Source: an uncultured Enterobacterales bacterium (GTDB taxonomy: Bacteria; Pseudomonadota; Gammaproteobacteria; Enterobacterales; Enterobacteriaceae). From it: DNA of 60,781 nt. The stretch covers positions 1 to 60,781 of the forward strand of contig CAMLBO010000014.1 in NCBI GenBank assembly GCA_946478305.1, in the 5' to 3' direction. A model generated the notes under the pieces. It ran no database searches. It was given only the letters and a program-made list of their open reading frames with translations, and had not been told where the DNA came from. The position numbers and the translations under genes were made by a program. Below, in pieces: positions 1 to 60,781 of the stretch (positions are counted from its first letter, which is position 1; each line of letters begins with the position of its first letter).

Positions 1-1
1 G

Positions 2-937
2 GGGGGGGGCGTGCCATCCAGTGTTTTATCTCGAACCGATATTGTCGAACTGAAGGGGGCACAAGGCACCTTTGCCTGTCGGGGTACGCTTGTTTCGCCT
101 TACATTCAGGTTTGGGGATGGGCTACAGATGGCACCGCTGGGTTTGACCTTAATGTTCCATCGGGCATTGCTGGCAGGCCCGATATCGTTTCTCTACATG
201 CCGGAGATAATGCGTTTGCAGCTATCACATCATCAGGAAAAGCTTACGCATGGGGCGATATTAGCGCAGGGGGAGCTGTCCCAGGCAATATCAGCCAACT
301 GAGTGGCATTACTGTTTGTTGTTCATCCCGCCGCGCCTTTGCCGTTATCTATAACGGGGGATGCCTGCAGGCATGGGGTGATGTCGATTATGGTTCTGAT
401 GTGACATCCGTTTCTAGCACCACGACGGCGCAACGGCTGGTGGCGACGGAGTCAGCCTTTACCGCCTTGTTAAGCACCGGTGGGATTGTCTGTTGGGGAT
501 ACAAAAAATATGGCGGTGATTTACCGAGCCAATACAGCAGTCGTACGGATATTGTCGATATTAAAGCGACCTATGGCGCCTTTGCTGCACTTTGCAGTGA
601 CGGTAGCGTTTTTTGCTGGGGGAATGCCGGTTTTGGTGGGAGCTGCGACAGCGTAGCTTCATCACTCGTCGATGTCGTCGCTGTCTCAGCTAACGGTGCA
701 AGTTTTGCCGCGTTGAAACGTGATGGCACTGTCGTGACCTGGGGGGATGCGGAATACGGTGGTTCTACTGCCGGGGCAAGCGGAACACTGACGGGGGTAC
801 AGGCTATTTATGGTAATACTCACGCATTTGTTGCCCTGAAGGCCAATGATACTGTCGTCGCTTGGGGGGAATCTGCTTCTGGTGTGTCGACGCTCCCAGA
901 TACACTTAATGGTTATCTCTCTTATCTGAAAAAATAA
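2..937 (+). CDS. RCC1-like repeat protein, 5'-truncated by window edge
   Basis: The open frame runs into the window from the left, so the N-terminus is missing. A GTG at 11 could be mistaken for a start, but the codons before it encode glycines that align with the YGG found at the same place in later repeats (compare YGGDLPSQYSSRTDIVDI with GGGVPSSVLSRTDIVEL). At least six repeats of about 45-50 residues are visible, each with a core like AFAAL..DG.V..WG...YGG, as in RCC1/beta-propeller or adhesin stalk repeats. No catalytic motif and no C-terminal anchor are seen; the protein ends shortly after the last repeat with SYLKK. Its place next to tRNA-Asn and mtfA recalls the large adhesin yeeJ of E. 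coli, so a surface or secreted role is possible, but this is inference. Confidence 0.7.
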   Translation, partial: GGGVPSSVLSRTDIVELKGAQGTFACRGTLVSPYIQVWGWATDGTAGFDLNVPSGIAGRPDIVSLHAGDNAFAAITSSGKAYAWGDISAGGAVPGNISQLSGITVCCSSRRAFAVIYNGGCLQAWGDVDYGSDVTSVSSTTTAQRLVATESAFTALLSTGGIVCWGYKKYGGDLPSQYSSRTDIVDIKATYGAFAALCSDGSVFCWGNAGFGGSCDSVASSLVDVVAVSANGASFAALKRDGTVVTWGDAEYGGSTAGASGTLTGVQAIYGNTHAFVALKANDTVVAWGESASGVSTLPDTLNGYLSYLKK

Positions 938-954
938 CATGAACTAAGCAATAG

Positions 955-980
955 AATAGCCAGGGGTCTCTCTGGCTATT
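955..980 (+). terminator. Hairpin after RCC1-repeat gene
   Basis: Perfect 9-bp arms AATAGCCAG / CTGGCTATT with an 8-nt loop lie 17 bases after the stop codon. The T-run is weak, so this is a probable but not strong terminator. Confidence 0.55.
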
Positions 981-1063
981 ATTCCCGCGGAATAGAAATT
1001 AAAAAAGAACATAAAATGGTTTTTATGCTCAGGCTGCATAATTTAATTATAAAGGTGATTGTG

Positions 1064-2020
1064 ATGAAAAAAACAATATTATTATTGTCTGTTATTTTAT
1101 TGGGTTTTATGTGCCAAGCCACTTATGCGCGAAGCTGGGATAATGATAAAGAGCAGTTTCAGGCGATGAGTATTAAAAGGGCAACTCCGAATACCGGGCC
1201 AGAAACGGCGGATTATTTGACTCAGGATTATATGAATGCCGCGAAAGGCTGTGATGATGATGAGCATTTACCTGCATTTCTTTGTTCCGGCGTTATGCTG
1301 CGTGGGACGAATTATTCTGCATCTTATCATTCGTGGGATCCGAGTCCCCAATCACAAACCAGTGGCGGTGTCTCTTTTTCCTATCTCAGGAAAGATTCAA
1401 AATATAATAAACTCGCGTACGGTTACGTTAACGGGTTTGTTTTTGATCCCTTCTTCTATGCCCCTGACGGTAAATATACCGATATTGATGTCATGTGCTC
1501 ATTCCCTATCGATGCTTCTACGGATAACCGCGTGGATAAAGGATGCGGTGAATATACAGGGCATCCTGAAAGCACTACCTGCCAGTCACAAAATATTTTT
1601 ACTGCTGATGAATGGTATCAACATTATGTGCAATACAGTCGCCAACATGCCTCCGAGTGTGGGTTTGACACCTCTGAAGCTGATGAGGATACCTACAATA
1701 TTACTGATGGATTTTATCAGTCGATTCTTAGCATGGCAAAAATTGCTACCGAATCCTTCGGTACTCAAAACGAATTACGCTTGGCTACCTGGGCGCAGGG
1801 TATGCAAGATACGTTACCCATTGAAGCGTTCTTCTATATTTCCGGAAGTAGTGCAGGTCTGAGTAGTGCAAAAAATGATCAGAAGGATTTCTATAATAAT
1901 ACAACCGGGAATATGTGGGTTCCGGTCATAAAAATCACCTTACCGACATCAAGTACCGGCAATGCGACATTTACATACAGTGACAGTGATCAGTGGGTTT
2001 TACAAAGCAAAAGAAAATAA
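1064..2020 (+). CDS. Secreted protein, tentatively halovibrin (HvnA)-like, copy 1
   Basis: A 318-residue protein with a clear Sec signal peptide (MKKTILLLSVILLGFMCQA, cleavage probably after TYA). The ATG at 1064 is chosen because AAGGTG lies just upstream; a more upstream in-frame ATG would spoil the signal peptide. The mature part contains LCSGVMLRGT, YHSWDPSP, GGVSFSYLRKDSK and a Cys-rich stretch DKGCGEYTGHPESTTC. I recall similar motifs in Pseudomonas/Vibrio proteins called halovibrin or HvnA-type NAD glycohydrolases, but the assignment is from memory and the catalytic residues are not identified. It is followed at 88 bp by a paralog with which it shares a nearly identical 168-bp block (1501-1668 against 2902-3069). 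Codon use is AT-rich relative to the core genes to the right, consistent with transfer. Confidence 0.75.
   Translation: MKKTILLLSVILLGFMCQATYARSWDNDKEQFQAMSIKRATPNTGPETADYLTQDYMNAAKGCDDDEHLPAFLCSGVMLRGTNYSASYHSWDPSPQSQTSGGVSFSYLRKDSKYNKLAYGYVNGFVFDPFFYAPDGKYTDIDVMCSFPIDASTDNRVDKGCGEYTGHPESTTCQSQNIFTADEWYQHYVQYSRQHASECGFDTSEADEDTYNITDGFYQSILSMAKIATESFGTQNELRLATWAQGMQDTLPIEAFFYISGSSAGLSSAKNDQKDFYNNTTGNMWVPVIKITLPTSSTGNATFTYSDSDQWVLQSKRK
1501..1668 (+). repeat. Near-identical 168-bp direct repeat, copy 1 (copy 2 at 2902-3069)
   Basis: Position by position at an offset of 1401 only four of 168 bases differ (three are C/T, one C/A). On both sides the two paralogs diverge strongly at DNA level. 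The block encodes FPIDASTDNRVDKGCGEYTG through ECGF. This looks like a recent gene-conversion tract. Confidence 0.9.
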
Positions 2021-2107
2021 AATCATTTTTTACATATTGCTAAATATCTGGCGCGATAACGTGATCTTATTGATATTCCATTTTGGTTGTCTGATAGATA
2101 AATAATT

Positions 2108-3415
2108 ATGGTGAATAATGTGAAAAATATAATATTATTTTTTATGCTGCTATTCTCAATAGCAGCGCATGCTGTGAGTAGCGGGGTTACTTTTACGGTA
2201 ACAAACGTAAAGCAAGGTACTACCAGCGGTACGATAAGTTTTCAGATGGATTCTTGCAAAAACTGTATAAGTGGAAGTGTTGATTATTTGTTTTCCATAG
2301 ATCATACCCCAATCACAGGAGGAGAACCAGGTAGTCCTGTTATAACATTTACCAACGATACTTCTCCCTGTATTATTACCAAAACAGGTTTTTCAGTAAA
2401 TGATCAATATTTAAAACCGGAATTGAACAGCAGTTTGAATAGCTGCAGCACCTATAGCTTCACGACTCATATAAAAGTCGACAATCTGAAAATGGCAGGG
2501 GGGGAGTGGAAAGGCGGTAACCTGACATGTTCTGTGGCAGAAAGTGGGAATGCTGGATACACTTGCGGTAGTATTAATGTGCCTGCTTTGTCGCCTCCAC
2601 CGACGCCAGATGTGATTACGCAATTGAATACGGCTTATAATGCTGAGCCCGCAAATTGTGGTGATGATTCCAAACCGGCGGTACTCTGTTCTGGTGTGAC
2701 CATCCGGGGAACCGTCGCGTCGAGTAGCTATCACTCCTGGGATCCAAGCCCGGCTTCAGTGACCAGTGGAGGGACATCATTCTCTTACTTAAGAAAGGAT
2801 TCGAAATACCAAAAACTCGCCTATGGCTACACCAATGGGCTTATCTTCTTCCCGCAACAGCAGGCGCCTGCCGGGAAAACGGCTATTCCAACGCTTTGCG
2901 CATTCCCTATTGATGCTTCTACGGATAACCGTGTGGATAAAGGATGCGGTGAATATACAGGGCATCCTGAAAGCACTACCTGCCAGTCACAAAATATTTT
3001 TACTGCTGATGAATGGTATCAACATTATGTGCAATACAGTAGCCAACATGCCTCCGAGTGCGGGTTTGATCTGAGAACCTCGACAGCAGGAAGTACGATT
3101 GCCAGCGCTTTCAATGCCACAATTGAGAGTATGGCAACGATTGCAAGTGAGTCATTTGGTACCCAGAATGAGCTGCGTTTACAAACCTGGGCGCCGAATA
3201 TACCGACACAACTCCCCATCCAGGCATTTTTCTATCTGAAAGGTTCCTCGGGTTTGACAGGTGCTCAGCATGATCAGCAAGATTTCTACAACAACACCGG
3301 CGGTCAGGTTGTCCCTATTGTCCAGATAGCCTTACCAGCTTCTAAAAGTGACGATGTTGTGTTTAGTTATTCGGTAAGTGACCAGATTGTTTCTGCAACA
3401 AAAGATAAGAAATAA
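2108..3415 (+). CDS. Secreted protein, tentatively halovibrin (HvnA)-like, copy 2 with extra N-terminal domain
   Basis: A 435-residue paralog of the preceding gene. The signal peptide is MVNNVKNIILFFMLLFSIAAHA. Residues about 24-150 form an extra domain absent from copy 1, rich in Thr/Ser/Gly with several Cys (SCKNC, SPC, NSCST, LTCS, YTCG), probably a disulphide-bonded beta domain, followed by the linker LSPPPTPD. From about residue 160 the copy-1 domain repeats: LCSGVTIRGT, YHSWDPSP, SFSYLRKDSKYQKLAYGY, DKGCGEYTGHPESTTC. The shared domain is moderately diverged overall, but a 168-bp block is almost identical to copy 1. The extra domain might serve in adhesion or delivery; that is inference. 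The family name is tentative, as for copy 1. Confidence 0.75.
   Translation: MVNNVKNIILFFMLLFSIAAHAVSSGVTFTVTNVKQGTTSGTISFQMDSCKNCISGSVDYLFSIDHTPITGGEPGSPVITFTNDTSPCIITKTGFSVNDQYLKPELNSSLNSCSTYSFTTHIKVDNLKMAGGEWKGGNLTCSVAESGNAGYTCGSINVPALSPPPTPDVITQLNTAYNAEPANCGDDSKPAVLCSGVTIRGTVASSSYHSWDPSPASVTSGGTSFSYLRKDSKYQKLAYGYTNGLIFFPQQQAPAGKTAIPTLCAFPIDASTDNRVDKGCGEYTGHPESTTCQSQNIFTADEWYQHYVQYSSQHASECGFDLRTSTAGSTIASAFNATIESMATIASESFGTQNELRLQTWAPNIPTQLPIQAFFYLKGSSGLTGAQHDQQDFYNNTGGQVVPIVQIALPASKSDDVVFSYSVSDQIVSATKDKK
2902..3069 (+). repeat. Near-identical 168-bp direct repeat, copy 2
   Basis: Partner of 1501-1668, inside the second paralog; see that entry for the comparison. Confidence 0.9.
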
Positions 3416-3786
3416 TAGGGATGTATTTCATTTGGCCCGAATAAAAAATTAAATAACTGAAAGGGTCTTCGTTCTCATCTTATGGAGCGCAGGCCCTTTA
3501 TTTATATTTATGCCAATGTTTTCTTTTTGATTAACGGCATCGTTTTAATAAATGGTCAGAGCAGTTTATTAAATACCTATGATGCAAATATTGCCCCGAA
3601 CGTATCTCATTAAGGAACTGTTTCACAGAGAATTTCCCTTATAATAGCAACAATACAAAACCATGTGTAAGAATTGAGAGTGGTACTTTTACGACGAGAT
3701 CACCGACAGTGATATCAACATTTCACCTGGGGTGAAAGAGGCAGGGTGACGAGTTGAAGACTGTCCATTCCTGACGGAGCCAAAAT
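3416..3786. other. Intergenic region between secreted paralog and holins
   Basis: 371 bases without a convincing gene. A hairpin with arms AAAGGGTCT / AGGCCCTTT lies at 3460-3499 and may end the upstream transcript, although only a mixed T/A tract follows. The rest is AT-rich. A frame beginning at 3482 (about 43 codons) has no ribosome binding site and is not called. CGGAGC just before 3787 is the probable ribosome binding site of the first holin. Confidence 0.6.
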
Positions 3787-4161
3787 ATGACTATTCCATT
3801 GAGCACTACAACTGTATCCACCATTATTTCGGGGGCCTCACTCGTTGGTATAGCCCATGGATTAGATGCTGGATGTATGATAGGGGCATTTTCCGGCGCA
3901 GTTGTTTTTGTTATCTCTGCATTAGATTTCCCGATATTTAAACGATGGCTGTTATTCCTGGTGTCATTTCTGACCGGTATTGTGGCTTCAAATTTCACTG
4001 CTGCACTGATATCCATTGTTATACCTCAGGGTGTGACAGTCGATAAATCAGTGGGTGCATTAATTGCTTCTGCATCGGCGGTGCGCCTACTCATGATGCT
4101 TGCTGCCAAGACAAACGATCAAACTTCTTTATTAGATCGATTTCAGAGAGGACGTAAATGA
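3787..4161 (+). CDS. Putative phage holin (Phage_holin_8-like)
   Basis: A 124-residue membrane protein with about three hydrophobic segments (around residues 10-35, 38-55 and 58-82), then a short hydrophilic tail ending LLDRFQRGRK. The pattern ISGASLVGIAHGLD.G...GAFSGAVVFV resembles holins in the lysis modules of P2-like prophages and R-type tailocins of enterobacteria. Its stop overlaps the start of the next holin gene by four bases. No endolysin, spanin or tail gene follows, so this is either a prophage remnant or an isolated holin pair used for another purpose. The position at the 3' side of a tRNA-Asn fits a decayed integrated element. Confidence 0.75.
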   Translation: MTIPLSTTTVSTIISGASLVGIAHGLDAGCMIGAFSGAVVFVISALDFPIFKRWLLFLVSFLTGIVASNFTAALISIVIPQGVTVDKSVGALIASASAVRLLMMLAAKTNDQTSLLDRFQRGRK

Positions 4162-4433
4162 ACTTTTCTACGCTGATACTGAATATTAATGCCGTTGCCT
4201 GTTTTTTAACGGCGGTACGTTTACTCTCATTTCGTCGGGGTTATGGGAGACACAGACCTCTGGTTTCATGGTGCGCTTATATACTAATTGTCGCATCTGC
4301 AACGGTTTTTATAAGGATAATTACCGGTAAATACCATCACGCCGATTGGGGGGAAACCGCAATAAATATTATCTTGAGCATTTCCATCTTTTTATCAAAA
4401 GGTAACCTGATGCATCTTTTTAAATCTAAATAA
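4158..4433 (+). CDS. Putative phage holin (Phage_holin_3_7-like)
   Basis: A 91-residue protein that matches the well-known enterobacterial prophage holin type: hydrophobic N-terminus, LLSFRRG....RPLVSWCAYILIVAS, IRIITGKYHHADWGETAINI and an end with LMHLFK. Three membrane segments are likely. It overlaps the upstream holin by ATGA, so the two are translationally coupled. In typical phage modules the lysozyme gene comes next; here the frame is followed by non-coding sequence and a tRNA terminator, so the cassette is incomplete. Confidence 0.8.
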   Translation: MNFSTLILNINAVACFLTAVRLLSFRRGYGRHRPLVSWCAYILIVASATVFIRIITGKYHHADWGETAINIILSISIFLSKGNLMHLFKSK

Positions 4434-4559
4434 CAGCAGGCAAATCCATTGAGTTGCGGTGATGTTTCTATGACGCACGGCATTACATGCCTCTGTCATC
4501 CCAGCCATAAGTTTATCTATCAGGGGAGGGCAGATGGAAAGAGAAGAGAAATGAACAGC

Positions 4560-4593
4560 AAAACGCCGCTTAAGTTTCCTTAAGCGGCGTTTC
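4560..4593 (-). terminator. Terminator downstream of tRNA-Asn
   Basis: Strong perfect hairpin with arms AAACGCCGCTTAAG / CTTAAGCGGCGTTT and loop TTTC. It lies directly after the tRNA on the minus strand with a short T-run and may act in both directions. Confidence 0.85.
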
Positions 4594-4598
4594 TAATA

Positions 4599-4674
4599 TG
4601 GCTCCTCTGACTGGACTCGAACCAGTGACATACGGATTAACAGTCCGCCGTTCTACCGACTGAACTACAGAGGA
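4599..4674 (-). tRNA. tRNA-Asn (GTT)
   Basis: The reverse strand reads TCCTCTGTAGTTCAGTCGG at the 5' end, has anticodon GTT within GGACTGTTAATCC, a T-arm GGTTCGAGTCC and an encoded CCA. The 76 nt agree with the E. coli Asn tRNA as I remember it. The 3' end faces the accessory block to the left, the usual orientation for island or prophage integration at tRNA genes. No flanking copy of the 3' end (attachment repeat) was noticed inside the window. Confidence 0.98.
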
Positions 4675-4685
4675 ATTGTCTGAAC

Positions 4686-4721
4686 GGGGCGCATCATATC
4701 CAGTGGCCCCTGGAGTGTCAA
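4686..4721 (-). promoter_or_regulatory. Sigma-70 promoter of tRNA-Asn
   Basis: On the minus strand a consensus -35 TTGACA (4716-4721) is separated by exactly 17 nt from the -10 TATGAT (4693-4698), followed by the GC-rich discriminator GCGCCCC. This is the classic layout of a stable-RNA promoter under growth-rate/stringent control. Confidence 0.85.
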
Positions 4722-4818
4722 CGCTAAATTGGCACTAATGGGCTGACTGCTCATCAACTGAGCAAAAAGAGATGAAATCCCTCATTGCCTGAGTATCAAA
4801 CCCTATTTTCTGCCTAAA

Positions 4819-5595
4819 TTAGCCGTCGCAGGGATGGTGCCGGCGCAGCCTTGCCAGCGGGTCCTGCTTGTAAAAACGGGTAAAATGGCCATAAACCAGC
4901 GGAAAGCGGTTGGAAAGCAGTTCAGGTGCACTGAAAAAGTATTCTGAAAGCACCGCGAAGCACTCTGCGGCGTCGCTGGCGGCATAGGCATCCATACTGG
5001 CTGCGTCTTCACCCACCATGTCGATTTCATCCTGCAAATTTTCCATCGCGGCATGCAGATCGTGTTCCCAGGCCACCACGTCACGTAAAGCGATAGGCGG
5101 TATCCCACTCACTTCACCGCCGTTGCGCAGGTCCAACTTGTGGGCCGCTTCATGGATGATCAGGTTAAAGCCGGAGGTATCAAAGGAGTCTTCGATATCC
5201 TGCCAGTTGAGTACGATAGGCCCCTGATCCCAACTCTGCCCGGCGTGGATCTGCGAACCGGCATGCACCAGTCCGTTCTCATCTTGCCAGGGGGAATCGA
5301 CAACAAAGGGGGTAGGGTAGAGTAAAATTTCATGAAAACCATCCAGCCACTCTGCGCCAAGTTCCATCACCGGCAGGGCAAACAACAGGGCAATTCGCGC
5401 CTGCATCTGCTCATTGAGAACGATGCCCTGCAAGGGTACCAGGCGTTTTTGATGCAATAACTGGCTGGCTATGTACACCAGCCGTTTTTGCTCCTGCTCA
5501 TTCAATGATGCGAAAAGCGGGATATTCAGCGCATCTTGCCACGCTTCCCACTTTTCGTTCTGGAGGTCATTTGTTTTCCACGGCCACTTAATCAT
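4819..5595 (-). CDS. mtfA: Mlc titration factor A, zinc peptidase
   Basis: A 258-residue cytosolic protein very close to E. coli MtfA (YeeI), which binds the glucose repressor Mlc and so relieves repression of ptsG; it also has peptidase activity. The zinc motif HEAAH (residues 148-152) is preceded by SGFNLII, and the downstream glutamate lies in [14 protein letters not shown]. The start MIKWPWK at 5595 is chosen by family comparison; an in-frame extension upstream does not resemble MtfA. The neighbourhood mtfA - tRNA-Asn is the same as in E. coli. Confidence 0.95.
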
Positions 5596-5822
5596 CGGAT
5601 TGCTCGCACAGAGATCATTTGAACTGCTCGCTGGAGGTGAACTGTAAACTTGCCGCAAAACGGGGCCACTTTACAACCATCATTACGAGAGATATTGAAA
5701 ACACTGAATCATATCGGCTCGTCACTGCCTGAACCTGCACCCGTTCCAGTCAAGTTCAAACGGCTTTCTCTTCGCGACTATTCAAGCACTTACGGCAACA
5801 AATGTCTGTGACCGAAACCACG

Positions 5823-6851
5823 TTACTCTGTGCCTAATTGATCGTATCCCTTCATGCGATAGTTGACCGCCGATACTCCCCAGAACAGGATAAACAGCGC
5901 CACGGCGACGTAGCCCACGCTGCCCATATTATCATTCAGGGTGTCGATGATTTTCCAACCGCCCTGGTGCCAGTCGAGTTTATCCGCCAGTAAACCCAGC
6001 GCTTCCAGGCCACCAATCCCCATGGCGATTACCACGCTGGTGGCGGTGATCGTCATATTGTAATAAAGCTTACGCACCGGTTTGTCGAAGGCCCATCCAT
6101 AGGCACCGACCATGACAAAATTGTCCAGTGAGTCGATAAGCGCCATGCCGCTGGCGAACAGCGCCGGAAACACCATGATGCTCCAGACTGACATACCGGA
6201 TGATGCACCAGCCGCGGAAATACCCAGCAGGCCAATCTCCGTCGCGGTGTCAAAACCTAACCCAAACAGAAAGCCAACCAGGTACATCTGCCAGCTGCGG
6301 TTGACCAGACCGAAAGCGAAACGGAAAACTTTCGTCATCACCCCTCCCTGTAAGTGATGGGCATTTTCGGTCTTAATAAAGGATTCGCCCCGTTTAACCT
6401 GCCCAAAGCGTCGCCAGATATCGCGCAGGATTGCCGCATTGACTGCCGCCATGATGAATAAGAACAGTGCTGAAACCAGTGTGCCAATGGTGCTGCCATA
6501 ATCATGCAACCAGCCTATCTTTTCACCGAAAAGTAAAGACGTGGCGGCAATCGCCGCACAGGCCAGCACCACGATGCTGGAGTGACCGAGGGAGAAGTAA
6601 GCCCCAACGGCGACGGGGCGTTGGCCCTGTTGCATCAGTTTACGAGTGACGTTATCAATGGCGGCAATATGGTCGGCATCGACCGCGTGGCGAAGACCAT
6701 AACCGTAGGCCAGCAGGGCGGCGGCGATGAGCCCCGCGTGCTGGCTGAAGAGGGCAAACGCCCATACCCAGGCTAGTACATTAAGTGCCACCAGCCCGAG
6801 CAGCAGCCAGAAAGCACGCTTATGGGTGTGAAAAAATGCGCGGTTAATCAT
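5823..6851 (-). CDS. NiCoT-family nickel/cobalt permease
   Basis: A 342-residue inner-membrane protein of the HoxN/HupN/NixA family, with about eight membrane segments. The family signature [16 protein letters not shown] (HX4DH, metal selectivity) is in segment II and [14 protein letters not shown] is the second signature. The start overlaps the end of hypF by eight bases, so it is the last gene of the hydrogenase transcript. Placed there it most probably imports nickel for the [NiFe] centre of HycE, taking the role that the NikABCDE ABC transporter has in E. coli. Confidence 0.93.
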
Positions 6852-9162
6852 GAGAGTCCTTATTTAAATTTGCTGTGAATGAAGTCTGAATTCGGGCGCA
6901 GGCCACCATGGCCTGGCCTAACGCCAATCCGCCGTCACCGGCAGGAATAGCCTGTGGGGCGAGGACCTGAAGAGGCGCTAAATGTTTGAGGAGGCACTGG
7001 CGCAATAGCCTGTTATGAATAACGCCACCGCCAAGCGCCACGGTTTGGACCGCATGTTGCCGCGCGGCGTGGTGCGCCATGCGGGCGAAGCCTTGCGCCA
7101 GTGCGTCATGAAATGCCCATGCCCGGGCTGCGGGCTGCGCTGGCCAGTTCAGCCATTGTTGCCAGAAGCCTGCCAGATCCAGAGTAAGGCCATGCTCTGT
7201 CGTTATGAGCCCAAGCGAAATAGGGTGAGGCTGTCCCTGAGCCTGCTCCGCGAGAGCCTGCAGGCGGCAGGCGGCTTCGCCTTCCCAGCTCAACGTTTGC
7301 GAAGCACAGCCTAAAGCCGCCGCCACTGCATCGAATAGTCTCCCGCAGGAGGAAGCCGGTGGGGAGTTCACTCCCCCAGCGATGGCTTGCGCCAGCGGCT
7401 GCCATGGCCGCATTAGCAGGCGGTTGGCCTCAGGATATTGCTGCCAGGCGGGTACGAAGCGTAGCCATTGTGCCAGCAGATTACGCCAGGGTTGCCGGGC
7501 CGCCTGTTCGCCCCCCGGCAGGGCTACGGCCGGAAGACCGCCCAGATGTTCACAATGCAGGTAGTCGACCAGTAAACACTCCCCTCCCCATAGTTCTCCC
7601 TGGTCGCCGTAACCGATGCCATCGAGTGCCAGACCGATCACCCGGCCGCCGTGCAACGGCCATCGGTGTTCGGCCAGACACGCGGCAATGTGCGCATGAT
7701 GATGCAGGACCTCCGTGCGGGGTAAGGGCTGCTGCTGTGCCCACTGCTGGCTGAAATAACCCGGATGGATGTCGCAGGCCAAATGTTGTGGCTGACAGTC
7801 AAACAGCCGCGAAAAGTGCTCCATGCCCTGTTGCCATTGGGTAAAAATATCGCTGTGCTCCAGTGAGCCCATATGTGCACTCAACAGGGCTTGTTTTCCC
7901 CGTACCAGACAGAAGGTGTTCTTGAGGTCGCCTCCCAGTGCCAGCAGCGGGGGTTGTGCGCCGAAGCCCGCTGGCAGTTCAATGGCATCGGGCACATAGC
8001 CCCGGGCACGCCGCAGCATCTCAGGGGCCCCGGGGGTGAAACGCACTACGGAATCATCGGCGCGTTGCACAATATCCCGGTCGTGAAGCAGCCACAGGTC
8101 GGCGATATCACTTAACTGGGTCAGCGCCTGCTGATTACTCAGGGCTGGGGCGCACCCGGCGGCATTACCTGAGGTCATGACCAGCGGTGATTGCATTTGT
8201 TGCATCAGCAAATGATGCAGCGGTGAGGAGGGCAGCATCAGGCCCACTTCATTCAGTCCCGGGGCGACGGCGGCGCAAAGCGGTGTCGTCGGGGCAGGGG
8301 TTAGCAGCACTATCGGTCCGGCAGAGGACTGCAGCAGCGACTGTATTTCAAACAGGGGGGCGGCGTCGGTACATTTTGCCAGCCAGAGGGAATCCGGCAG
8401 CATGACGGCCAGCGGCTTACCGGGACGTCCTTTTCGTTCTCTCAGCCTGGTTACTGCCGGTAAAGAGGTCGCATCGCAGGCAAGATGAAAGCCTCCTACG
8501 CCTTTAATGGCAACAATGCCGCCTGCCTGTAATATTTCAATCGCCTGCGTCAGCGCAGCCACAGTCACTGTCGTGGTGTGCCCCTGTGCGTCGCTGGCAT
8601 ATAGCTGCGGACCGCAGACCGGGCAGGCAACGGGTTGTGCGTGAAAATAGCGCTCTGCCGGATCGCGATACTCTTCAGCACAGGCCTCACACAGTGGAAA
8701 GGCAGCCATCGCGGTAGCCGCCCGGTCATAAGGCATACGCCGGATAAGGGTGAAACGTGGCCCACAGTGGGTACAGTTGAGGAAAGGGTAGTGATAACGG
8801 CGGTGGTCAGGGTCACTCATCTCGCGCAAGCAGGCGGGGCAGGTGGCGGCATCTGGCACCACCTGGGTGGTCATCTGACCTGGCTGGCTATCCTGAATGA
8901 GAAAATGGTACGGCTCGCTGAGCCACGAAAAATTGCGCAGGCTGATACTGTCAATATGTGCCAGAGGGGGACAGTTTTGATGCATCTCCTGCAGAAATGC
9001 TTCGATGTTTACCGGTTGCAGCAGACGTATTTCCACGCCCTGACTGTCGTTGTGCACTTCTCCCCGTAGCTGTAACCGCCGGGCAAGTTGCCAGATAAAG
9101 GGGCGGAAGCCCACCCCCTGCACTTTCCCGCTGACGCGAACCAGCAAGCCGGATCCAGACAT
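6844..9162 (-). CDS. hypF: Carbamoyltransferase HypF, [NiFe]-hydrogenase maturation
   Basis: A 772-residue protein that makes the thiocarboxamide on the HypE C-terminal Cys from carbamoyl phosphate and ATP, the precursor of the active-site cyanides. Order of domains: acylphosphatase-like (about 5-90, [15 protein letters not shown]), two zinc fingers (CPACLREM...CTHC and CEACAEEY...CPVC, about 100-190), a YrdC-like domain (about 205-390, KGVGGFHL) and a Kae1-like domain with [13 protein letters not shown]. The ATG at 9162 is chosen because AAAGGA lies 6 nt upstream; longer versions would start inside the upstream hairpin. It is coupled by an 8-bp overlap to the nickel permease gene. Confidence 0.97.
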
Positions 9163-9171
9163 GACAATTCC

Positions 9172-9201
9172 TTTTAAAACTCCTCCCCGCAAAGGGGAGG
9201 A
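9172..9201 (-). terminator. Intercistronic hairpin between fdhF and hypF
   Basis: On the minus strand perfect 8-bp arms TCCTCCCC / GGGGAGGA with a 5-nt loop are followed by GTTTTAAAAG. It lies 9 nt after the fdhF stop and directly before the hypF ribosome binding site, so it could be a partial terminator or an mRNA stabiliser that sets the fdhF:hypF ratio. Confidence 0.6.
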
Positions 9202-9209
9202 TCAAACCA

Positions 9210-11384
9210 TCAACCGACAGCAACCACCGGTATCACATCCTCTACAGCACTGCGCAGACGCGCTTTCATGTCGCTGTAGGTCTGTTGGGCATAGTTTTCT
9301 GCCCAGCGCTGATCGGCAATCTGCTCGACTTTGACCGCGCAGTACTTGGTCTCAGGCGTTTTAGAGATCGGATCCAGGTTTTCCTGCGTCAGTTCATTAC
9401 AGGCACCTATCCACCACTGATAGGTCATGTACACCGCACCGAGATTGATACGTTCGTTGAAGTTGGCGCGGGAGATGACTTTGCCACGGCGGGAAGCGAC
9501 CCACACCAGTTGCTGATCGCGGATACCCAGTGCTTCAGCGTCTTGCGGGTTCATCTGCACGAAACCCGGCTCATCGGCCAGCGTTTGCAGAGCGGCGCAG
9601 TTGCCGGTCATTGAGCGGCAGGAGTAGTGGCCAACTTCACGTACCGTACACAGCACCAGCGGGTAGTTACCGTCCGGCACTTCGGCTGGGGCACGCCATG
9701 GGGCGGCAAACAGCTGACCTTTGCCGGTCGGTGTATCGAAATGGTTGTCCTGGTAAAGGTACGGCGTGCCCGGGCTGTCCAGCGTGGTGCATGGCCACTG
9801 GACATGGCCGAGCGTGCCCATTTTCTCGTACGTTGCACCGTAGAACAGCGGGCACAGCTCACGCATTTCGTCCCAGATTTCTTGATTGTCGCGGTAGTGC
9901 ATCGGATAACCGAGTTCACATGCCAGCAGGCTGATGATTTCCCAGTCACGCTTGACGTTGTACTTCGGTTCGATGGCTTTTTCGAAACGTTGGAAGCCGC
10001 GGTCAGCGCAGGAGAATACGCCGCCATGCTCACCCCATGAGGTGGCCGGAAGAATCACATCGGCCTGTTCGGCGGTCTTGGTCATGAAGATGTCCTGCAC
10101 CACCACAAACTCCAGCGCCTCGAAGCCTTTGCGCACCAGGCTTAAATCGGCTTCGGTCTGCAAAGGATCTTCCCCCATGATGTAATAGGCTTTCACATGG
10201 CCTTCGATGGCCAGATGCGGAATTTCAGTGATACGGTGGCCGATTTCAGGGTCCATCTGGTTGACGTCAATGCCCCAGGCATCGGCAAATTTGGCGCGGA
10301 CTTTCGGGTCAGTGACTGATTGATAGCCGGGGAATTCGTTCGGCAGCACGCCCATATCGCAGGCACCCTGCACATTATTCTGACCGCGTACCGGCCCGAC
10401 GCCCACGTTGGCGCGGCCCAAATTGCCGGTCAACAGGGCCAGCCCCGCCAACCCTTTCACCACGTCCACCGCCTGACCAAACTGCGTCACGCCCATACCC
10501 CACATGATGGTCGCTGAAGGGGCGGCAGCGTAGGTTCGCATGGCCTGACGGATTTGCTGGGCGCTGACGCCGGTCTGCTCAGCCACTGCTTCAGGCGAGT
10601 AGTCGGCCACGTTTTTACGGTACTCGTCGAAGCCTTCGGTGTATTTGGCGACGTAGTCATGGTCATACAAATTTTCTTCGATAAGCACATGCGCGAAGGC
10701 ATTGACCAGCGCCATGTTGCAGCCATTTTTGATTTGCAGATGCTGATCGGCGATACGGGCGGTTTCGATGCGGCGCGGGTCGCACACAATAATCTGTGCG
10801 CCTTTCTCTTTCGCTTTGATCACGCGGCGAGCGACAATCGGATGGGAGTCGGCGCAGTTATACCCAATCACCAGCAGACACTTGGAATTCTCAATATCAC
10901 CGATGGAGTTGCTCATCGCACCGTTGCCGAGTGTGGCCTGTAAACCGGCAACTGATGGTCCGTGACATACGCGGGCACAGCAGTCGACGTTATTGGTGCC
11001 GATCACCGCACGGGCGAATTTCTGCATCACATAATTGGTTTCATTGCCGGTCCCCCGCGAAGAACCCGTGTGCATAATCGAACGCGGACCATGTTTTTGT
11101 TTGATCTCTTTCAGGCGTTGCGCGGTGTAACGGATAGCTTCGTCCCAGCTCACGGCTTCAAACTTCCCGCCTTTATGACGACGGATCAGCGGCTGTGTCA
11201 GGCGTGGGGTCAGCAGTTTGGTGTCATTGAGGAAGTCCCAGCCGTAGTAGCCTTTCAGACACAGCTCCCCCTGATTAGTGACGCCATTGGCGGCCTCTGC
11301 GCGAATAATTTTCCCGTTATCCACAACCAGATTCATTTTGCATCCCGCCCCACAGTATGGGCAGACAGTGGTAATTTTTTTCAT
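9210..11384 (-). CDS. fdhF: Formate dehydrogenase H, cysteine (selenium-free) form
   Basis: A 724-residue molybdenum (bis-MGD) enzyme that oxidises formate to CO2 and passes electrons to HycB in the formate hydrogenlyase complex on the cytosolic side of the membrane. The [4Fe-4S] ligands are C8, C11, C15 (VCPYCGAGC) and C42 (LCLKG). The active-site segment reads DCCARVCHGPS, with residue 140 encoded by TGT (10965-10967). E. coli has selenocysteine (UGA) at this position, so this enzyme uses Cys; the neighbouring His141 is kept. The rest is close to E. coli FdhF over the whole length, including GNETNYVMQKFARAVIG and TVREVGHYSCRSMTGNC. It follows hydN by 23 bp with a strong AGGAAGG site. Confidence 0.97.
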   Translation of the reverse strand: MKKITTVCPYCGAGCKMNLVVDNGKIIRAEAANGVTNQGELCLKGYYGWDFLNDTKLLTPRLTQPLIRRHKGGKFEAVSWDEAIRYTAQRLKEIKQKHGPRSIMHTGSSRGTGNETNYVMQKFARAVIGTNNVDCCARVCHGPSVAGLQATLGNGAMSNSIGDIENSKCLLVIGYNCADSHPIVARRVIKAKEKGAQIIVCDPRRIETARIADQHLQIKNGCNMALVNAFAHVLIEENLYDHDYVAKYTEGFDEYRKNVADYSPEAVAEQTGVSAQQIRQAMRTYAAAPSATIMWGMGVTQFGQAVDVVKGLAGLALLTGNLGRANVGVGPVRGQNNVQGACDMGVLPNEFPGYQSVTDPKVRAKFADAWGIDVNQMDPEIGHRITEIPHLAIEGHVKAYYIMGEDPLQTEADLSLVRKGFEALEFVVVQDIFMTKTAEQADVILPATSWGEHGGVFSCADRGFQRFEKAIEPKYNVKRDWEIISLLACELGYPMHYRDNQEIWDEMRELCPLFYGATYEKMGTLGHVQWPCTTLDSPGTPYLYQDNHFDTPTGKGQLFAAPWRAPAEVPDGNYPLVLCTVREVGHYSCRSMTGNCAALQTLADEPGFVQMNPQDAEALGIRDQQLVWVASRRGKVISRANFNERINLGAVYMTYQWWIGACNELTQENLDPISKTPETKYCAVKVEQIADQRWAENYAQQTYSDMKARLRSAVEDVIPVVAVG

Positions 11385-11407
11385 GTTCTTCCTTCCTCTA
11401 TCCGAGG

Positions 11408-11953
11408 TTAAAACAGCAGGGGGGAGGTGCTATCAAGCGCAGCGCGGCGGCGTTTTTCTGCGTTCATTTCCTGTAAATGGTTTCGGTCGATAGCGAACAG
11501 TGCATTGGTCGGGCAGACCTCCATGCAGGCCGGACCGCCTGCACGGGCGTGGCACAGGTCGCATTTATGCGCTTCGGCTTTGTCCGAGGTGGTGGTCATG
11601 GCCGCGCCGTTCTGGCGGAAAATGGGTTTGGTGACCACTTCCATCGCGCCATAAGGGCAGGCAACGACGCAGGTTTTGCAGCCGATACAGCGTTCTTGCA
11701 TGACCTGAACGCGGTCGCCGACGCGGCTGATCGCACCGTTCGGACAAACGTTGGCGCAGGGGGCATCTTCACACTGGCGACACATCACGGCGGTACTGAG
11801 GTTGACGCCTTTGATCACATGTAAACGTGGTGTGAAAGTCGCCGCATTGAGCAGTGAGATATCCTGTGTTTCACTTTGAGCCATTACGCAGGCAATTTCA
11901 CAGGTGCGGCAGCCGATGCATTTTTTGGGGTCGGCGATAATGAACCGGTTCAT
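11408..11953 (-). CDS. hydN: HydN, four-cluster ferredoxin-like electron-transfer protein
   Basis: A 181-residue iron-sulfur protein with four cysteine clusters: CIGCRTCEIAC, CRQCEDAPCANVCP, CIGCKTCVVACP and CDLCHARAGGPACMEVCP. HydN is needed for full FDH-H/FHL activity in E. coli and is thought to relay electrons or help FdhF mature. The ATG at 11953 gives MNRFIIADPKKCIGC as in E. coli and has GGAGAG upstream. It heads hydN-fdhF-hypF-NiCoT, separated from hycI by 222 bp that carry a sigma-54-like promoter and a large dyad. Confidence 0.95.
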   Translation of the reverse strand: MNRFIIADPKKCIGCRTCEIACVMAQSETQDISLLNAATFTPRLHVIKGVNLSTAVMCRQCEDAPCANVCPNGAISRVGDRVQVMQERCIGCKTCVVACPYGAMEVVTKPIFRQNGAAMTTTSDKAEAHKCDLCHARAGGPACMEVCPTNALFAIDRNHLQEMNAEKRRRAALDSTSPLLF

Positions 11954-12032
11954 AAATAGTGTTCTCTCCAGGTTCCGGGTGTTCTTATTGAAGCCGGATA
12001 GCACCGGCCTGACGACATTGCTCCACTGGCTA

Positions 12033-12048
12033 TACATAAAACATGCCA
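12033..12048 (-). promoter_or_regulatory. Probable sigma-54 promoter of hydN-fdhF-hypF
   Basis: The minus strand reads TGGCATGTTTTATGTA: the -24 GG is correct and the spacing to the -12 region is right, but the -12 dinucleotide is GT instead of GC. The position (about 80 bp before the hydN start, about 100 bp from the dyad at 12145-12174) suits an FhlA-activated promoter. Confidence 0.5.
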
Positions 12049-12144
12049 GCTTCAGGAGTTATTTTTTATTGATTATATTCAATATGTTATGGCGACTTGT
12101 TTCTGCGCTGACGAAATCTGATGCTGACGTCATGTCGGCGTCGT

Positions 12145-12174
12145 CACGACATCGACAGTTATGTCGATGTCGTG
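12145..12174. promoter_or_regulatory. 30-bp perfect dyad, probable FhlA site upstream of hydN
   Basis: Arms CACGACATCGACA and TGTCGATGTCGTG, 13 bp each and perfect, flank GTTA. The centre CGACA-N4-TGTCG recurs at 19851-19874 and 20615-20628, near the other FHL promoters, which supports an activator site. It starts one base after the hycI stop (12176), so it may also form a hairpin at the 3' end of the hyc mRNA, though no T-run follows. Confidence 0.65.
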
Positions 12175-12175
12175 G

Positions 12176-12670
12176 TCAGCCGGTTTCGGCCACGTAACGG
12201 GCGATGCCCATCCCAGATTCCAATGCGGGCAATAGCTGATGCAGTCGGCTGACCGACAGCGCCACCACGGAACTCATCGGGTAGTAAAACGCCACGACGT
12301 CCGGCTGGATGCCGATGAAGGTGATTTGCGGAATGTCTTCACGCAGTTGCTGGATAAGAAATGTCAGAGGCAAATTATGGGTGGTCATCATGAACATTTC
12401 GCCAATGTCATTTTCGTCGATGATGCGCATCTCGCCGGGTGCCAGCCCCATATCAGTGGCATCAACAATCACCAGATGGGAGGGACGCAATTCGCGTAAA
12501 AAACCAATGTCGTTTTCCGGCATCGCACCGCCGTCTACCACCGTCCATCCGTCCAGCGGTTGTTCAACACACAGTTCCGCCAGTCTTGGTCCGGCACCGT
12601 CGTCACCCATCATGCTGTTGCCAACGCACAGCAGCGCGAAACGGGGGGAATGAGAAGGATAATCAGGCAT
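12176..12670 (-). CDS. hycI: HycI, hydrogenase-3 maturation endopeptidase
   Basis: A 164-residue member of the HycI/HybD peptidase family. It removes the C-terminal extension of pre-HycE after nickel insertion. Nickel-sensing acids are expected in VGNSMMGDDGAG (Asp), DATDMG (Asp) and near MTTHNLPL (His), all present. The start overlaps hycH by eight bases, and it is the last gene of the hyc operon as in E. coli. Confidence 0.95.
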   Translation of the reverse strand: MPDYPSHSPRFALLCVGNSMMGDDGAGPRLAELCVEQPLDGWTVVDGGAMPENDIGFLRELRPSHLVIVDATDMGLAPGEMRIIDENDIGEMFMMTTHNLPLTFLIQQLREDIPQITFIGIQPDVVAFYYPMSSVVALSVSRLHQLLPALESGMGIARYVAETG

Positions 12671-13145
12671 CGTATCTCCTGACCATCAGGTACATGGCGG
12701 GGTCGTTTTCGATTTGCTGGAGCAGGGCGATAAGCGTATCACTCCAGCCTTGTTGCTGCGGATTCATGCGTTGGCGGGCATCGCGCAGGGCCAGTGCCAG
12801 ACAGTGAATGTGGCTGCTGTCGATATTGATCTCACCGAAGCGCTCCACGCCAGCCAATTTGCGATGTGCCTCGCTGCTTGGCGGCAACTGGTTAATCCAG
12901 TGCAGGTAACCATCGAGCGGGCATTCGAGCCTGGACGTCAGGCAGTCAATCACCCCCAGGTGATGGCCGATGGCCAGACTGTAATAAATGACCTCCTGCA
13001 CTTTTTGTGAACTGCGTTTTTGCGCGCTTTTCTCATCAACAAATTTGCTGCTCAGCGAGTAGAAAATCACTTTGTTCTTTTCTGGCGCGCGGGTTAATGG
13101 ATTCTGATGCCGGGCATATCGCTGGTCGTTTCCTGAGGTCATCAC
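12663..13145 (-). CDS. hycH: HycH, hydrogenase-3 maturation protein
   Basis: A 160-residue cytosolic protein of the HycH family ([40 protein letters not shown]). It is required for maturation of the large subunit HycE, but the precise biochemical step is not known. The start overlaps the hycG stop by four bases (a second ATG follows immediately), and its end overlaps hycI. Confidence 0.93.
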
Positions 13146-13939
13146 AGTCGAACCTCCCCGCGCAGTACCTGCTGGTAAATCTGTTGCAGGTTGCCGACGA
13201 TTTCGTTGAGACGCATGTCGCCTTTTTCTTCCAGATAGGCAGATACCCGCTGCTCTACCGGCTGCAGGCCGGGGGCCGCGACTAACTGCATAAACTGATC
13301 AGCAATTTGACGGCCATAGCGATAACCCGCCATGCGGCGCGCTTCACGATCCAGTAACACGCGCAGCGGCTGCGGCAGATCCGGGTGCAGCAAGGCCGCC
13401 GGAGCCGCCGCCGCTTCATCGTGTTGCTGACCTTTCATTTTTTGATCCAGCAGGCCGAGCGCCATCGCAAAGCCGTAAATGGTAGCCGCGGGCGTCGGCG
13501 GACAACCTGGAATGTAAACGTCTACGGGGACGATTTTGTCGGTGCCGCCCCACACGCAGTACAGGTCGTGGAAGATGCCGCCGCTGTTACCGCAGGCGCC
13601 GTAGGAAATAGCGATTTTAGGGTCCGGTGCAGAGTCCCAGGCCCGTAGCGCAGGAACCCGCATGGCGCGGGTGACCGCCCCGGTGAACAGTAAAATGTCG
13701 GCATGGCGTGGTGATGGCACCACTTTGATACCAAAACGTTCAGCATCGAACAGCGGTGAAATAGCGGCGAAAATCTCAATTTCGCAGCCGTTGCAGCCGC
13801 CACAGTCCACACGATAGACGTAGGCGGAACGGCGGATGCTGGTGAGCAGGGTGGATTTCAGTGCGGCGATGCTTTCGTCAAGCGTGACGGGCACCGGCAG
13901 GCCATTTTCATCACGCGGGCCTATCAGCGTCTGGCTCAT
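13142..13939 (-). CDS. hycG: HycG, hydrogenase-3 small subunit
   Basis: A 265-residue NuoB-like iron-sulfur subunit that carries electrons to the HycE active site. The [4Fe-4S] ligands are visible in [20 protein letters not shown] and YIPGCPPTP. The C-terminal part is longer and Ala-rich compared with NuoB, as in E. coli HycG. It is coupled to hycF and hycH by ATGA overlaps. Confidence 0.96.
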
Positions 13940-14493
13940 GGCTGTGCCTCCATAGTCATATGACGGCCGAGATCAATCCGGTCGCTGGAAGAGAGACTGT
14001 GCATTTGCTTGCAGGTTGGGCAGGTTTCGTACTGCACCCGGCGGTCGGCGATTTGCTGATCGCTTAGAGCCCCATTGTCCTGTAACAGACTGAGTGCGAA
14101 GTCAATTTCCTTCTGTACAGCATAAGGTTTGCCACATTCGCGGCAGTGGCAGATGGGAAAGTCGGCGGTTTCGAACAGATCTTCTTTTCGCCACACCGCC
14201 AACTCAAACTCTTGGGAAAGCTGAATGGCTGCCGTCGGGCAGACCTCTTCACAGCGGGCGCAGAAAATGCAGCGCCCCAAAAACAGTGACCAGCGGATAC
14301 TTTCGCCGTCTTCCGCCGTCGTCATGGTCAGCGCGTTGGATGGGCAGGCATTGGCACAGGCACCGCAGGCGATGCACTGCTGCGCGGTGTACTGCGGCTT
14401 GCCGCGAAAATTTGGCACCAAATCCAGCGGTGTGAACGGATAACCCACCGTTGCTGTGCCGGTTTTGAGCACTTTTTTAATCAGTTTCAGCAT
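13936..14493 (-). CDS. hycF: HycF, hydrogenase-3 ferredoxin subunit (NuoI-like)
   Basis: A 185-residue peripheral subunit with two [4Fe-4S] motifs, [12 protein letters not shown] (about residue 40) and [12 protein letters not shown] (about 75), placed as in NuoI. Two further Cys pairs, CHCREC and CPTC, in the C-terminal half may bind another metal. It passes electrons from HycB to HycG. The N-terminus [16 protein letters not shown] agrees with the family. It lies 14 bp after hycE. Confidence 0.95.
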
Positions 14494-14507
14494 GATTGGG
14501 CGGTTCC

Positions 14508-16232
14508 TTAAAGCGGCGAGTTTTTGCGTTCGATGCCGTAACGTTCAATCTCTTTGTAAGGCACGACGAGGGTCGTTTTTTTACGCACATCGATCACCGT
14601 CATGCGGTCGGTGCAGGAGTAGCAGGGGTCGAGGCTGCCGATAATCAAGGGAGCATCGGAAACCGTATTGCCGCGCAGCATATAGCGCAGCGTCGGCCAG
14701 TTGGCGTAGGTTGCCGCACGACAGCGCCAGCGGAACAGCTTCTGGTTGTCACCGGTCATGCTCCAGTGGATGTCATCACCGCGCGGTGCTTCGGCAAAAC
14801 CGAGGGCAAAGCGGTGCGGTATATAGGTAAAGCCCTCAACCGCCAGCGGGCCGCCCGGCAGGCTTTGCAAGCCAAATTCAATCATGTTCAGTGAGTTGAA
14901 AACTTCGTGGATGCGGACTTTCAGGCGGGAATAGACGTCATTGCCGGTTTCGCTGAACAGCTCAAAAGGCAGTTTGGCGTAACCGGCATAAGGGTGATCC
15001 TGACGCATATCGCGGCGGTGGCCGCTGCCGCGTACCATCGGGCCCACGTTGCTGAAATCTCTTGCTACCTGCGGGTCGAGGATGCCGACGCCAACGCTGC
15101 GTTGTTCGGTATTGGGTGTGCTGAGCAGAATATCCACCAGCTCATTGAGATCGCGACGCATGCTGCCCGCCAGCGCAATAGTCTGGATCATGTCATCTTT
15201 AAGAATATCGCGACGCATACCGCCGATCAGATTCATACCGTAGGTTTTGCGCGCGCCGGTGAGGATTTCAGCCATTTTCATTGACTGCTCACGGACGCGG
15301 AAAAACTGCATAAAGCCGGAGTCAAACCCGACGAAGTGGCAGGCCAGTCCGAGGTTCAGCAGGTGGCTGTGCAGGCGTTCTACTTCCAGCAGAATCGAGC
15401 GGATCATCTGCGCACGTTCCGGCACCACAATTCCCATGGCATTTTCCACTGACGAGGTGTAAGCCACGCTGTGGGTAAAGCCACAGATGCCGCAGACGCG
15501 ATCGGACAAGAACGTCACTTCGTTATAACCCATGCGGGTCTCGGCCAATTTTTCCATGCCGCGATGCACGTAGAACAGTCGATAATCGGCGTCGATAATG
15601 TCTTCACCATCAACAAACAGGCGAAAATGCCCAGGTTCGTCAGACGTGACGTGCAGCGGGCCAATCGGCACAATTTTGCTGCCTTCTTTGGCTTCGGAAA
15701 TAAACGGGTAAGTCTCTTCGTCAGTGGTCGGCGCGGGGCGCTGGCGGTAATCCATGGCATCTTTTCGCAGCGGATACAGGTCGTCAGGCCAGTCATCCGG
15801 CAGTACCAGCCGGCGTTCATCCGGCAACCCGACCGGACGCAGGCCATACATATCGCGTACTTCGCGTTCGCCCCACACGGCGGCGGGCACGCGCGGCGTC
15901 ACGGACGGGAACTCCAGTGAAACCGGATCGACCTCGGCACGCACCGTGATCCAGCACTTCACGCCTTGCTCCATCGACAGCACGTAGTAAAGCGCGTAGT
16001 TGCCACACAGCGAGCGTTCATCATTGCCAAACAGCACCGACAGCCAGCCTCCCTGCTGGTAGTAGAGCCACTCGACTACCTCCGGAAGCGCATTCAGTTT
16101 GATCGTCACCGTCGCCTGGGTATCGGTCTGCCATTCGCTGCCTAAAATTGCCGCAGGAAACTGTTTTGTCAGTGCCGCCAGATAATGCAGACCGACCGGA
16201 TGTTGGTTTAATGCGGTATTAAAATCACTCAT
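14508..16232 (-). CDS. hycE: HycE, hydrogenase-3 large (catalytic) subunit precursor
   Basis: A 574-residue protein: a NuoC-like N-terminal domain (about 1-170, VWGEREVRDMYGL) fused to a NuoD-like [NiFe] domain. Nickel ligands lie in RVCGICG (about residue 245) and DPCYSC (C537, C540). The last 31 residues after Arg543 (from MTVIDVRKK to KNSPL) are the peptide that HycI should remove. The ATG at 16232 is used because GAGG lies 8 nt before it. It reduces protons to H2 in FHL. Confidence 0.97.
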   Translation of the reverse strand: MSDFNTALNQHPVGLHYLAALTKQFPAAILGSEWQTDTQATVTIKLNALPEVVEWLYYQQGGWLSVLFGNDERSLCGNYALYYVLSMEQGVKCWITVRAEVDPVSLEFPSVTPRVPAAVWGEREVRDMYGLRPVGLPDERRLVLPDDWPDDLYPLRKDAMDYRQRPAPTTDEETYPFISEAKEGSKIVPIGPLHVTSDEPGHFRLFVDGEDIIDADYRLFYVHRGMEKLAETRMGYNEVTFLSDRVCGICGFTHSVAYTSSVENAMGIVVPERAQMIRSILLEVERLHSHLLNLGLACHFVGFDSGFMQFFRVREQSMKMAEILTGARKTYGMNLIGGMRRDILKDDMIQTIALAGSMRRDLNELVDILLSTPNTEQRSVGVGILDPQVARDFSNVGPMVRGSGHRRDMRQDHPYAGYAKLPFELFSETGNDVYSRLKVRIHEVFNSLNMIEFGLQSLPGGPLAVEGFTYIPHRFALGFAEAPRGDDIHWSMTGDNQKLFRWRCRAATYANWPTLRYMLRGNTVSDAPLIIGSLDPCYSCTDRMTVIDVRKKTTLVVPYKEIERYGIERKNSPL

Positions 16233-16244
16233 TACAAAGCCTCT

Positions 16245-16260
16245 TCCCGCCACGGCGGGA
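16245..16260 (-). other. Hairpin just upstream of hycE ribosome binding site
   Basis: Perfect 7-bp arms TCCCGCC / GGCGGGA with a 2-nt gap in the 44-bp hycD-hycE spacer, immediately next to the AGAGG of hycE. It could block RNase or tune translation of the large subunit. Confidence 0.5.
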
Positions 16261-16276
16261 GCAGAAAAATGTCAGG

Positions 16277-17230
16277 TCAGCCTGCGACCAGCCAGGACAC
16301 CAGCGCCAGAAACGCCAGTCCGAAGCCTGCCCAGGTGGTGCGGGATGTCTTAAGAAAGCGCAGGCGGGCGACGCTGTTTTCGATCAAAGCCACCAGAAAA
16401 ACGGCAATCAGCAGTTTCAGCAGGCACAGCGCAACGGCGATGAGCAGCGTCAGCGGCGTCAGGTTTTCCGCCATCCCAAACGGGAAAAACAGGCCGAGGA
16501 ACAGCTGCAAGACCACCAGCTGCTTCAGGCTGATCCCTATTTTTAGTACGCCCAGCGCTGCGCCGGAATATTCGGTCAATGGCCCTTCCTGTAACTCCTG
16601 CTCGGCTTCGGCCATATCAAATGGCAGTTTGCCCATTTCGATATAGGTGGCGAACGCACAGGCCAGACCGGCCAGAATCAGTGTTAAGGAAGAGGAGACC
16701 GGCCAGTGCCGCACGCAGTCGGCAATCGCACCAAGGTAAGTGGAACCAGCCACCAGCGCGGCGACCCACAGGCCGAGCAGCAGAATGGGTTCCACCAGCA
16801 CGCCCAGCACCGCTTCACGACTGGCGCCGATACCGGTGAACGGACTGCCGGTATCCAGACCGGCGATGGCGAACACGAAGCGCACGATGGCAAAGAGATA
16901 AATGACAGTGATCAGATCGCCTGCCGCACCCATCGGTGATGCCAGCGTCACCATCGGCAATGCGGTGGCGATGACCAGCAGTCCGCCAGTTAGCAAGTAG
17001 GGCATACTGCAAAATGCCGCGCCGGACGCAGCCGGAGCGACACTTTGCCTTTTCAGTAATTTGGCGATGTCGCGGTATTCCTGTAACACCCCCGGCCCCT
17101 GACGGTTATGCATTTTGGCGCGCATCACGCGACTAAAACCGGCAAACAACGGCGCGATGGCCAGCAATACCACTGCCTGGGTCAGCGCCAGCGGCCACAG
17201 AGAACTATTCAACAACACAGGAAAATTCAT
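16277..17230 (-). CDS. hycD: HycD, hydrogenase-3 membrane subunit (NuoH-like)
   Basis: A 317-residue integral membrane protein with about eight segments, homologous to NuoH; it anchors the soluble arm of FHL to the membrane. Conserved parts include HNRQGPGVLQEYRDIAKLLKR near the N-terminus and KLPFDMAEAEQELQEGPLTE. The ATG at 17230 (MNFPVLLN) has GAGGAA upstream; a longer frame reaches back into hycC but does not look like a HycD protein. It follows hycC by 10 bp. Confidence 0.96.
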   Translation of the reverse strand: MNFPVLLNSSLWPLALTQAVVLLAIAPLFAGFSRVMRAKMHNRQGPGVLQEYRDIAKLLKRQSVAPAASGAAFCSMPYLLTGGLLVIATALPMVTLASPMGAAGDLITVIYLFAIVRFVFAIAGLDTGSPFTGIGASREAVLGVLVEPILLLGLWVAALVAGSTYLGAIADCVRHWPVSSSLTLILAGLACAFATYIEMGKLPFDMAEAEQELQEGPLTEYSGAALGVLKIGISLKQLVVLQLFLGLFFPFGMAENLTPLTLLIAVALCLLKLLIAVFLVALIENSVARLRFLKTSRTTWAGFGLAFLALVSWLVAG

Positions 17231-17240
17231 AGTCAGTTCC

Positions 17241-19163
17241 TCAGGCGAAAGCCACGACCAGCAACACAGCCAGCTCGATGAAAGCCAGACGGCGGCAGAA
17301 AGCACCGAGCCAGCCCTGATGCAGCGCGGCCACCAGTGCCGCAGGCGTAGCGTGCTGACGCAGACGGTACAGCGGCGCAAACATCCCGCGCAGCGGCTGG
17401 GCGAAGCCGGTAGCCGTCACCACCATGTCAGCCGAATGCCCGTAGCCGCAGGCCCAGGCATCGCCGCGCAGCCGGTTTGGTAAGCGGGCACCACGTAACA
17501 GACCGGCTATCAGCCATGGCAATAGCGGCATGGCCAGCAACAGCAGGGCAATCATGGGGGCAGAAACAGCGGAGGTGCCGGAAACGGCTGCACCCTGATC
17601 GGCAAATGGCATTGCCGTTATCCTCAATACGGAGGCCGCTACGGCGGAGAAGTGCGGAATAATCCACGGAGAGGCGATGCCAAAAATGACGCATAACAGC
17701 GCGGGCAGCATGCTGGCAAGCCTCATTGCCAGTGGTGCTGAAATGGCTTTTGCCGCGGCCTCACTGCGAGGTGCGCCGAGGAAGGTGACGCCAAATACTT
17801 TGGCAATGCACATCAGTGCCAGTGCACCGGTCAGCGCCAGACCGACCGCCAGGAGTGGGCCGAGCAGGCGTGCAACAAACACATGGCTGCTGCTTATCTG
17901 GAACAGTGACTGATACAGCAGCCATTCGCTGGCAAAGCCATTCAGCGGCGGCAGCGCAGCCATCGACATCAGCGCAATCAGCATGGCCACAGCGGTCCAG
18001 GGCATCCGGCGTGCTATCCCGCCGAGCTTTTCCATGTCCTTAATGCCGGTCTGCATTTCAATTTCACCTGCGCCCAGAAACAGCGCCGTTTTGAACAGGC
18101 CGTGGTTGAACAGATGAAACAGTCCTGCCAGCAGGGCGAGAGACGCCAGTACTGGCAGGTTCAGTGCTACGCCGACCATCGCCCCGCCGACGCCAAGCAA
18201 AATGATGCCGACGTTTTCCAGCGTGTGGTAGGCCAGCAGTCGCCGGAGATCATGCTCCATCAGGGCGTACAGACCGCCGATAAACGCGGTCAGGATCGCC
18301 AGCAACAGCACCACGAGGCCCCACCAAAGTGGCGGTGCGCCGAGCAGATCCAGACCGACTTTTATGACCCCGATAATGCCCATTTTCATCAGGGCGGATG
18401 AAAACAGCGCGGCGGCATGGGCCGGGGCGCTGGAGTGTGATTGCGGCACCCAGGCATGCAGTGGAATGATGCCGGCGTACAGGCCGAAACCGGTTAGCGC
18501 CAGCAGGAAGGCTAATGACTTCACAACCGGCGTAAATGGGGTATGGCGCAGCAGCTCAAAGCTAAGGCCCTCCATCTCCTGACTGCCGCTGGCGTAATAC
18601 AACAACGCAAAGCAGAGAATCAGACACAGGGTACCGAGGCGGCCGGAGAGAAACTGATTGAGGCCCGCTCGGCGGCTTTTCACGTCGTCGGTTTGCACGA
18701 TCAGGAAATAGGCGCATAGCGCGGCCAGTTCCATCATCAGGACCAGTTCCAGGGCATTAGCAGAGAGCGCTGCCGCCGTTAGCGCGGCCATCAGCAGATG
18801 ACAAAGCAGGCCAGTGCGGGCACGCTTACGCTTATTCATCTCCCTGAGCCATGCGCAGGCATATAAACTGCAAAACAGCGCCGGGAGTGACATTGCCAGC
18901 AACAGTAAAGCGTTCAGCGGATTGAATTCAGCGAGGTAATGCAGCAGCGGCAGAGGCGTAATTTGCACCTGTCCGTTATGCAAAGCCTGCCAGGCGGCAG
19001 CAATCGCCGCCAGAGAGGCCAGCACGCCGCCCACGCCGGAAATCAGGCTGTTGAGACGGGCTGAAGCCGCAACCAGCCAGCTTATAACCCCGCTCAGTAG
19101 CCAGGCAATAATCGCGAGCGCAAGTAGCGAAGCTGGGGTGAGTTCAAGAAGTGTTGTCATCAT
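17241..19163 (-). CDS. hycC: HycC, hydrogenase-3 membrane subunit (NuoL/Mrp-like)
   Basis: A 640-residue polytopic protein of the proton-translocating NADH-quinone oxidoreductase family (antiporter-like subunit), somewhat longer than E. coli HycC (608). Typical parts are PLHAWVPQSHSSAPAHAAALFS, HLFNHGLFKTALFLGAG and ALPPLNGFASEWLLYQ. It may couple hydrogen production to ion movement. It overlaps the hycB stop by four bases; a second ATG directly follows the first. Confidence 0.96.
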   Translation of the reverse strand: MMTTLLELTPASLLALAIIAWLLSGVISWLVAASARLNSLISGVGGVLASLAAIAAAWQALHNGQVQITPLPLLHYLAEFNPLNALLLLAMSLPALFCSLYACAWLREMNKRKRARTGLLCHLLMAALTAAALSANALELVLMMELAALCAYFLIVQTDDVKSRRAGLNQFLSGRLGTLCLILCFALLYYASGSQEMEGLSFELLRHTPFTPVVKSLAFLLALTGFGLYAGIIPLHAWVPQSHSSAPAHAAALFSSALMKMGIIGVIKVGLDLLGAPPLWWGLVVLLLAILTAFIGGLYALMEHDLRRLLAYHTLENVGIILLGVGGAMVGVALNLPVLASLALLAGLFHLFNHGLFKTALFLGAGEIEMQTGIKDMEKLGGIARRMPWTAVAMLIALMSMAALPPLNGFASEWLLYQSLFQISSSHVFVARLLGPLLAVGLALTGALALMCIAKVFGVTFLGAPRSEAAAKAISAPLAMRLASMLPALLCVIFGIASPWIIPHFSAVAASVLRITAMPFADQGAAVSGTSAVSAPMIALLLLAMPLLPWLIAGLLRGARLPNRLRGDAWACGYGHSADMVVTATGFAQPLRGMFAPLYRLRQHATPAALVAALHQGWLGAFCRRLAFIELAVLLVVAFA

Positions 19164-19798
19164 TGGGTCTCCGCGTCATGTGCAGTGAAAGCCGTCAGAC
19201 CGACGGGAAGTTCGGCGGGGAAAACGGTCATGGCGTTCAGGCGTTTTTGTTGGCTGGCGTGTTCAGCGAGATCGGCGGTGATAAGGCGGATGGCCTGTGT
19301 CGGGCAGGTGGTAATACATGCCGGGCCTTCAGGGCTGAAGCTACACAGGTCGCATTTCACCGCGATGGCGCGAATGCCCGGAACACAATCCAGAAACGGG
19401 CTGATCGCCGTGGGCGCACGTGGGGCAGGTAGAGCTTTCGGCGTATTACAGTCTCGGGGGATATCCAGCGGGAGGCTGCCGGAAAAGGTGATGGCCCCAA
19501 ACGGACAGGCGATACCGCACAATTTGCAGCTGACACACAAACTTTCATTCAAATGAATAGCATTGTTTTCACGTGTGATGGCGTTGACCGGACACACCTG
19601 CGCGCAGGGTGCATCTTCACACTGGTGGCACATTACCGGTGCGGAATCCAGGCGGTTACGCATCACCTGTAAACGGGGGGCTGCTTGTAATCCGTGGCGC
19701 TGATGCGCCTGTGAACAACTGGCCACGCAGGTATTGCAGCCGATACAAAGTTTCGGATCGGCAATCACATATTGATTCATGGCGGTGGTAGTGCGCAT
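19160..19798 (-). CDS. hycB: HycB, hydrogenase-3 electron-transfer subunit
   Basis: A 212-residue ferredoxin-type protein with four cysteine clusters (CIGCNTCVASC, CHQCEDAPCAQVCP, CVSCKLCGIACP, CDLCSFSPEGPACITTCP); it is the direct electron acceptor of FdhF. It is distinguished from HydN by PLDIP and VPGIRAIAVKCDLCSF, as in E. coli HycB. Start 19798 is chosen for its GAGGAG site, adding six residues (MRTTTA) before the MNQYVIADPK that matches E. coli. Confidence 0.95.
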   Translation of the reverse strand: MRTTTAMNQYVIADPKLCIGCNTCVASCSQAHQRHGLQAAPRLQVMRNRLDSAPVMCHQCEDAPCAQVCPVNAITRENNAIHLNESLCVSCKLCGIACPFGAITFSGSLPLDIPRDCNTPKALPAPRAPTAISPFLDCVPGIRAIAVKCDLCSFSPEGPACITTCPTQAIRLITADLAEHASQQKRLNAMTVFPAELPVGLTAFTAHDAETQ

Positions 19799-19814
19799 GA
19801 AATCTCCTCGTTAT

Positions 19815-19834
19815 TTCGTCAAAGATGACGAAAC
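19815..19834. promoter_or_regulatory. Dyad between hycA and hycB, probable FhlA site
   Basis: Perfect arms TTTCGTCA / TGACGAAA around AAGA. In E. coli an FhlA-binding site lies in this same intergenic region. The half-site resembles TTTCGACA in the neighbouring dyad. Confidence 0.6.
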
Positions 19835-19850
19835 CGGCATGTAAAATGAC

Positions 19851-19874
19851 ATTTCGACATTTATGTCGGAATGA
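19851..19874. promoter_or_regulatory. Second dyad between hycA and hycB, probable FhlA site
   Basis: CATTTCGACA and TGTCGGAATG around TTTA form 10-bp arms with one T-G pair. The core CGACA-N4-TGTCG is shared with the dyads at 12145-12174 and 20615-20628. Confidence 0.6.
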
Positions 19875-19939
19875 ATCCGCGTTAAAAATGACGACTCAGG
19901 CGGTGCTGAAGATTATTTCCGCCACGCTGTAAAAATATT

Positions 19940-20422
19940 TCAGGCCAATTTCTCTTCCTGAATAAGTAATTTCTCTAATTGCGGTTGGATAGGTTGATTG
20001 CTGTGCAGAGAATCAAACAGGCACTGATAAATCGCCGCAATCATATTCAGATAGTGTTCGAGGACGGCACTCTTCTCGCGAATATCTACGTGGTCATCCA
20101 CATAGCCCTCTTCGCTGAGGCGCGCATGAGCGAAGGCTTTGAAATCGGCTTCTTGATTATTGCCGTGCGCCATATTCAGACTGTACACAATGTCCTGACT
20201 GTAGAAATCGTCACTGAGGTGAATGCTGATAGTGAAATGGTTGAAGAGCAGGAAGCGGATGTCCTGTTCTTCACCGCAAACAAACTCATGATTTATCTTC
20301 TTATTTGATTGGGTTATCGCCTGAATCAGGCTGTTCTGATAGGCGCGCCACTGCGATTTAAGATGGTTGTTTTTGCTGGCAATATAATCTGCTTTGGTGG
20401 TCAGTTCGCTAAGCGTGCTCAT
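19940..20422 (-). CDS. hycA: HycA, formate hydrogenlyase regulator
   Basis: A 160-residue protein similar to E. coli HycA (153 residues), which opposes FhlA and lowers hyc/hyp expression. Shared parts are KADYIA, LLFNHFTISIHLSD and VLEHYLNMIAAIY. The ATG at 20422 (MSTLSELTTKADYIA) is placed by family comparison; an in-frame GTG further upstream is unlikely. It is the first gene of the hyc operon, followed by a 141-bp spacer with two dyads before hycB. Confidence 0.93.
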   Translation of the reverse strand: MSTLSELTTKADYIASKNNHLKSQWRAYQNSLIQAITQSNKKINHEFVCGEEQDIRFLLFNHFTISIHLSDDFYSQDIVYSLNMAHGNNQEADFKAFAHARLSEEGYVDDHVDIREKSAVLEHYLNMIAAIYQCLFDSLHSNQPIQPQLEKLLIQEEKLA

Positions 20423-20518
20423 GGTGATTACCCGTTGCTCATCGTTAAGTGGGTGCCATTTTTTATCCGTTCTTCTCACAGAGAGTGTCGATAAAAATAG
20501 GGCGCATAAGGCTCTATT

Positions 20519-20534
20519 GGCATAAAGCGTGCCA
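20519..20534 (-). promoter_or_regulatory. Sigma-54 promoter of hycA-I
   Basis: The minus strand reads TGGCACGCTTTATGCC, which keeps the -24 TGGCACG and the -12 GC with the correct 4-nt spacer (consensus TGGCACG-N4-TTGC). Expected start of transcription is near 20508, about 85 nt before hycA. Confidence 0.88.
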
Positions 20535-20614
20535 ATTATCTGTCTTGATGGTTTAATTATTTAAAATCAATGTGTTGAGGGTGTTAATACCTTCGCGGTA
20601 CTTTGAACGGGTAA

Positions 20615-20628
20615 CGACAGATATGTCG
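20615..20628. promoter_or_regulatory. FhlA-type dyad in the hycA-hypA intergenic region
   Basis: CGACA-GATA-TGTCG, perfect 5-bp arms. It sits about 80 bp upstream of the hyc promoter and about 90 bp upstream of the hyp promoter, so it can serve both divergent units. Confidence 0.65.
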
Positions 20629-20642
20629 ATGGCACTTTATTT

Positions 20643-20656
20643 CGACATATATGACG
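20643..20656. promoter_or_regulatory. Second FhlA-type dyad in the hycA-hypA intergenic region
   Basis: CGACA-TATA-TGACG, one mismatched pair, 28 bp centre to centre from the first dyad. Paired sites agree with binding of an oligomeric activator. Confidence 0.6.
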
Positions 20657-20717
20657 TGCCATTTTTTTCGTTTATTGATGACGCTTCAAATTGGCTTTTA
20701 ATTAAAGACAGAAATAC

Positions 20718-20733
20718 TGGCATTAATATTGCA
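20718..20733 (+). promoter_or_regulatory. Sigma-54 promoter of hypABCDE
   Basis: TGGCATTAATATTGCA has the invariant -24 GG and -12 GC at the right distance. Transcription should start near 20744, 25 nt before hypA, whose ribosome binding site is AAGGGGGGAGG. Confidence 0.88.
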
Positions 20734-20768
20734 GTTACTTTGTTATTAACGCCAAGGGGGGAGGAATA

Positions 20769-21113
20769 ATGCACGAAATTACCCTGTGCCAAAATGCAGT
20801 GGAATTAATGCAGGAATTTGGCCAACAAAACAGGGCTCAACGTATTACGGCGGTATGGGTAGAAGTGGGTGCCTTTTCCTGCGTCGAGCCGGAAGCATTC
20901 CGATTTTGCTTTGAACTGGCCTGCCGGGAAACGCTGGCCGAGGGGTGCGAATTGTATCTGGAGACCCCTGCAGCTGAAAGCTGGTGTTATGACTGCCAAC
21001 AGGACATTCGTTTACTCAGCCCCGGAGTATTGCTTTGTCCGCAGTGTGGCGGGCGCCATGTGCGGGTGATTGCCGATGACGGCATGAAAATTAAGCGTAT
21101 TGAAATCGAATAA
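20769..21113 (+). CDS. hypA: HypA, nickel insertion protein
   Basis: A 114-residue metallochaperone that hands nickel to the hydrogenase large subunit together with HypB. The nickel site MHEITLCQN (His2) is at the N-terminus and the structural zinc site CYDCQQDIRLL...CPQCGG at about residues 75-97. It is the first gene of the hyp operon, 28 bp before hypB. Confidence 0.96.
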   Translation: MHEITLCQNAVELMQEFGQQNRAQRITAVWVEVGAFSCVEPEAFRFCFELACRETLAEGCELYLETPAAESWCYDCQQDIRLLSPGVLLCPQCGGRHVRVIADDGMKIKRIEIE

Positions 21114-21141
21114 CAGGCATTGATTGCCTGGGGAGAAAATT

Positions 21142-21921
21142 ATGTGCAGTACCTGTGGTTGCGCCAGCGGCGAGACGAGAATTGAAGGCGTCAGCAACGA
21201 ACATTCTCATCACTCTCACGACACGTCCTATCACTCTCATGAATATTCGCACGGTCTGCCGTTTGCACCGCGTCGCCTGATAGATATAGAAATGGATGTG
21301 CTGGCAAAAAATAATCATATCGCCGCTCACAACCGTGAGCATTTCGCGCAAGCGTCAATTCTGGCGCTTAATCTGGTTTCCAGTCCCGGTTCTGGCAAAA
21401 CTACGTTGCTCACCCATACCCTGACCCGGCTGGCACCGCATTCAGACTGCGCCGTGGTGGAGGGCGACCAGCAAACCACCAACGATGCTGACCGCATCCG
21501 CGCCACCGGCGTGCCGGCGATTCAGGTCAATACCGGCAAAGGCTGTCATCTTGATGCGCAGATGGTTCACGATGCCGTACACCAGTTGGCACCGAAAAAT
21601 AATAGCCTGCTGTTTATCGAAAACGTCGGCAATTTGGTGTGCCCAGCCAGTTTTGATCTCGGTGAACGCCATAAAGTGGCGGTGCTTTCCGTCACTGAAG
21701 GCGAAGACAAACCGCTGAAATACCCGCATATGTTTGCCGCCTCCCGCCTGATGATCCTCAATAAAATTGACCTCCTGCCTTACGTCACTTTTGACGTTGA
21801 CACCTGCATTGCCAATGCGCAGCAGGTGAACTCGGAGATCGAGGTCATTCAGCTCTCTGCGACCACCGGAGAAGGGATGGATCAGTGGCTGGCCTGGCTG
21901 GAGCAGCAGCGATGTGCATAG
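21142..21921 (+). CDS. hypB: HypB, GTPase for nickel insertion
   Basis: A 259-residue SIMIBI-class GTPase. It begins [10 protein letters not shown] (high-affinity nickel site, as in E. coli MCTTCGC), followed by a short His-rich stretch [18 protein letters not shown] and the P-loop [11 protein letters not shown]. The other nucleotide motifs are EGDQQT and NKIDLLPY. The start 21142 follows GGGGAG. It is somewhat shorter than E. coli HypB (290) because the His-rich linker is shorter. Confidence 0.97.
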
Positions 21922-22190
21922 GCATTCCGGGGCAAATTGTTGCGTTGCATGAACAACAACCCGACCACGCCTGGGCAGAAGTCTGCGGTATGCGCCGCGA
22001 AGTGAATATCGCGCTGGTGTGTGAAGGGAAGCGTGAGTTACTGATCGGCTGCTGGGTCTTAATCCACGTTGGTTTTGCGCTCAGCAAACTGGATGAACAG
22101 GAAGCACAGGAGACGCTGGCCGCGCTGCATGAAATGGAAGAAGTGGAAGCCGACGTCGCGCTGTTTCTTGGCAGAGGGGAGGTAAGATAA
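21912..22190 (+). CDS. hypC: HypC, hydrogenase assembly chaperone
   Basis: A 92-residue HypC/HupF-family protein. With HypD it carries the Fe(CN)2CO unit and delivers it to pre-HycE. It begins MCIGIPGQI, with the essential Cys2. It overlaps hypB by ten bases and touches hypD in TAATG, so the three genes are translationally coupled. Confidence 0.96.
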
Positions 22191-23338
22191 TGCGGTTTGT
22201 CGATGAATTCAGAGACCCTAAACTCGCCAAAACGCTGATCGAACGTCTGCATCAGCGGGCGGCGCAGTTGCCTTACACCGCTGAAAAACCAATGCAGATT
22301 ATGGAAGTCTGCGGCGGCCATACGCATGCCATTTTCAAATTCGGGCTGGATAAATTGTTGCCGCCGCAGCTGGAGTTTATTCACGGGCCGGGCTGTCCGG
22401 TGTGCGTTTTACCGATGGGACGCATTGACGCCTGCTGTGAAATCGCAGCGCACCCTGAGGTCATTTTCTGCACTTTTGGTGATGCACTACGCGTACCCGG
22501 CAAGCAGGGTTCATTACAGCAGGCACGCGAACGTGGCGCTGATGTACGGGTGGTCTATTCGCCGCTTGATGCGCTGAAACTGGCGCGTGAGAATCCGCAG
22601 CGCAGCGTGGTGTTTTTCGCACTGGGTTTTGAAACCACGTTACCCGTCACCGCCGTCACGCTGCAACAGGCTCGCCGCGAAGGCTTGTCTAATTTCAGCG
22701 TGTTTTGCCAGCACATTAGTCTGATGCCCACGTTGCGCAGCCTGCTGCAGCAGGACGATGTGCGTATCGACGCCTTTCTCGCGCCCGGTCACGTCAGTAT
22801 GGTGATCGGCACTGCGCCGTATCACTTCATCAATCAACAGTTTAGTAAACCGCTGGTGATTAGCGGGTTCGAGCCGCTGGATATGCTGCAAAGCGTATTG
22901 ATGCTGGTGGAACAAGTTTGCGAGGCATCCTGTAAAACTGAAAACCAATACCGTCGCGTGGTGCCGCAAGAGGGTAATCTGCTGGCACAGGAGGCGATGC
23001 GTGACGTATTTGTTCTGGCTGGCAGCAGCGAGTGGCGCGGCCTGGGCCTGATTGAACATTCCGGCATTTCGCTGAGTCCGGCCTATACGGTGTTTGACGC
23101 CGAACGGCGTTTTCAGCCGCAAGTACAGTCAGTAGCTGACGATCCACGCGCGCGCTGCGGTGAAGTCTTGACCGGGCGCTGCAAGCCACATCAGTGCCCG
23201 CTATTTGGCACCGGATGTACCCCACATAATGCTTTTGGCGCGCTGATGGTCTCATCCGAAGGGGCCTGCGCGGCGTGGTACCAGTACCGGCATCAGGAAA
23301 CAGAGCAACAGGACCGACAACGGAGGGTAGCAGGATGA
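22190..23338 (+). CDS. hypD: HypD, Fe-CN/CO assembly scaffold
   Basis: A 382-residue iron-sulfur protein where the active-site iron receives its cyanide ligands. Conserved motifs: EVCGGHTHAIFKFG (about 38-51), GPGCPVCVLP (about 65), FFALGFETT, and the C-terminal cluster CGEVLTGRCKPHQCPLFG...CTP. Confidence 0.97.
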   Translation: MRFVDEFRDPKLAKTLIERLHQRAAQLPYTAEKPMQIMEVCGGHTHAIFKFGLDKLLPPQLEFIHGPGCPVCVLPMGRIDACCEIAAHPEVIFCTFGDALRVPGKQGSLQQARERGADVRVVYSPLDALKLARENPQRSVVFFALGFETTLPVTAVTLQQARREGLSNFSVFCQHISLMPTLRSLLQQDDVRIDAFLAPGHVSMVIGTAPYHFINQQFSKPLVISGFEPLDMLQSVLMLVEQVCEASCKTENQYRRVVPQEGNLLAQEAMRDVFVLAGSSEWRGLGLIEHSGISLSPAYTVFDAERRFQPQVQSVADDPRARCGEVLTGRCKPHQCPLFGTGCTPHNAFGALMVSSEGACAAWYQYRHQETEQQDRQRRVAG

Positions 23339-24357
23339 GCCATCACTATGACGTCGTTACCATGGCGCATGGCAGCGGCGGGCGGGCCATGCAACAGATG
23401 ATTGAGCGGCTATTTTTGAGCGCGTTCGACAACCCCTGGCTCAACGAACGCGAAGATGGGGCGCGTCTTAGCCTGGCTGAACTCAGCCGTCAGGGCGATC
23501 GTCTGGCGTTCACTACCGACAGCTACGTTATCGATCCGATTTTTTTCCCCGGTGGCAATATCGGCAAACTGGCGGTGTGCGGTACCGCCAACGATTTGGC
23601 AGTGAGTGGCGCAACACCGGCCTATCTCTCCTGCGGGTTTATTCTCGAAGAGGGCTTACCGTTACAAGATTTGCACACCATTGTCAGCACCATGGCGCAG
23701 ACCGCCCGGGAGGCGGGCATGGCCATTGTGACCGGCGATACGAAAGTGGTTCAGCGCGGTGCCGCCGACAAAATTTTCATCAACACTGCCGGTATAGGGG
23801 TGATCCCCACCGGTGTTCAATGGGCGGCGAAAACTATTCAGTGTGGGGATAAAGTGATTGTCAGCGGTACGCTTGGCGATCACGGTGCAGCGATCCTCAA
23901 TCTGCGTGAGCAACTGGGAATGGATCTCGGTGTGCAGAGCGACTGCGCCGTGCTGGCCCCGATGCTGGCCCCGCTGCGTACACTTAACGGCGTGCACGCC
24001 CTGCGCGATGCCACGCGCGGCGGGGTGAATGCCATTTTGCATGAATTCAGCGAAGCCAGCGGCTGCGGGATGTGTATCGATGAAAATGCCTTGCCGGTGA
24101 AACCCGCCGTGCGGGGCATTTGCGAACTGCTGGGGCTGGAGCCTCTAAATTTTGCCAATGAGGGCAAGCTGGTGCTGGTGGTGTCCGCGCAGGCGGAAGA
24201 GGCCGTGTTGAACATTTTGCGCAGACATCCGTTGGGCGTTGACGCTGCCACCATCGGTGAAGTGACCGCACATCCAAACGTCTGTTTGCGCGGTGTGCTC
24301 GGCGTCAGCCGTCAACTGATGTTGCCGCATGCAGAGCCGTTACCCCGCATTTGTTGA
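23335..24357 (+). CDS. hypE: HypE, thiocyanate-forming carbamoyl dehydratase
   Basis: A 340-residue PurM/AIR-synthase-like protein that dehydrates the carboxamide made by HypF on its last Cys; the C-terminus is PRIC as required. N-terminal MAHGSGGRAMQQMI and the ATP-binding part TDSYVIDP, GTANDLAVSGA, DATRGG are present. The start overlaps the hypD stop by four bases with GGAGGG upstream. Confidence 0.97.
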   Translation: MSHHYDVVTMAHGSGGRAMQQMIERLFLSAFDNPWLNEREDGARLSLAELSRQGDRLAFTTDSYVIDPIFFPGGNIGKLAVCGTANDLAVSGATPAYLSCGFILEEGLPLQDLHTIVSTMAQTAREAGMAIVTGDTKVVQRGAADKIFINTAGIGVIPTGVQWAAKTIQCGDKVIVSGTLGDHGAAILNLREQLGMDLGVQSDCAVLAPMLAPLRTLNGVHALRDATRGGVNAILHEFSEASGCGMCIDENALPVKPAVRGICELLGLEPLNFANEGKLVLVVSAQAEEAVLNILRRHPLGVDAATIGEVTAHPNVCLRGVLGVSRQLMLPHAEPLPRIC

Positions 24358-24473
24358 TCTCGTCAGGGAGTCGTGTGCTCCGAAAGGGGTAGAATTTGGC
24401 TTATCGCCCCTTTGATAAATTTCGTGCTACCCAAACTATGATATTAAGAAAACAGGTATCCAGAGCGAAGGCT

Positions 24474-26570
24474 ATGCAGAGTGCAACAATGAGCGTGACA
24501 AAACATCAAGGACTACTGGAACTGACGCGCACACTGCTGCTGCAACAGACCATGACGTCGCTACTGGAAACCCTGACGCAGGTGGTTCAGAAGACCGGTA
24601 TCGCCGACGCAGTGACGCTGGTGCTCTTTGACAGCAACAGCGATCGCGTCAGTTTTTACGGTATCGATCCGCATCATCAGCCGGTAAATTATGAAGATGA
24701 AACCCTGCTGGCGACCGGTCCGGTTCACGCCTTACTCAATAATCCCAAAACCCAGGTGTGGCGCAGCGAAGCGCTAAATTTGCGCTACCCCCAACTGGCG
24801 GCGCTGAGTTTACATCCCCCTTTCACCGACTATTGCCTGGTGCCTTTACTGGCTTCGTCAGGCCTGCTCGGTGGCTGTGAGTTTACCCGTCAGCAGGAAC
24901 GTCCGTTCAGTGAGGAAGACAAAACGGGCTTACAGGAACTATGCATGCTGGCAGCGATTGCCGTCGAGCAAATCCAACTGCGCGAAAAGGCGTTGTTCCA
25001 GCAATCTCTGCTGCGCCACGAACGCGATGATTTTCGCATTCTGGTGGATATCACCAACGCGGTGCTGTCCAAACTGGACCTCGATGAGCTGACCGGAGAA
25101 ATTGCTAAAACCATCCACCACTTTTTCCATCTCAACGCCATTAGCATCGTGCTGTGTGACGCAGACCGTGACAGCGAACAGGCCGACGTTTACGCCACGC
25201 ACTATGTGCAGACCCATGTGGCTGAACGCGAGCAATCACGCCTGGCGCTGGCGGGTACGCTCGAGCAACAGGTCATGGCAAGTGGCGAAATGCTGCTGAC
25301 CAACGTGCGGCCTGCCGCTGAGGATGAGTGCGGAGAGAGCACGCTGTTCCAACTGCTATGGCGTGACCAGACCCAAACTCAATGCATTCTGCCGCTACGT
25401 TTTGGCCATAAAACGCTCGGTGTGTTGAAGCTGGCGCAGTGTCAGCCGGACAATTTCAATTCGGCCAATCTACGCGTGCTGCAGCAAATCGCCGAGCGTA
25501 TTGCCATTGCCGTGGACAATGCGCTGGCCTATCAGGAGATCAAAAGCCTGAAAGAGAAGCTGCAACACGAGAACCTCTATCTGACGGAGCAGATCAACAG
25601 TAATAACCCGGATTTCAGCGATATCGTCGGGCGCAGTTCCAGCATGTCGGCAGTACTGAAACAGGTCGAAATCGTGGCAAAAAGCGACTGCTCGGTGCTG
25701 ATCCTCGGCGAAACCGGCACCGGTAAAGAGCTGATTGCCCGGGCTATCCACAACCTTGGCGACCGCCGTGACCAGCGCATGGTAAAAATGAACTGTGCTG
25801 CCATGCCAGCCGGACTGATGGAGAGCGATCTGTTCGGCCATGAAAAAGGCTCGTTTACGGGGGCGACGGCGCAGCGCATGGGCCGTTTTGAACTGGCAGA
25901 CGGAGGCACATTATTTCTCGATGAGGTGGGGGAGATCCCACTGGAGCTGCAACCCAAACTGCTGCGTATTTTGCAAGAGCGCGAATTTGAACGGGTGGGG
26001 GGCAATAAGCTGATTTCCGTCAATGTGAGGATGATCGCCGCGACCAACCGCGACTTACAGCAAATGGTGGCCGACAAAGAATTTCGCAGCGACCTGTTTT
26101 ACCGCCTGAACGTCTTCCCAATTGTCATTCCGCCGTTGCGTGAACGCCCGGAAGACATTCCGCAGTTGGTGAAATTCCTCACCTATAAAATTGCCAAGCG
26201 CATGAAGCGTACCATCGACAGTATCCCCGCCAGCACCCTGTGTCATCTTAGCCAGATGCCCTGGCCAGGCAACGTGCGTGAGCTGGAAAACGTCATCGAG
26301 CGCGCCGTCCTGCTGACGCGCGGTACGGTGTTGGACTTGCAATTGCCAGAGTTGAATTATTCGCTGGCAATCAGGCCGGCCGTTGCCGCTGTATCCGTGG
26401 CAGACCCGGCGCCCCCTTTGAGCGAAACTGATGAACGTGAGCGCATTCTCGCCGTGCTCAAAGAGACTAACGGCGTGGTGGCTGGTCCCCGTGGCGCAGC
26501 ACAGCGTCTGGGATTGAAACGCACCACGCTGCTTTCACGCATGAAGAAATTAGGCATTAGTTCTCATTAA
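24474..26570 (+). CDS. fhlA: FhlA, formate-responsive sigma-54 activator
   Basis: A 698-residue activator. Two GAF domains (about 20-180 and 200-375) that sense formate are followed by an AAA+ domain with Walker A GETGTGKE, the sigma-54 contact GAFTGA in the variant GSFTGAT, Walker B LFLDEVGE and the arginine finger region RSDLFYRLNVFPI, and a C-terminal Fis-type helix-turn-helix (AAQRLGLKRTTLLSRMKK). The start at 24474 gives an N-terminus in register with E. coli FhlA (MSYTPM against MQSATM); the ATG 15 bases further on is an alternative. It controls the three sigma-54 promoters in this window. Confidence 0.95.
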   Translation: MQSATMSVTKHQGLLELTRTLLLQQTMTSLLETLTQVVQKTGIADAVTLVLFDSNSDRVSFYGIDPHHQPVNYEDETLLATGPVHALLNNPKTQVWRSEALNLRYPQLAALSLHPPFTDYCLVPLLASSGLLGGCEFTRQQERPFSEEDKTGLQELCMLAAIAVEQIQLREKALFQQSLLRHERDDFRILVDITNAVLSKLDLDELTGEIAKTIHHFFHLNAISIVLCDADRDSEQADVYATHYVQTHVAEREQSRLALAGTLEQQVMASGEMLLTNVRPAAEDECGESTLFQLLWRDQTQTQCILPLRFGHKTLGVLKLAQCQPDNFNSANLRVLQQIAERIAIAVDNALAYQEIKSLKEKLQHENLYLTEQINSNNPDFSDIVGRSSSMSAVLKQVEIVAKSDCSVLILGETGTGKELIARAIHNLGDRRDQRMVKMNCAAMPAGLMESDLFGHEKGSFTGATAQRMGRFELADGGTLFLDEVGEIPLELQPKLLRILQEREFERVGGNKLISVNVRMIAATNRDLQQMVADKEFRSDLFYRLNVFPIVIPPLRERPEDIPQLVKFLTYKIAKRMKRTIDSIPASTLCHLSQMPWPGNVRELENVIERAVLLTRGTVLDLQLPELNYSLAIRPAVAAVSVADPAPPLSETDERERILAVLKETNGVVAGPRGAAQRLGLKRTTLLSRMKKLGISSH

Positions 26571-26583
26571 TTCAGCAGTAAAC

Positions 26584-28143
26584 TCAATGTTTCGGTGACA
26601 GCCACTGGCGGTTGAACTCTTCCGGTGGCATCGGTTTACCGAAGAAATAGCCCTGCAGGTAGTCGAGATGGTAGGGGGTCAGATAGTCGATTTGCGTCTG
26701 AGTTTCAATACCTTCTGCCACAATCACCATATCCAGACGTTTAGCCAGGTCAATGACATTATCAACAATATGACCGGAAAGGGCATCCGTGCCGATACGG
26801 CCGATAAAGCTTTGATCTATTTTGAGAAAATCGATGTGGAATTTCTGCAGGTAAGTCAGGCTCGAATGGCCCGTGCCGAAGTCATCCAGAGCAATAAGTA
26901 CCCCGAGCCGGCGCAAGGCTTTGAACAGACTATCAGTGATATCGCTTGGCACAATTAACTCACGTTCGGTCAGCTCCAATACCAGATTAATCGGTTTGGC
27001 TTTGAAGGCTTCAAGAAAATCTTTGCAATCCTCGACAAGACTTAAATCTTTGAAATGACAGGCACAGATGTTAAAGCCGAAGTGGAAGTTATCCGGCAAC
27101 TGCTGCGCAAGGGGGGCATAAATATCACGAGTTTGCGCCATTAACTGGCGGGTCATATCGACAATCAAGCCACTCTCTTCTGCCAGCGGAATAAACTGAT
27201 AGGGCGGTATCAGGCCCATTTGCGGATGTTGCCAGCGCATCAACACTTCACAACCGGTCAGTTGATGTTGAGTACCATCGACTACCGGCTGGACATAGGG
27301 TATGAATTCATGGTTCGCCATGCCCGCTTTCATCATCGCCAGCGGTGTGCCTATGCGGGCAAGTGCCATGAAGGTCATAAAGCCGACAAACAGACCAAGC
27401 AACGGGAACAAAAACAGACTGATGGGGGAGTAATCAAGGACATAGCGCCAATGGCTGGTATGTTGAATAAATGTCACGACCTGATAGGGATAATGCTCTG
27501 AGCTGAGCTCAATCTTTTCGCCATGTCGACTGTAAATCCCTTTATGTACTTTGCCCTGAGCATCCATCCACTGGTCACCAATTTGCAGCGTCATCTGTGC
27601 GTGGGTGCTAAGCAGATTTAGAATATTGTGCAGATAATAGCCGTCAACCCCAATCAGGATACTGTTCTCACCGTGCAGGTCACGAAAGGCGATAAGGGGA
27701 TGGTCAGGCGTAATTTCATTGCCGCTCATCAGTAAAAGCTGGTTATTTACATACTCGTTGTTGTCAACGACCCCATTTCTGGGGCCAAACAGTGCCGTGC
27801 AATAAATATTCTTACCGCGTTCCGTTGCCAGATTGATGGTGCGGACGTTCGGCACCACCGCAATTTGGCGGCGCAATTCCAATACCACGTCCTGAGAACA
27901 AGGTTTACCAAGAAAAGGCTCCACCGCTTTTGCTGCTTTTTTTGCATTACCGAGCATCATATCAACCTGCTGCACGGCCATGCCGAGGCGCTCCTGTGCG
28001 TCGTTATTCAGACCTTGTGACGTTTGCCAGGAAACCGAAAATATCCCCAGCGCAACGATCAGCAGAAAAGCGACGACCGAAACAACCAAGCGGGTGCGTG
28101 TTTTATTGATATTGGCTCGGAACAAAAGGGGAACCTTGTGCAA
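26584..28143 (-). CDS. CSS-motif/EAL cyclic-di-GMP phosphodiesterase
   Basis: A protein of about 519 residues of the PdeB/PdeC type: membrane segment (about 17-38), periplasmic CSS sensor domain (about 40-235, with PCSQ as the redox-active Cys-Ser-Ser-like element), second membrane segment (about 240-262) and an EAL domain. The EAL motif reads EVLMRW, and DDFGTGHSSL, KIDQSF, AEGIET and GYFFGKP are intact, so it should degrade c-di-GMP. There is no early ATG: the listed start is a TTG; another TTG at 28125 has AAGG in front of it and is equally possible. It is convergent with fhlA (13-bp gap). Confidence 0.88.
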   Translation of the reverse strand: MHKVPLLFRANINKTRTRLVVSVVAFLLIVALGIFSVSWQTSQGLNNDAQERLGMAVQQVDMMLGNAKKAAKAVEPFLGKPCSQDVVLELRRQIAVVPNVRTINLATERGKNIYCTALFGPRNGVVDNNEYVNNQLLLMSGNEITPDHPLIAFRDLHGENSILIGVDGYYLHNILNLLSTHAQMTLQIGDQWMDAQGKVHKGIYSRHGEKIELSSEHYPYQVVTFIQHTSHWRYVLDYSPISLFLFPLLGLFVGFMTFMALARIGTPLAMMKAGMANHEFIPYVQPVVDGTQHQLTGCEVLMRWQHPQMGLIPPYQFIPLAEESGLIVDMTRQLMAQTRDIYAPLAQQLPDNFHFGFNICACHFKDLSLVEDCKDFLEAFKAKPINLVLELTERELIVPSDITDSLFKALRRLGVLIALDDFGTGHSSLTYLQKFHIDFLKIDQSFIGRIGTDALSGHIVDNVIDLAKRLDMVIVAEGIETQTQIDYLTPYHLDYLQGYFFGKPMPPEEFNRQWLSPKH

Positions 28144-28346
28144 ATAAAGAGCGTGAGGGCATCGGTTAAATATAACCTATTTTCCAAAAATCAGCTTTTA
28201 AAAACAAGTAACTGCGGTTCGCTATCGCGCCAGATCGTCAGTGGTTTTGTGCGGTTGTACCCTCATCCGATTCCTTTAGTGGCGTAAAATTTGTAGGATC
28301 ACCCTTTATGCCACTCATCAGGCATGACGATTTAAAGGATTGAGCA

Positions 28347-29357
28347 ATGCTATCCCGAGTGAAAATGGTTCTCCCTGCTGCAGTACTTTCCCTGTTTCTG
28401 AGTTCTGCCGCGTTGGCCGAGACGCCATCGTACGGCCCGCAGTTACAGGGCTTTGATTATCCTTATCCCCTCAAGCACTATGCGTTCAATTCGCAGGGTG
28501 AAGCTCTGCAAATGGGCTACATGGATGTCGCGCCCCTTGGCCACAAAAATGGTCAGACAGTGGTACTGATGCACGGCAAGAATTTCTGTGCTGCCACCTG
28601 GGGTGACACCATCAAGGCGTTGATCGGTAAGGGCTACCGGGTCATCGCGCCGGATCAAATTGGCTTTTGTACCTCGACAAAACCCGGCCATTATCAATAC
28701 AGTTTTCAGCAGCTGGCGACTAACACCCATGAGCTACTGAAAAGCCTGAATATCAAAAAAGCGGTGGTTGTCGGGCATTCTACCGGGGGCATGCTGGCAA
28801 CCAGATATAGCCTGATGTTCGCGCCGGAGGTCTCGAAACTGGTGATGGTGAACCCTATTGGTCTGGAGGACTGGAAGGCCAAAGGCGTGCCATACCGCAC
28901 GGTGGATGAGTGGTATGACCGCGAGCTGAAGACCTCGGCACAGAGCATCCGCGAGTATGAGTTGAAAACCTACTACGTCAACCGGTGGAAGCCGGAATAT
29001 GACCGCTGGGTGGATATGCTGGCCGGGCTGAATAACGGACCAGGACATAAGCTGGTGGCCTGGAACTCGGCGCTGATCTACGACATGATCTTCACCCAGC
29101 CGGTAGTGTATGAGTTTAAAAATCTGCAGGTTCCCACCACCCTGATGATCGGTACGTCAGATACCACCGCCATTGGCAGTGATATTGCGCCTGCTGTGGT
29201 CAAAGCCAAACTTGGCAACTATAAAGTGTTGGGTAAGCAGGCGGCGAAGTTGATTCCGCATGGCCGTTTGGTGGAGTTCAAAGGGTTAGGCCATGCGCCG
29301 CAGATGGAAGAACCGGAGAAGTTCAACGCGGCACTGCTCAAAATTCTGAGCCAGTAA
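28347..29357 (+). CDS. Exported alpha/beta hydrolase
   Basis: A 336-residue alpha/beta hydrolase with a signal peptide (cleavage probably after AALA, about residue 24), so periplasmic or secreted. The oxyanion motif LMHGKNF, the nucleophile elbow VGHSTGG (Ser145) and the catalytic His in KGLGHAPQ are present; the acid is likely in GTSDTTAIG. AAAGGA precedes the ATG. The substrate cannot be inferred, and no operon partner is visible. Confidence 0.9.
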   Translation: MLSRVKMVLPAAVLSLFLSSAALAETPSYGPQLQGFDYPYPLKHYAFNSQGEALQMGYMDVAPLGHKNGQTVVLMHGKNFCAATWGDTIKALIGKGYRVIAPDQIGFCTSTKPGHYQYSFQQLATNTHELLKSLNIKKAVVVGHSTGGMLATRYSLMFAPEVSKLVMVNPIGLEDWKAKGVPYRTVDEWYDRELKTSAQSIREYELKTYYVNRWKPEYDRWVDMLAGLNNGPGHKLVAWNSALIYDMIFTQPVVYEFKNLQVPTTLMIGTSDTTAIGSDIAPAVVKAKLGNYKVLGKQAAKLIPHGRLVEFKGLGHAPQMEEPEKFNAALLKILSQ

Positions 29358-29374
29358 GTCCAGATTCTCCTGAT

Positions 29375-29412
29375 AAAAACGCCCGCTGTGGTTATCCCAG
29401 CGGGCGTTTTTT
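29375..29412. terminator. Bidirectional terminator between hydrolase and padC
   Basis: Arms AAAACGCCCGCTG / CAGCGGGCGTTTT, loop TGGTTATCC-like, with T-run on the plus strand and A-run (T on the opposite strand) on the other side. It serves both convergent genes. Confidence 0.9.
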
Positions 29413-29437
29413 ATGGATGCATTTCTCAGCCGGTGAA

Positions 29438-29944
29438 TTAACGTAAACCTGCCGGGAAATCTGTCGGTAATTCGCTGGCCGCACAGTTAATCACGGTTTC
29501 ATTGTTTTCACCGCAGTCGCGTACAAAGGTGATAGTCGCGAATTCATCGATCACTTCGGTTGGATAAGCCGGTCCTGCATCACGCAGCGCCTGCATTTGT
29601 GCAATGTGTTCGTTCTGGAAGCAGACGGTTTTTTCCGGGTTGTTGATCACCCAGCGTGGGAAGAATATGGTGCCGTGGAACACTTTATCGGCCAGATTGA
29701 CACTCAGGCTGACGTCGGTACCGGTCGGTTCAGTCCATGAAATTTTATAGATATCTTTGCCGATACGAACGATATACGCCTGTTGGTCTTTTACCCAGCG
29801 GTTACCCACCAGCCCGCTGTGAATTCGGTAATCAAGCGTATTAGCGTTTTTGATATAGATTTCATAGTTCCAGCCGTTGTCGTAAGTGTAAACCAGATGT
29901 TTGCCGACGAAACCGCTCAGGTCATGTTTATCAAAGCTACTCAT
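29438..29944 (-). CDS. padC: Phenolic acid decarboxylase
   Basis: A 168-residue lipocalin-fold enzyme that decarboxylates p-coumaric, ferulic and caffeic acid to vinyl phenols, a detoxification of plant phenolics. Family motifs: FVGKHLVYTYDNGWNYE, DYRIHSGLVGNRWVKDQ, FFPRWV and YPTEVIDEFATITF. The ATG at 29944 has GAGGAG before it. The divergent LysR gene is the probable regulator. Confidence 0.95.
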   Translation of the reverse strand: MSSFDKHDLSGFVGKHLVYTYDNGWNYEIYIKNANTLDYRIHSGLVGNRWVKDQQAYIVRIGKDIYKISWTEPTGTDVSLSVNLADKVFHGTIFFPRWVINNPEKTVCFQNEHIAQMQALRDAGPAYPTEVIDEFATITFVRDCGENNETVINCAASELPTDFPAGLR

Positions 29945-30032
29945 AATATTTCTCCTCATACACGTCTGTTTTTTGGCGATGAGGTGATCCTACGCTTTCA
30001 TTTTTTAAATAAAAAACGCTGATTTTCGATAA

Positions 30033-30057
30033 AATACATCTAAAATTTAAATGTATT
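30033..30057. promoter_or_regulatory. Palindromic operator between padC and lysR-type gene
   Basis: A 25-bp near-perfect palindrome: AATACAT / ATGTATT outside and TAAA / TTTA inside, one mismatched pair. It lies 43 bp before the regulator start and 89 bp before padC, the usual place for a LysR site. Confidence 0.65.
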
Positions 30058-30099
30058 AATCGCTGTTTTTAACACGACAGAACTTTCAGGGAGTGACCG

Positions 30100-30999
30100 A
30101 TGGCCTTACCACAAACTACGCTGGAACAATGGTTCGTTTTGCAGACGGTGATTGAGAAGGGCGGTTACGCGCAGGCGGCAGCGCATCTGCATCGCAGCCA
30201 GTCTTCAGTCAGTTATGCGTTGAGCAGTTTACAGGAACGTCTCGGACTGCCACTGCTGGAAATGGCGGGCCGTCGGGCGGTGCTGACGGAGCAGGGGCAG
30301 GCTTTGCTGGCGCAGGCCCGGCCGCTTATTGCTGCTTTCACCCAGCTTGAACAGCGCGCAATGGGGCTGAAAGGAGGAACGCGGACTCAAATGAGCCTGG
30401 TAGTGGACAGTGTATTTCCCAAACGTCAGCTGTTTTCAGCCCTTAAGACTTTTCAGCAGCAGTTCCCGCAAACGCAGGTCCATCTGACGGAGATTCTGCG
30501 TACCGAAAGTGCCCGCCAGCTTTCAGAACGTGCCGCAGATTTATATATCACGACGTTAGCACCAGAAAATGCTCTCAGTGGCCGCTGGTTACTGGATGTT
30601 GATTTTATTCCGGTGGCGAGCAGTGAACATCCCTTGCTACATCTGCCTGCGGCACTCACTGCTGCCGACCTGGCTCGTTTCCCACTCATTACTATTGCGG
30701 ATGCCGACGCGCAGCGTCAGGAAAAAAGGCGGCTGGATCCGGCTGCCAGTTGGACATTTACCACGGTTGAAGCCGCGCTGGATGCGATATCCGTCGGGGT
30801 AGGTTACGGCTGGATGCCGCAGGAAAGGGTGCAAAATGCCTTGGAAAGTGGAAGGTTATGCCGGTTACCGCTGGTGGCCGGCAGGGTGCGCCAGACACCC
30901 TTGTACCTTACGTTTGGCGCGGATGCGGATGCCCACGACCACACGGTGAATGCGCTGGCGCAGATTGTGACGCAGGAAATTGCGGCCACTTCAAGATGA
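30100..30999 (+). CDS. LysR-family transcriptional regulator (probable padC activator)
   Basis: A 299-residue LTTR: winged helix-turn-helix at about 5-65 (GGYAQAAAHLHRSQSSVSYA) and an effector domain from about 92. It is divergent from padC, with a palindrome in between. By analogy with other padC loci it should respond to phenolic acids; this is inference from context. Its last nine bases overlap a small gene on the other strand. Confidence 0.9.
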   Translation: MALPQTTLEQWFVLQTVIEKGGYAQAAAHLHRSQSSVSYALSSLQERLGLPLLEMAGRRAVLTEQGQALLAQARPLIAAFTQLEQRAMGLKGGTRTQMSLVVDSVFPKRQLFSALKTFQQQFPQTQVHLTEILRTESARQLSERAADLYITTLAPENALSGRWLLDVDFIPVASSEHPLLHLPAALTAADLARFPLITIADADAQRQEKRRLDPAASWTFTTVEAALDAISVGVGYGWMPQERVQNALESGRLCRLPLVAGRVRQTPLYLTFGADADAHDHTVNALAQIVTQEIAATSR

Positions 31000-31164
31000 G
31001 CCCCGATGCGACAGTGGCAGCAGCAGCTCACGTAAAATGCGCATGCGTTTTTCAATCGGAATATAGAGCAGGCGTGCCAGCATCCCCTGTGGCCGGGCGG
31101 GCTGTTTTTCGGCAACACGGAACAGGTGTTCAAGGTTGCGCAGATCGGTTTCAGTACTGTCCAT
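30991..31164 (-). CDS. Small hypothetical protein (57 residues)
   Basis: A short basic protein, MDSTETDLRNLEHLFRVAE at the start, ending PLSHRGSS, probably helical. The ATG at 31164 has an excellent site AAGGTG six nt upstream, which speaks for a real gene. It overlaps the end of the LysR gene. I do not recognise it. Confidence 0.5.
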   Translation of the reverse strand: MDSTETDLRNLEHLFRVAEKQPARPQGMLARLLYIPIEKRMRILRELLLPLSHRGSS

Positions 31165-31319
31165 TTTTATCACCTTGCAGGCAGTTAAGCGGAGGTTGTA
31201 TCAGTTAACTCGGTCTGTGCAGGTCGTGTTAACTGACCAATTCAGCTTATGCCGTAAAATACGGAATAAAAACGGACAGCTTTTAATTTATTGTTCCTGA
31301 TTTATTTCCCCACCCACAT

Positions 31320-32960
31320 TTAATGCGCTGCCGCGCCTGTTTTGCAGTCGCGTAAAATATCCAGCTGCGGGTCCAGTTCGGTTGTCTTCACGTTCATCGC
31401 ATCCAGCACCGTATGGAACAGGTTGTCCTGAGAAACCTCAGCGTTTGCTCCTTTATCTTTCAGGCATTGCAGGTTGATACCGTTAGCGTTGACGTATCCG
31501 GGTGAAAGCCAGAACAGCATCGGCACATGGGTCTGTTCGGCCGGGGCGATGCCATAAGGCGTGCCGTGCAGATAGAGGCCGTTTTCACCCAGTGATTCGC
31601 CATGATCTGAAAGATAGATCACCGCCACGTTGTATTTGTCCTGATACTGCTTAGCTTTATCGATGATGTGTGACACGACATAATCGGTATAACGCAGTGT
31701 GTTGTCATAGGTGTTGATCAACTGTTCACGCGAGCAGTTTTCGATATCACTGCGCGGGCAGTCCGGCATAAAGGTGCGGAACTCCGGCGGATAGCGTTTG
31801 AAATAGGTCGGCCCGTGACTGCCAATCAGGTGCAGGCCAATCAGCGTGTTTTTACCGTCATTTTTGATGACATCATCAATATTGTTAAGCAACGCCATGT
31901 CATAACAGGTATCACCATCGCAATTTTTGCCATCTTTAGCCGTGCTGATGATGATATTCGGTACGCGATCGCAAACGCCCTTACAGCCTTCATCATTGTC
32001 CTTCCAGAAAACGGAAACGCCCGCCTTCTGCACGATATCCAGTACGCCTTCACTGTTACGGGCGCGGTTATTATCGAAATCTACCCGTTTCATATTGGAA
32101 AACATGCAGGGAACCGACACTGCCGTCGCGGTCCCGCATGAGCGGGTTCGGCTGAAATAGACCACATCCGGCACTTTGGCGGTGAATTCGTTGGTCGCTT
32201 TGGCATAACCATTGGACGACTGGTTCTGTGCACGGGCGGTTTCCCCGATCACCAGGAACAGCAGGGTGGGCTTCTGCCCAGGACGCTGTTCCAGCTTCGC
32301 GTCATCCCCAATCTTTTGGAAAGGACCGGTGTGGGTGAAATAGCGGTGGTTGTAGTACTGGAAGGCGCTGTACAAATAGTTGGTAGGCACAATTTCGAGA
32401 TTAAGGGTGCGGTTACTGCGCCCGACGGAGGCGTAATCCTTGTAGTAAACCCCCGCCACCGACGCGATGACCAGCAGCGAAAGCACCATGGACAGAAGGC
32501 GAACGCCCAGGCGGCGCAGAGCAGACTTCTCATATCTCACCTGTGTGAAAAGCAGTAGCACCGCTGGCAGCACGCCGGTGAGCAGGAACCAGATGACCAC
32601 CGAGATATTCAGATAGGATGAAGCCTCACTCTGTTGTGTCTCGACGATATTCTCAATCATGCCGCGATCAAAAATAATCTGGTATTTGAACATGGCGTAG
32701 CTGGCAAGCGCACTGACCGGCAAAATAACAATGAAGAAAGGTTTAAGTAACGGGCGGAAAGTGAAGGGGGTGAAGACAAAATTCAGGGCAGCGAACAGCA
32801 CCACGGGGATCGTGAGGGCAAAACCTATGCTGAAGGCAGGGAGCGCGTGAAGTATCCGGTAGAAATGCAGCAAAATCGGGAAGTTGATGACAAAAGTAAA
32901 ATAGAGACTCAAGAGTAAAGTCAGTGAAAGGAAACTGACTTTAGGAGTGAATTTGCGCAA
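31320..32960 (-). CDS. eptA: Lipid A phosphoethanolamine transferase
   Basis: A protein of about 546 residues with five N-terminal membrane segments (to about residue 180) and a periplasmic sulfatase-like domain. The catalytic Thr is in CGTATAVSVPCMF (about T277), the zinc ligands in GETAR and SDHGESLGENG, and CKGVCDR and other Cys pairs form the disulphides. It transfers phosphoethanolamine to lipid A and lowers affinity for polymyxin. There is no ATG: the TTG at 32960 has GGAG six nt upstream; TTGs at 32972-32975 are alternatives. A PmrA-box lies 112 bp upstream. It is very similar to E. coli EptA/PmrC, but without basRS partners here. Confidence 0.93.
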   Translation of the reverse strand: MRKFTPKVSFLSLTLLLSLYFTFVINFPILLHFYRILHALPAFSIGFALTIPVVLFAALNFVFTPFTFRPLLKPFFIVILPVSALASYAMFKYQIIFDRGMIENIVETQQSEASSYLNISVVIWFLLTGVLPAVLLLFTQVRYEKSALRRLGVRLLSMVLSLLVIASVAGVYYKDYASVGRSNRTLNLEIVPTNYLYSAFQYYNHRYFTHTGPFQKIGDDAKLEQRPGQKPTLLFLVIGETARAQNQSSNGYAKATNEFTAKVPDVVYFSRTRSCGTATAVSVPCMFSNMKRVDFDNNRARNSEGVLDIVQKAGVSVFWKDNDEGCKGVCDRVPNIIISTAKDGKNCDGDTCYDMALLNNIDDVIKNDGKNTLIGLHLIGSHGPTYFKRYPPEFRTFMPDCPRSDIENCSREQLINTYDNTLRYTDYVVSHIIDKAKQYQDKYNVAVIYLSDHGESLGENGLYLHGTPYGIAPAEQTHVPMLFWLSPGYVNANGINLQCLKDKGANAEVSQDNLFHTVLDAMNVKTTELDPQLDILRDCKTGAAAH

Positions 32961-33071
32961 GAATAACTCCAACAAAAAGGCAACCTGCTGAATGAATTAA
33001 CAGCAAAAGTAGACGGCCGGGTGTGAAATAGGCTGACAGAATCAGGATGGTCACGATTCTAAACAGGCAAT

Positions 33072-33088
33072 CTTAAGAAAGCCTTAAT
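33072..33088. promoter_or_regulatory. PmrA (BasR) box upstream of eptA
   Basis: CTTAAG-AAAGC-CTTAAT: two direct half-sites separated by five bases, agreeing with the PmrA consensus (YTTAAK-N5-YTTAAK). It reads well in both orientations and sits between divergent eptA and the lpxA-like gene. Confidence 0.75.
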
Positions 33089-33340
33089 CCGCAGGAGATG
33101 GCCCTGAGTCGGCAAAAGGTTCATAAAATAAATAAAATATAAAATAGTCACTTAGTGGTTCAATACCCGTATGCTGGGCAGCGTGTGTAAAACAATGGTC
33201 AGATGAATTGACCATCACACCACTCTGCGTGCTCTCTGAATGCCCTTCTGTTTTTTCAGCGCGACTCCAATTTTCCGTCGATTTCTTTTCTGTGAAAACG
33301 ATCACTGATGCCCTTTTGCGGGTATCTGGAGACTTTTGCG

Positions 33341-34129
33341 TTGATTTCAACCACTGCCATCGTGGCAAGTAACTCTGTTGTTGCGCCAGGCGCAATTATA
33401 GGCGCCCATGTCCGTATTGGTGCTTTTTGCGTCATCGGGGCCCATGTCGTGATAGGTGAAGGCTCGGTGATTGCTTCCCACTCGGTGATAAACGGACACA
33501 CCTATATCGGCCGCCATAATGTCATAGGTCAGTTTGCATCGGTAGGTGAAAGCAATCAGGATCTCAAATACCGTGGCGAAGCGACAACGGTGGTGCTGGG
33601 TGACGATAACCAGATTGGTAAAAATGCGACGATTCATCGTGGGACCCTGCAAGGCGTACAAAGTACCCGGATTGGCCACCATAACTGTCTGATGAACAAT
33701 GTGCACATCGGGCATGATTGTGTGGTGGGTAATTCTGTCCTGATCGGTGACAACAGCGGTCTGGCCGGGCACGTGGTGGCCGGGAATTTCTCTCAGATAG
33801 GTTCGATGTGCGCTATTCATCAGTTTTGTGTGATCGGGCAGGGAGCGAGGATCGCCGATCAGTCCGGCGTAGTACAGGATGTCCCACCTTACGTCTGTGC
33901 CAGCGGTAATCACGCCGTGCCTGAAGGGTTCAATGCCATGGCATTGGCCTTCGTGAATGCCAACCCGCCGCTCAGAGAAATACTGCTCTCAATCTACGCC
34001 AAACTTTTTCATGACGGTGTGGCGATTGATGAAGTGAAATCTGAAGTGCTGCGCCTGAGCATCGAGTTTCCACTGCTTTACTGTTTTAACGAATTCTTTC
34101 GCCTTTCGACGCGCGGGATCATTCGCTAG
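33341..34129 (+). CDS. LpxA paralog (UDP-GlcNAc acyltransferase-like)
   Basis: A 262-residue left-handed beta-helix hexapeptide protein, exactly the length of E. coli LpxA when started at the TTG at 33341 (GGAG nine nt upstream; the frame also extends to an ATG at 33308). His122, His125 (catalytic base), His144, His160, Gln161 and Lys76 line up with LpxA. However, the ruler position 173 (Gly in E. coli) is Asp, and the substrate-binding stretch around 200-206, GLKRRGF in E. coli, has become ALAFVN, losing Arg204/205. It lies outside the usual lpxD-fabZ-lpxA-lpxB cluster, divergent from eptA. It may therefore acylate another nucleotide sugar or with another chain length, or be inactive. Confidence 0.88.
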   Translation: MISTTAIVASNSVVAPGAIIGAHVRIGAFCVIGAHVVIGEGSVIASHSVINGHTYIGRHNVIGQFASVGESNQDLKYRGEATTVVLGDDNQIGKNATIHRGTLQGVQSTRIGHHNCLMNNVHIGHDCVVGNSVLIGDNSGLAGHVVAGNFSQIGSMCAIHQFCVIGQGARIADQSGVVQDVPPYVCASGNHAVPEGFNAMALAFVNANPPLREILLSIYAKLFHDGVAIDEVKSEVLRLSIEFPLLYCFNEFFRLSTRGIIR

Positions 34130-34146
34130 ACTCCCGCGCAGTCAGG

Positions 34147-35157
34147 TCAGGCTTCCAGTGCCAGCAGGGCAAAAGTCGCAAGCCAGTGTTGCCCCATATA
34201 GTCGGTGTCGAGATGCTCCAGCGCGCCGGATAAATGCCGGTCAGCACTGTCGCGCAGAGGTTGCACGCGTGGGTCACCTGCCGGTAAGGCGGTGGCCAGC
34301 GATCGCTGACACCAGGCGCGGCTGAGATTCAGCCCATCGAGGTGGCCGATTTTACCGTCGGTTCTGTCTGTCACCGTTGCTGGTGTAAACAGAGTGGCCG
34401 GCTGACCTCTTGCCAAATCTGGCAGAAATGCCCCAAACCATGTCAGAAATTCTTCATGCGGCAGTACCCGGCGCATCAGCTCCGCTTCCATCAAAGACGG
34501 CGACAGAAACTCATCGCCACCCGGTTCCCATGCCTGACAGTTAACATCCTCTATATGCCAGCGACAGGCAGTTTCTTCAATCAACGAACTGAGCGCGGTG
34601 TGGTTAATGCTGCGGGAATACTCCAGCGTTATTGCCAGGGCAAAAGCGGTATTGAAATGGCTACCCACGCGCAGCGGATAGGTGGCCTTGGGCAAAAAAT
34701 CGCAGAAGGCGTTCTCAAAAAAACGGCTCATCGGCGCAAGATTTTTTGCCCAGCCCGCTGCCTGTGCAAGCTGCAGGGTGTTGAGTTGCTGAGTCAAGGC
34801 CAGGAACCACGCCCAGCCATACGGCCGCTCGAACCCGGCATGCTGCGGCTGTTGCAGATAGGCCATTTCACCGGCAACGTTTTCCGCCGTGAAGTGGCGG
34901 TCAACCACGTCAATGATTTCAGCCGCCTGTGGCAACTGCGGGTATTTATCCAGCAGTTTTAATAGCAGCCAGTATCCGTGGACGCAGGAGTGCCAGTCAT
35001 AGCTGCCATAGAAAATCGGGTGCAGCGCGCGCGGTGTTTTGGCATCCTGCGGGCCACTCATGGCATGCATCAGTTTGTTGGGAAATTCACGGTTCAGGTG
35101 ATCGAGTGCCATCAGGGCAAAACGGGACGCCATCTCTGGCGTCATTTGCATTGTCAT
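34147..35157 (-). CDS. DUF2891 family protein
   Basis: A 336-residue soluble protein, alpha-helical and rich in His/Trp, with YGSYDWHSCVHGYW, GWAWFLALTQQL, WEPGGDEFLSPSL and LDGLNLSRAWC; these patterns fit DUF2891, an uncharacterised family of possible six-hairpin type. The ATG at 35157 is preceded by AGGA at nine nt. It closes an operon with two membrane proteins (DUF979, DUF969). The gene is convergent with the lpxA-like gene. Confidence 0.85.
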   Translation of the reverse strand: MTMQMTPEMASRFALMALDHLNREFPNKLMHAMSGPQDAKTPRALHPIFYGSYDWHSCVHGYWLLLKLLDKYPQLPQAAEIIDVVDRHFTAENVAGEMAYLQQPQHAGFERPYGWAWFLALTQQLNTLQLAQAAGWAKNLAPMSRFFENAFCDFLPKATYPLRVGSHFNTAFALAITLEYSRSINHTALSSLIEETACRWHIEDVNCQAWEPGGDEFLSPSLMEAELMRRVLPHEEFLTWFGAFLPDLARGQPATLFTPATVTDRTDGKIGHLDGLNLSRAWCQRSLATALPAGDPRVQPLRDSADRHLSGALEHLDTDYMGQHWLATFALLALEA

Positions 35158-35180
35158 TATTTTCATTCCTGTATCAGGCA

Positions 35181-36131
35181 TTAAAAGCGGAATACAAACA
35201 GGTACATCAGCGCGGTGTTGACCAGCAGCAACAGGGCACCGGTCAGCCATTGCGCTTTGATGACGCCGTTTTTATCCTGCAACTCAAGCAGCGCCGCCGG
35301 AACAATATTGAAATTGGCCGCCATGGGTGTCATCAGTGTGCCGCAGAAGCCGGAAAGCATACCGATTGCGCCCATAATGGCCGGATTACCGCCGAGCTGA
35401 TTGACGATAAGCGGCAGGCCGATACCGGCGGTCATCACCGGGAATGCGGCAAAACCGTTGCCCATAATCATGGTGAACAGCGCCATCCCAAAGGTGTAGG
35501 CGACAATAATTGCCAGCGGTGAACCCAGCGGAATCACGCTTTTGACCAGATCAGCCACCACACCCCCCACGCCAGCGAGGGCAAAAAGCGCGCCAAGGGC
35601 GGCCAGCATCTGCGGCAAAATGGCAGCCCAGCCGACGGTGTCCATTGTCTGACCACCGGCACGAATGGCTTTCAGCGGAGAGTCGCGCAGCATCACCAGG
35701 GCAACCACAAACGCCACCAGCGTTCCGATAACCAGCGAAATCAGCGTGACGTTTTTGCCTTCTACGAAGGGAGTGTACTTGAGCGTCAGGGTACCGATGA
35801 GCGTCACCAGCGGGATCATCAGGGCCGGGATGAACAGCTTGTTGCCATAACGTTTGGCACCTGATTCACGCCGCGCCACGGCTTCAGGCTGGTCAGTGTC
35901 TGTTTTCCCCTTCCCAAGTTTGCCGGTTCCGGCAATGACTGCCAGCAGTATCGCCAGACAACCGGTGACGAAATGTGGCAATTCGCCGCCGAACAGGAAG
36001 GTGACGCCATACACGCCCCAGAACAGCGCATTGACCCAGCGGCGGCTGTTGCTTTTATCTTTCAGGTTGTAAATCGCGAAGGCACAGAACATCAGGCCTG
36101 CCAGAATATAAACCGTCTGCAGAGTGATCAT
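35181..36131 (-). CDS. DUF979 family membrane protein
   Basis: A 316-residue polytopic membrane protein with about nine segments; GNGFAAFPVMTAGIGLPL and GFCGTLMTPMAANFNIVP are typical of DUF979. It overlaps the upstream DUF969 gene by ATGA. The pair behaves in genomes as the two halves of a probable permease; the substrate is not established to my knowledge. Confidence 0.9.
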   Translation of the reverse strand: MITLQTVYILAGLMFCAFAIYNLKDKSNSRRWVNALFWGVYGVTFLFGGELPHFVTGCLAILLAVIAGTGKLGKGKTDTDQPEAVARRESGAKRYGNKLFIPALMIPLVTLIGTLTLKYTPFVEGKNVTLISLVIGTLVAFVVALVMLRDSPLKAIRAGGQTMDTVGWAAILPQMLAALGALFALAGVGGVVADLVKSVIPLGSPLAIIVAYTFGMALFTMIMGNGFAAFPVMTAGIGLPLIVNQLGGNPAIMGAIGMLSGFCGTLMTPMAANFNIVPAALLELQDKNGVIKAQWLTGALLLLVNTALMYLFVFRF

Positions 36132-36817
36132 GGCGCTACCCCTGCGTGCTGGCTGTCAAAACGTTTTGCCAGCGAGCGGTCAAGCAGCCAGAGGCGGATA
36201 AAGTGGATGATAAGCGCAGCAATAGCGGTGGGGATAGCCCAGACCGACAGGTGAAGCGGTTCGACTGAGATGCCGTTTTGCTCCAGGAAACCTTTGATTA
36301 ACAAGATAGACTGTACGGCGATGAAAATATCTTCACCAAAGAAGACGGCAATATTGTCCACGGCAGCCGCATTGGCGCGGATTTTTTGGCGTACATCGCT
36401 GGGCAAATCACCGTATTTGGTGACCGCGGCGGCCTCTGCCATCGGCGCTATCAGCGGGCGTACCATTTGCGCGTGGCCTCCGAGCGAGTTCAGGCCCAGT
36501 GCGGCAGTCATCTGACGCAGGAAGAAGTAAAGCATCAGCACGCGCCCGGTGGTGGCGGCATGTACTTTTGAAATCAGGTGACGGGCCTGCTCTTTCAATC
36601 CACTACGTTCAAGCAGCGCAATGACCGGCAGGGTAAGCCAGATAAGCCCCATATAGCGGTTATCGGTGAAGGCTTTGCCGAATGCGCTGATAATTTCTAC
36701 CGTCTGCATTCCGCCGGCAATACCGGTTGAAATACCGGCGATGGTGACCACCAAAAGTGGATTAAAACGTAACGCAAAACCCAGCACCACAATTGGGATG
36801 CCAATCAGTACCCACAT
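36128..36817 (-). CDS. DUF969 family membrane protein
   Basis: A 229-residue membrane protein (GFALRFNPLLVVTIAG, LPVIALLERSGLKEQARH, GHAQMVRPLIAPMAEAAA) of family DUF969; it is the first gene of the DUF969-DUF979-DUF2891 operon and the likely partner subunit of the DUF979 protein. AGGGG precedes the ATG. Confidence 0.9.
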   Translation of the reverse strand: MWVLIGIPIVVLGFALRFNPLLVVTIAGISTGIAGGMQTVEIISAFGKAFTDNRYMGLIWLTLPVIALLERSGLKEQARHLISKVHAATTGRVLMLYFFLRQMTAALGLNSLGGHAQMVRPLIAPMAEAAAVTKYGDLPSDVRQKIRANAAAVDNIAVFFGEDIFIAVQSILLIKGFLEQNGISVEPLHLSVWAIPTAIAALIIHFIRLWLLDRSLAKRFDSQHAGVAP

Positions 36818-36896
36818 TGTTATTACCCCTGTTGTCTGTAATGTTTATGGAAAGCTAAAAACTGACTTTTATATTTTTTCAGTGCCCGTAACGACA

Positions 36897-36915
36897 TAAT
36901 AACTTTGAGTTATTA
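36897..36915. promoter_or_regulatory. Perfect 8-bp-arm dyad upstream of DUF969
   Basis: TAATAACT and AGTTATTA around TTG. Regulator unknown. Confidence 0.45.
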
Positions 36916-37116
36916 ATTATATTAATATCGAATAATTCACGTGCTGAGCCGGAAAGTATCAAGCGCATTCGCCGAGTGCAAGACTCAGACCTAATGGCAG
37001 GAGAATGGGAAGACAGCGATGATTTATGTTATTACCGTAAGGCGTAGAATAAATAACTGCACATCAGAGAGTGATTGGTTTGTTTAACGGGGTATTTGGA
37101 AATATAGCAGTGAAAT

Positions 37117-37140
37117 AAACCCGGTCAGTTAACCGGGTCT
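37117..37140 (-). terminator. Terminator of queH
   Basis: Arms ACCCGGT / ACCGGGT with a 6-nt loop, followed on the minus strand by TTATTTC. It lies 27 bases after the queH stop. Confidence 0.7.
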
Positions 37141-37166
37141 TATCCTAAAGGAGTAGAGGGGAAATA

Positions 37167-37826
37167 TTATTCGTCGTCTTCGTCGCCATAATATTTGACG
37201 CCAAGTTTTATCAATTCCCGGCCCTGGGATTTTCGGTGCAGATTGCTGTCACGCAGGGAATAGACACAGCCGCAATACTCCTGTTGGTAGAAGCGTTCGC
37301 GCTTGCTGATTTCTACCATCCGCGCCGTGCCGCCTTTCTTGCGCCAGTTATAACCCCAATAGACCATTCCTGGATAAGGGGCTGCGGCCCGAATGCCACA
37401 ACCGGTAATTTGTTGCATATCTTTCCAGCGGGAGATACCCAGGCAACTGGTGATGGCGCTGAAGCCATGTTCAAATGCATACAACGCCGTTCGCTCAAAA
37501 CGCATGTCAAAACACATGGTGCAACGGATACCGCGCTCAGGTTCCTTTTCCATGCCGCGCGCCCGTTCAAACCAATTATCGCTGTCGTAGTCAGCATCAA
37601 TAAAAGGAATGCCGTGCTGCTGCGCAAAACGCATATTCTCTTCTTTACGCAGGGTATATTCTTTTTGCGGATGAATATTCGGGTTGTAGAAGAAGATGGT
37701 GTAGTCGATACCGGATGCCTGAATGGCTTCCATCACCTCACCGGAGCAGGGCGCGCAACAAGAGTGGAGGAGTAATTTGCTATGGCCCTCTGGCAGGGAT
37801 AATTTTTCGCGGATCAGTTCTGACAT
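37167..37826 (-). CDS. queH: Epoxyqueuosine reductase QueH
   Basis: A 219-residue DUF208 protein that reduces epoxyqueuosine to queuosine in tRNA, the non-cobalamin counterpart of QueG. Metal/cluster Cys in HSCCAPCSG (about 21-28) and CTMCFDMR; a further pair in QEYCGCVYS. Positive arguments for function are the intact four Cys and the family length. A small dyad lies upstream (37873-37893). Confidence 0.93.
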
Positions 37827-38041
37827 CTTTTTCGCCTGTTACTCAGATTTTCTTTATCAAGATCGAGGATTCATCATGGTAGATGACCATGATAAAAGAC
37901 AGGGGATGACTGTCAAAAATTTCTTATCGGTTTCACCTGCGTACAGCGTAGTGTAGGAAACAACGGTGCTATGATAGTCAACGGGACGTTGACCGAAGAA
38001 GCGGGACGATGCCCGGCAATTGAATGTTAAGGACGCAGACA

Positions 38042-39052
38042 ATGCAGTTAATGAGATCGCATCACATCCGCTGGCTCAGTTTATTGATTATCATGGGCGG
38101 GCTGTTACTTATTCTTCCCCTGCATTTACTGGCGTGTTTTATCGCCGGTTTTGTGGTGTATGAGCTGGTCAATGGACTGACGCCTCACTTTCAGAAGATC
38201 ATCAGCGGTGAACGGGCTCGCTGGCTGGTGGTGGCGCTGATCAGCACTATTGTGGTCAGTGCACTGATCCTGATTGTTGTCGGTATCACCAATTTCCTCA
38301 TGCTGGATGTGAAAAACCCGGCGGCATTTAATGCCATGGTTTCCCGACTGCTGAGCGATGCGCAAAGCCGAATTTCGCCGGTGATGCTGCACTATCTTCC
38401 CGCCAATATTGAAGAACTACAGCGTGAATTCCTTCAGTGGCTGCGCGAGCACGTGGCGATGATACAGACGGTGGGGAAAAACGCTGCCCATGCCTTTGTC
38501 ACCATGCTAATCGGTATGATTCTTGGCGCGATTGTCTCCCTCCAGCGTCACGATAAAGACGCGCAACATGCGCCACTCAAGAGTGATTTATTGCAACGCA
38601 TCCGCCTGCTGAGCGATGCATTCCGCAATGTGGTCTTTGCTCAGTTCCAGATTTCACTCATCAATACCGTGCTCTCTGGCGTGTTTCTGTTTGGTATCCT
38701 GCCACTGTTTGGCATTCATTTGCCGTTGGCAAAAACGCTGGTGGTGTTCACCTTCGTTTGCGGATTACTGCCGGTGATTGGTAATCTCATCTCGAATACG
38801 GTGATTTTCATTGTTGGCCTCTCGCTCTCTTTATGGGTCGGTGCGCTGGTCCTGGCGTACCTGATTATCATTCATAAGGTGGAGTACTTCCTCAATGCGC
38901 GCATTGTCGGCACGCGGATTAACGCCAAATCGTGGGAAGTGTTGCTGGCGATGCTTATTTTTGAGTCCGCTTTTGGTTTGCCGGGCGTGGTCGCTGCACC
39001 GATTTATTATGCTTATCTGAAAAGTGAGCTGAAAGTCGCCCGTTTGATCTGA
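38042..39052 (+). CDS. AI-2E family permease (TqsA/PerM superfamily)
   Basis: A 336-residue membrane protein with two N-terminal segments, an extracytoplasmic helical part (about 90-150) and five or six C-terminal segments with VFTFVCGLLPVIGNLISN and EYFLNARIVG, the family signature. The start 38042 follows AAGGA. Members export small molecules or exchange Na+/H+; the exact role here is unknown. Confidence 0.88.
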   Translation: MQLMRSHHIRWLSLLIIMGGLLLILPLHLLACFIAGFVVYELVNGLTPHFQKIISGERARWLVVALISTIVVSALILIVVGITNFLMLDVKNPAAFNAMVSRLLSDAQSRISPVMLHYLPANIEELQREFLQWLREHVAMIQTVGKNAAHAFVTMLIGMILGAIVSLQRHDKDAQHAPLKSDLLQRIRLLSDAFRNVVFAQFQISLINTVLSGVFLFGILPLFGIHLPLAKTLVVFTFVCGLLPVIGNLISNTVIFIVGLSLSLWVGALVLAYLIIIHKVEYFLNARIVGTRINAKSWEVLLAMLIFESAFGLPGVVAAPIYYAYLKSELKVARLI

Positions 39053-39080
39053 TAGACCCCCAATCCCTCTGCCTTCCCGA

Positions 39081-39110
39081 CAGCGACGCGGCTCATCTGC
39101 TGTGTCGCTG
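39081..39110 (+). other. Long stem-loop after AI-2E permease gene
   Basis: Twelve-base arms CAGCGACGCGGC / GCTGTGTCGCTG with two G-T pairs and loop TCATCT, 28 nt after the stop codon. No T-run follows, so it might be a factor-dependent end or mRNA stabiliser. Confidence 0.45.
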
Positions 39111-39166
39111 CGCAGGTCTTAGCCATATATCCTGAAAAAAACAGATTCAGGCAAGTTATGGCGAGG

Positions 39167-39231
39167 ATCGTTATAACGATTTTCTCTGCACAAGGCTCAT
39201 ACTTAATGCCGTCAGTACCGTTTGTACTGAC
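39167..39231 (+). promoter_or_regulatory. Two dyads in the yahK leader
   Basis: A perfect 14-bp palindrome ATCGTTATAACGAT (39167-39180) is followed by a hairpin GTCAGTAC-CGTTT-GTACTGAC (39211-39231), 38 bp before yahK. The first may be an operator, the second an mRNA structure. Confidence 0.5.
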
Positions 39232-39268
39232 GCATTTTGTCTATCAATTACCCCTCAGGAGAGAACAG

Positions 39269-40327
39269 ATGACCCTTAACGTCCGAGGTTTTGCTGCAAC
39301 GTCCGCTGATGCGCCGTTGGCACCCCATAATTTTGTACGTCGCGATCCGCGTGATACCGACGTCGTTATCGACATTTTATATTGTGGTGTATGTCACTCA
39401 GACATTCACCAGGCGCGTAATGAATGGCATTCAAGCATCTATCCGATGGTGCCGGGCCACGAGATTATTGGCCGTGTGACCAAAGTTGGCGCCAAAGTAA
39501 AAGGCTTCAGCGTGGGTGATACCGTTGGCGTAGGTTGTATGGTCGATTCTTGTCAGCACTGTGAGTCCTGCGCGGAAAGCCTGGAACAGTACTGTGAAGA
39601 AGGCGCGACCATGACCTATAACTCCCATGATCGTCATGACAACATGATGACTTACGGCGGCTATTCCGAGCAGATCGTGGTATCAGAGAAATTCGTCCTG
39701 CGTGTTTCTGAAAAATTGGATATCAAATCTGCCGCACCGCTGCTGTGTGCCGGTATTACCACCTATTCACCACTGAAACACTGGAAAGTGGGCAAAGGCC
39801 ATAAAGTGGCCGTCGTCGGTTTGGGCGGTCTGGGCCATATGGGCCTGAAATTTGCTAAAGCACTGGGTGCGGATGTCACACTGTTTACCCGTTCTGCTGG
39901 CAAAGAGCAGGAGGCCTATCGTTTGGGTGCAGACCACGTGGTGTTGTCCACCGATGAAAAGCAGATGGAAGCAGTAAAAAGCCACTTCGACTTCATCCTC
40001 GATACCGTACCTAACCAGCACGATCTCAACCCGTATCTGGATACCCTCAAACGTGATGGTACCCATATTCTGGTCGGCCTTATTGAGCCTATTGAGCCTG
40101 CGCTGCACAGCGGCAAGTTGGTTATGGGGCGCAAAACCGTTGCCGGTTCTCTGATTGGCGGTATCGCGGAAACGCAGGAAATGCTGGATTTCTGCGCCGA
40201 GCATAACATCAGTTGCGACGTTGAAATGATCAACATGCAGGACATCAACGGTGCGTATGAGCGTATGCTGAAAAGCGACGTGAAATACCGCTTCGTGGTG
40301 GATATGGCTTCACTTAAAAACGCCTGA
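39269..40327 (+). CDS. yahK: Zinc-dependent aldehyde reductase/alcohol dehydrogenase
   Basis: A 352-residue medium-chain dehydrogenase, close to E. coli YahK and the cinnamyl-alcohol-dehydrogenase type; it reduces broad aldehydes with NADPH. Catalytic zinc: CGVCHSD, GHE and the Cys in LLCAG; structural zinc: CQHCESC...YC; cofactor: VVGLGGLGHMG. The ATG at 39269 has CAGGAG upstream; the longer in-frame extension is leader sequence with dyads. Confidence 0.94.
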   Translation: MTLNVRGFAATSADAPLAPHNFVRRDPRDTDVVIDILYCGVCHSDIHQARNEWHSSIYPMVPGHEIIGRVTKVGAKVKGFSVGDTVGVGCMVDSCQHCESCAESLEQYCEEGATMTYNSHDRHDNMMTYGGYSEQIVVSEKFVLRVSEKLDIKSAAPLLCAGITTYSPLKHWKVGKGHKVAVVGLGGLGHMGLKFAKALGADVTLFTRSAGKEQEAYRLGADHVVLSTDEKQMEAVKSHFDFILDTVPNQHDLNPYLDTLKRDGTHILVGLIEPIEPALHSGKLVMGRKTVAGSLIGGIAETQEMLDFCAEHNISCDVEMINMQDINGAYERMLKSDVKYRFVVDMASLKNA

Positions 40328-40348
40328 TAGTGAGTGCAGCCTTGACAT

Positions 40349-40384
40349 ACGCCGGTGGGTTTAGCCCTCCGGCGTTTTTTTTTG
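40349..40384 (+). terminator. Terminator of yahK
   Basis: ACGCCGG / CCGGCGT stem with a long T-run (9 T). Confidence 0.92.
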
Positions 40385-40508
40385 CAGTGATTTCAGGCCC
40401 GCAAAATGAAATCAATGTGTGCTGAAATTTATCTTTCCCTCTCTTGCTGGCTTCTCGCCTGACAACGGCGGTGGTATTCTTCGGCTTTCGCCGAGCGAAG
40501 GAAAATCA

Positions 40509-40853
40509 GTGGCAAAGAATTTTGATGAATTGATCAGAGATATTGATCTGATGATTGAACATGTGGATAGCCTGAAAAATCTTCCACCGCGTGCACAAAT
40601 AGTGGCGGCAGTGCCTGCTGATAAGCCTGCCTATGACTCTTTCTGTGAAATTTATGCGCTTAAAGCGGTGATGCGGGCATTTATCTCCTCGGTCGATACT
40701 ATTGTGAAAGTACAGATTGCCAAGAAAGTTGAACAGGATATTGGCCATCTCGAAAGCACCGTCCGCTCCATTGGCGGAGGAAACGCCGATGCGGAAGATT
40801 TAGCGCAAATCACAGCTTATGTGCGTCATGCTGTTTCTGAATTAATGGATTAA
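40509..40853 (+). CDS. Hypothetical protein (114 residues)
   Basis: A small acidic, helical protein beginning at a GTG (MAKNFDELIRDIDLMIEHVD...) with AAGGA nine bases before. Amphipathic heptads in residues 5-25 and 50-80 suggest coiled coils. It has its own upstream terminator and a downstream one, so it is a monocistronic unit. I do not recognise it. Confidence 0.7.
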   Translation: MAKNFDELIRDIDLMIEHVDSLKNLPPRAQIVAAVPADKPAYDSFCEIYALKAVMRAFISSVDTIVKVQIAKKVEQDIGHLESTVRSIGGGNADAEDLAQITAYVRHAVSELMD

Positions 40854-40884
40854 CCCCCTGCATCCAGCTTGAAAAAAACCAGAG

Positions 40885-40917
40885 ACGTCGACCATCCCGG
40901 ATGGCCGGCGTTTTTTT
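40885..40917 (+). terminator. Terminator after hypothetical gene
   Basis: ACGTCGACCATC / GATGGCCGGCGT, 12-base stem with two wobble pairs, then seven T. Confidence 0.85.
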
Positions 40918-40977
40918 ATGTTCATTACCTGGAATTGTTAAAGCAGGAGAGGGCGCCGGTAGGTTTCAGGGGGAAAA

Positions 40978-41934
40978 ATGGTTATCCTTGCGTCATTCAC
41001 TCGCTGGGATGCCTGTTATATGTCACATCGGTTTCGTTTTGTCGCCGTCTGGCGCCGTCGTTGTTATACGCTGTTATTTGATAACCGTACCCGCAGTGGC
41101 CGGTGGATGGAAACCTTCTGGCTGTTGACGGCGGTTCTCAGCGTCATCGTGCTGTTTTTTGAGTCCAGCGCCTCTTATCTTTTCCCCAATACGCCGGATA
41201 TCCTGCGTCGCTTTGGCTGGATTGAGATCGGGTTTACCGCCGTATTCACCTTTGAATATGTGCTGCGGATATTTTCCACGCCGCGTAAGGAACGCTATCC
41301 GCTGAGTTTCTTCGGGCTGATTGATCTGATAACCATTCTGCCGCTCTACATTTTGTGGCTGTTCCCGTCGCTGCTCAGCACCGGGGATGTTGATGTCTTG
41401 ATCCGTTTACTGCGAATTCTGCGCGTACTGCGAATTCTAAAACTGCTGCGTTATATGAACGAGGCGGGTGTGCTCTGGCGCAGCCTGATGCGTGCCAGGC
41501 ACAAACTTGGCCTGTTCTTTGGCTTCGTGGCGATCATCCTGTGTCTATTCGGCGGGCTTATGTTTGCGGTGGAAGGGGGAAAAGACGGCTTTACCTCGCT
41601 GGCCGCGTCGGTTTACTGGGCGGTAGTGACACTGACGACGGTGGGATACGGTGATATCACCCCGCATACGCCGCTCGGGCGCGTATTGGCCTCTGTGCTG
41701 ATTTTACTTGGCTATTCAATTATTGCGGTACCGACCGGGATTCTCACGGCTTATATGTCACAGGAACTACAAAAAGGGCGGGAACTCCGTTCCTGCCGCC
41801 ATTGCCATCGGACCGGGCATGAATTAGATGCACGTTTTTGCGCACATTGCGGGACGATACTGCCGCCGCTTAAGTCTCAACTTATTGATAAAAGGCAGAT
41901 TAGTCGTACAAGGAAAGAGCAGGATGATGCTTAA
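40978..41934 (+). CDS. Voltage-gated K+ channel with C-terminal zinc ribbon
   Basis: A 318-residue six-segment channel. S4 has regularly spaced arginines (RLLRILRVLRILKLLR, about 145-160), the pore filter is TTVGYGD (about 220) and S6 ends with PTGILTAYM. The C-terminus adds CRHCHRTG...RFCAHCG, a zinc ribbon, then a basic tail. The ATG at 40978 follows AGGGGGA; an ATG at 41020 is possible. Such ribbon-tailed channels are found in proteobacteria, but the role of the ribbon is not known to me. It probably sets membrane potential or K+ efflux. Confidence 0.9.
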   Translation: MVILASFTRWDACYMSHRFRFVAVWRRRCYTLLFDNRTRSGRWMETFWLLTAVLSVIVLFFESSASYLFPNTPDILRRFGWIEIGFTAVFTFEYVLRIFSTPRKERYPLSFFGLIDLITILPLYILWLFPSLLSTGDVDVLIRLLRILRVLRILKLLRYMNEAGVLWRSLMRARHKLGLFFGFVAIILCLFGGLMFAVEGGKDGFTSLAASVYWAVVTLTTVGYGDITPHTPLGRVLASVLILLGYSIIAVPTGILTAYMSQELQKGRELRSCRHCHRTGHELDARFCAHCGTILPPLKSQLIDKRQISRTRKEQDDA

Positions 41935-41997
41935 ATCATCACTTTGGCGACTTTACACAGATTATAAGATAAAAAGAGTTGCTATTAGGGGACAGTC

Positions 41998-42072
41998 ATG
42001 AGTAAATACATCCCGGCCTGTGGTACAGACCTATTTATGCACGACATCCTGAGTAAAGTTGTTCAAATTTAA
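41998..42072 (+). CDS. Possible small ORF (24 residues) upstream of csp
   Basis: ATG with AGGGG seven nt before it, reading MSKYIPACGTDLFMHDILSK and four more residues, then TAA. A dyad GTTATC-CAT-GATAAC (42076-42090) follows. It could be a leader peptide or a small protein of the csp transcript (E. coli has yobF before cspC, but this sequence is different). Weakly supported. Confidence 0.35.
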   Translation: MSKYIPACGTDLFMHDILSKVVQI

Positions 42073-42193
42073 TGCGTTATCCATGATAACACTGATCTGA
42101 CGAATTTCCTTCTTAGTGCCTCCATAAGTAACGACTGAAATCCGGCTATAACATGCCCATGGTGGCGAAATTTTTATTTAAAAGGTAATTCTT

Positions 42194-42406
42194 ATGTCAA
42201 ATTTGATGAAAGGTCAAGTTAAGTGGTTTAACGAGTCTAAAGGCTTTGGCTTCATCACTCCTGCTGATGGCAGCAAAGATGTGTTCGTACACTTCTCTGC
42301 AATCCAGGATCAAGGTTTCAAGACCCTGGCTGAAGGCCAGAATGTACAGTTCTCTATCGAGAACGGTGCTAAAGGTCCGTCAGCGGCTAACGTTACCGCT
42401 ATCTAA
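42194..42406 (+). CDS. Cold-shock-family RNA chaperone (CspC/CspE type)
   Basis: A 70-residue single OB-fold protein with RNP1 KGFGFI and RNP2 [20 protein letters not shown] as in CspC and [10 protein letters not shown] as in CspE; it melts RNA structure and antiterminates. The long leader from 41935 may be regulatory. The N-terminus MSNLMKG is slightly longer than in the E. coli proteins. Confidence 0.95.
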
Positions 42407-42448
42407 TCTCGCTTCTGCGCTGTTTACAGCAGATAAACGATGATTTAA

Positions 42449-42472
42449 AAGCCCGCATGCGCGGGTTTTTTT
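42449..42472 (+). terminator. Terminator of csp gene
   Basis: AAGCCCGC / GCGGGTTTTTTT short GC stem followed by seven T. Confidence 0.88.
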
Positions 42473-42589
42473 ATGCCTGAATTTTACCAAACGTATTGCC
42501 TGAGTAGGGTTGGTAAAGTCCTGGTTCACGTGCCTTTTTGACTGACTCTGTACTACAATAAATAGCATGCAAAACGATGGGATAACTCG

Positions 42590-42787
42590 ATGAAAGTTAA
42601 CGATCTGGTGACGGTAAAAACTGACGGCGGTCCGCGTCGTGAAGGTAAAGTTCTGGCGGTAGAAGAGTTTTATGAAGGGGTGATGTATCTGGTGGCGCTG
42701 GAAGACTATCCGGATGGTATCTGGTTCTTCAATGAAGGCGACAGTAAAGATGGCACCTTCGTTGAGCCGCATGTTAAAGGCAAATAG
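42590..42787 (+). CDS. dsrB: DsrB family small protein
   Basis: A 65-residue protein nearly identical in the first half to E. coli DsrB ([42 protein letters not shown]). Function unknown; in E. coli it lies beside dsrA and rcsA. Here an MCP gene separates it from rcsA, and I see no DsrA-like RNA in the gap. Confidence 0.93.
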
Positions 42788-42817
42788 CCTGGCGCGTTAG
42801 CGCAGAGTTCAGACATG

Positions 42818-42858
42818 AAAAAACACCGGAGCAGGAAACTGCATCCGGTGTTTTTTTT
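42818..42858. terminator. Bidirectional terminator between dsrB and MCP
   Basis: CACCGGA-GCAG-GAAA-CTGC-A-TCCGGTG, stem with a GAAA tetraloop, A-run before and eight T after; used by both convergent genes. Confidence 0.92.
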
Positions 42859-42878
42859 AAGGCTCTACTTTCTGATGG

Positions 42879-44588
42879 TCAGAACGTTTCCCAGTTCTGC
42901 GTATTGCTGGCTGTGTCAGACGTGGGAGTCGCTGTTACCAGAGAGAGGGCGGGTTTACGACTTACCGGACGGGCTGCCTGCGCATCGAGGTGGAAGACCG
43001 CCACCGCGTGTGTCAGACGTGCTGCCTGCTCCTCAAGTGAGGCGGCGGCAGCCGAGGCTTCCTGCACCAGCGAGGCATTCTGTTGCGTTACGCTGTCCAT
43101 CTCTGAGACGGCCTGAGTTATCTGGTTGATACCCCGACTCTGCTCGTCAGAGGCTGAGGCGATTTCACCCATAATATCGGTAACATGGCTGACGGCGGTG
43201 ACGATTTCATACATGGTGTCCCCTGCGTCTCCGACCAGCAGACAGCCTTCACCGACATAATCCACCGACTCTTCAATCAGCGACTCAATCTCTTTGGCGG
43301 CATCTGCGCTGCGCTGCGCCAGATTGCGCACTTCGCTTGCGACCACCGCAAACCCCCGTCCCTGTTCGCCAGCGCGGGCGGCTTCAACCGCCGCATTCAG
43401 CGCCAGAATGTTGGTCTGAAACGCAATGCTATTGATAACATTAGTGATATCCGCAATTTTAGTCGAGCTACGCGAAATGTTTTCCATCGTGCTGACCACA
43501 CTCGCGACAATATCACCGCCTTTTTGAGCTTTATCCGATGCATCGGCCGCCAGTTTGCTGGCGTGATGGGCATTTTCGGAGTTCAGTTTCACCGTGGCGC
43601 TTAGCTGCTCCATGCTGGCTGCCGTTTGTTCAAGCGCGGCGGCCTGCTGTTCGGTACGGGAGGATAAATCCGTATTACCTGTGGCTATCTCAGCGGAACC
43701 CTGATAAATCGACGTGGCTCCGTCACGGACAATCAGTACGGTATTGGCCAATGATGACTGCATCACATCGATATTGCTGCTCAGCACACCGATTTCATTG
43801 CGTCCGGCGGCATCAGCCGGTTGCGTTAAATCGCCTTCTGCAATTTTCTGAATATGGCTGACCAGACGGTTAATCGGGGTGATGATCACTTTGCGCATTA
43901 CGATATAAGTCACAATGGTCAGTACGAAAGCCAGCGCGAAACCGCCCCCCATCAACAAATAACCCAGCCGGGCATCAGACTGTGCCGCCTGATTAATCTT
44001 ATTGGCGGTGTCCGTACGGTAGGCAATAGCGGCCAGCAACGGAATATTATTACTCTCATCCAGTCCGCGTACCGTTTCGGCTTCCTGAGAAATAACTTCC
44101 TCAAAATGGGCCTGGCGGGCTGACTCCAACATCGGCGTAATGCCGGCTTTCAGGTAATGGGTATAGGTTTTTTTGAGGGGTTCATCGAGTGTGAGATCGG
44201 TGGCCGTTTTATTCGGGCGGCTAATATACTGCGTAAAGGCAGATTGCGACTGCTTAAGACGATTTTCAGCCTCGCTGATGTTCTTTTTGAATACTTCCTG
44301 GTCACCTACGCGGGCGGCGGCGGCAGCCTGAATCAATAGCAGACGGGCGGTACGCAGATGGTTGGAGCTGTTGGACAGCGCCAGGCGGATTTGCAACTCC
44401 TGGGTCGCATTTTCCAGGGCATCGTTACTCTGTTTAAGGAAGAAGCTGGAGGTCCCAATCGAGAGGGCAAATAAAACCAGTATCCCGCACAGAATGGCGC
44501 TGATCAGGGTGATAAGACGAATATTACTGATAAAAGAGATGGTTTTTTTGGCCGTGTTTAACGGGTGTTCCGTCGTAAAAGTATCCAT
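42879..44588 (-). CDS. Methyl-accepting chemotaxis protein
   Basis: A 569-residue chemoreceptor: membrane segment (about 27-48), four-helix periplasmic sensor (about 49-210), second segment (about 213-234), HAMP (about 235-290) and the signalling hairpin around [16 protein letters not shown]. The C-terminus is exactly NWETF, the tether for CheR/CheB, as in Tar/Tsr. The ligand is not known. A sigma-28-like promoter lies upstream. It interrupts the usual dsrB-rcsA neighbourhood. Confidence 0.95.
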
Positions 44589-44653
44589 ATTATTCCGCTC
44601 TGTTAATCCTGCATGCGCAGTAATTCTGCCATGGCGAAAGGCGCCATCCTATG

Positions 44654-44680
44654 TCATCGGCATTTCCGGGCGGAGATTGA
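44654..44680 (-). promoter_or_regulatory. Possible sigma-28 (FliA) promoter of MCP
   Basis: Minus strand: -10 GCCGATGA (consensus GCCGATAA) and, after 11 nt, a poor -35 TCAATCTC. About 66 bp before the ATG. Position and the good -10 fit a flagellar class-3 promoter. Confidence 0.45.
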
Positions 44681-44740
44681 ATTTATAAGTGGGATCCAGC
44701 TCGCACTTCTGCTATTTCCCGACGGCTGTGGCTCTGGGTG

Positions 44741-44772
44741 AGAAGAAAAGGACAATGCAGTTGCATTGTCCC
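44741..44772 (-). terminator. Terminator of rcsA
   Basis: Perfect 10-bp arms GGACAATGCA / TGCATTGTCC, then TTTTCTTCT on the minus strand, 20 bases after the rcsA stop. Confidence 0.85.
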
Positions 44773-44790
44773 GTTGATAAACAATTAACA

Positions 44791-45417
44791 CTAATTAACA
44801 TAAATGCCGCCAGTGAACTGGTCGCTCAGGCGAACCACGTGATAAATAATATGTTTATTTGGTGATTTAATTTTACGTTTAATACTTCCTTTATAGGAGG
44901 AAACCGTTTTTACTTTAATGCGTAGTTTATCTGAAATCTGAATCGTGCCTTCCCCTGACATCCACATTTTTAACGTGTTGGATTCGCTGCGGCTGAGCAT
45001 CACCGGCGTGATATCCAGCATTGCAAACTCAAGCCCGGCTAAATCATGATGGTGCAGGTAATTACGTATCAGTTGATTAAGCGTGGCAGTCTTAATCGAT
45101 TTCGATGAAATAATGACGTTTTTTCTGACAAAAACATATTCTTCGAAATGGATCCGTGTTTCAGACATAAAAATAAAGAACAAGGTTTCCGGATAGTGGC
45201 TAATTAAACTTCTTATTTGATCCTTACTTTCACCGTGAGGTTGCAAACACGTTTCATTGATAAACACCACGCCGGGTGTTTTTTGCAGACTACTTAAATT
45301 TAACTGGTCAAAAGTTCGAACAAAACTCACATCCCGCGCCTGAATTCCGTTATCACCTAACGACTGAAGCAGGCCACGGCAGGTAAAACTGCATGAATCT
45401 AAAATTATCGTTTGCAT
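44791..45417 (-). CDS. rcsA: RcsA, capsule (colanic-acid-type) co-activator
   Basis: A 208-residue LuxR-type regulator, partner of RcsB. The family features VVFINE, FDEY/FEEYVFVRKN, ISSKSIK, and the helix-turn-helix LSRSESNTLKMWMSGEGTIQI, KTVSSYKGSIKRKIK, NKHIIYHVVRL are present. The ATG at 45417 has GAGGA seven nt upstream. It should be degraded by Lon and stimulate capsule genes; a perfect RcsAB box about 220 bp upstream suggests autoregulation as in E. coli. Confidence 0.94.
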   Translation of the reverse strand: MQTIILDSCSFTCRGLLQSLGDNGIQARDVSFVRTFDQLNLSSLQKTPGVVFINETCLQPHGESKDQIRSLISHYPETLFFIFMSETRIHFEEYVFVRKNVIISSKSIKTATLNQLIRNYLHHHDLAGLEFAMLDITPVMLSRSESNTLKMWMSGEGTIQISDKLRIKVKTVSSYKGSIKRKIKSPNKHIIYHVVRLSDQFTGGIYVN

Positions 45418-45841
45418 AGTCAATCCTCATAGGACCTCCCTGTTCTTTATCAAGTTTGTATGGTCAATTATCACTGGTGGTGAAAGCCGCAAACGCGTAT
45501 TTCAGATACCTTTTTGCAACAAAAACACACACAGTTCAAAGGTATTTTTCAGTGCCTGAGCGCAAGAGGTGAGTCACTTCAATTTGGCTTAAGTCAATGC
45601 GGGAGGTGCGACGGGGAAAATAATATTTAGCCATTAGGAATATTCTTAATAATGCTAATCACATAGCGTGAAACGTGAAATAAAACTTTAGGATTTTCCT
45701 CATGCAAAGTCATTAGTCGGTTTATTATTCATTAGTCACATGCTTAAAAATTATTCACCTATGTTGTTACTGAACATTCATTGTGCAGGGGGGACAGAGT
45801 AGACGGCCATTAATGACCGTCTGAGAAAACATCAGCATTTT
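45418..45841. other. rcsA upstream region
   Basis: 424 bases, AT-rich and probably with H-NS character. It holds the RcsAB box (45635-45648) and, at 45801-45822, a hairpin (AGACGG / CCGTCT) 20 bases beyond the GH88 stop that may end that operon, although no T-run follows. No gene seen. Confidence 0.6.
45635..45648 (-). promoter_or_regulatory. RcsAB box upstream of rcsA
   Basis: On the minus strand TAAGAATATTCCTA, identical to the remembered RcsAB consensus. Confidence 0.85.
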
Positions 45842-47032
45842 TTACCAGTAGGGTTGCCAGCTTTGTGTCAGCCGTACCAGCGCTTCGACATAAAAATAAT
45901 CCCCCCAGCTTGAACACTGATCCACCCCTTTGCCACTGGCCATGTGATAAACGGAATGTTTGAGCAGACCGTCGCAGTCTTCCTCATCACCGGCCAGATA
46001 GTTGGCAGTCAGCGATGCCATAATCCGCAGCGCTATCTCTTCATAACAGGCCCGGGAAGCATCGCTAGCGGGCAGGGCGGTGACCAGATCCAGCAGGCCA
46101 CAAACGGCGATGGCAGCAGCAGAGCTGTCACGAGCCTGGTCGGTGCCAAGCAGGGCTAAATCCCAATGGCAGACATCATCTTCCGGCAGACGGTTGAGGA
46201 AATAGTGCGCCAGCCGCCGTGATAACTCGACCTGATCCTTGTTCCCGGTGTAACGATAACTCAGCAGGAAACCATAAATCCCCCAGGCCTGGCCGCGGGA
46301 CCAGCACGAGTCGTCAGCATAACCCTGATGCGTGTTGCCAAAGCGAGGAGCACCACTGACCGTATCCATATAGTAAGTGTGGTAGGTGGAAGCATCCGGC
46401 CTGACGATATACTTTGCTGCCTGATGTGCATGGGTACAGGCGGCCTCGGCGTAACGCGCGTCTCCAGTTTGCTGAGTGGCCCAATAGAGCAGCGGCAGGT
46501 TCATATTGCAGTCGATGATCATGCGTCCGGCCTGTTCGGGGTCGCACAGGTCGCCCCACGCCTGAATGATGCCAGACTGCGGATTAAAGCGTTCCAGCAG
46601 GGCATCGGCGGCCAGCAGGGCAAATCCACGCGCCTCCCGGTTGCCGGTCAACCGCCAGGCACTCACGCATGAGAGCGTATAGAGAAAACCGAGGTCGTGG
46701 GTGGCGGTGTCGATGCGGTTGGCGATGCGGCTACCAAACGAAGTGATATGTTTTTCGGCCGCCTGGCGGAATTTGTCATCGCCGGTCATTTCCCAGGCCA
46801 GCCACAGTTGTCCGCTCCAGAAACTGGTGGTCCATTCCACATTATCTGTAAGCGCATAGTGGCCGTTTTCACAGGTTTCGGCCGGGAATTTGCCATCAAA
46901 TTTAGGGATATTGCGGGCAATTTTGCGCAGCACCTGCTGCCGGGCGTTTTCCAGCTGTTGGCGCAGGGCAATTTTGTCCAGTTGATTGAGTTCAACCGTT
47001 AATAATTTTTCTTTGGCAATGGTGATAGTCAT
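45842..47032 (-). CDS. GH88 unsaturated glucuronyl/galacturonyl hydrolase
   Basis: A 396-residue alpha6/alpha6-barrel enzyme of the glycoside hydrolase family 88 type. It should cleave the 4,5-unsaturated uronic acid from the non-reducing end of oligosaccharides made by lyases. Catalytic Asp candidates lie in THDLGFLYTLS and DCNMNLPLLYWA; WTTSFWSGQLWLAWE, RGQAWGIYG and SSWGDYFYVEAL are further family parts. No signal peptide, so it acts in the cytosol on imported oligosaccharide. It is the last gene of the DUF2264-MFS-GH88 operon. Confidence 0.9.
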   Translation of the reverse strand: MTITIAKEKLLTVELNQLDKIALRQQLENARQQVLRKIARNIPKFDGKFPAETCENGHYALTDNVEWTTSFWSGQLWLAWEMTGDDKFRQAAEKHITSFGSRIANRIDTATHDLGFLYTLSCVSAWRLTGNREARGFALLAADALLERFNPQSGIIQAWGDLCDPEQAGRMIIDCNMNLPLLYWATQQTGDARYAEAACTHAHQAAKYIVRPDASTYHTYYMDTVSGAPRFGNTHQGYADDSCWSRGQAWGIYGFLLSYRYTGNKDQVELSRRLAHYFLNRLPEDDVCHWDLALLGTDQARDSSAAAIAVCGLLDLVTALPASDASRACYEEIALRIMASLTANYLAGDEEDCDGLLKHSVYHMASGKGVDQCSSWGDYFYVEALVRLTQSWQPYW

Positions 47033-47061
47033 GGCGATAGGTTCTCCCTTTTAAGGCTGAA

Positions 47062-48360
47062 TCAGCGTTTAACGGTGGTTAAAGGTGCAGAAGCGTTGAT
47101 GTCCGGGGTAGTCACAGAGTTCATGTTGAATTTTTCATCGCGCCGGCTGTAGCAGGCGGAAAGCGTCAGGGTGGAGATCAGGGTAAACAGCAGCGCGATG
47201 CCACCCATAATCAGGTAGGTATGGGCAAAGCCGATGCGGTCGTAGTAATAGCCCGCCGGGGGGGCGACCACGATAGAACCTACATAGATCATTGCCTGAT
47301 AGCCCAGCAGATACATGGTCGCGTTGACGCGTTTATGGAAATGTTCGGCGATATATTTGAAGACGGATACCAGTAGCAGGGCTATTTCCAGCCCGTAGAA
47401 AGGCTTGATGATCGAGATCAGCAGCGGATCGTTTGTCAACCCTGAGGCAATCAGCCGCAACCCCACGACCAGCCCGACCAATAGCAGGCCTCTTTTGGCG
47501 CCGAAATAGTTCACCAGGAACGGGATCACCATCATCATCAGAAACTCCAGGCCTGACTGAACGGTGCTCAGATAGCCATACATGGCATTACCCTGTTCTT
47601 TGGTAGAGAAAAAAGTGACGAAATAACGTGAGAATTGCTGCTCTGCAACAAACATCATCCACGCCACGCCGGCAACGTAGAGTGAGAACATCCAGAATTT
47701 ACGATTTTTCAACAGCAGAATCACATCACCGAAGACGATTTTCTCCTGGGCAATCACATCATTGTTGCGCAGCTCGGCTTCGCCGATTTTTAAAGAGAGA
47801 AGCACGCCAAGCATCAACAACGAAGTCACGCTGCTGAGACTGAAATTCCACGCTGGAGAAAGATTAAACAGGATACCGGAGAAAGAAGCCGCCAATGCCC
47901 AGCCCAGGGAGCCCCACATACGGATTTGCCCGAATTCCATACTGTACAGGCGGCTAAAGCGGTCTGCATAGGACTCCGAGGCTGCTACGCCCGCATACCA
48001 GCCCAGGCTGAGATAAACGGCACCAATCACAATGCCGATCATTAAATGTTTTTCCAGCAAGGGCTGATAAACATAAATAAAGAAGGGGGCCATCATGGCA
48101 GAAATAATAACCACAAAATAAAGCAGGCTTTTACTCATGCCTATTTTATCCATGATATAGCCATAGACAGGTTTCATTATGACGGCGAAAACACCATTAA
48201 TTGCAAATACCGTACCTATGCTCATGCTGTCCAGCCCGGCTTTCTGTCCGAGCCACAATGCATATAAGCCGAAGCTGGATGACCAGGTGAAAAAATACAG
48301 GAATATAAAACTGCTCATTTTGTAATAAGCCGACTTACTGGCGGTTTTAATGGCTTTCAT
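47062..48360 (-). CDS. MFS oligosaccharide:H+ symporter
   Basis: A 432-residue twelve-segment transporter resembling the oligosaccharide:H+ symporter family (LacY/RafB type): FLYFFTWSSSFGLYALWL, GTVFAINGVFAVIMKPVYGYIMDKIG and FGQIRMWGSLGWA are characteristic. Its start overlaps DUF2264 by ATGA and it is followed at 29 bp by GH88. By context it should import the unsaturated oligosaccharide used by GH88. Confidence 0.88.
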   Translation of the reverse strand: MKAIKTASKSAYYKMSSFIFLYFFTWSSSFGLYALWLGQKAGLDSMSIGTVFAINGVFAVIMKPVYGYIMDKIGMSKSLLYFVVIISAMMAPFFIYVYQPLLEKHLMIGIVIGAVYLSLGWYAGVAASESYADRFSRLYSMEFGQIRMWGSLGWALAASFSGILFNLSPAWNFSLSSVTSLLMLGVLLSLKIGEAELRNNDVIAQEKIVFGDVILLLKNRKFWMFSLYVAGVAWMMFVAEQQFSRYFVTFFSTKEQGNAMYGYLSTVQSGLEFLMMMVIPFLVNYFGAKRGLLLVGLVVGLRLIASGLTNDPLLISIIKPFYGLEIALLLVSVFKYIAEHFHKRVNATMYLLGYQAMIYVGSIVVAPPAGYYYDRIGFAHTYLIMGGIALLFTLISTLTLSACYSRRDEKFNMNSVTTPDINASAPLTTVKR

Positions 48361-50210
48361 ATTGACTCCTGAATATTGAGTGCGACACACCAGTTGCGGC
48401 CCTGATAATGAATATGCACGTGTTGATCATCACGCCTGACGACTGGCAATGTCAGGCTCTCCGCTGTTGTATTCGCTGAGGCAAATACTGCTGACATGAG
48501 CCAGTGCGAACCGGGTTGCAGAGTGATTTTTAGCACCGGGATAGCCGCCGTTTCGGCAAACATAATGCTGCTGTTGGGCGGGGTGACCACCGTTGCTGCC
48601 TCACGCGGCGCATCATCTCCTATGCTGGCCATCAGGCTGCTGCCATTGCAGGCGATAATCCGGCAAGACGTTCTCTTCGGGTAAAATTCTACCTGCGTCT
48701 GGCGGTTATGGATGACGGCGAATCCTCCTTCCACCGCATCCAGTGTGCGGGCCGTAGTGACCTGGTGCAGACGCAGATGGCCGTCTGCGCAGGGGATAAG
48801 CCAGGTTTTTACCTCCACGTCATGCCATGCCAGCCAGCGTGAATAGATCGCATCCTGGCCAATCCGGGTCTCTTCACAACCCCGACGACCCCGGTAGTAA
48901 CCGTCCTGTTCGGACAGCACCAGCATGGAATCGCAGGCGGCATGGTTCAGGCCATAACGTCCACGGTCAAGCGTGAAGCCGAACTGACTGGAATAGGCAA
49001 ATTTGGTGTATTTGGCTTCTGTATTGACGAAGTTATTCAGCTCGAGCTGGCCGGAGGTGAGCATCACCACGTGTTGCTGTCGGGCATCGTGCAGCAGGAT
49101 CTGGTTGGCATGAGGAATAGAGTGCGGATTTTCCCTCTGTGGCAGCGGGAGCTCTTCGGCTTGCCAGAAAGCATGACCTTCAGGCAGTGCCAGGACCAGA
49201 AAGAGTTTACAGGCCCAGTAGGGGGAGCCGGGCGCGTTGTAATCTTCGGCCATCACCAGATTTGGCGTGTGATAACCGATGCTCAGTACACCATCGCGGT
49301 CAAATATCGGCTGTTTCAGCCAGTGGCGCAGGTGGCGCAAAATCAGCCCCTTCACCACGCCGGGGGAGTACACTTCCAGCCCGCTGAAGGCGGCGGCGCT
49401 CCAGAATGCTGCTTCAGCAAACCGGTAGGTGAGGCTGCGGCCAAAGGGCACCGCTGAGCCGTCGGCGGAAAACAGCGTAATGAAATCCTGCGCAAAGCGC
49501 TGCGCTCTTGAGCGCAGGGTGGCGCAGCGTTCGGCATCCACATCGGCCATGTGCGTGGCATACAGCAGCCCGTAATAGTGAAATGCCATCGAAATGTAGT
49601 AATCGCGAGGGCGGCCGGGGCCATCAGAGTACCAGCCGTCCCCCAGATAGTAGGCCTCCATCAGCGCAAAGCGCTCTTCGACCGCTGCCCGATCCCACGG
49701 CAGACCAGCCTGTTTACAGCCCATCTGCACCATGATCGGGAAGTAATTCCAGTTATTATTGGGAATAGTGGCGCGGGTTCCCTGATTGAGCCAGGCAATC
49801 AGGTTGCGCTGTTCCTGAGGGCTGAACCAGGCGAGAAGCCGTTTATCCAGCAAAGCCAGCCCGACGCCAAACGCCGCCATCTCTACACAGCGCTGGTCGA
49901 AGTCCCAGATATCCCCCCAGTACTCCCCATGTTGAGGATGAGTGCCGTTGCGGATTGCGGTAAGATAAAACGAGAGGTTATCGCACTCTTCGCCCGAAGC
50001 CAGAAGGGGGAAAATTCCCCACAACATGCGGGACAGCGCTTCCATTTTGGCGATCTGTTTACCGTAATGGGTTGTGGTGTTGCCCAGATCGATACCGCTT
50101 TTACCTTCCTCGGTATAAGGCGTGACTGCCGACAGCAATTCACTCAGCAGAGTTTTTACCTGCTGACGATCGCGCAATGGATTCTCCGTATTGATCTTTA
50201 TCTGGCTCAT
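48357..50210 (-). CDS. DUF2264 family protein
   Basis: A 617-residue cytosolic protein of DUF2264 (first part about 10-370: GIFPLLASGEECDN, HPQHGEYWGDIWDFDQRCVE, NNNWNYFPIMV, DGWYSDGPGRPRDYY; then a beta-rich half). The helical half resembles six-hairpin glycosidases and lyases; the activity is not known to me. It is the first gene of the operon, 61 bp from a KdgR box, with GGAG before the ATG. Confidence 0.85.
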   Translation of the reverse strand: MSQIKINTENPLRDRQQVKTLLSELLSAVTPYTEEGKSGIDLGNTTTHYGKQIAKMEALSRMLWGIFPLLASGEECDNLSFYLTAIRNGTHPQHGEYWGDIWDFDQRCVEMAAFGVGLALLDKRLLAWFSPQEQRNLIAWLNQGTRATIPNNNWNYFPIMVQMGCKQAGLPWDRAAVEERFALMEAYYLGDGWYSDGPGRPRDYYISMAFHYYGLLYATHMADVDAERCATLRSRAQRFAQDFITLFSADGSAVPFGRSLTYRFAEAAFWSAAAFSGLEVYSPGVVKGLILRHLRHWLKQPIFDRDGVLSIGYHTPNLVMAEDYNAPGSPYWACKLFLVLALPEGHAFWQAEELPLPQRENPHSIPHANQILLHDARQQHVVMLTSGQLELNNFVNTEAKYTKFAYSSQFGFTLDRGRYGLNHAACDSMLVLSEQDGYYRGRRGCEETRIGQDAIYSRWLAWHDVEVKTWLIPCADGHLRLHQVTTARTLDAVEGGFAVIHNRQTQVEFYPKRTSCRIIACNGSSLMASIGDDAPREAATVVTPPNSSIMFAETAAIPVLKITLQPGSHWLMSAVFASANTTAESLTLPVVRRDDQHVHIHYQGRNWCVALNIQESI

Positions 50211-50521
50211 TTTACGCTCCGCACTGCTTAGGGTCGTTGGAAGGAATTAAAAACCTTATAAAAGCATTTATATGAAATATTGTTTCATTTTTTTGTTTTT
50301 TCTATTTCAGGGTTTTTTATTTCCGTATTTATAGTTATCGAAATATAGAGAATTTACCTGGTCTGATTGTTATGCGGCTCACATAATGCTGCAATTTTTA
50401 AAATTGATATTGTCGTGACCGGTGAAAAAGGGCTTAAATTGCAAAATTCAGCCAGAAAATTGTAATTCCTTGTCATTACGTCTTTTCCAGCTGATGACCT
50501 TTTGCTCAGAGGAAGATAAAG
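50211..50521. promoter_or_regulatory. Divergent control region of the DUF2264 operon and araC-type gene
   Basis: 311 bases, AT-rich, with T-rich stretches around 50285-50320. The only strong element I see is the KdgR box at 50271-50289. Sites for the AraC-type protein are likely but not identifiable. Confidence 0.6.
50271..50289. promoter_or_regulatory. KdgR box
   Basis: TATGAAATATTGTTTCATT agrees with 18 of 19 positions of the remembered KdgR consensus AATRAAAYRNYRTTTYATT. It lies 61 bp upstream of the DUF2264 ATG. KdgR is the pectin/2-keto-3-deoxygluconate repressor of enterobacteria. Confidence 0.75.
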
Positions 50522-51373
50522 ATGGCGGTGACCGACTTTCTTGAACGCATAGCCCTTAATGACCGGCAGATCTCGTTTAACCGGATGAACAAAGGTAGTG
50601 CTAACTATTTTCACTGGCACCAGTGTCTGGAGATGCTGTTTGTCAGCCGCGGATACGGCATCGTGATGGTTGATAATCAACAATACACGCTGCGACCGGG
50701 ACGGCTATTTGTGTTCCCGCCATTCAAACTGCATAAAGTTTTTGTCGTACAGACGGATAAAAACCACTATGAGCGGACGACGGTACATCTCGATCATCAG
50801 CTGCTTGATGGTTTTTTGCAGCCTTTCCCGCAGCGCCAGGCCCGATTTGCGCGCCTGTGGGACAGTAACCGTGATTCGCATATCTATGACCTGACAGCCA
50901 GCGCGGTACATATCGAGGCGATACTCGAGCATTTCCATCAACTGCAACAGGCCGGAGCCCATCATTGGGAGGATATCGCTATGCTGGTATTGCAGCTGAT
51001 GGCTTTTATGCCTGAACAGGAAGGGCAGCAGAAAACCATCAGCCGAACCACGGCGTCGAAGGTGATGCAATGGATTGAGGAGAATTACGTACAGAAGTTC
51101 TCCCTGGCGGAGTTATCGGCATCGGTGGGATTATCGCAAAGCTACATTTCACGGGTATTCAGTCAGGAAACCGGTGGGTCGATTGCGGATTTTCTGGCGA
51201 CGCGGCGCATTAAACGTGCTTGTGAGTTACTGCGTTCAACCGATCTTTCGGTAGAAGCGGTCGGCAGCCAGTGCGGGTTTGCCGACGCTCCCTATTTTAT
51301 TACCTGTTTTCGGAAACTTATTGGCAGAACGCCGCTGCAATATCGCAAGGCGGCGTTGCGCCTGGAGCTTTAA
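50522..51373 (+). CDS. AraC-family transcriptional regulator
   Basis: A 283-residue regulator: cupin sensor domain (about 20-100, FHWHQCLEMLFVSRGYG, LRPGRLFVFPPFKLH) and two helix-turn-helix motifs at the C-terminus (LAELSASVGLSQSYISRVF, VEAVGSQCGFADAPYFITCFRK). GAGGAAG precedes the ATG. Divergent from the DUF2264-MFS-GH88 operon, of which it is probably the specific activator. Confidence 0.92.
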   Translation: MAVTDFLERIALNDRQISFNRMNKGSANYFHWHQCLEMLFVSRGYGIVMVDNQQYTLRPGRLFVFPPFKLHKVFVVQTDKNHYERTTVHLDHQLLDGFLQPFPQRQARFARLWDSNRDSHIYDLTASAVHIEAILEHFHQLQQAGAHHWEDIAMLVLQLMAFMPEQEGQQKTISRTTASKVMQWIEENYVQKFSLAELSASVGLSQSYISRVFSQETGGSIADFLATRRIKRACELLRSTDLSVEAVGSQCGFADAPYFITCFRKLIGRTPLQYRKAALRLEL

Positions 51374-51387
51374 CCTTCAGACTGCGC

Positions 51388-52812
51388 TCAAATCTCTGCG
51401 CGACAGGCTTGCAGGGAACCCAGTGCGAGATCGATGTCATGCCCGCTGGTCATCCAGTTAACCAGCGCAGCGCGCATCCCGGGTTTGCCATTCAGCGACG
51501 TCGACGTACACCGCACCACGCCCGCGTTGTCGAGCAGGCTCAGAAAACGGTTACGGCGTGCAACAGACTCCGCGCTGCCATCGGCGTCGTCGAGCGCAAA
51601 ACAGACCACGTTTAACGTCACCGGGGCCAACAGACGGAAGCCTGGCATCCCTTCAATCTGACGGGCGAACCGGGCGGCCAGCTCAACGTTGCGTTCCATC
51701 ACGTCAGCCAGACCAGCACGACCGTAGGCCTTCAGCGCCATCCACACCGGCAGAGCGCGGAAGCGGCGGGAGTTTTCCGGTGTCAGGTGCAGGTAGTTAT
51801 CCGGCCGCACCTTTGGTGGCTCAAGATAGGCAGAATGGTTCTGGAATACCTCAATCTGTAAGGCCAGATGCGCCTGACGTGTAAATTGAATGGCGCTGTC
51901 ATAGGGCACGTTCAACCATTTGTGGGCATCAACCGTAATGGAATCTGCCTGCTGCCAGCCCTCAAGCAGGTGGGCAAATTTTTCTGAGGCGGCAGCAATG
52001 CCGCCAAAAGCGGCATCCACGTGTAGCCAGAAACCATATTTCTCGCGCAGCTTCAACAGCGCGGGAAGATCGTCAAAGGCCACAGTGTTCACGGTTCCGG
52101 CGCTGGCGAGCACCAGCGTCGGGGCATCCGGGTGCTGCTGTAGCGCCAGTTCCAGCGCCTGCGGATCAATAGCTTCGCTGTCGGGCAGCGTGGCGACGTT
52201 CTCCAGCGCATCACGTCCGATGCCCAGCATACTCAGGCCTTTCACGCTGCTCGAGTGTGCCGCCGCAGCCAGCACGCGCAGGGGGCCAAGCGCATGCAAG
52301 CCCTGCTGCGCGACGTCGATGCCGCGCTGTTTTCCGAGCCATTGACGGCCAATGGCCATACTGACGACGTTCGCCATAGTGGCGCCGCTGACGAAACTGC
52401 CACACTGCTCGTCAGGCAGGCCAAGGAGTTGCTTCAACTGGTTGATGGTCGCCAGCTCAATGGCCGGTGAAACCGAATCAAAATTCAACTGAGTATTTTG
52501 GTCGATGACGCTGACTAGCCAATCGGCCGCAACAGCAGCTGGCGTACCGCCGCCGGTGACAAAGCCAAAATAGCGCGGCCCGGCGCTGGCCGACATTCCA
52601 TCCGCATATTTATTCCAAAAATCATTCAGCGCTGTTTCGGCCCCCACGCCATGCTCAGACAGAATATCGTCCCCAGACTTCAGCTGTTGCGCACTCAGCG
52701 CGGGGCAGGTTGAACGCTCTGGGAGAGAATCAATAAATGACACTGCTGTATCACGCGCCTGTTGCAGAATATCGCCGAACGTATCGAAGTCATGCTGAAG
52801 AGTTGGATGCAT
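51388..52812 (-). CDS. PLP-dependent group II decarboxylase-like protein
   Basis: A 474-residue fold-type I PLP enzyme. The PLP lysine is in TVDAHKWLNVP, the aspartate in WLHVDAAFGG and the phosphate loop in GSFVSGATMANVV. Family members decarboxylate aromatic amino acids, diaminobutyrate or similar; the substrate is not determined by the visible motifs. Convergent with the AraC gene (14-bp gap). Confidence 0.9.
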   Translation of the reverse strand: MHPTLQHDFDTFGDILQQARDTAVSFIDSLPERSTCPALSAQQLKSGDDILSEHGVGAETALNDFWNKYADGMSASAGPRYFGFVTGGGTPAAVAADWLVSVIDQNTQLNFDSVSPAIELATINQLKQLLGLPDEQCGSFVSGATMANVVSMAIGRQWLGKQRGIDVAQQGLHALGPLRVLAAAAHSSSVKGLSMLGIGRDALENVATLPDSEAIDPQALELALQQHPDAPTLVLASAGTVNTVAFDDLPALLKLREKYGFWLHVDAAFGGIAAASEKFAHLLEGWQQADSITVDAHKWLNVPYDSAIQFTRQAHLALQIEVFQNHSAYLEPPKVRPDNYLHLTPENSRRFRALPVWMALKAYGRAGLADVMERNVELAARFARQIEGMPGFRLLAPVTLNVVCFALDDADGSAESVARRNRFLSLLDNAGVVRCTSTSLNGKPGMRAALVNWMTSGHDIDLALGSLQACRAEI

Positions 52813-52903
52813 AGATTGCCTAAACCTGTAAGTAGTCCGGTAAAGAAAGAGTGAAGGATCATTAACGTAGTCTATTTTTATATGCTGTAAAACTGAGACT
52901 TTT

Positions 52904-54304
52904 TCACTGACGCTCCAGCCAGGCAGGTTGAGCCGAACCCAGCGCCGAGGCCGGAAAATCCCAGGTCATTTCTGTTCCCGTGATGTGTACCGGCGGCAAC
53001 AAGCGCCAGCCATCGCCCCATTGGGTGTGCTCTGGTGTGCCGGAAAAGTCGCTTTTCTCTGCGCGGGTGATCTCCGGTTCCTTCTGACCGATATTCTGAT
53101 CAGTGAATTGCATCAGTTCGGCAGCCGTGCGCGCCAGAGACAGCCGCGTTTCGCTGCCCTGACCGCTCTGCAACCGTTCGGTTAATCCATGCAGAACGGC
53201 GGCTGCCATCAGGTAACCCGTAGCATGGTCCAACCCCTGTACCGGCAGAGGATGGGGTTTGTCGCTCCCGATCCAGTGCATGCCGCGTTCAGCAATCCCG
53301 CAGCTCATCTGTACCAGGCTGTCGAATCCACGGCGTTCACGCCACGGGCCGCTCCAACCGTAGGCATTAAGACAAACATCCACCAGGCCGGGTGCCAGCA
53401 GGCGGCGCTGTGCGGGGCCATAACCCAGCTTTTGCAGCGCACCGGCGCGGTAACCGTGAACGATGACGTCGGCTTCCCGCAGTAACTGTTCAAATGTATG
53501 GCGGTCCTGCGGGTTATGCAGATTAAGCCGCGCACAGCGTTTGCCCAGGGTCACCTCCGGTTCCTGACTGGACTCTTCCCAGCCGAAAGGATCGATACGC
53601 AGCACGTCAGCACCAAAACCCGCCAGAAAGCGTGTTGCGACCGGCCCGGCAATGATGCGCGTGAGATCTAACACGCGGATGCCCCGCAGCGGTCGGTGGG
53701 CTGAAACAGACCACGCGGGTTTCGGCTGAGGAGGAAAAATCGACCGCTGAAACAGGGGTTCCTGCGCGACGCTTTTCCCTTGAATATGCTGCTGCCACTC
53801 TGCGGCGCTACGCATTTGAGCCGCACAACCTCCGGCCTCAACGAGGGTCTGTTCCAGCACCGCCTTGCGCCATGTTTTTACCATCAGCGCCAATGCCTGC
53901 CGGTCTGGATGCTGGCCGAGAATCCCTTCTACTACCTTACGGTGGACAGGTGCATTGGTATGCAGCCGGATCCAGCCGTCGGCAGTGGCGTAATCACCGG
54001 CGATGGCGTCCCACACCGGTGGCAATTCCCAATTCTGTGGTCTGAAGGTGGTTGCAAACCACAGCGAGGCCAACCGGCGGTCGACCATGATGTCGGGGGA
54101 CGTGATACCGCCTTCCGCCATAAATGCGGCTAATGCCAGAGAAGCCACCGCGACAGACGCCGTGGCAAATTCAGTCACCGGATAAGCGCAAGGCAGATAG
54201 CCCGCACCGCCAACGTGTAAAGCCGCGGGCAGGGAAGCGTCGTCTGTGGCGGTTAGCTGCGAATAGAGTGATTGGGTCCATTGCAGGATATGAGGGTCTG
54301 ACAT
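52904..54304 (-). CDS. CaiB/BaiF class III CoA-transferase family protein
   Basis: A 466-residue protein of the class III CoA-transferase family: PLRGIRVLDLTRIIAGPVATRFLAGFGADVLRID is the typical N-terminal signature but starts only at about residue 205, so an unusual N-terminal part of about 200 residues (with its own related half, VDRRLASLWFATTF) precedes it. The Asp of the catalytic region may be in DLTRIIAGP or QGLDHATGY. Substrate unknown. Separated from the decarboxylase by 91 bp on the same strand. Confidence 0.82.
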   Translation of the reverse strand: MSDPHILQWTQSLYSQLTATDDASLPAALHVGGAGYLPCAYPVTEFATASVAVASLALAAFMAEGGITSPDIMVDRRLASLWFATTFRPQNWELPPVWDAIAGDYATADGWIRLHTNAPVHRKVVEGILGQHPDRQALALMVKTWRKAVLEQTLVEAGGCAAQMRSAAEWQQHIQGKSVAQEPLFQRSIFPPQPKPAWSVSAHRPLRGIRVLDLTRIIAGPVATRFLAGFGADVLRIDPFGWEESSQEPEVTLGKRCARLNLHNPQDRHTFEQLLREADVIVHGYRAGALQKLGYGPAQRRLLAPGLVDVCLNAYGWSGPWRERRGFDSLVQMSCGIAERGMHWIGSDKPHPLPVQGLDHATGYLMAAAVLHGLTERLQSGQGSETRLSLARTAAELMQFTDQNIGQKEPEITRAEKSDFSGTPEHTQWGDGWRLLPPVHITGTEMTWDFPASALGSAQPAWLERQ

Positions 54305-54716
54305 GGGGACTCCTTGATAGGATGCGAAAGAAAATTGCCAATCCCATAATGGTTAATATTTTCATAACTATTCATTAACTTTTAATGTAACAGATTCATC
54401 TTAAAAAGCGCATTCTTGGGCATGTTTTAACCCGTGGTGCAGCGTCGAATAAGCGTGGCTTATTGTTTCTGCAGGACCTCGCTCATACCCTGTACTGCGG
54501 TATTCTCCCATGCTGGAACTGTTATCGCGTGCAAGCTATTTTTTAGCTGAAAGCATTCAATTTTGTTGTACTCGCCATGTGAATTTTACGTTAGCCTTGT
54601 GGTCGTATTTTTTACACTCCGCTGCTGCCCTGGTCGCCACGTCCGGCTGCCTGCCTTAAGGCGCTGACAAGAAGAGCGGATAATTTGAATTGCCCAGCAC
54701 AGGAAACCCTTCTTGC
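54305..54716. other. Divergent region between CoA-transferase gene and opgD
   Basis: 412 bases. AT-rich near 54340-54410, then mixed. A short hairpin AGCTA-TTTTT-TAGCT at 54534-54548. AGGAAA before 54717 is the opgD ribosome binding site. No gene or clear operator seen. Confidence 0.55.
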
Positions 54717-56372
54717 ATGGAACGAAGAGCATTTATCAAAGCGTCAATGGCGTTTGCCGCCTACTGCGGGGTGCCAGCGATGGCATCAGTGTTCACGCGA
54801 TCTGCTGCGGCAGCGCAGGAGAACGTTGCGGACGGTGGGGCCACCACTTTCGACTTCTCCGTGCTGCAAAAGATGGCCAGCTCCCTCGCTTCGCAACCCT
54901 TTGGCGGTCCGCCACAGCCGCTGCCCCAGACGCTGGCTGAACTTACCCCTCAGGCGTATAACGCGATCGAGTACGACCACGCCCACTCCCTGTGGCACGA
55001 TTTACCGAACCGCCAGCTTGACGTTGAGTTATTTCACGTCGGCATGGGGTTCAAAAGACGCGTACGTATGTACTCGGTCGATGCAGACAAACATCTGGCC
55101 CGCGAAATTCACTTCCGCCCTGAACTGTTCAAATACCACGATGCCGGGGTAAAAACTGAACAGCTGGAAGGGATCACCAACCTTGGCTTTGCCGGGTTTA
55201 AGGTGAACAAAGCGCCTGAGCTGACCCGTCGTGATGTTGTGTCATTTCTGGGAGCCAGCTATTTCCGCGCGGTTGATGATACCTATCAGTATGGCCTTTC
55301 TGCGCGGGGTGTTGCGGTCGATACCTTCGCAGGCGTGCCTGAAGAGTTCCCGGACTTTACGGCGTTCTGGTTTGACACGCCAAAGCCTGGCGATACCACC
55401 TTTACGGTTTATGCGCTGCTTGACGGCCCGAGTATTACCGGTGCGTACCGTTTCATCATTCACTGCGAACCGACCCGCGTGGTGATGGAGATTGAAAAAC
55501 ACCTGAATGCCCGCAAAGACATTAAGCAGCTTGGCATTGCGCCGATGACCAGCATGTACAGTTGTGGCACCAGCGAACGTGGCCGTTGCGATACCATTCA
55601 CCCGCAAATTCATGACTCTGACCGTCTGGAGATGTGGCGTGGTAATGGCGAATGGGTTTGCCGTCCGCTGAATAATCCGCAGAAACTGCAGTTCAATGCC
55701 TTTGCCGATGAAAATCCAAAAGGCTTCGGCCTGTTGCAATTGGATCATGAATTCAATAATTATCAGGACGTGATTGGCTGGTACAACAAACGCCCAAGCC
55801 TGTGGGTGGAGCCGGTAGGCAACTGGGGGAAAGGGGCGGTTAACCTGCTTGAGATCCCGACCACCGGTGAAACACTCGATAACATCGTCTGCTTCTGGCA
55901 GCCGGAAAAACCGGTCAAGGCCGGTGATTCTTTCGACTTCAGCTACAAACTTTACTGGAGCAGCACGCCGCCAGAACGTAGCCCGCTGGCCAACGTGCTG
56001 GCAACCCGGACCGGTATGGGCGGTTTCCCGGAAGGCTGGGCACCGGGCGAGAATTACCCGAAAGTGTGGGCACGCCGTTTCGCGGTCGATTTCATTGGCG
56101 GCGATCTGAAAGCCTATGCGGATAAAGGTCTCGAGCCGGTGATCAACGTATCATCCGGCAAAATCAGTAATATCGAGATCCTGTATGTGCAGCCGTTTGA
56201 TGGCTACCGCATTCTGTTTGACTGGTCCCCGGACAGTGAGTCGGTGGCACCGGTTGAGTTGCGTATGTACGTTAAGTCTGGGAACACCGCGCTGACGGAA
56301 ACCTGGCTCTATCAGTATTTCCCGCCAGCGCCGGACAAACGCCGTTATATCGATGACCGGCAGATGAGCTAA
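54717..56372 (+). CDS. opgD: Glucans biosynthesis protein D
   Basis: A 551-residue periplasmic protein, the same length as E. coli OpgD, which shapes osmoregulated periplasmic glucans. The Tat signal [18 protein letters not shown] starts at 54717, chosen by comparison with E. coli (MDRRRFIKGSMAM). Conserved throughout: [86 protein letters not shown]. Confidence 0.97.
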
Positions 56373-56408
56373 GCGTTATTCACCCTGGTGAAACGCGTTA
56401 TTAATGAC

Positions 56409-56444
56409 AAAGCCCCGTCTCTTGCGAGCGGGGCTTCTTTTTTT
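56409..56444 (+). terminator. Terminator of opgD
   Basis: AAGCCCCG / CGGGGCTT arms followed by CTTTTTTT. Confidence 0.9.
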
Positions 56445-56524
56445 ACTTCTTTTTCGCAGGTGAATCAGAAGCTTATTCTTGCTGGTATACCTGACACAGG
56501 AGACCTCAGCAATAATCTATCGTA

Positions 56525-56707
56525 TCAGAACGCTTTCACCAGCACTTCGCGCTGTGAAGGTTCCTGACCTGTTTTCAGCAAAGCGTCGAAGGATTTCTCC
56601 ATCTTTTTGACGTGCTGTAAAAATTCTTGTGGCGAAAAATCATGCGATTTGCCGCTCATGTAGGCAAGTGCCAGTTCTTTGGCCTGGTAACGCTGGAAGT
56701 TATACAT
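56525..56707 (-). CDS. Small hypothetical protein (60 residues)
   Basis: Basic, helical small protein beginning MYNFQRYQAKELALAYMSG with GAGGAA seven nt before the ATG at 56707; an ATG four codons earlier is possible. The upstream region has a Fur-like box (56888-56906) and a long inverted repeat. I do not recognise the family. Confidence 0.65.
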   Translation of the reverse strand: MYNFQRYQAKELALAYMSGKSHDFSPQEFLQHVKKMEKSFDALLKTGQEPSQREVLVKAF

Positions 56708-56799
56708 TCTGTTCCTCATTTTTTTTAAAAGATTAAACGGAGTGGCTAACAACGAGCTGAATACTCTGCAACTGCTGACTACGTGCTGCCAATGCGATA

Positions 56800-56870
56800 C
56801 ATTCTACGGATTCTATTGATAAGTAAAAGTCGCTTATATTGATAGATTTGATAGCTAAAACCGTAGAATG
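56800..56870. other. 71-nt element closed by a 10-bp inverted repeat
   Basis: CATTCTACGG (56800-56809) and CCGTAGAATG (56861-56870) are perfectly complementary and enclose 51 nt that include an inner ATAAG / CTTAT pair. It could be an RNA structure or a pair of operators. Confidence 0.5.
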
Positions 56871-56887
56871 GGGATTTGACGCTAAGA

Positions 56888-56906
56888 GATAATGATTTTC
56901 ATTTCG
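56888..56906. promoter_or_regulatory. Fur-box-like site
   Basis: GATAATGATTTTCATTTCG agrees with 14 of 19 positions of the Fur consensus, including the whole left half GATAATGAT and the core TCATT. Confidence 0.45.
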
Positions 56907-57028
56907 TAATCTCCTCTGGCGTCTTTTTCTTAGCTTTCCATGTGATTGTTATTAGATTTAATAATGTGACTTTGCGGGGCAGAAGGTTACTCTCAGGGTA
57001 GGTTTTTCAACGGAAAGAGGTTGTTATC

Positions 57029-58126
57029 ATGAGTAAATTTATCTTCTCTTCGCCACGAAAATACGTACAGGGCAGCGGTGTGTTGGATCAACTGGGCGAC
57101 TATCTGCCTGCGCTGGGCGGCAAATCACTGCTCATCGCCGATGATAGGGTCTGGGGCATCATTGGCGATCGCGTTACAGCATCGCTGAAAAAAGCCGACG
57201 TTGAATCCCACTATGAAAAATTTAAGGGTGAAGCATCGTCCAACGAGATAACCCGTCTGGCGGAGATTGCCCGCAAAGCGGGGACTCACGTTGTGGTTGG
57301 CCTCGGTGGGGGAAAAACGCTTGATACCGCCAAAGCGATTGCTGATGAACTTAAACAAAACGTGGTGATTGTCCCGACCGTGGCCTCGACAGATGCCCCG
57401 TGCAGTGCGCTGTCAGTGATTTACACCGACGAGGGCGTATTTGATACCTACCGTTTCTACGACAAAAACCCCGATCTGGTGCTGGTGGATACGCAGGTTT
57501 GCGCGCAGGCGCCGGTACGTCTGTTCGCGTCCGGTATTGCCGATGGTCTGGCGACCTTCGTCGAGGCGCAGGCCGTACTGCGTTCACATTCACAATCCAT
57601 GGTGGGCGGTGACCCAACGATTGCCGGTATGGCGATTGCTGAGGCCTGCGAAAGAACGCTGCTGACTTACGGATACAGCGCCTATACCGCCGTGGAGAAA
57701 AAGCTGGTGACCCCGGCAGTGGAGGCGGTAGTGGAGGCCAACACACTGCTGTCCGGTCTCGGCTTTGAAAACGCCGGTCTGGCAGGTGCGCACGCCATCC
57801 ACAACGGCTTTACCGCGATTTCCGGTGATATTCATCATCTGACTCACGGCGAGAAGGTGGCGTACGGCACTCTGACGCAAATGGTGCTGGAACAGCGTCC
57901 TGACGAAGAGATCGCCCGTTACATTCGCTTCTACCGCGCCATCAAAATGCCGACCACGTTAAAAGAGATGCATCTTGAAAACGAGTCTTATGAGAATCTG
58001 GTGAAGGTCGGTGCACTGGCTGGTGGCAAGGGCGATACCCTCGGCAACCTGAATCAACATCTGTCACCGGAAGATGTCGCCAACGCGATTCTGGCGGTGG
58101 ACGCGTTCAGTAAAACTGTTCAATAA
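57029..58126 (+). CDS. gldA: Glycerol dehydrogenase
   Basis: A 365-residue iron-containing-type, zinc-dependent dehydrogenase, close to E. coli GldA. NAD site GLGGGKTLDTAKAIAD (about 92-107), metal ligands Asp in FASGIADGLATF and His in GAHAIHNG and HHLTHGEKVAYG. It interconverts glycerol and dihydroxyacetone (also methylglyoxal/hydroxyacetone). Confidence 0.96.
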   Translation: MSKFIFSSPRKYVQGSGVLDQLGDYLPALGGKSLLIADDRVWGIIGDRVTASLKKADVESHYEKFKGEASSNEITRLAEIARKAGTHVVVGLGGGKTLDTAKAIADELKQNVVIVPTVASTDAPCSALSVIYTDEGVFDTYRFYDKNPDLVLVDTQVCAQAPVRLFASGIADGLATFVEAQAVLRSHSQSMVGGDPTIAGMAIAEACERTLLTYGYSAYTAVEKKLVTPAVEAVVEANTLLSGLGFENAGLAGAHAIHNGFTAISGDIHHLTHGEKVAYGTLTQMVLEQRPDEEIARYIRFYRAIKMPTTLKEMHLENESYENLVKVGALAGGKGDTLGNLNQHLSPEDVANAILAVDAFSKTVQ

Positions 58127-58134
58127 AGATGTTT

Positions 58135-58160
58135 CTTCCCCTTAAACGGGGGAGTTTTTA
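58135..58160 (+). terminator. Terminator of gldA
   Basis: CTTCCCC / GGGGGAG arms with one wobble, loop TTAAAC, then five T; it reaches just into the end of the convergent DUF445 gene. Confidence 0.8.
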
Positions 58161-59444
58161 GACCCTGGCCATCACCCACGGCAATACCACCGGTATCTGC
58201 GAAAGCAGATACAACACCAGTCCAATAAATGCCCCGACCAGCGTGCCGTTGATGCGGATAAATTGTAAGTCCTTGCCAATATTCAGCTCAATCTGGCGCG
58301 ACATATCCCGCGCATCCCAGCTTTTCACCGTGTCGCTGATATGGCGGGTGAGGAATTCGGCAAAGTCAGGCGCCATCCGTGCCGCCACCGTTTCCATCTG
58401 GGCGTTGAGTGAGGCTCGCAGCGTCGCATCCTGTTCCAGCGCGTGGCCAAGCCACTGGCCGGATTCGGTGATTTTGGCGTGTACTCTGGAGTCCGGTCTC
58501 TCCAGATCCTCTTTCAACCAGCCGCGCATATCCCCCCATAACTGCATTACGTAGCCATTAAGCTTTTCGTCATTTTTCAGGTATTGCTTAATCTCTTCAG
58601 CTTTTTGCGCGGTAGCCGGATCGTTTTGTAACGTCCAGATAAACCCCTGAACCGAGCGGTCAAAGCCTTGGCGGAAAGCGTGGGTTTTATCGTTGCCCAT
58701 ATCGTCAAGCACCGAATTGACCGCGTTCGACACCATGTCGGCGCCATTTCTGCCCAGCCAACCGGTGGGTAACAGTTTAGTGGTGAGGGGGTGTTCCCGC
58801 TTCATCCAGCTCACAATCTGGGCGGAGATAAAGGTGCGGGTACTCTCTTTGGCCAGCAGTAACTCCAACTGATCCATAGCCTGATCCAACAGTTCCTGAT
58901 GGCGTCCATCTTTGGTCAGGCTTTCCAGCAGTGTTGCCACCGATTGAGAAAGGTCGATTTTATCGATCACGCGAAACAGCGCCCGCTTGATCAGTTGTGC
59001 GATGCGCTGATCGTCAGTGACTTCCAGAAAACCGCGCATCATTCTGATCATATAGCCGGCAAAGCGTGGGGCGTTGTCCGGCGCATTCAGCCATGCAGAA
59101 AGCATCTGTGCCGGGTCATGCTTGCGAATAAGTTCCACAATGGAAGCGGGCGCGAGGAATTTCTCCCGTACAAAGACGGCCAGGTTGTCGGCAATTTTGT
59201 CTTTATTCTTAGGGATGATCGCGGTGTGGGCGGCAATAAACGGCACCGGCACGCGGCGAAACAGCGCCACCACCGCAAACCAGTCCGCCAGCGCACCGAC
59301 CATGGCGGCTTCGGTAATGGCTTTCAGCCCCGAAACCCAAAAGTTAGGCGGGAAAAACAGCGTGACAACAAACAGGGAGGCCGCCACCAGCAGCAACCCC
59401 AACGCATTTCGTTTACTTCGGCGAAGTTCATGTTCTTTATCCAT
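58158..59444 (-). CDS. yjiN: DUF445 family membrane protein (YjiN-like)
   Basis: A 428-residue protein like E. coli YjiN (426): N-terminal membrane segments (about 14-60, [15 protein letters not shown] and [17 protein letters not shown]), a long helical cytosolic part ([19 protein letters not shown] region onwards) and one C-terminal segment ([19 protein letters not shown]). Function unknown. Confidence 0.92.
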
Positions 59445-59605
59445 TACAGAAGTTTAGGAACTGAGCCGCACGCTGTCAGCTTTTTTCTCCGTGCCAGACT
59501 CTGGAACGATAAAATGAGAATTATTCTTGATATCAACCGGCTGCTCATTACACTGCGGGCAGATGTTGTTGCGGTATTCATTCGATTTGAGCAAGTGGGA
59601 GTCTC

Positions 59606-60781
59606 ATGGAGTTGTTGCAGGTGGTTTTTAAGCAGTATCGTTGGCCATTTTTGGCGGTAATGGCACTGAGCCTGCTCAGTGCTGCGTTGGGTATCGGGCT
59701 GATTGCCTTTATCAATCTGAAACTGATTGAAACCACCAATGCCTCACTGGCAGTGCTGCCAGAATTCCTGGTTTTTCTGCTGTTGCTGATGCTCGTCACG
59801 CTGGGTTCGCAGTTGGCGCTGACGACGCTGGGTCACCACTTTATCTACCGCCTGCGCGGCCAGTTTATTAAACGTATTTTAGATACCGATATCGAACGTA
59901 TTGAGCAAATAGGCAATGCTCAGCTGCTCGCCAGCCTCAGTAGCGATCTGCGCGCGATCACGCTGGCCTTTGTCCGCCTGCCGGAACTGGTGCAGGGGAT
60001 CATTCTGACGCTCGGCTCAGCGGCTTATCTGGCCTGGCTGTCGCCGAAAATGTTGCTGGTCACGGTAATATGGCTGGTGGTCACTATTCTGGTGGGTTTT
60101 ACGCTGGTATCGCGGGTCTACCGTCATCTGACCCATGTGCGTGAAGCAGAAGACAATCTGCAAAAAGATTACGAGAAGGTGATCGACGGGCGTAAAGAGT
60201 TGGCGTTAAACCGCGAGCGTGCACGCCAGCTGTATGAAGAGGAGTATCAGAAAAATGCCGGGGAGTATCGCCACCACATCGTGCGTGCTGATACCTACCA
60301 TCTCAGTGCGGTTAACTGGTCGAACATTATGATGCTTGGTGCCATTGGTCTGGTATTTTTCATGGCCAACACGCTTGGCTGGTCCGATACCAATGTCGCC
60401 GCGACCTATTCCCTGACGCTGCTGTTTTTACGCACACCTTTATTACAGGCCGTGGGCGCATTGCCAACGCTGCTCAGTGCGCAGGTGGCATTTGGCAAAC
60501 TCACTGCTCTCAGGCTCAGTGACTATCAGCCAGAATTCGCCGCACCGCCCGCGTCGCGCAACTGGCAAACTCTCGAACTGCGTGACCTGACGTTCAATTA
60601 TGGCGGAAAAGCCGAAGGCGGGGGCTTTGGCGTCGGGCCGCTGAACCTGACCATTAAACGCGGGGAGCTGGTGTTTCTGATTGGTGGCAACGGCAGCGGT
60701 AAATCCACTCTGGCTATGCTGCTGACCGGTCTATATCAACCCCGCTCCGGGCAGATCCTGCTCGACGGCGTACCGGTCACT
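59606..60781 (+). CDS. yojI: ABC exporter YojI, 3'-truncated by window edge
   Basis: The first 392 codons of an ABC exporter with fused membrane and ATPase parts, nearly parallel to E. coli YojI (547 residues), which pumps microcin J25 together with TolC. Six membrane segments (about 15-310) and the start of the nucleotide-binding domain with Walker [10 protein letters not shown] (about 365) are inside the window; the reading frame is open to the last base. The ATG at 59606 gives [15 protein letters not shown] against MELLVLVWRQYRWPF in E. coli. Confidence 0.95.

Follow-up and report, generated by a model that had tools for sequence, protein, structure and literature searches.

Among the closest described counterparts of the locus reported here is the BcGDH-BcGH88 pair of Bacteroides caccae PUL25, in which a DUF2264/GH154-family dehydratase primes a saturated glucuronic acid (GlcA) end for GH88 (PMC12269599). 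The family members assayed dehydrate saturated beta-D-glucuronate; BcGDH itself is a one-domain enzyme, and its PUL contains a PL35 lyase and GH109 (PMC12269599). BT_3677 of Bacteroides thetaiotaomicron, the GH154 founder, is described as a dehydratase on methyl beta-D-glucuronate whose second domain lies close to the active site; it belongs to an arabinogalactan pathway of a Bacteroidota, where it follows a GH145 enzyme, and we liken it to our protein by its published description. In ulvan degradation, P29_PDnc and GH105 act in the order proposed here, a dehydratase and then an unsaturated uronyl hydrolase (PMC8511951), but P29_PDnc is reported to be unrelated in sequence and its partner is GH105, not GH88. 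Dehydrate-then-cut chemistry is already known from Bacteroides. PMC11739564 does no more than list GH154, and a term search of PMC12877422 turned up neither GH154 nor a dehydratase. Among the literature matches listed, which covered few subscription journals, a LacY-fed, KdgR-linked cytosolic arrangement in Enterobacterales is undescribed.

A probable DUF2264–MFS–GH88 operon with a divergent AraC gene

We analysed a 60,781-nt stretch of DNA (the window) from an uncultured Enterobacterales bacterium, in which genes for a DUF2264 protein, a LacY-type symporter of the MFS and a GH88 hydrolase lie beside a divergent AraC gene (Table 1). Compared with BcGDH-BcGH88, the window has a two-domain protein, a LacY-type importer, no operon lyase, an AraC regulator, and CRP-like and KdgR-like elements. 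We consider it probable that this is a glucuronide operon working by dehydration before hydrolysis, and not a pectin pathway.

Table 1 Features of the operon and its control region (window positions)
Feature	Position	Strand	Remarks
DUF2264 protein	48357..50210	-	617 aa; PF10022 + PF20938; predicted beta-D-glucuronate 4,5-dehydratase
LacY-family symporter (MFS)	47062..48360	-	432 aa from ATG at 48360; predicted glucuronide importer
GH88, unsaturated glucuronyl hydrolase type	45842..47032	-	396 aa; D113 and D174 predicted catalytic
Divergent AraC-family regulator	50522..51373	+	283 aa; predicted activator
KdgR-like box TATGAAATATTGTTTCATT	50271..50289		60 nt before DUF2264 start
CRP-like site TGTGAGCCGCATAACA	50368..50383	-	9/10 specified positions
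ATGA overlap, DUF2264 stop / MFS start	48357..48360	-	read from sequence

The ATGA overlap suggests translational coupling of DUF2264 and the symporter and, with the gap of only 29 nt between the MFS and GH88 genes, makes a single operon likely; together with the Pfam matches, this bears out the operon and the LacY-like symporter described in a first-pass annotation, whose divergent AraC gene we likewise confirmed. Inspection by eye revealed no obvious signal peptide on DUF2264 or GH88, a scan of 50150-50560 returned no sigma-70-like promoter (1.4 expected by chance), and megablast gave no match to the operon in E. coli.

A predicted glucuronate dehydratase paired with GH88

The DUF2264 protein combines PF10022 (398 bits, cut-off 25) and PF20938 (145 bits) in Pfam and has the BcGDH fold. 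Its structural model, an alpha-toroid and a beta-sandwich, resembles polysaccharide lyases in a comparison that took a second look at Foldseek's list, from which the absence of a family is uninformative. All ten BcGDH active-site residues are found in the window protein (E74, R78, N176, N177, W178, F181, Y229, R285, Y289 and Y354), with an offset of 5 between chain and paper numbering set by hand. We predict that DUF2264 is a beta-D-glucuronate 4,5-dehydratase, and because assayed family members dehydrate saturated beta-D-glucuronate, the locus does not require a lyase. The earlier proposal that DUF2264 acts on the same imported oligosaccharide as GH88 is probably right, but its suggested role as a second glycosidase or lyase conflicts with the dehydratase activity of the assayed relatives.

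Two other activities were weighed for this protein. An exo-lyase could eliminate a sugar (for example, L-rhamnose) instead of water from glucuronate O4, after which GH88 would cut the same unsaturated end; the lyase-like fold of the model would suit such an enzyme, as would the lyase-like chemistry proposed for BcGDH and the presence, at a locus lacking DUF2264, of a GH145-like protein retaining two of the three lyase residues (see below). We nevertheless find this improbable, as the assayed relatives release water, not sugar, and the window protein conserves all ten residues of the active site. The original GH154 assignment would make DUF2264 a true beta-glucuronidase (or beta-galactosidase), with GH88 serving another branch, and goes back to earlier reports on BT3677 and BD-beta-Gal (PMC12269599, PMC12943147). 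According to the 2025 work, however, further purified enzyme had no aryl-glycosidase activity and there is no glycosidase-like site; because it would also leave the constant pairing with GH88 unexplained, we give this assignment very little credence.

By its matches, the operon hydrolase is a GH88 of the unsaturated glucuronyl hydrolase (UGL) type, not GH105. It matches PF07470 at 54.5 bits (cut-off 26.6), and its best solved relatives are the UGLs of S. agalactiae (352 bits) and Bacillus (350 bits); eight distinct solved sequences pass E <= 0.001, none of them named GH105, and one UGL among the nearest bears the name unsaturated chondroitin disaccharide hydrolase. Both D113 and D174 are conserved across all 14 GH88 sequences compared, the window's included; D113 aligns with the mutated position of 3vxd (D115N), and the second aspartate is presumably catalytic too. 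The second PF07470 gene in this genome (C24) encodes a GH105 (718 bits to 3qwt), whereas the operon has no GH105-type hydrolase.

Pectin and classical glucuronidase routes

In the first-pass annotation, the locus was likely a pectic pathway in which GH88 acts on products of pectin or rhamnogalacturonan lyases, as would DUF2264 in the role of an additional glycosidase or lyase. The KdgR-like box would agree with this, as would the unsaturated end that GH88 and GH105 require (PMC8511951), a need rightly ascribed to the operon hydrolase. Its matches are nevertheless to glucuronyl hydrolases, and the genome's GH105 lies in a separate locus with a GPH permease and its own KdgR-like box (L052; GH105 at C24). 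Of the lyases for which a genome check had been proposed, the oligogalacturonate lyase (PF14583) and pectate lyase (PF00544) families were looked for and not found in the 192-contig assembly. As the assayed DUF2264-family members are, moreover, dehydratases (PMC12269599), we regard a pectic pathway as unlikely; the likely operon, the requirement of GH88, the link to KdgR and the probable common substrate stand, but pectin as the source is not supported by a search that covered these two lyase families. L052 resembles the window operon in combining a KdgR-like box, an importer and an unsaturated uronyl hydrolase, and differs from it in having GH105, a GPH permease and no DUF2264. We take L052 to be rhiTN-like. 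A candidate uidA among GH2 hits was rejected: the two hits score 1627.9 and 1815 bits against beta-galactosidase models, as enzymes of that type, and 128.9 and 128.4 bits against the beta-glucuronidase model (cut-off 544).

Predicted KdgR, CRP and AraC control

The KdgR-like box agrees with a KdgR consensus at 18 of 19 positions, as first annotated. A comparison by hand that took in the flanking bases gave agreement with the D. dadantii consensus AAATGAAACAnTGTTTCATTT at 18 of its 20 defined positions (PMC5559549). Such boxes are rare: this is the sole place in the 60.8-kb window with <=2 mismatches and one of five zero-mismatch places for a slightly relaxed pattern in the 4.87-Mb genome, where <=1 mismatch gives 23 strand matches versus 3 for the pattern read backwards. 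Of the four further zero-mismatch places, found by the wider scan that the first annotation had called for, one precedes kduI and, divergently, a 110-aa cupin gene (presumably kdgF), one separates ppsA from ppsR, and the other two precede an RpiB-like and a DJ-1/PfpI-family gene. One-mismatch places precede a YhcH/YjgK-family gene and the GPH permease and GH105 pair. Several other one-mismatch places fall inside or before genes without such a link. The genome encodes KdgR (83% identical to that of E. coli), KduI (76% identical to that of E. coli) and KduD. The operon's box looks like a member of an apparent KdgR regulon, with binding predicted; with a box near the operon and a kdgR gene in the genome, the proposed link to KdgR is probably right.

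Comparison of 26 distinct AraC–DUF2264 intergenic regions, the window's included, revealed a CRP-like site (TGTGA-N6-TAACA or TCACT) with a 9/10 match on the same strand in 25. The KdgR-like box scores 16-18 of 19 in 13 of the 26, a score reached by 0-11 of 300 shuffles; in the other 13 the score is 14-15, a value also attained in 19-102 of 300 shuffles. In the window's lineage (the window, L002, L003 and L101) the box lies 48-60 nt upstream of DUF2264, and in other box-bearing lineages ~114-142 nt before the aligned DUF2264 start. We therefore rejected the box as a universal feature of the operon in favour of a lineage-specific one. AraC and CRP look like the ancestral control, to which KdgR may have been added in some lineages.

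Proposed pathway and importer

With gene order, families, active-site residues, the pairing of the enzyme genes and the presence of kduI, kduD and kdgR observed, we infer the following reactions, transport, regulation and substrate. The LacY-type symporter would import a sugar ending in saturated beta-D-glucuronic acid; DUF2264 would take water from the glucuronate end to give a delta-4,5-unsaturated glucuronyl group, which GH88 would then cut off. The freed unsaturated uronate (5-keto-4-deoxyuronate) would be converted by KduI and KduD into 2-keto-3-deoxygluconate, the inducer of KdgR, and because the pathway would yield this inducer, the KdgR-like box would be explicable without pectin. On this reading, the imported sugar would be the signal for AraC, catabolite control would come through CRP, and the cell could do without both a pectin-cutting enzyme and a classical glucuronidase.

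The importer matches PF01306 (LacY_symp) in Pfam at 359 bits and LacY at 241 bits. In the window symporter and nine relatives (10 of 10), R302, K319 and E325, which we take to be the coupling residues of LacY, and E126, R144 and W151, presumably sugar-site residues, are kept, and E269S, N272E and H322Y replacements are found. Because E269, replaced by Ser, and H322, replaced by Tyr, are galactoside-binding in LacY, the substrate may be unlike lactose.

The proposal offers a testable function for a domain of unknown function that 96 of the 392 genomes sampled carry close to GH88. If true, the proposal would extend to Enterobacterales a type of chemistry reported in 2025 for gut Bacteroides, explain a KdgR-like box before a non-pectic operon and predict that strains without uidA can still use beta-glucuronides, with no release of glucuronate.

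Distribution and pairing of DUF2264 and GH88

PF10022 occurs in 28 of 394 genomes of an order-wide sample: our own, 15 of its family and 12 of other families. The order and orientation AraC–DUF2264–MFS–GH88 recur at all 26 related long-form loci (15 own-family and 11 Enterobacterales contig-scan loci), some of which may be from the same species and two of which (L010 and L099) have one common intergenic region. Hits in the 12 other-family genomes are shorter or split, the stretches fetched around them contain no match to the window GH88 or MFS, and six of these loci (L109, L111-L115) match mannose-type PTS components.

In a sample of 392 genomes of the family, our own included, 115 have a DUF2264 match at 1e-20, and 96 have the long form (>=500 bits; 107 hits). 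GH88 lies <=8 kb from all 107 long-form hits in all 96 genomes; in 105 cases it is downstream at a distance of 1.3-2.0 kb and shares the strand of DUF2264, and the exceptions are G605 (opposite strand) and G491 (upstream). It is also within 8 kb of all five DUF2264 hits that score 150-500 bits and of one among 17 that score lower; apart from one fragment, the latter are open frames of 490-550 aa. Conversely, at least 113 of the 134 GH88 hits have a DUF2264 hit near them, as do 92 of the 94 that reach >=580 bits, all counts in this sample being lower bounds since not all candidates per genome were scored; the DUF2264 hit near GH88 is a fragment or in pieces in G570, G483, G681 and G701. Co-localization of GH154 with GH88 and GH105 had been noted via STRING (PMC12269599).

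GH88 loci without DUF2264, GH145-like genes and the substrate

Of 21 loci with GH88 hits but no DUF2264, we examined 16, leaving out G530, G727, G596 and two in G465. Mannose-type PTS EIIC and EIID adjoin GH88 in 13 (L120-L123, L125-L133), which encode same-family GH88 proteins 38-54% identical to the window's, a LevR-like activator in 11 and a KdgM-like porin in 6, and differ from the window in the PTS, the activator and the lack of DUF2264; mannose-type PTS EIIC/EIID gave no hit in the window or in the sequence flanking any of the 26 long-form operons. LacY-type MFS and AraC are kept at three of the 16. In L118 (G629) DUF2264 is lost, L124 (G487) retains a DUF2264 remnant in a genome with a full operon elsewhere, and L119 (G588) has a 438-aa BNR_4 protein in place of DUF2264. 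The best solved relatives of this protein are GH145 (5mum, 5mvh and 5muk), with weaker matches to L-rhamnose-alpha-1,4-D-glucuronate lyases (7esl); it scores 187 bits against the NCBIfam BT3686 model, below the cut-off of 700.

GH145 proteins are described as rhamnosidases (posterior His48) or lyases (anterior His90, Tyr143 and Arg333) that target Rha-GlcA ends of arabinogalactan (PMC8406133, PMC8377490). Relatives of the L119 gene occur in 16 of 392 family genomes, our own not among them, and in G410 and G681 lie ~2 kb upstream of the DUF2264 operon with two AraC genes between. BT3677, in turn, is reported to be a beta-1,6-glucuronidase for arabinogalactan that follows the action of BT3686, a GH145 enzyme (PMC12943147). 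This role, the GH145-like genes nearby and the importer's membership of the galactoside-permease family point towards a GlcA-beta-Gal type substrate; the E269 and H322 replacements count against an arabinogalactan fragment. We tentatively favour a beta-glucuronosyl-galactose type fragment of plant arabinogalactan, at slightly less than even confidence and as a judgement separate from that on dehydration before hydrolysis. The same chemistry might instead serve a glycosaminoglycan-type or other beta-glucuronide, a reading that overlaps with ours: BcGDH is reported to be active on chondrosine, and the GH88 is nearest UGLs that include the chondroitin disaccharide hydrolase. The GH88 paralogues accompanied by a mannose-type PTS make up a locus type of their own, however, BT_3677, with its second domain, is described as inactive on chondrosine, and the GH145-like partners point to Rha-GlcA ends, leaving such a substrate possible at roughly one chance in three.

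An alignment of 12 distinct GH145-like genes (15 rows, 3 duplicates) places equivalents of His90 and Tyr143 in all 12, Arg333 being not placeable. Posterior His48 is found in seven (L138-L141, L143, L144 and L145), of which L144 and L145 adjoin the DUF2264 operon; it is Tyr in L142 and gapped in four (L136, L146, L147 and L148), of which L146 (the L119 gene), L147 and L148 belong to cassettes without DUF2264. In these few, related cases, the pattern would fit a scheme in which the dehydratase is needed after hydrolysis, where GlcA stays saturated, but not after elimination. More speculatively, the operon may represent a third beta-glucuronide route in 96 of the 392 family genomes, using neither UidA–uronate isomerase nor a polysaccharide lyase, in which an imported arabinogalactan fragment is dehydrated in the cytosol and then cut by GH88; arabinogalactan use would be tied to the pectin regulon in some lineages, GH145-like enzymes would supply GH88 by hydrolysis (DUF2264 needed) or elimination (not needed), and a DJ-1-like protein would tend the reactive product. 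We hold this wider scheme, taken as a whole, to be somewhat less likely than not.

Three genomes (G627, G693 and G752) carry the gapped GH145-like type and yet have a DUF2264 operon elsewhere in the genome.

A DJ-1/PfpI-family gene recurrently linked to GH88 and DUF2264

A pattern scan of the own genome identified a candidate KdgR box with zero mismatches 28 nt 5' of a DJ-1/PfpI-family gene. Relatives of this gene (about 43–64% identical) occur in L090–L094, L096, L098, L106–L110, L113, L119, L122, L128 and L144. A relative lies immediately 3' of GH88 in 7 of the 15 order-level AraC–DUF2264–MFS–GH88 operons, as well as in L144, where a GH145-like gene stands beside the operon. In six loci it lies at most about 3 kb from a shorter DUF2264 gene, and in three loci lacking DUF2264 (L119, L122 and L128) it is 3–5 kb from GH88. 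The DJ-1/PfpI-family protein may have a role in tending the reactive dicarbonyl product.

The same genome holds a candidate box 75 nt 5' of a GPH-family permease and GH105 pair, which is probably a rhiTN-like rhamnogalacturonide locus.

Locations of own-genome features
Feature	Location	Upstream site	Profile match
DJ-1/PfpI-family gene	L056:3174-3785 (contig C19)	KdgR-like box	
GPH-family permease + GH105	L052:2500-5370 (contig C24)	KdgR-like box, one mismatch	
RcsA regulator gene	window 44791-45423 (-)		NF011940, 249.5 bits

Variant and additional loci

Among the shorter DUF2264 loci of other families of the order (L105–L117), six contain mannose-type PTS matches. A DJ-1-like gene is present in six, and four carry a gene distantly resembling GH105; these loci are perhaps a different version of the pathway, fed by a PTS.

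Ten genomes (G401, G413, G475, G491, G510, G515, G668, G670, G728 and G738) each encode two or three DUF2264 matches of at least 500 bits, every one near a GH88 match. Their second DUF2264 set is about 47–52% identical to that of the window, a divergence suggesting that copies within a genome differ in substrate. DUF2264, MFS or GH88 is split into several pieces in L145 (G681), G483 and G414, reflecting either decayed copies or assembly errors.

In L146, L147 and L148, a GH145-like protein, a LacY-type MFS (46–47% identical to that of the window) and a KdgM-like porin are encoded together in one cassette; no GH88 match was found within the stretches fetched for L147 and L148.

The window operon is adjoined by an RcsA regulator gene, which tblastn also located in L002, L004 and L101.
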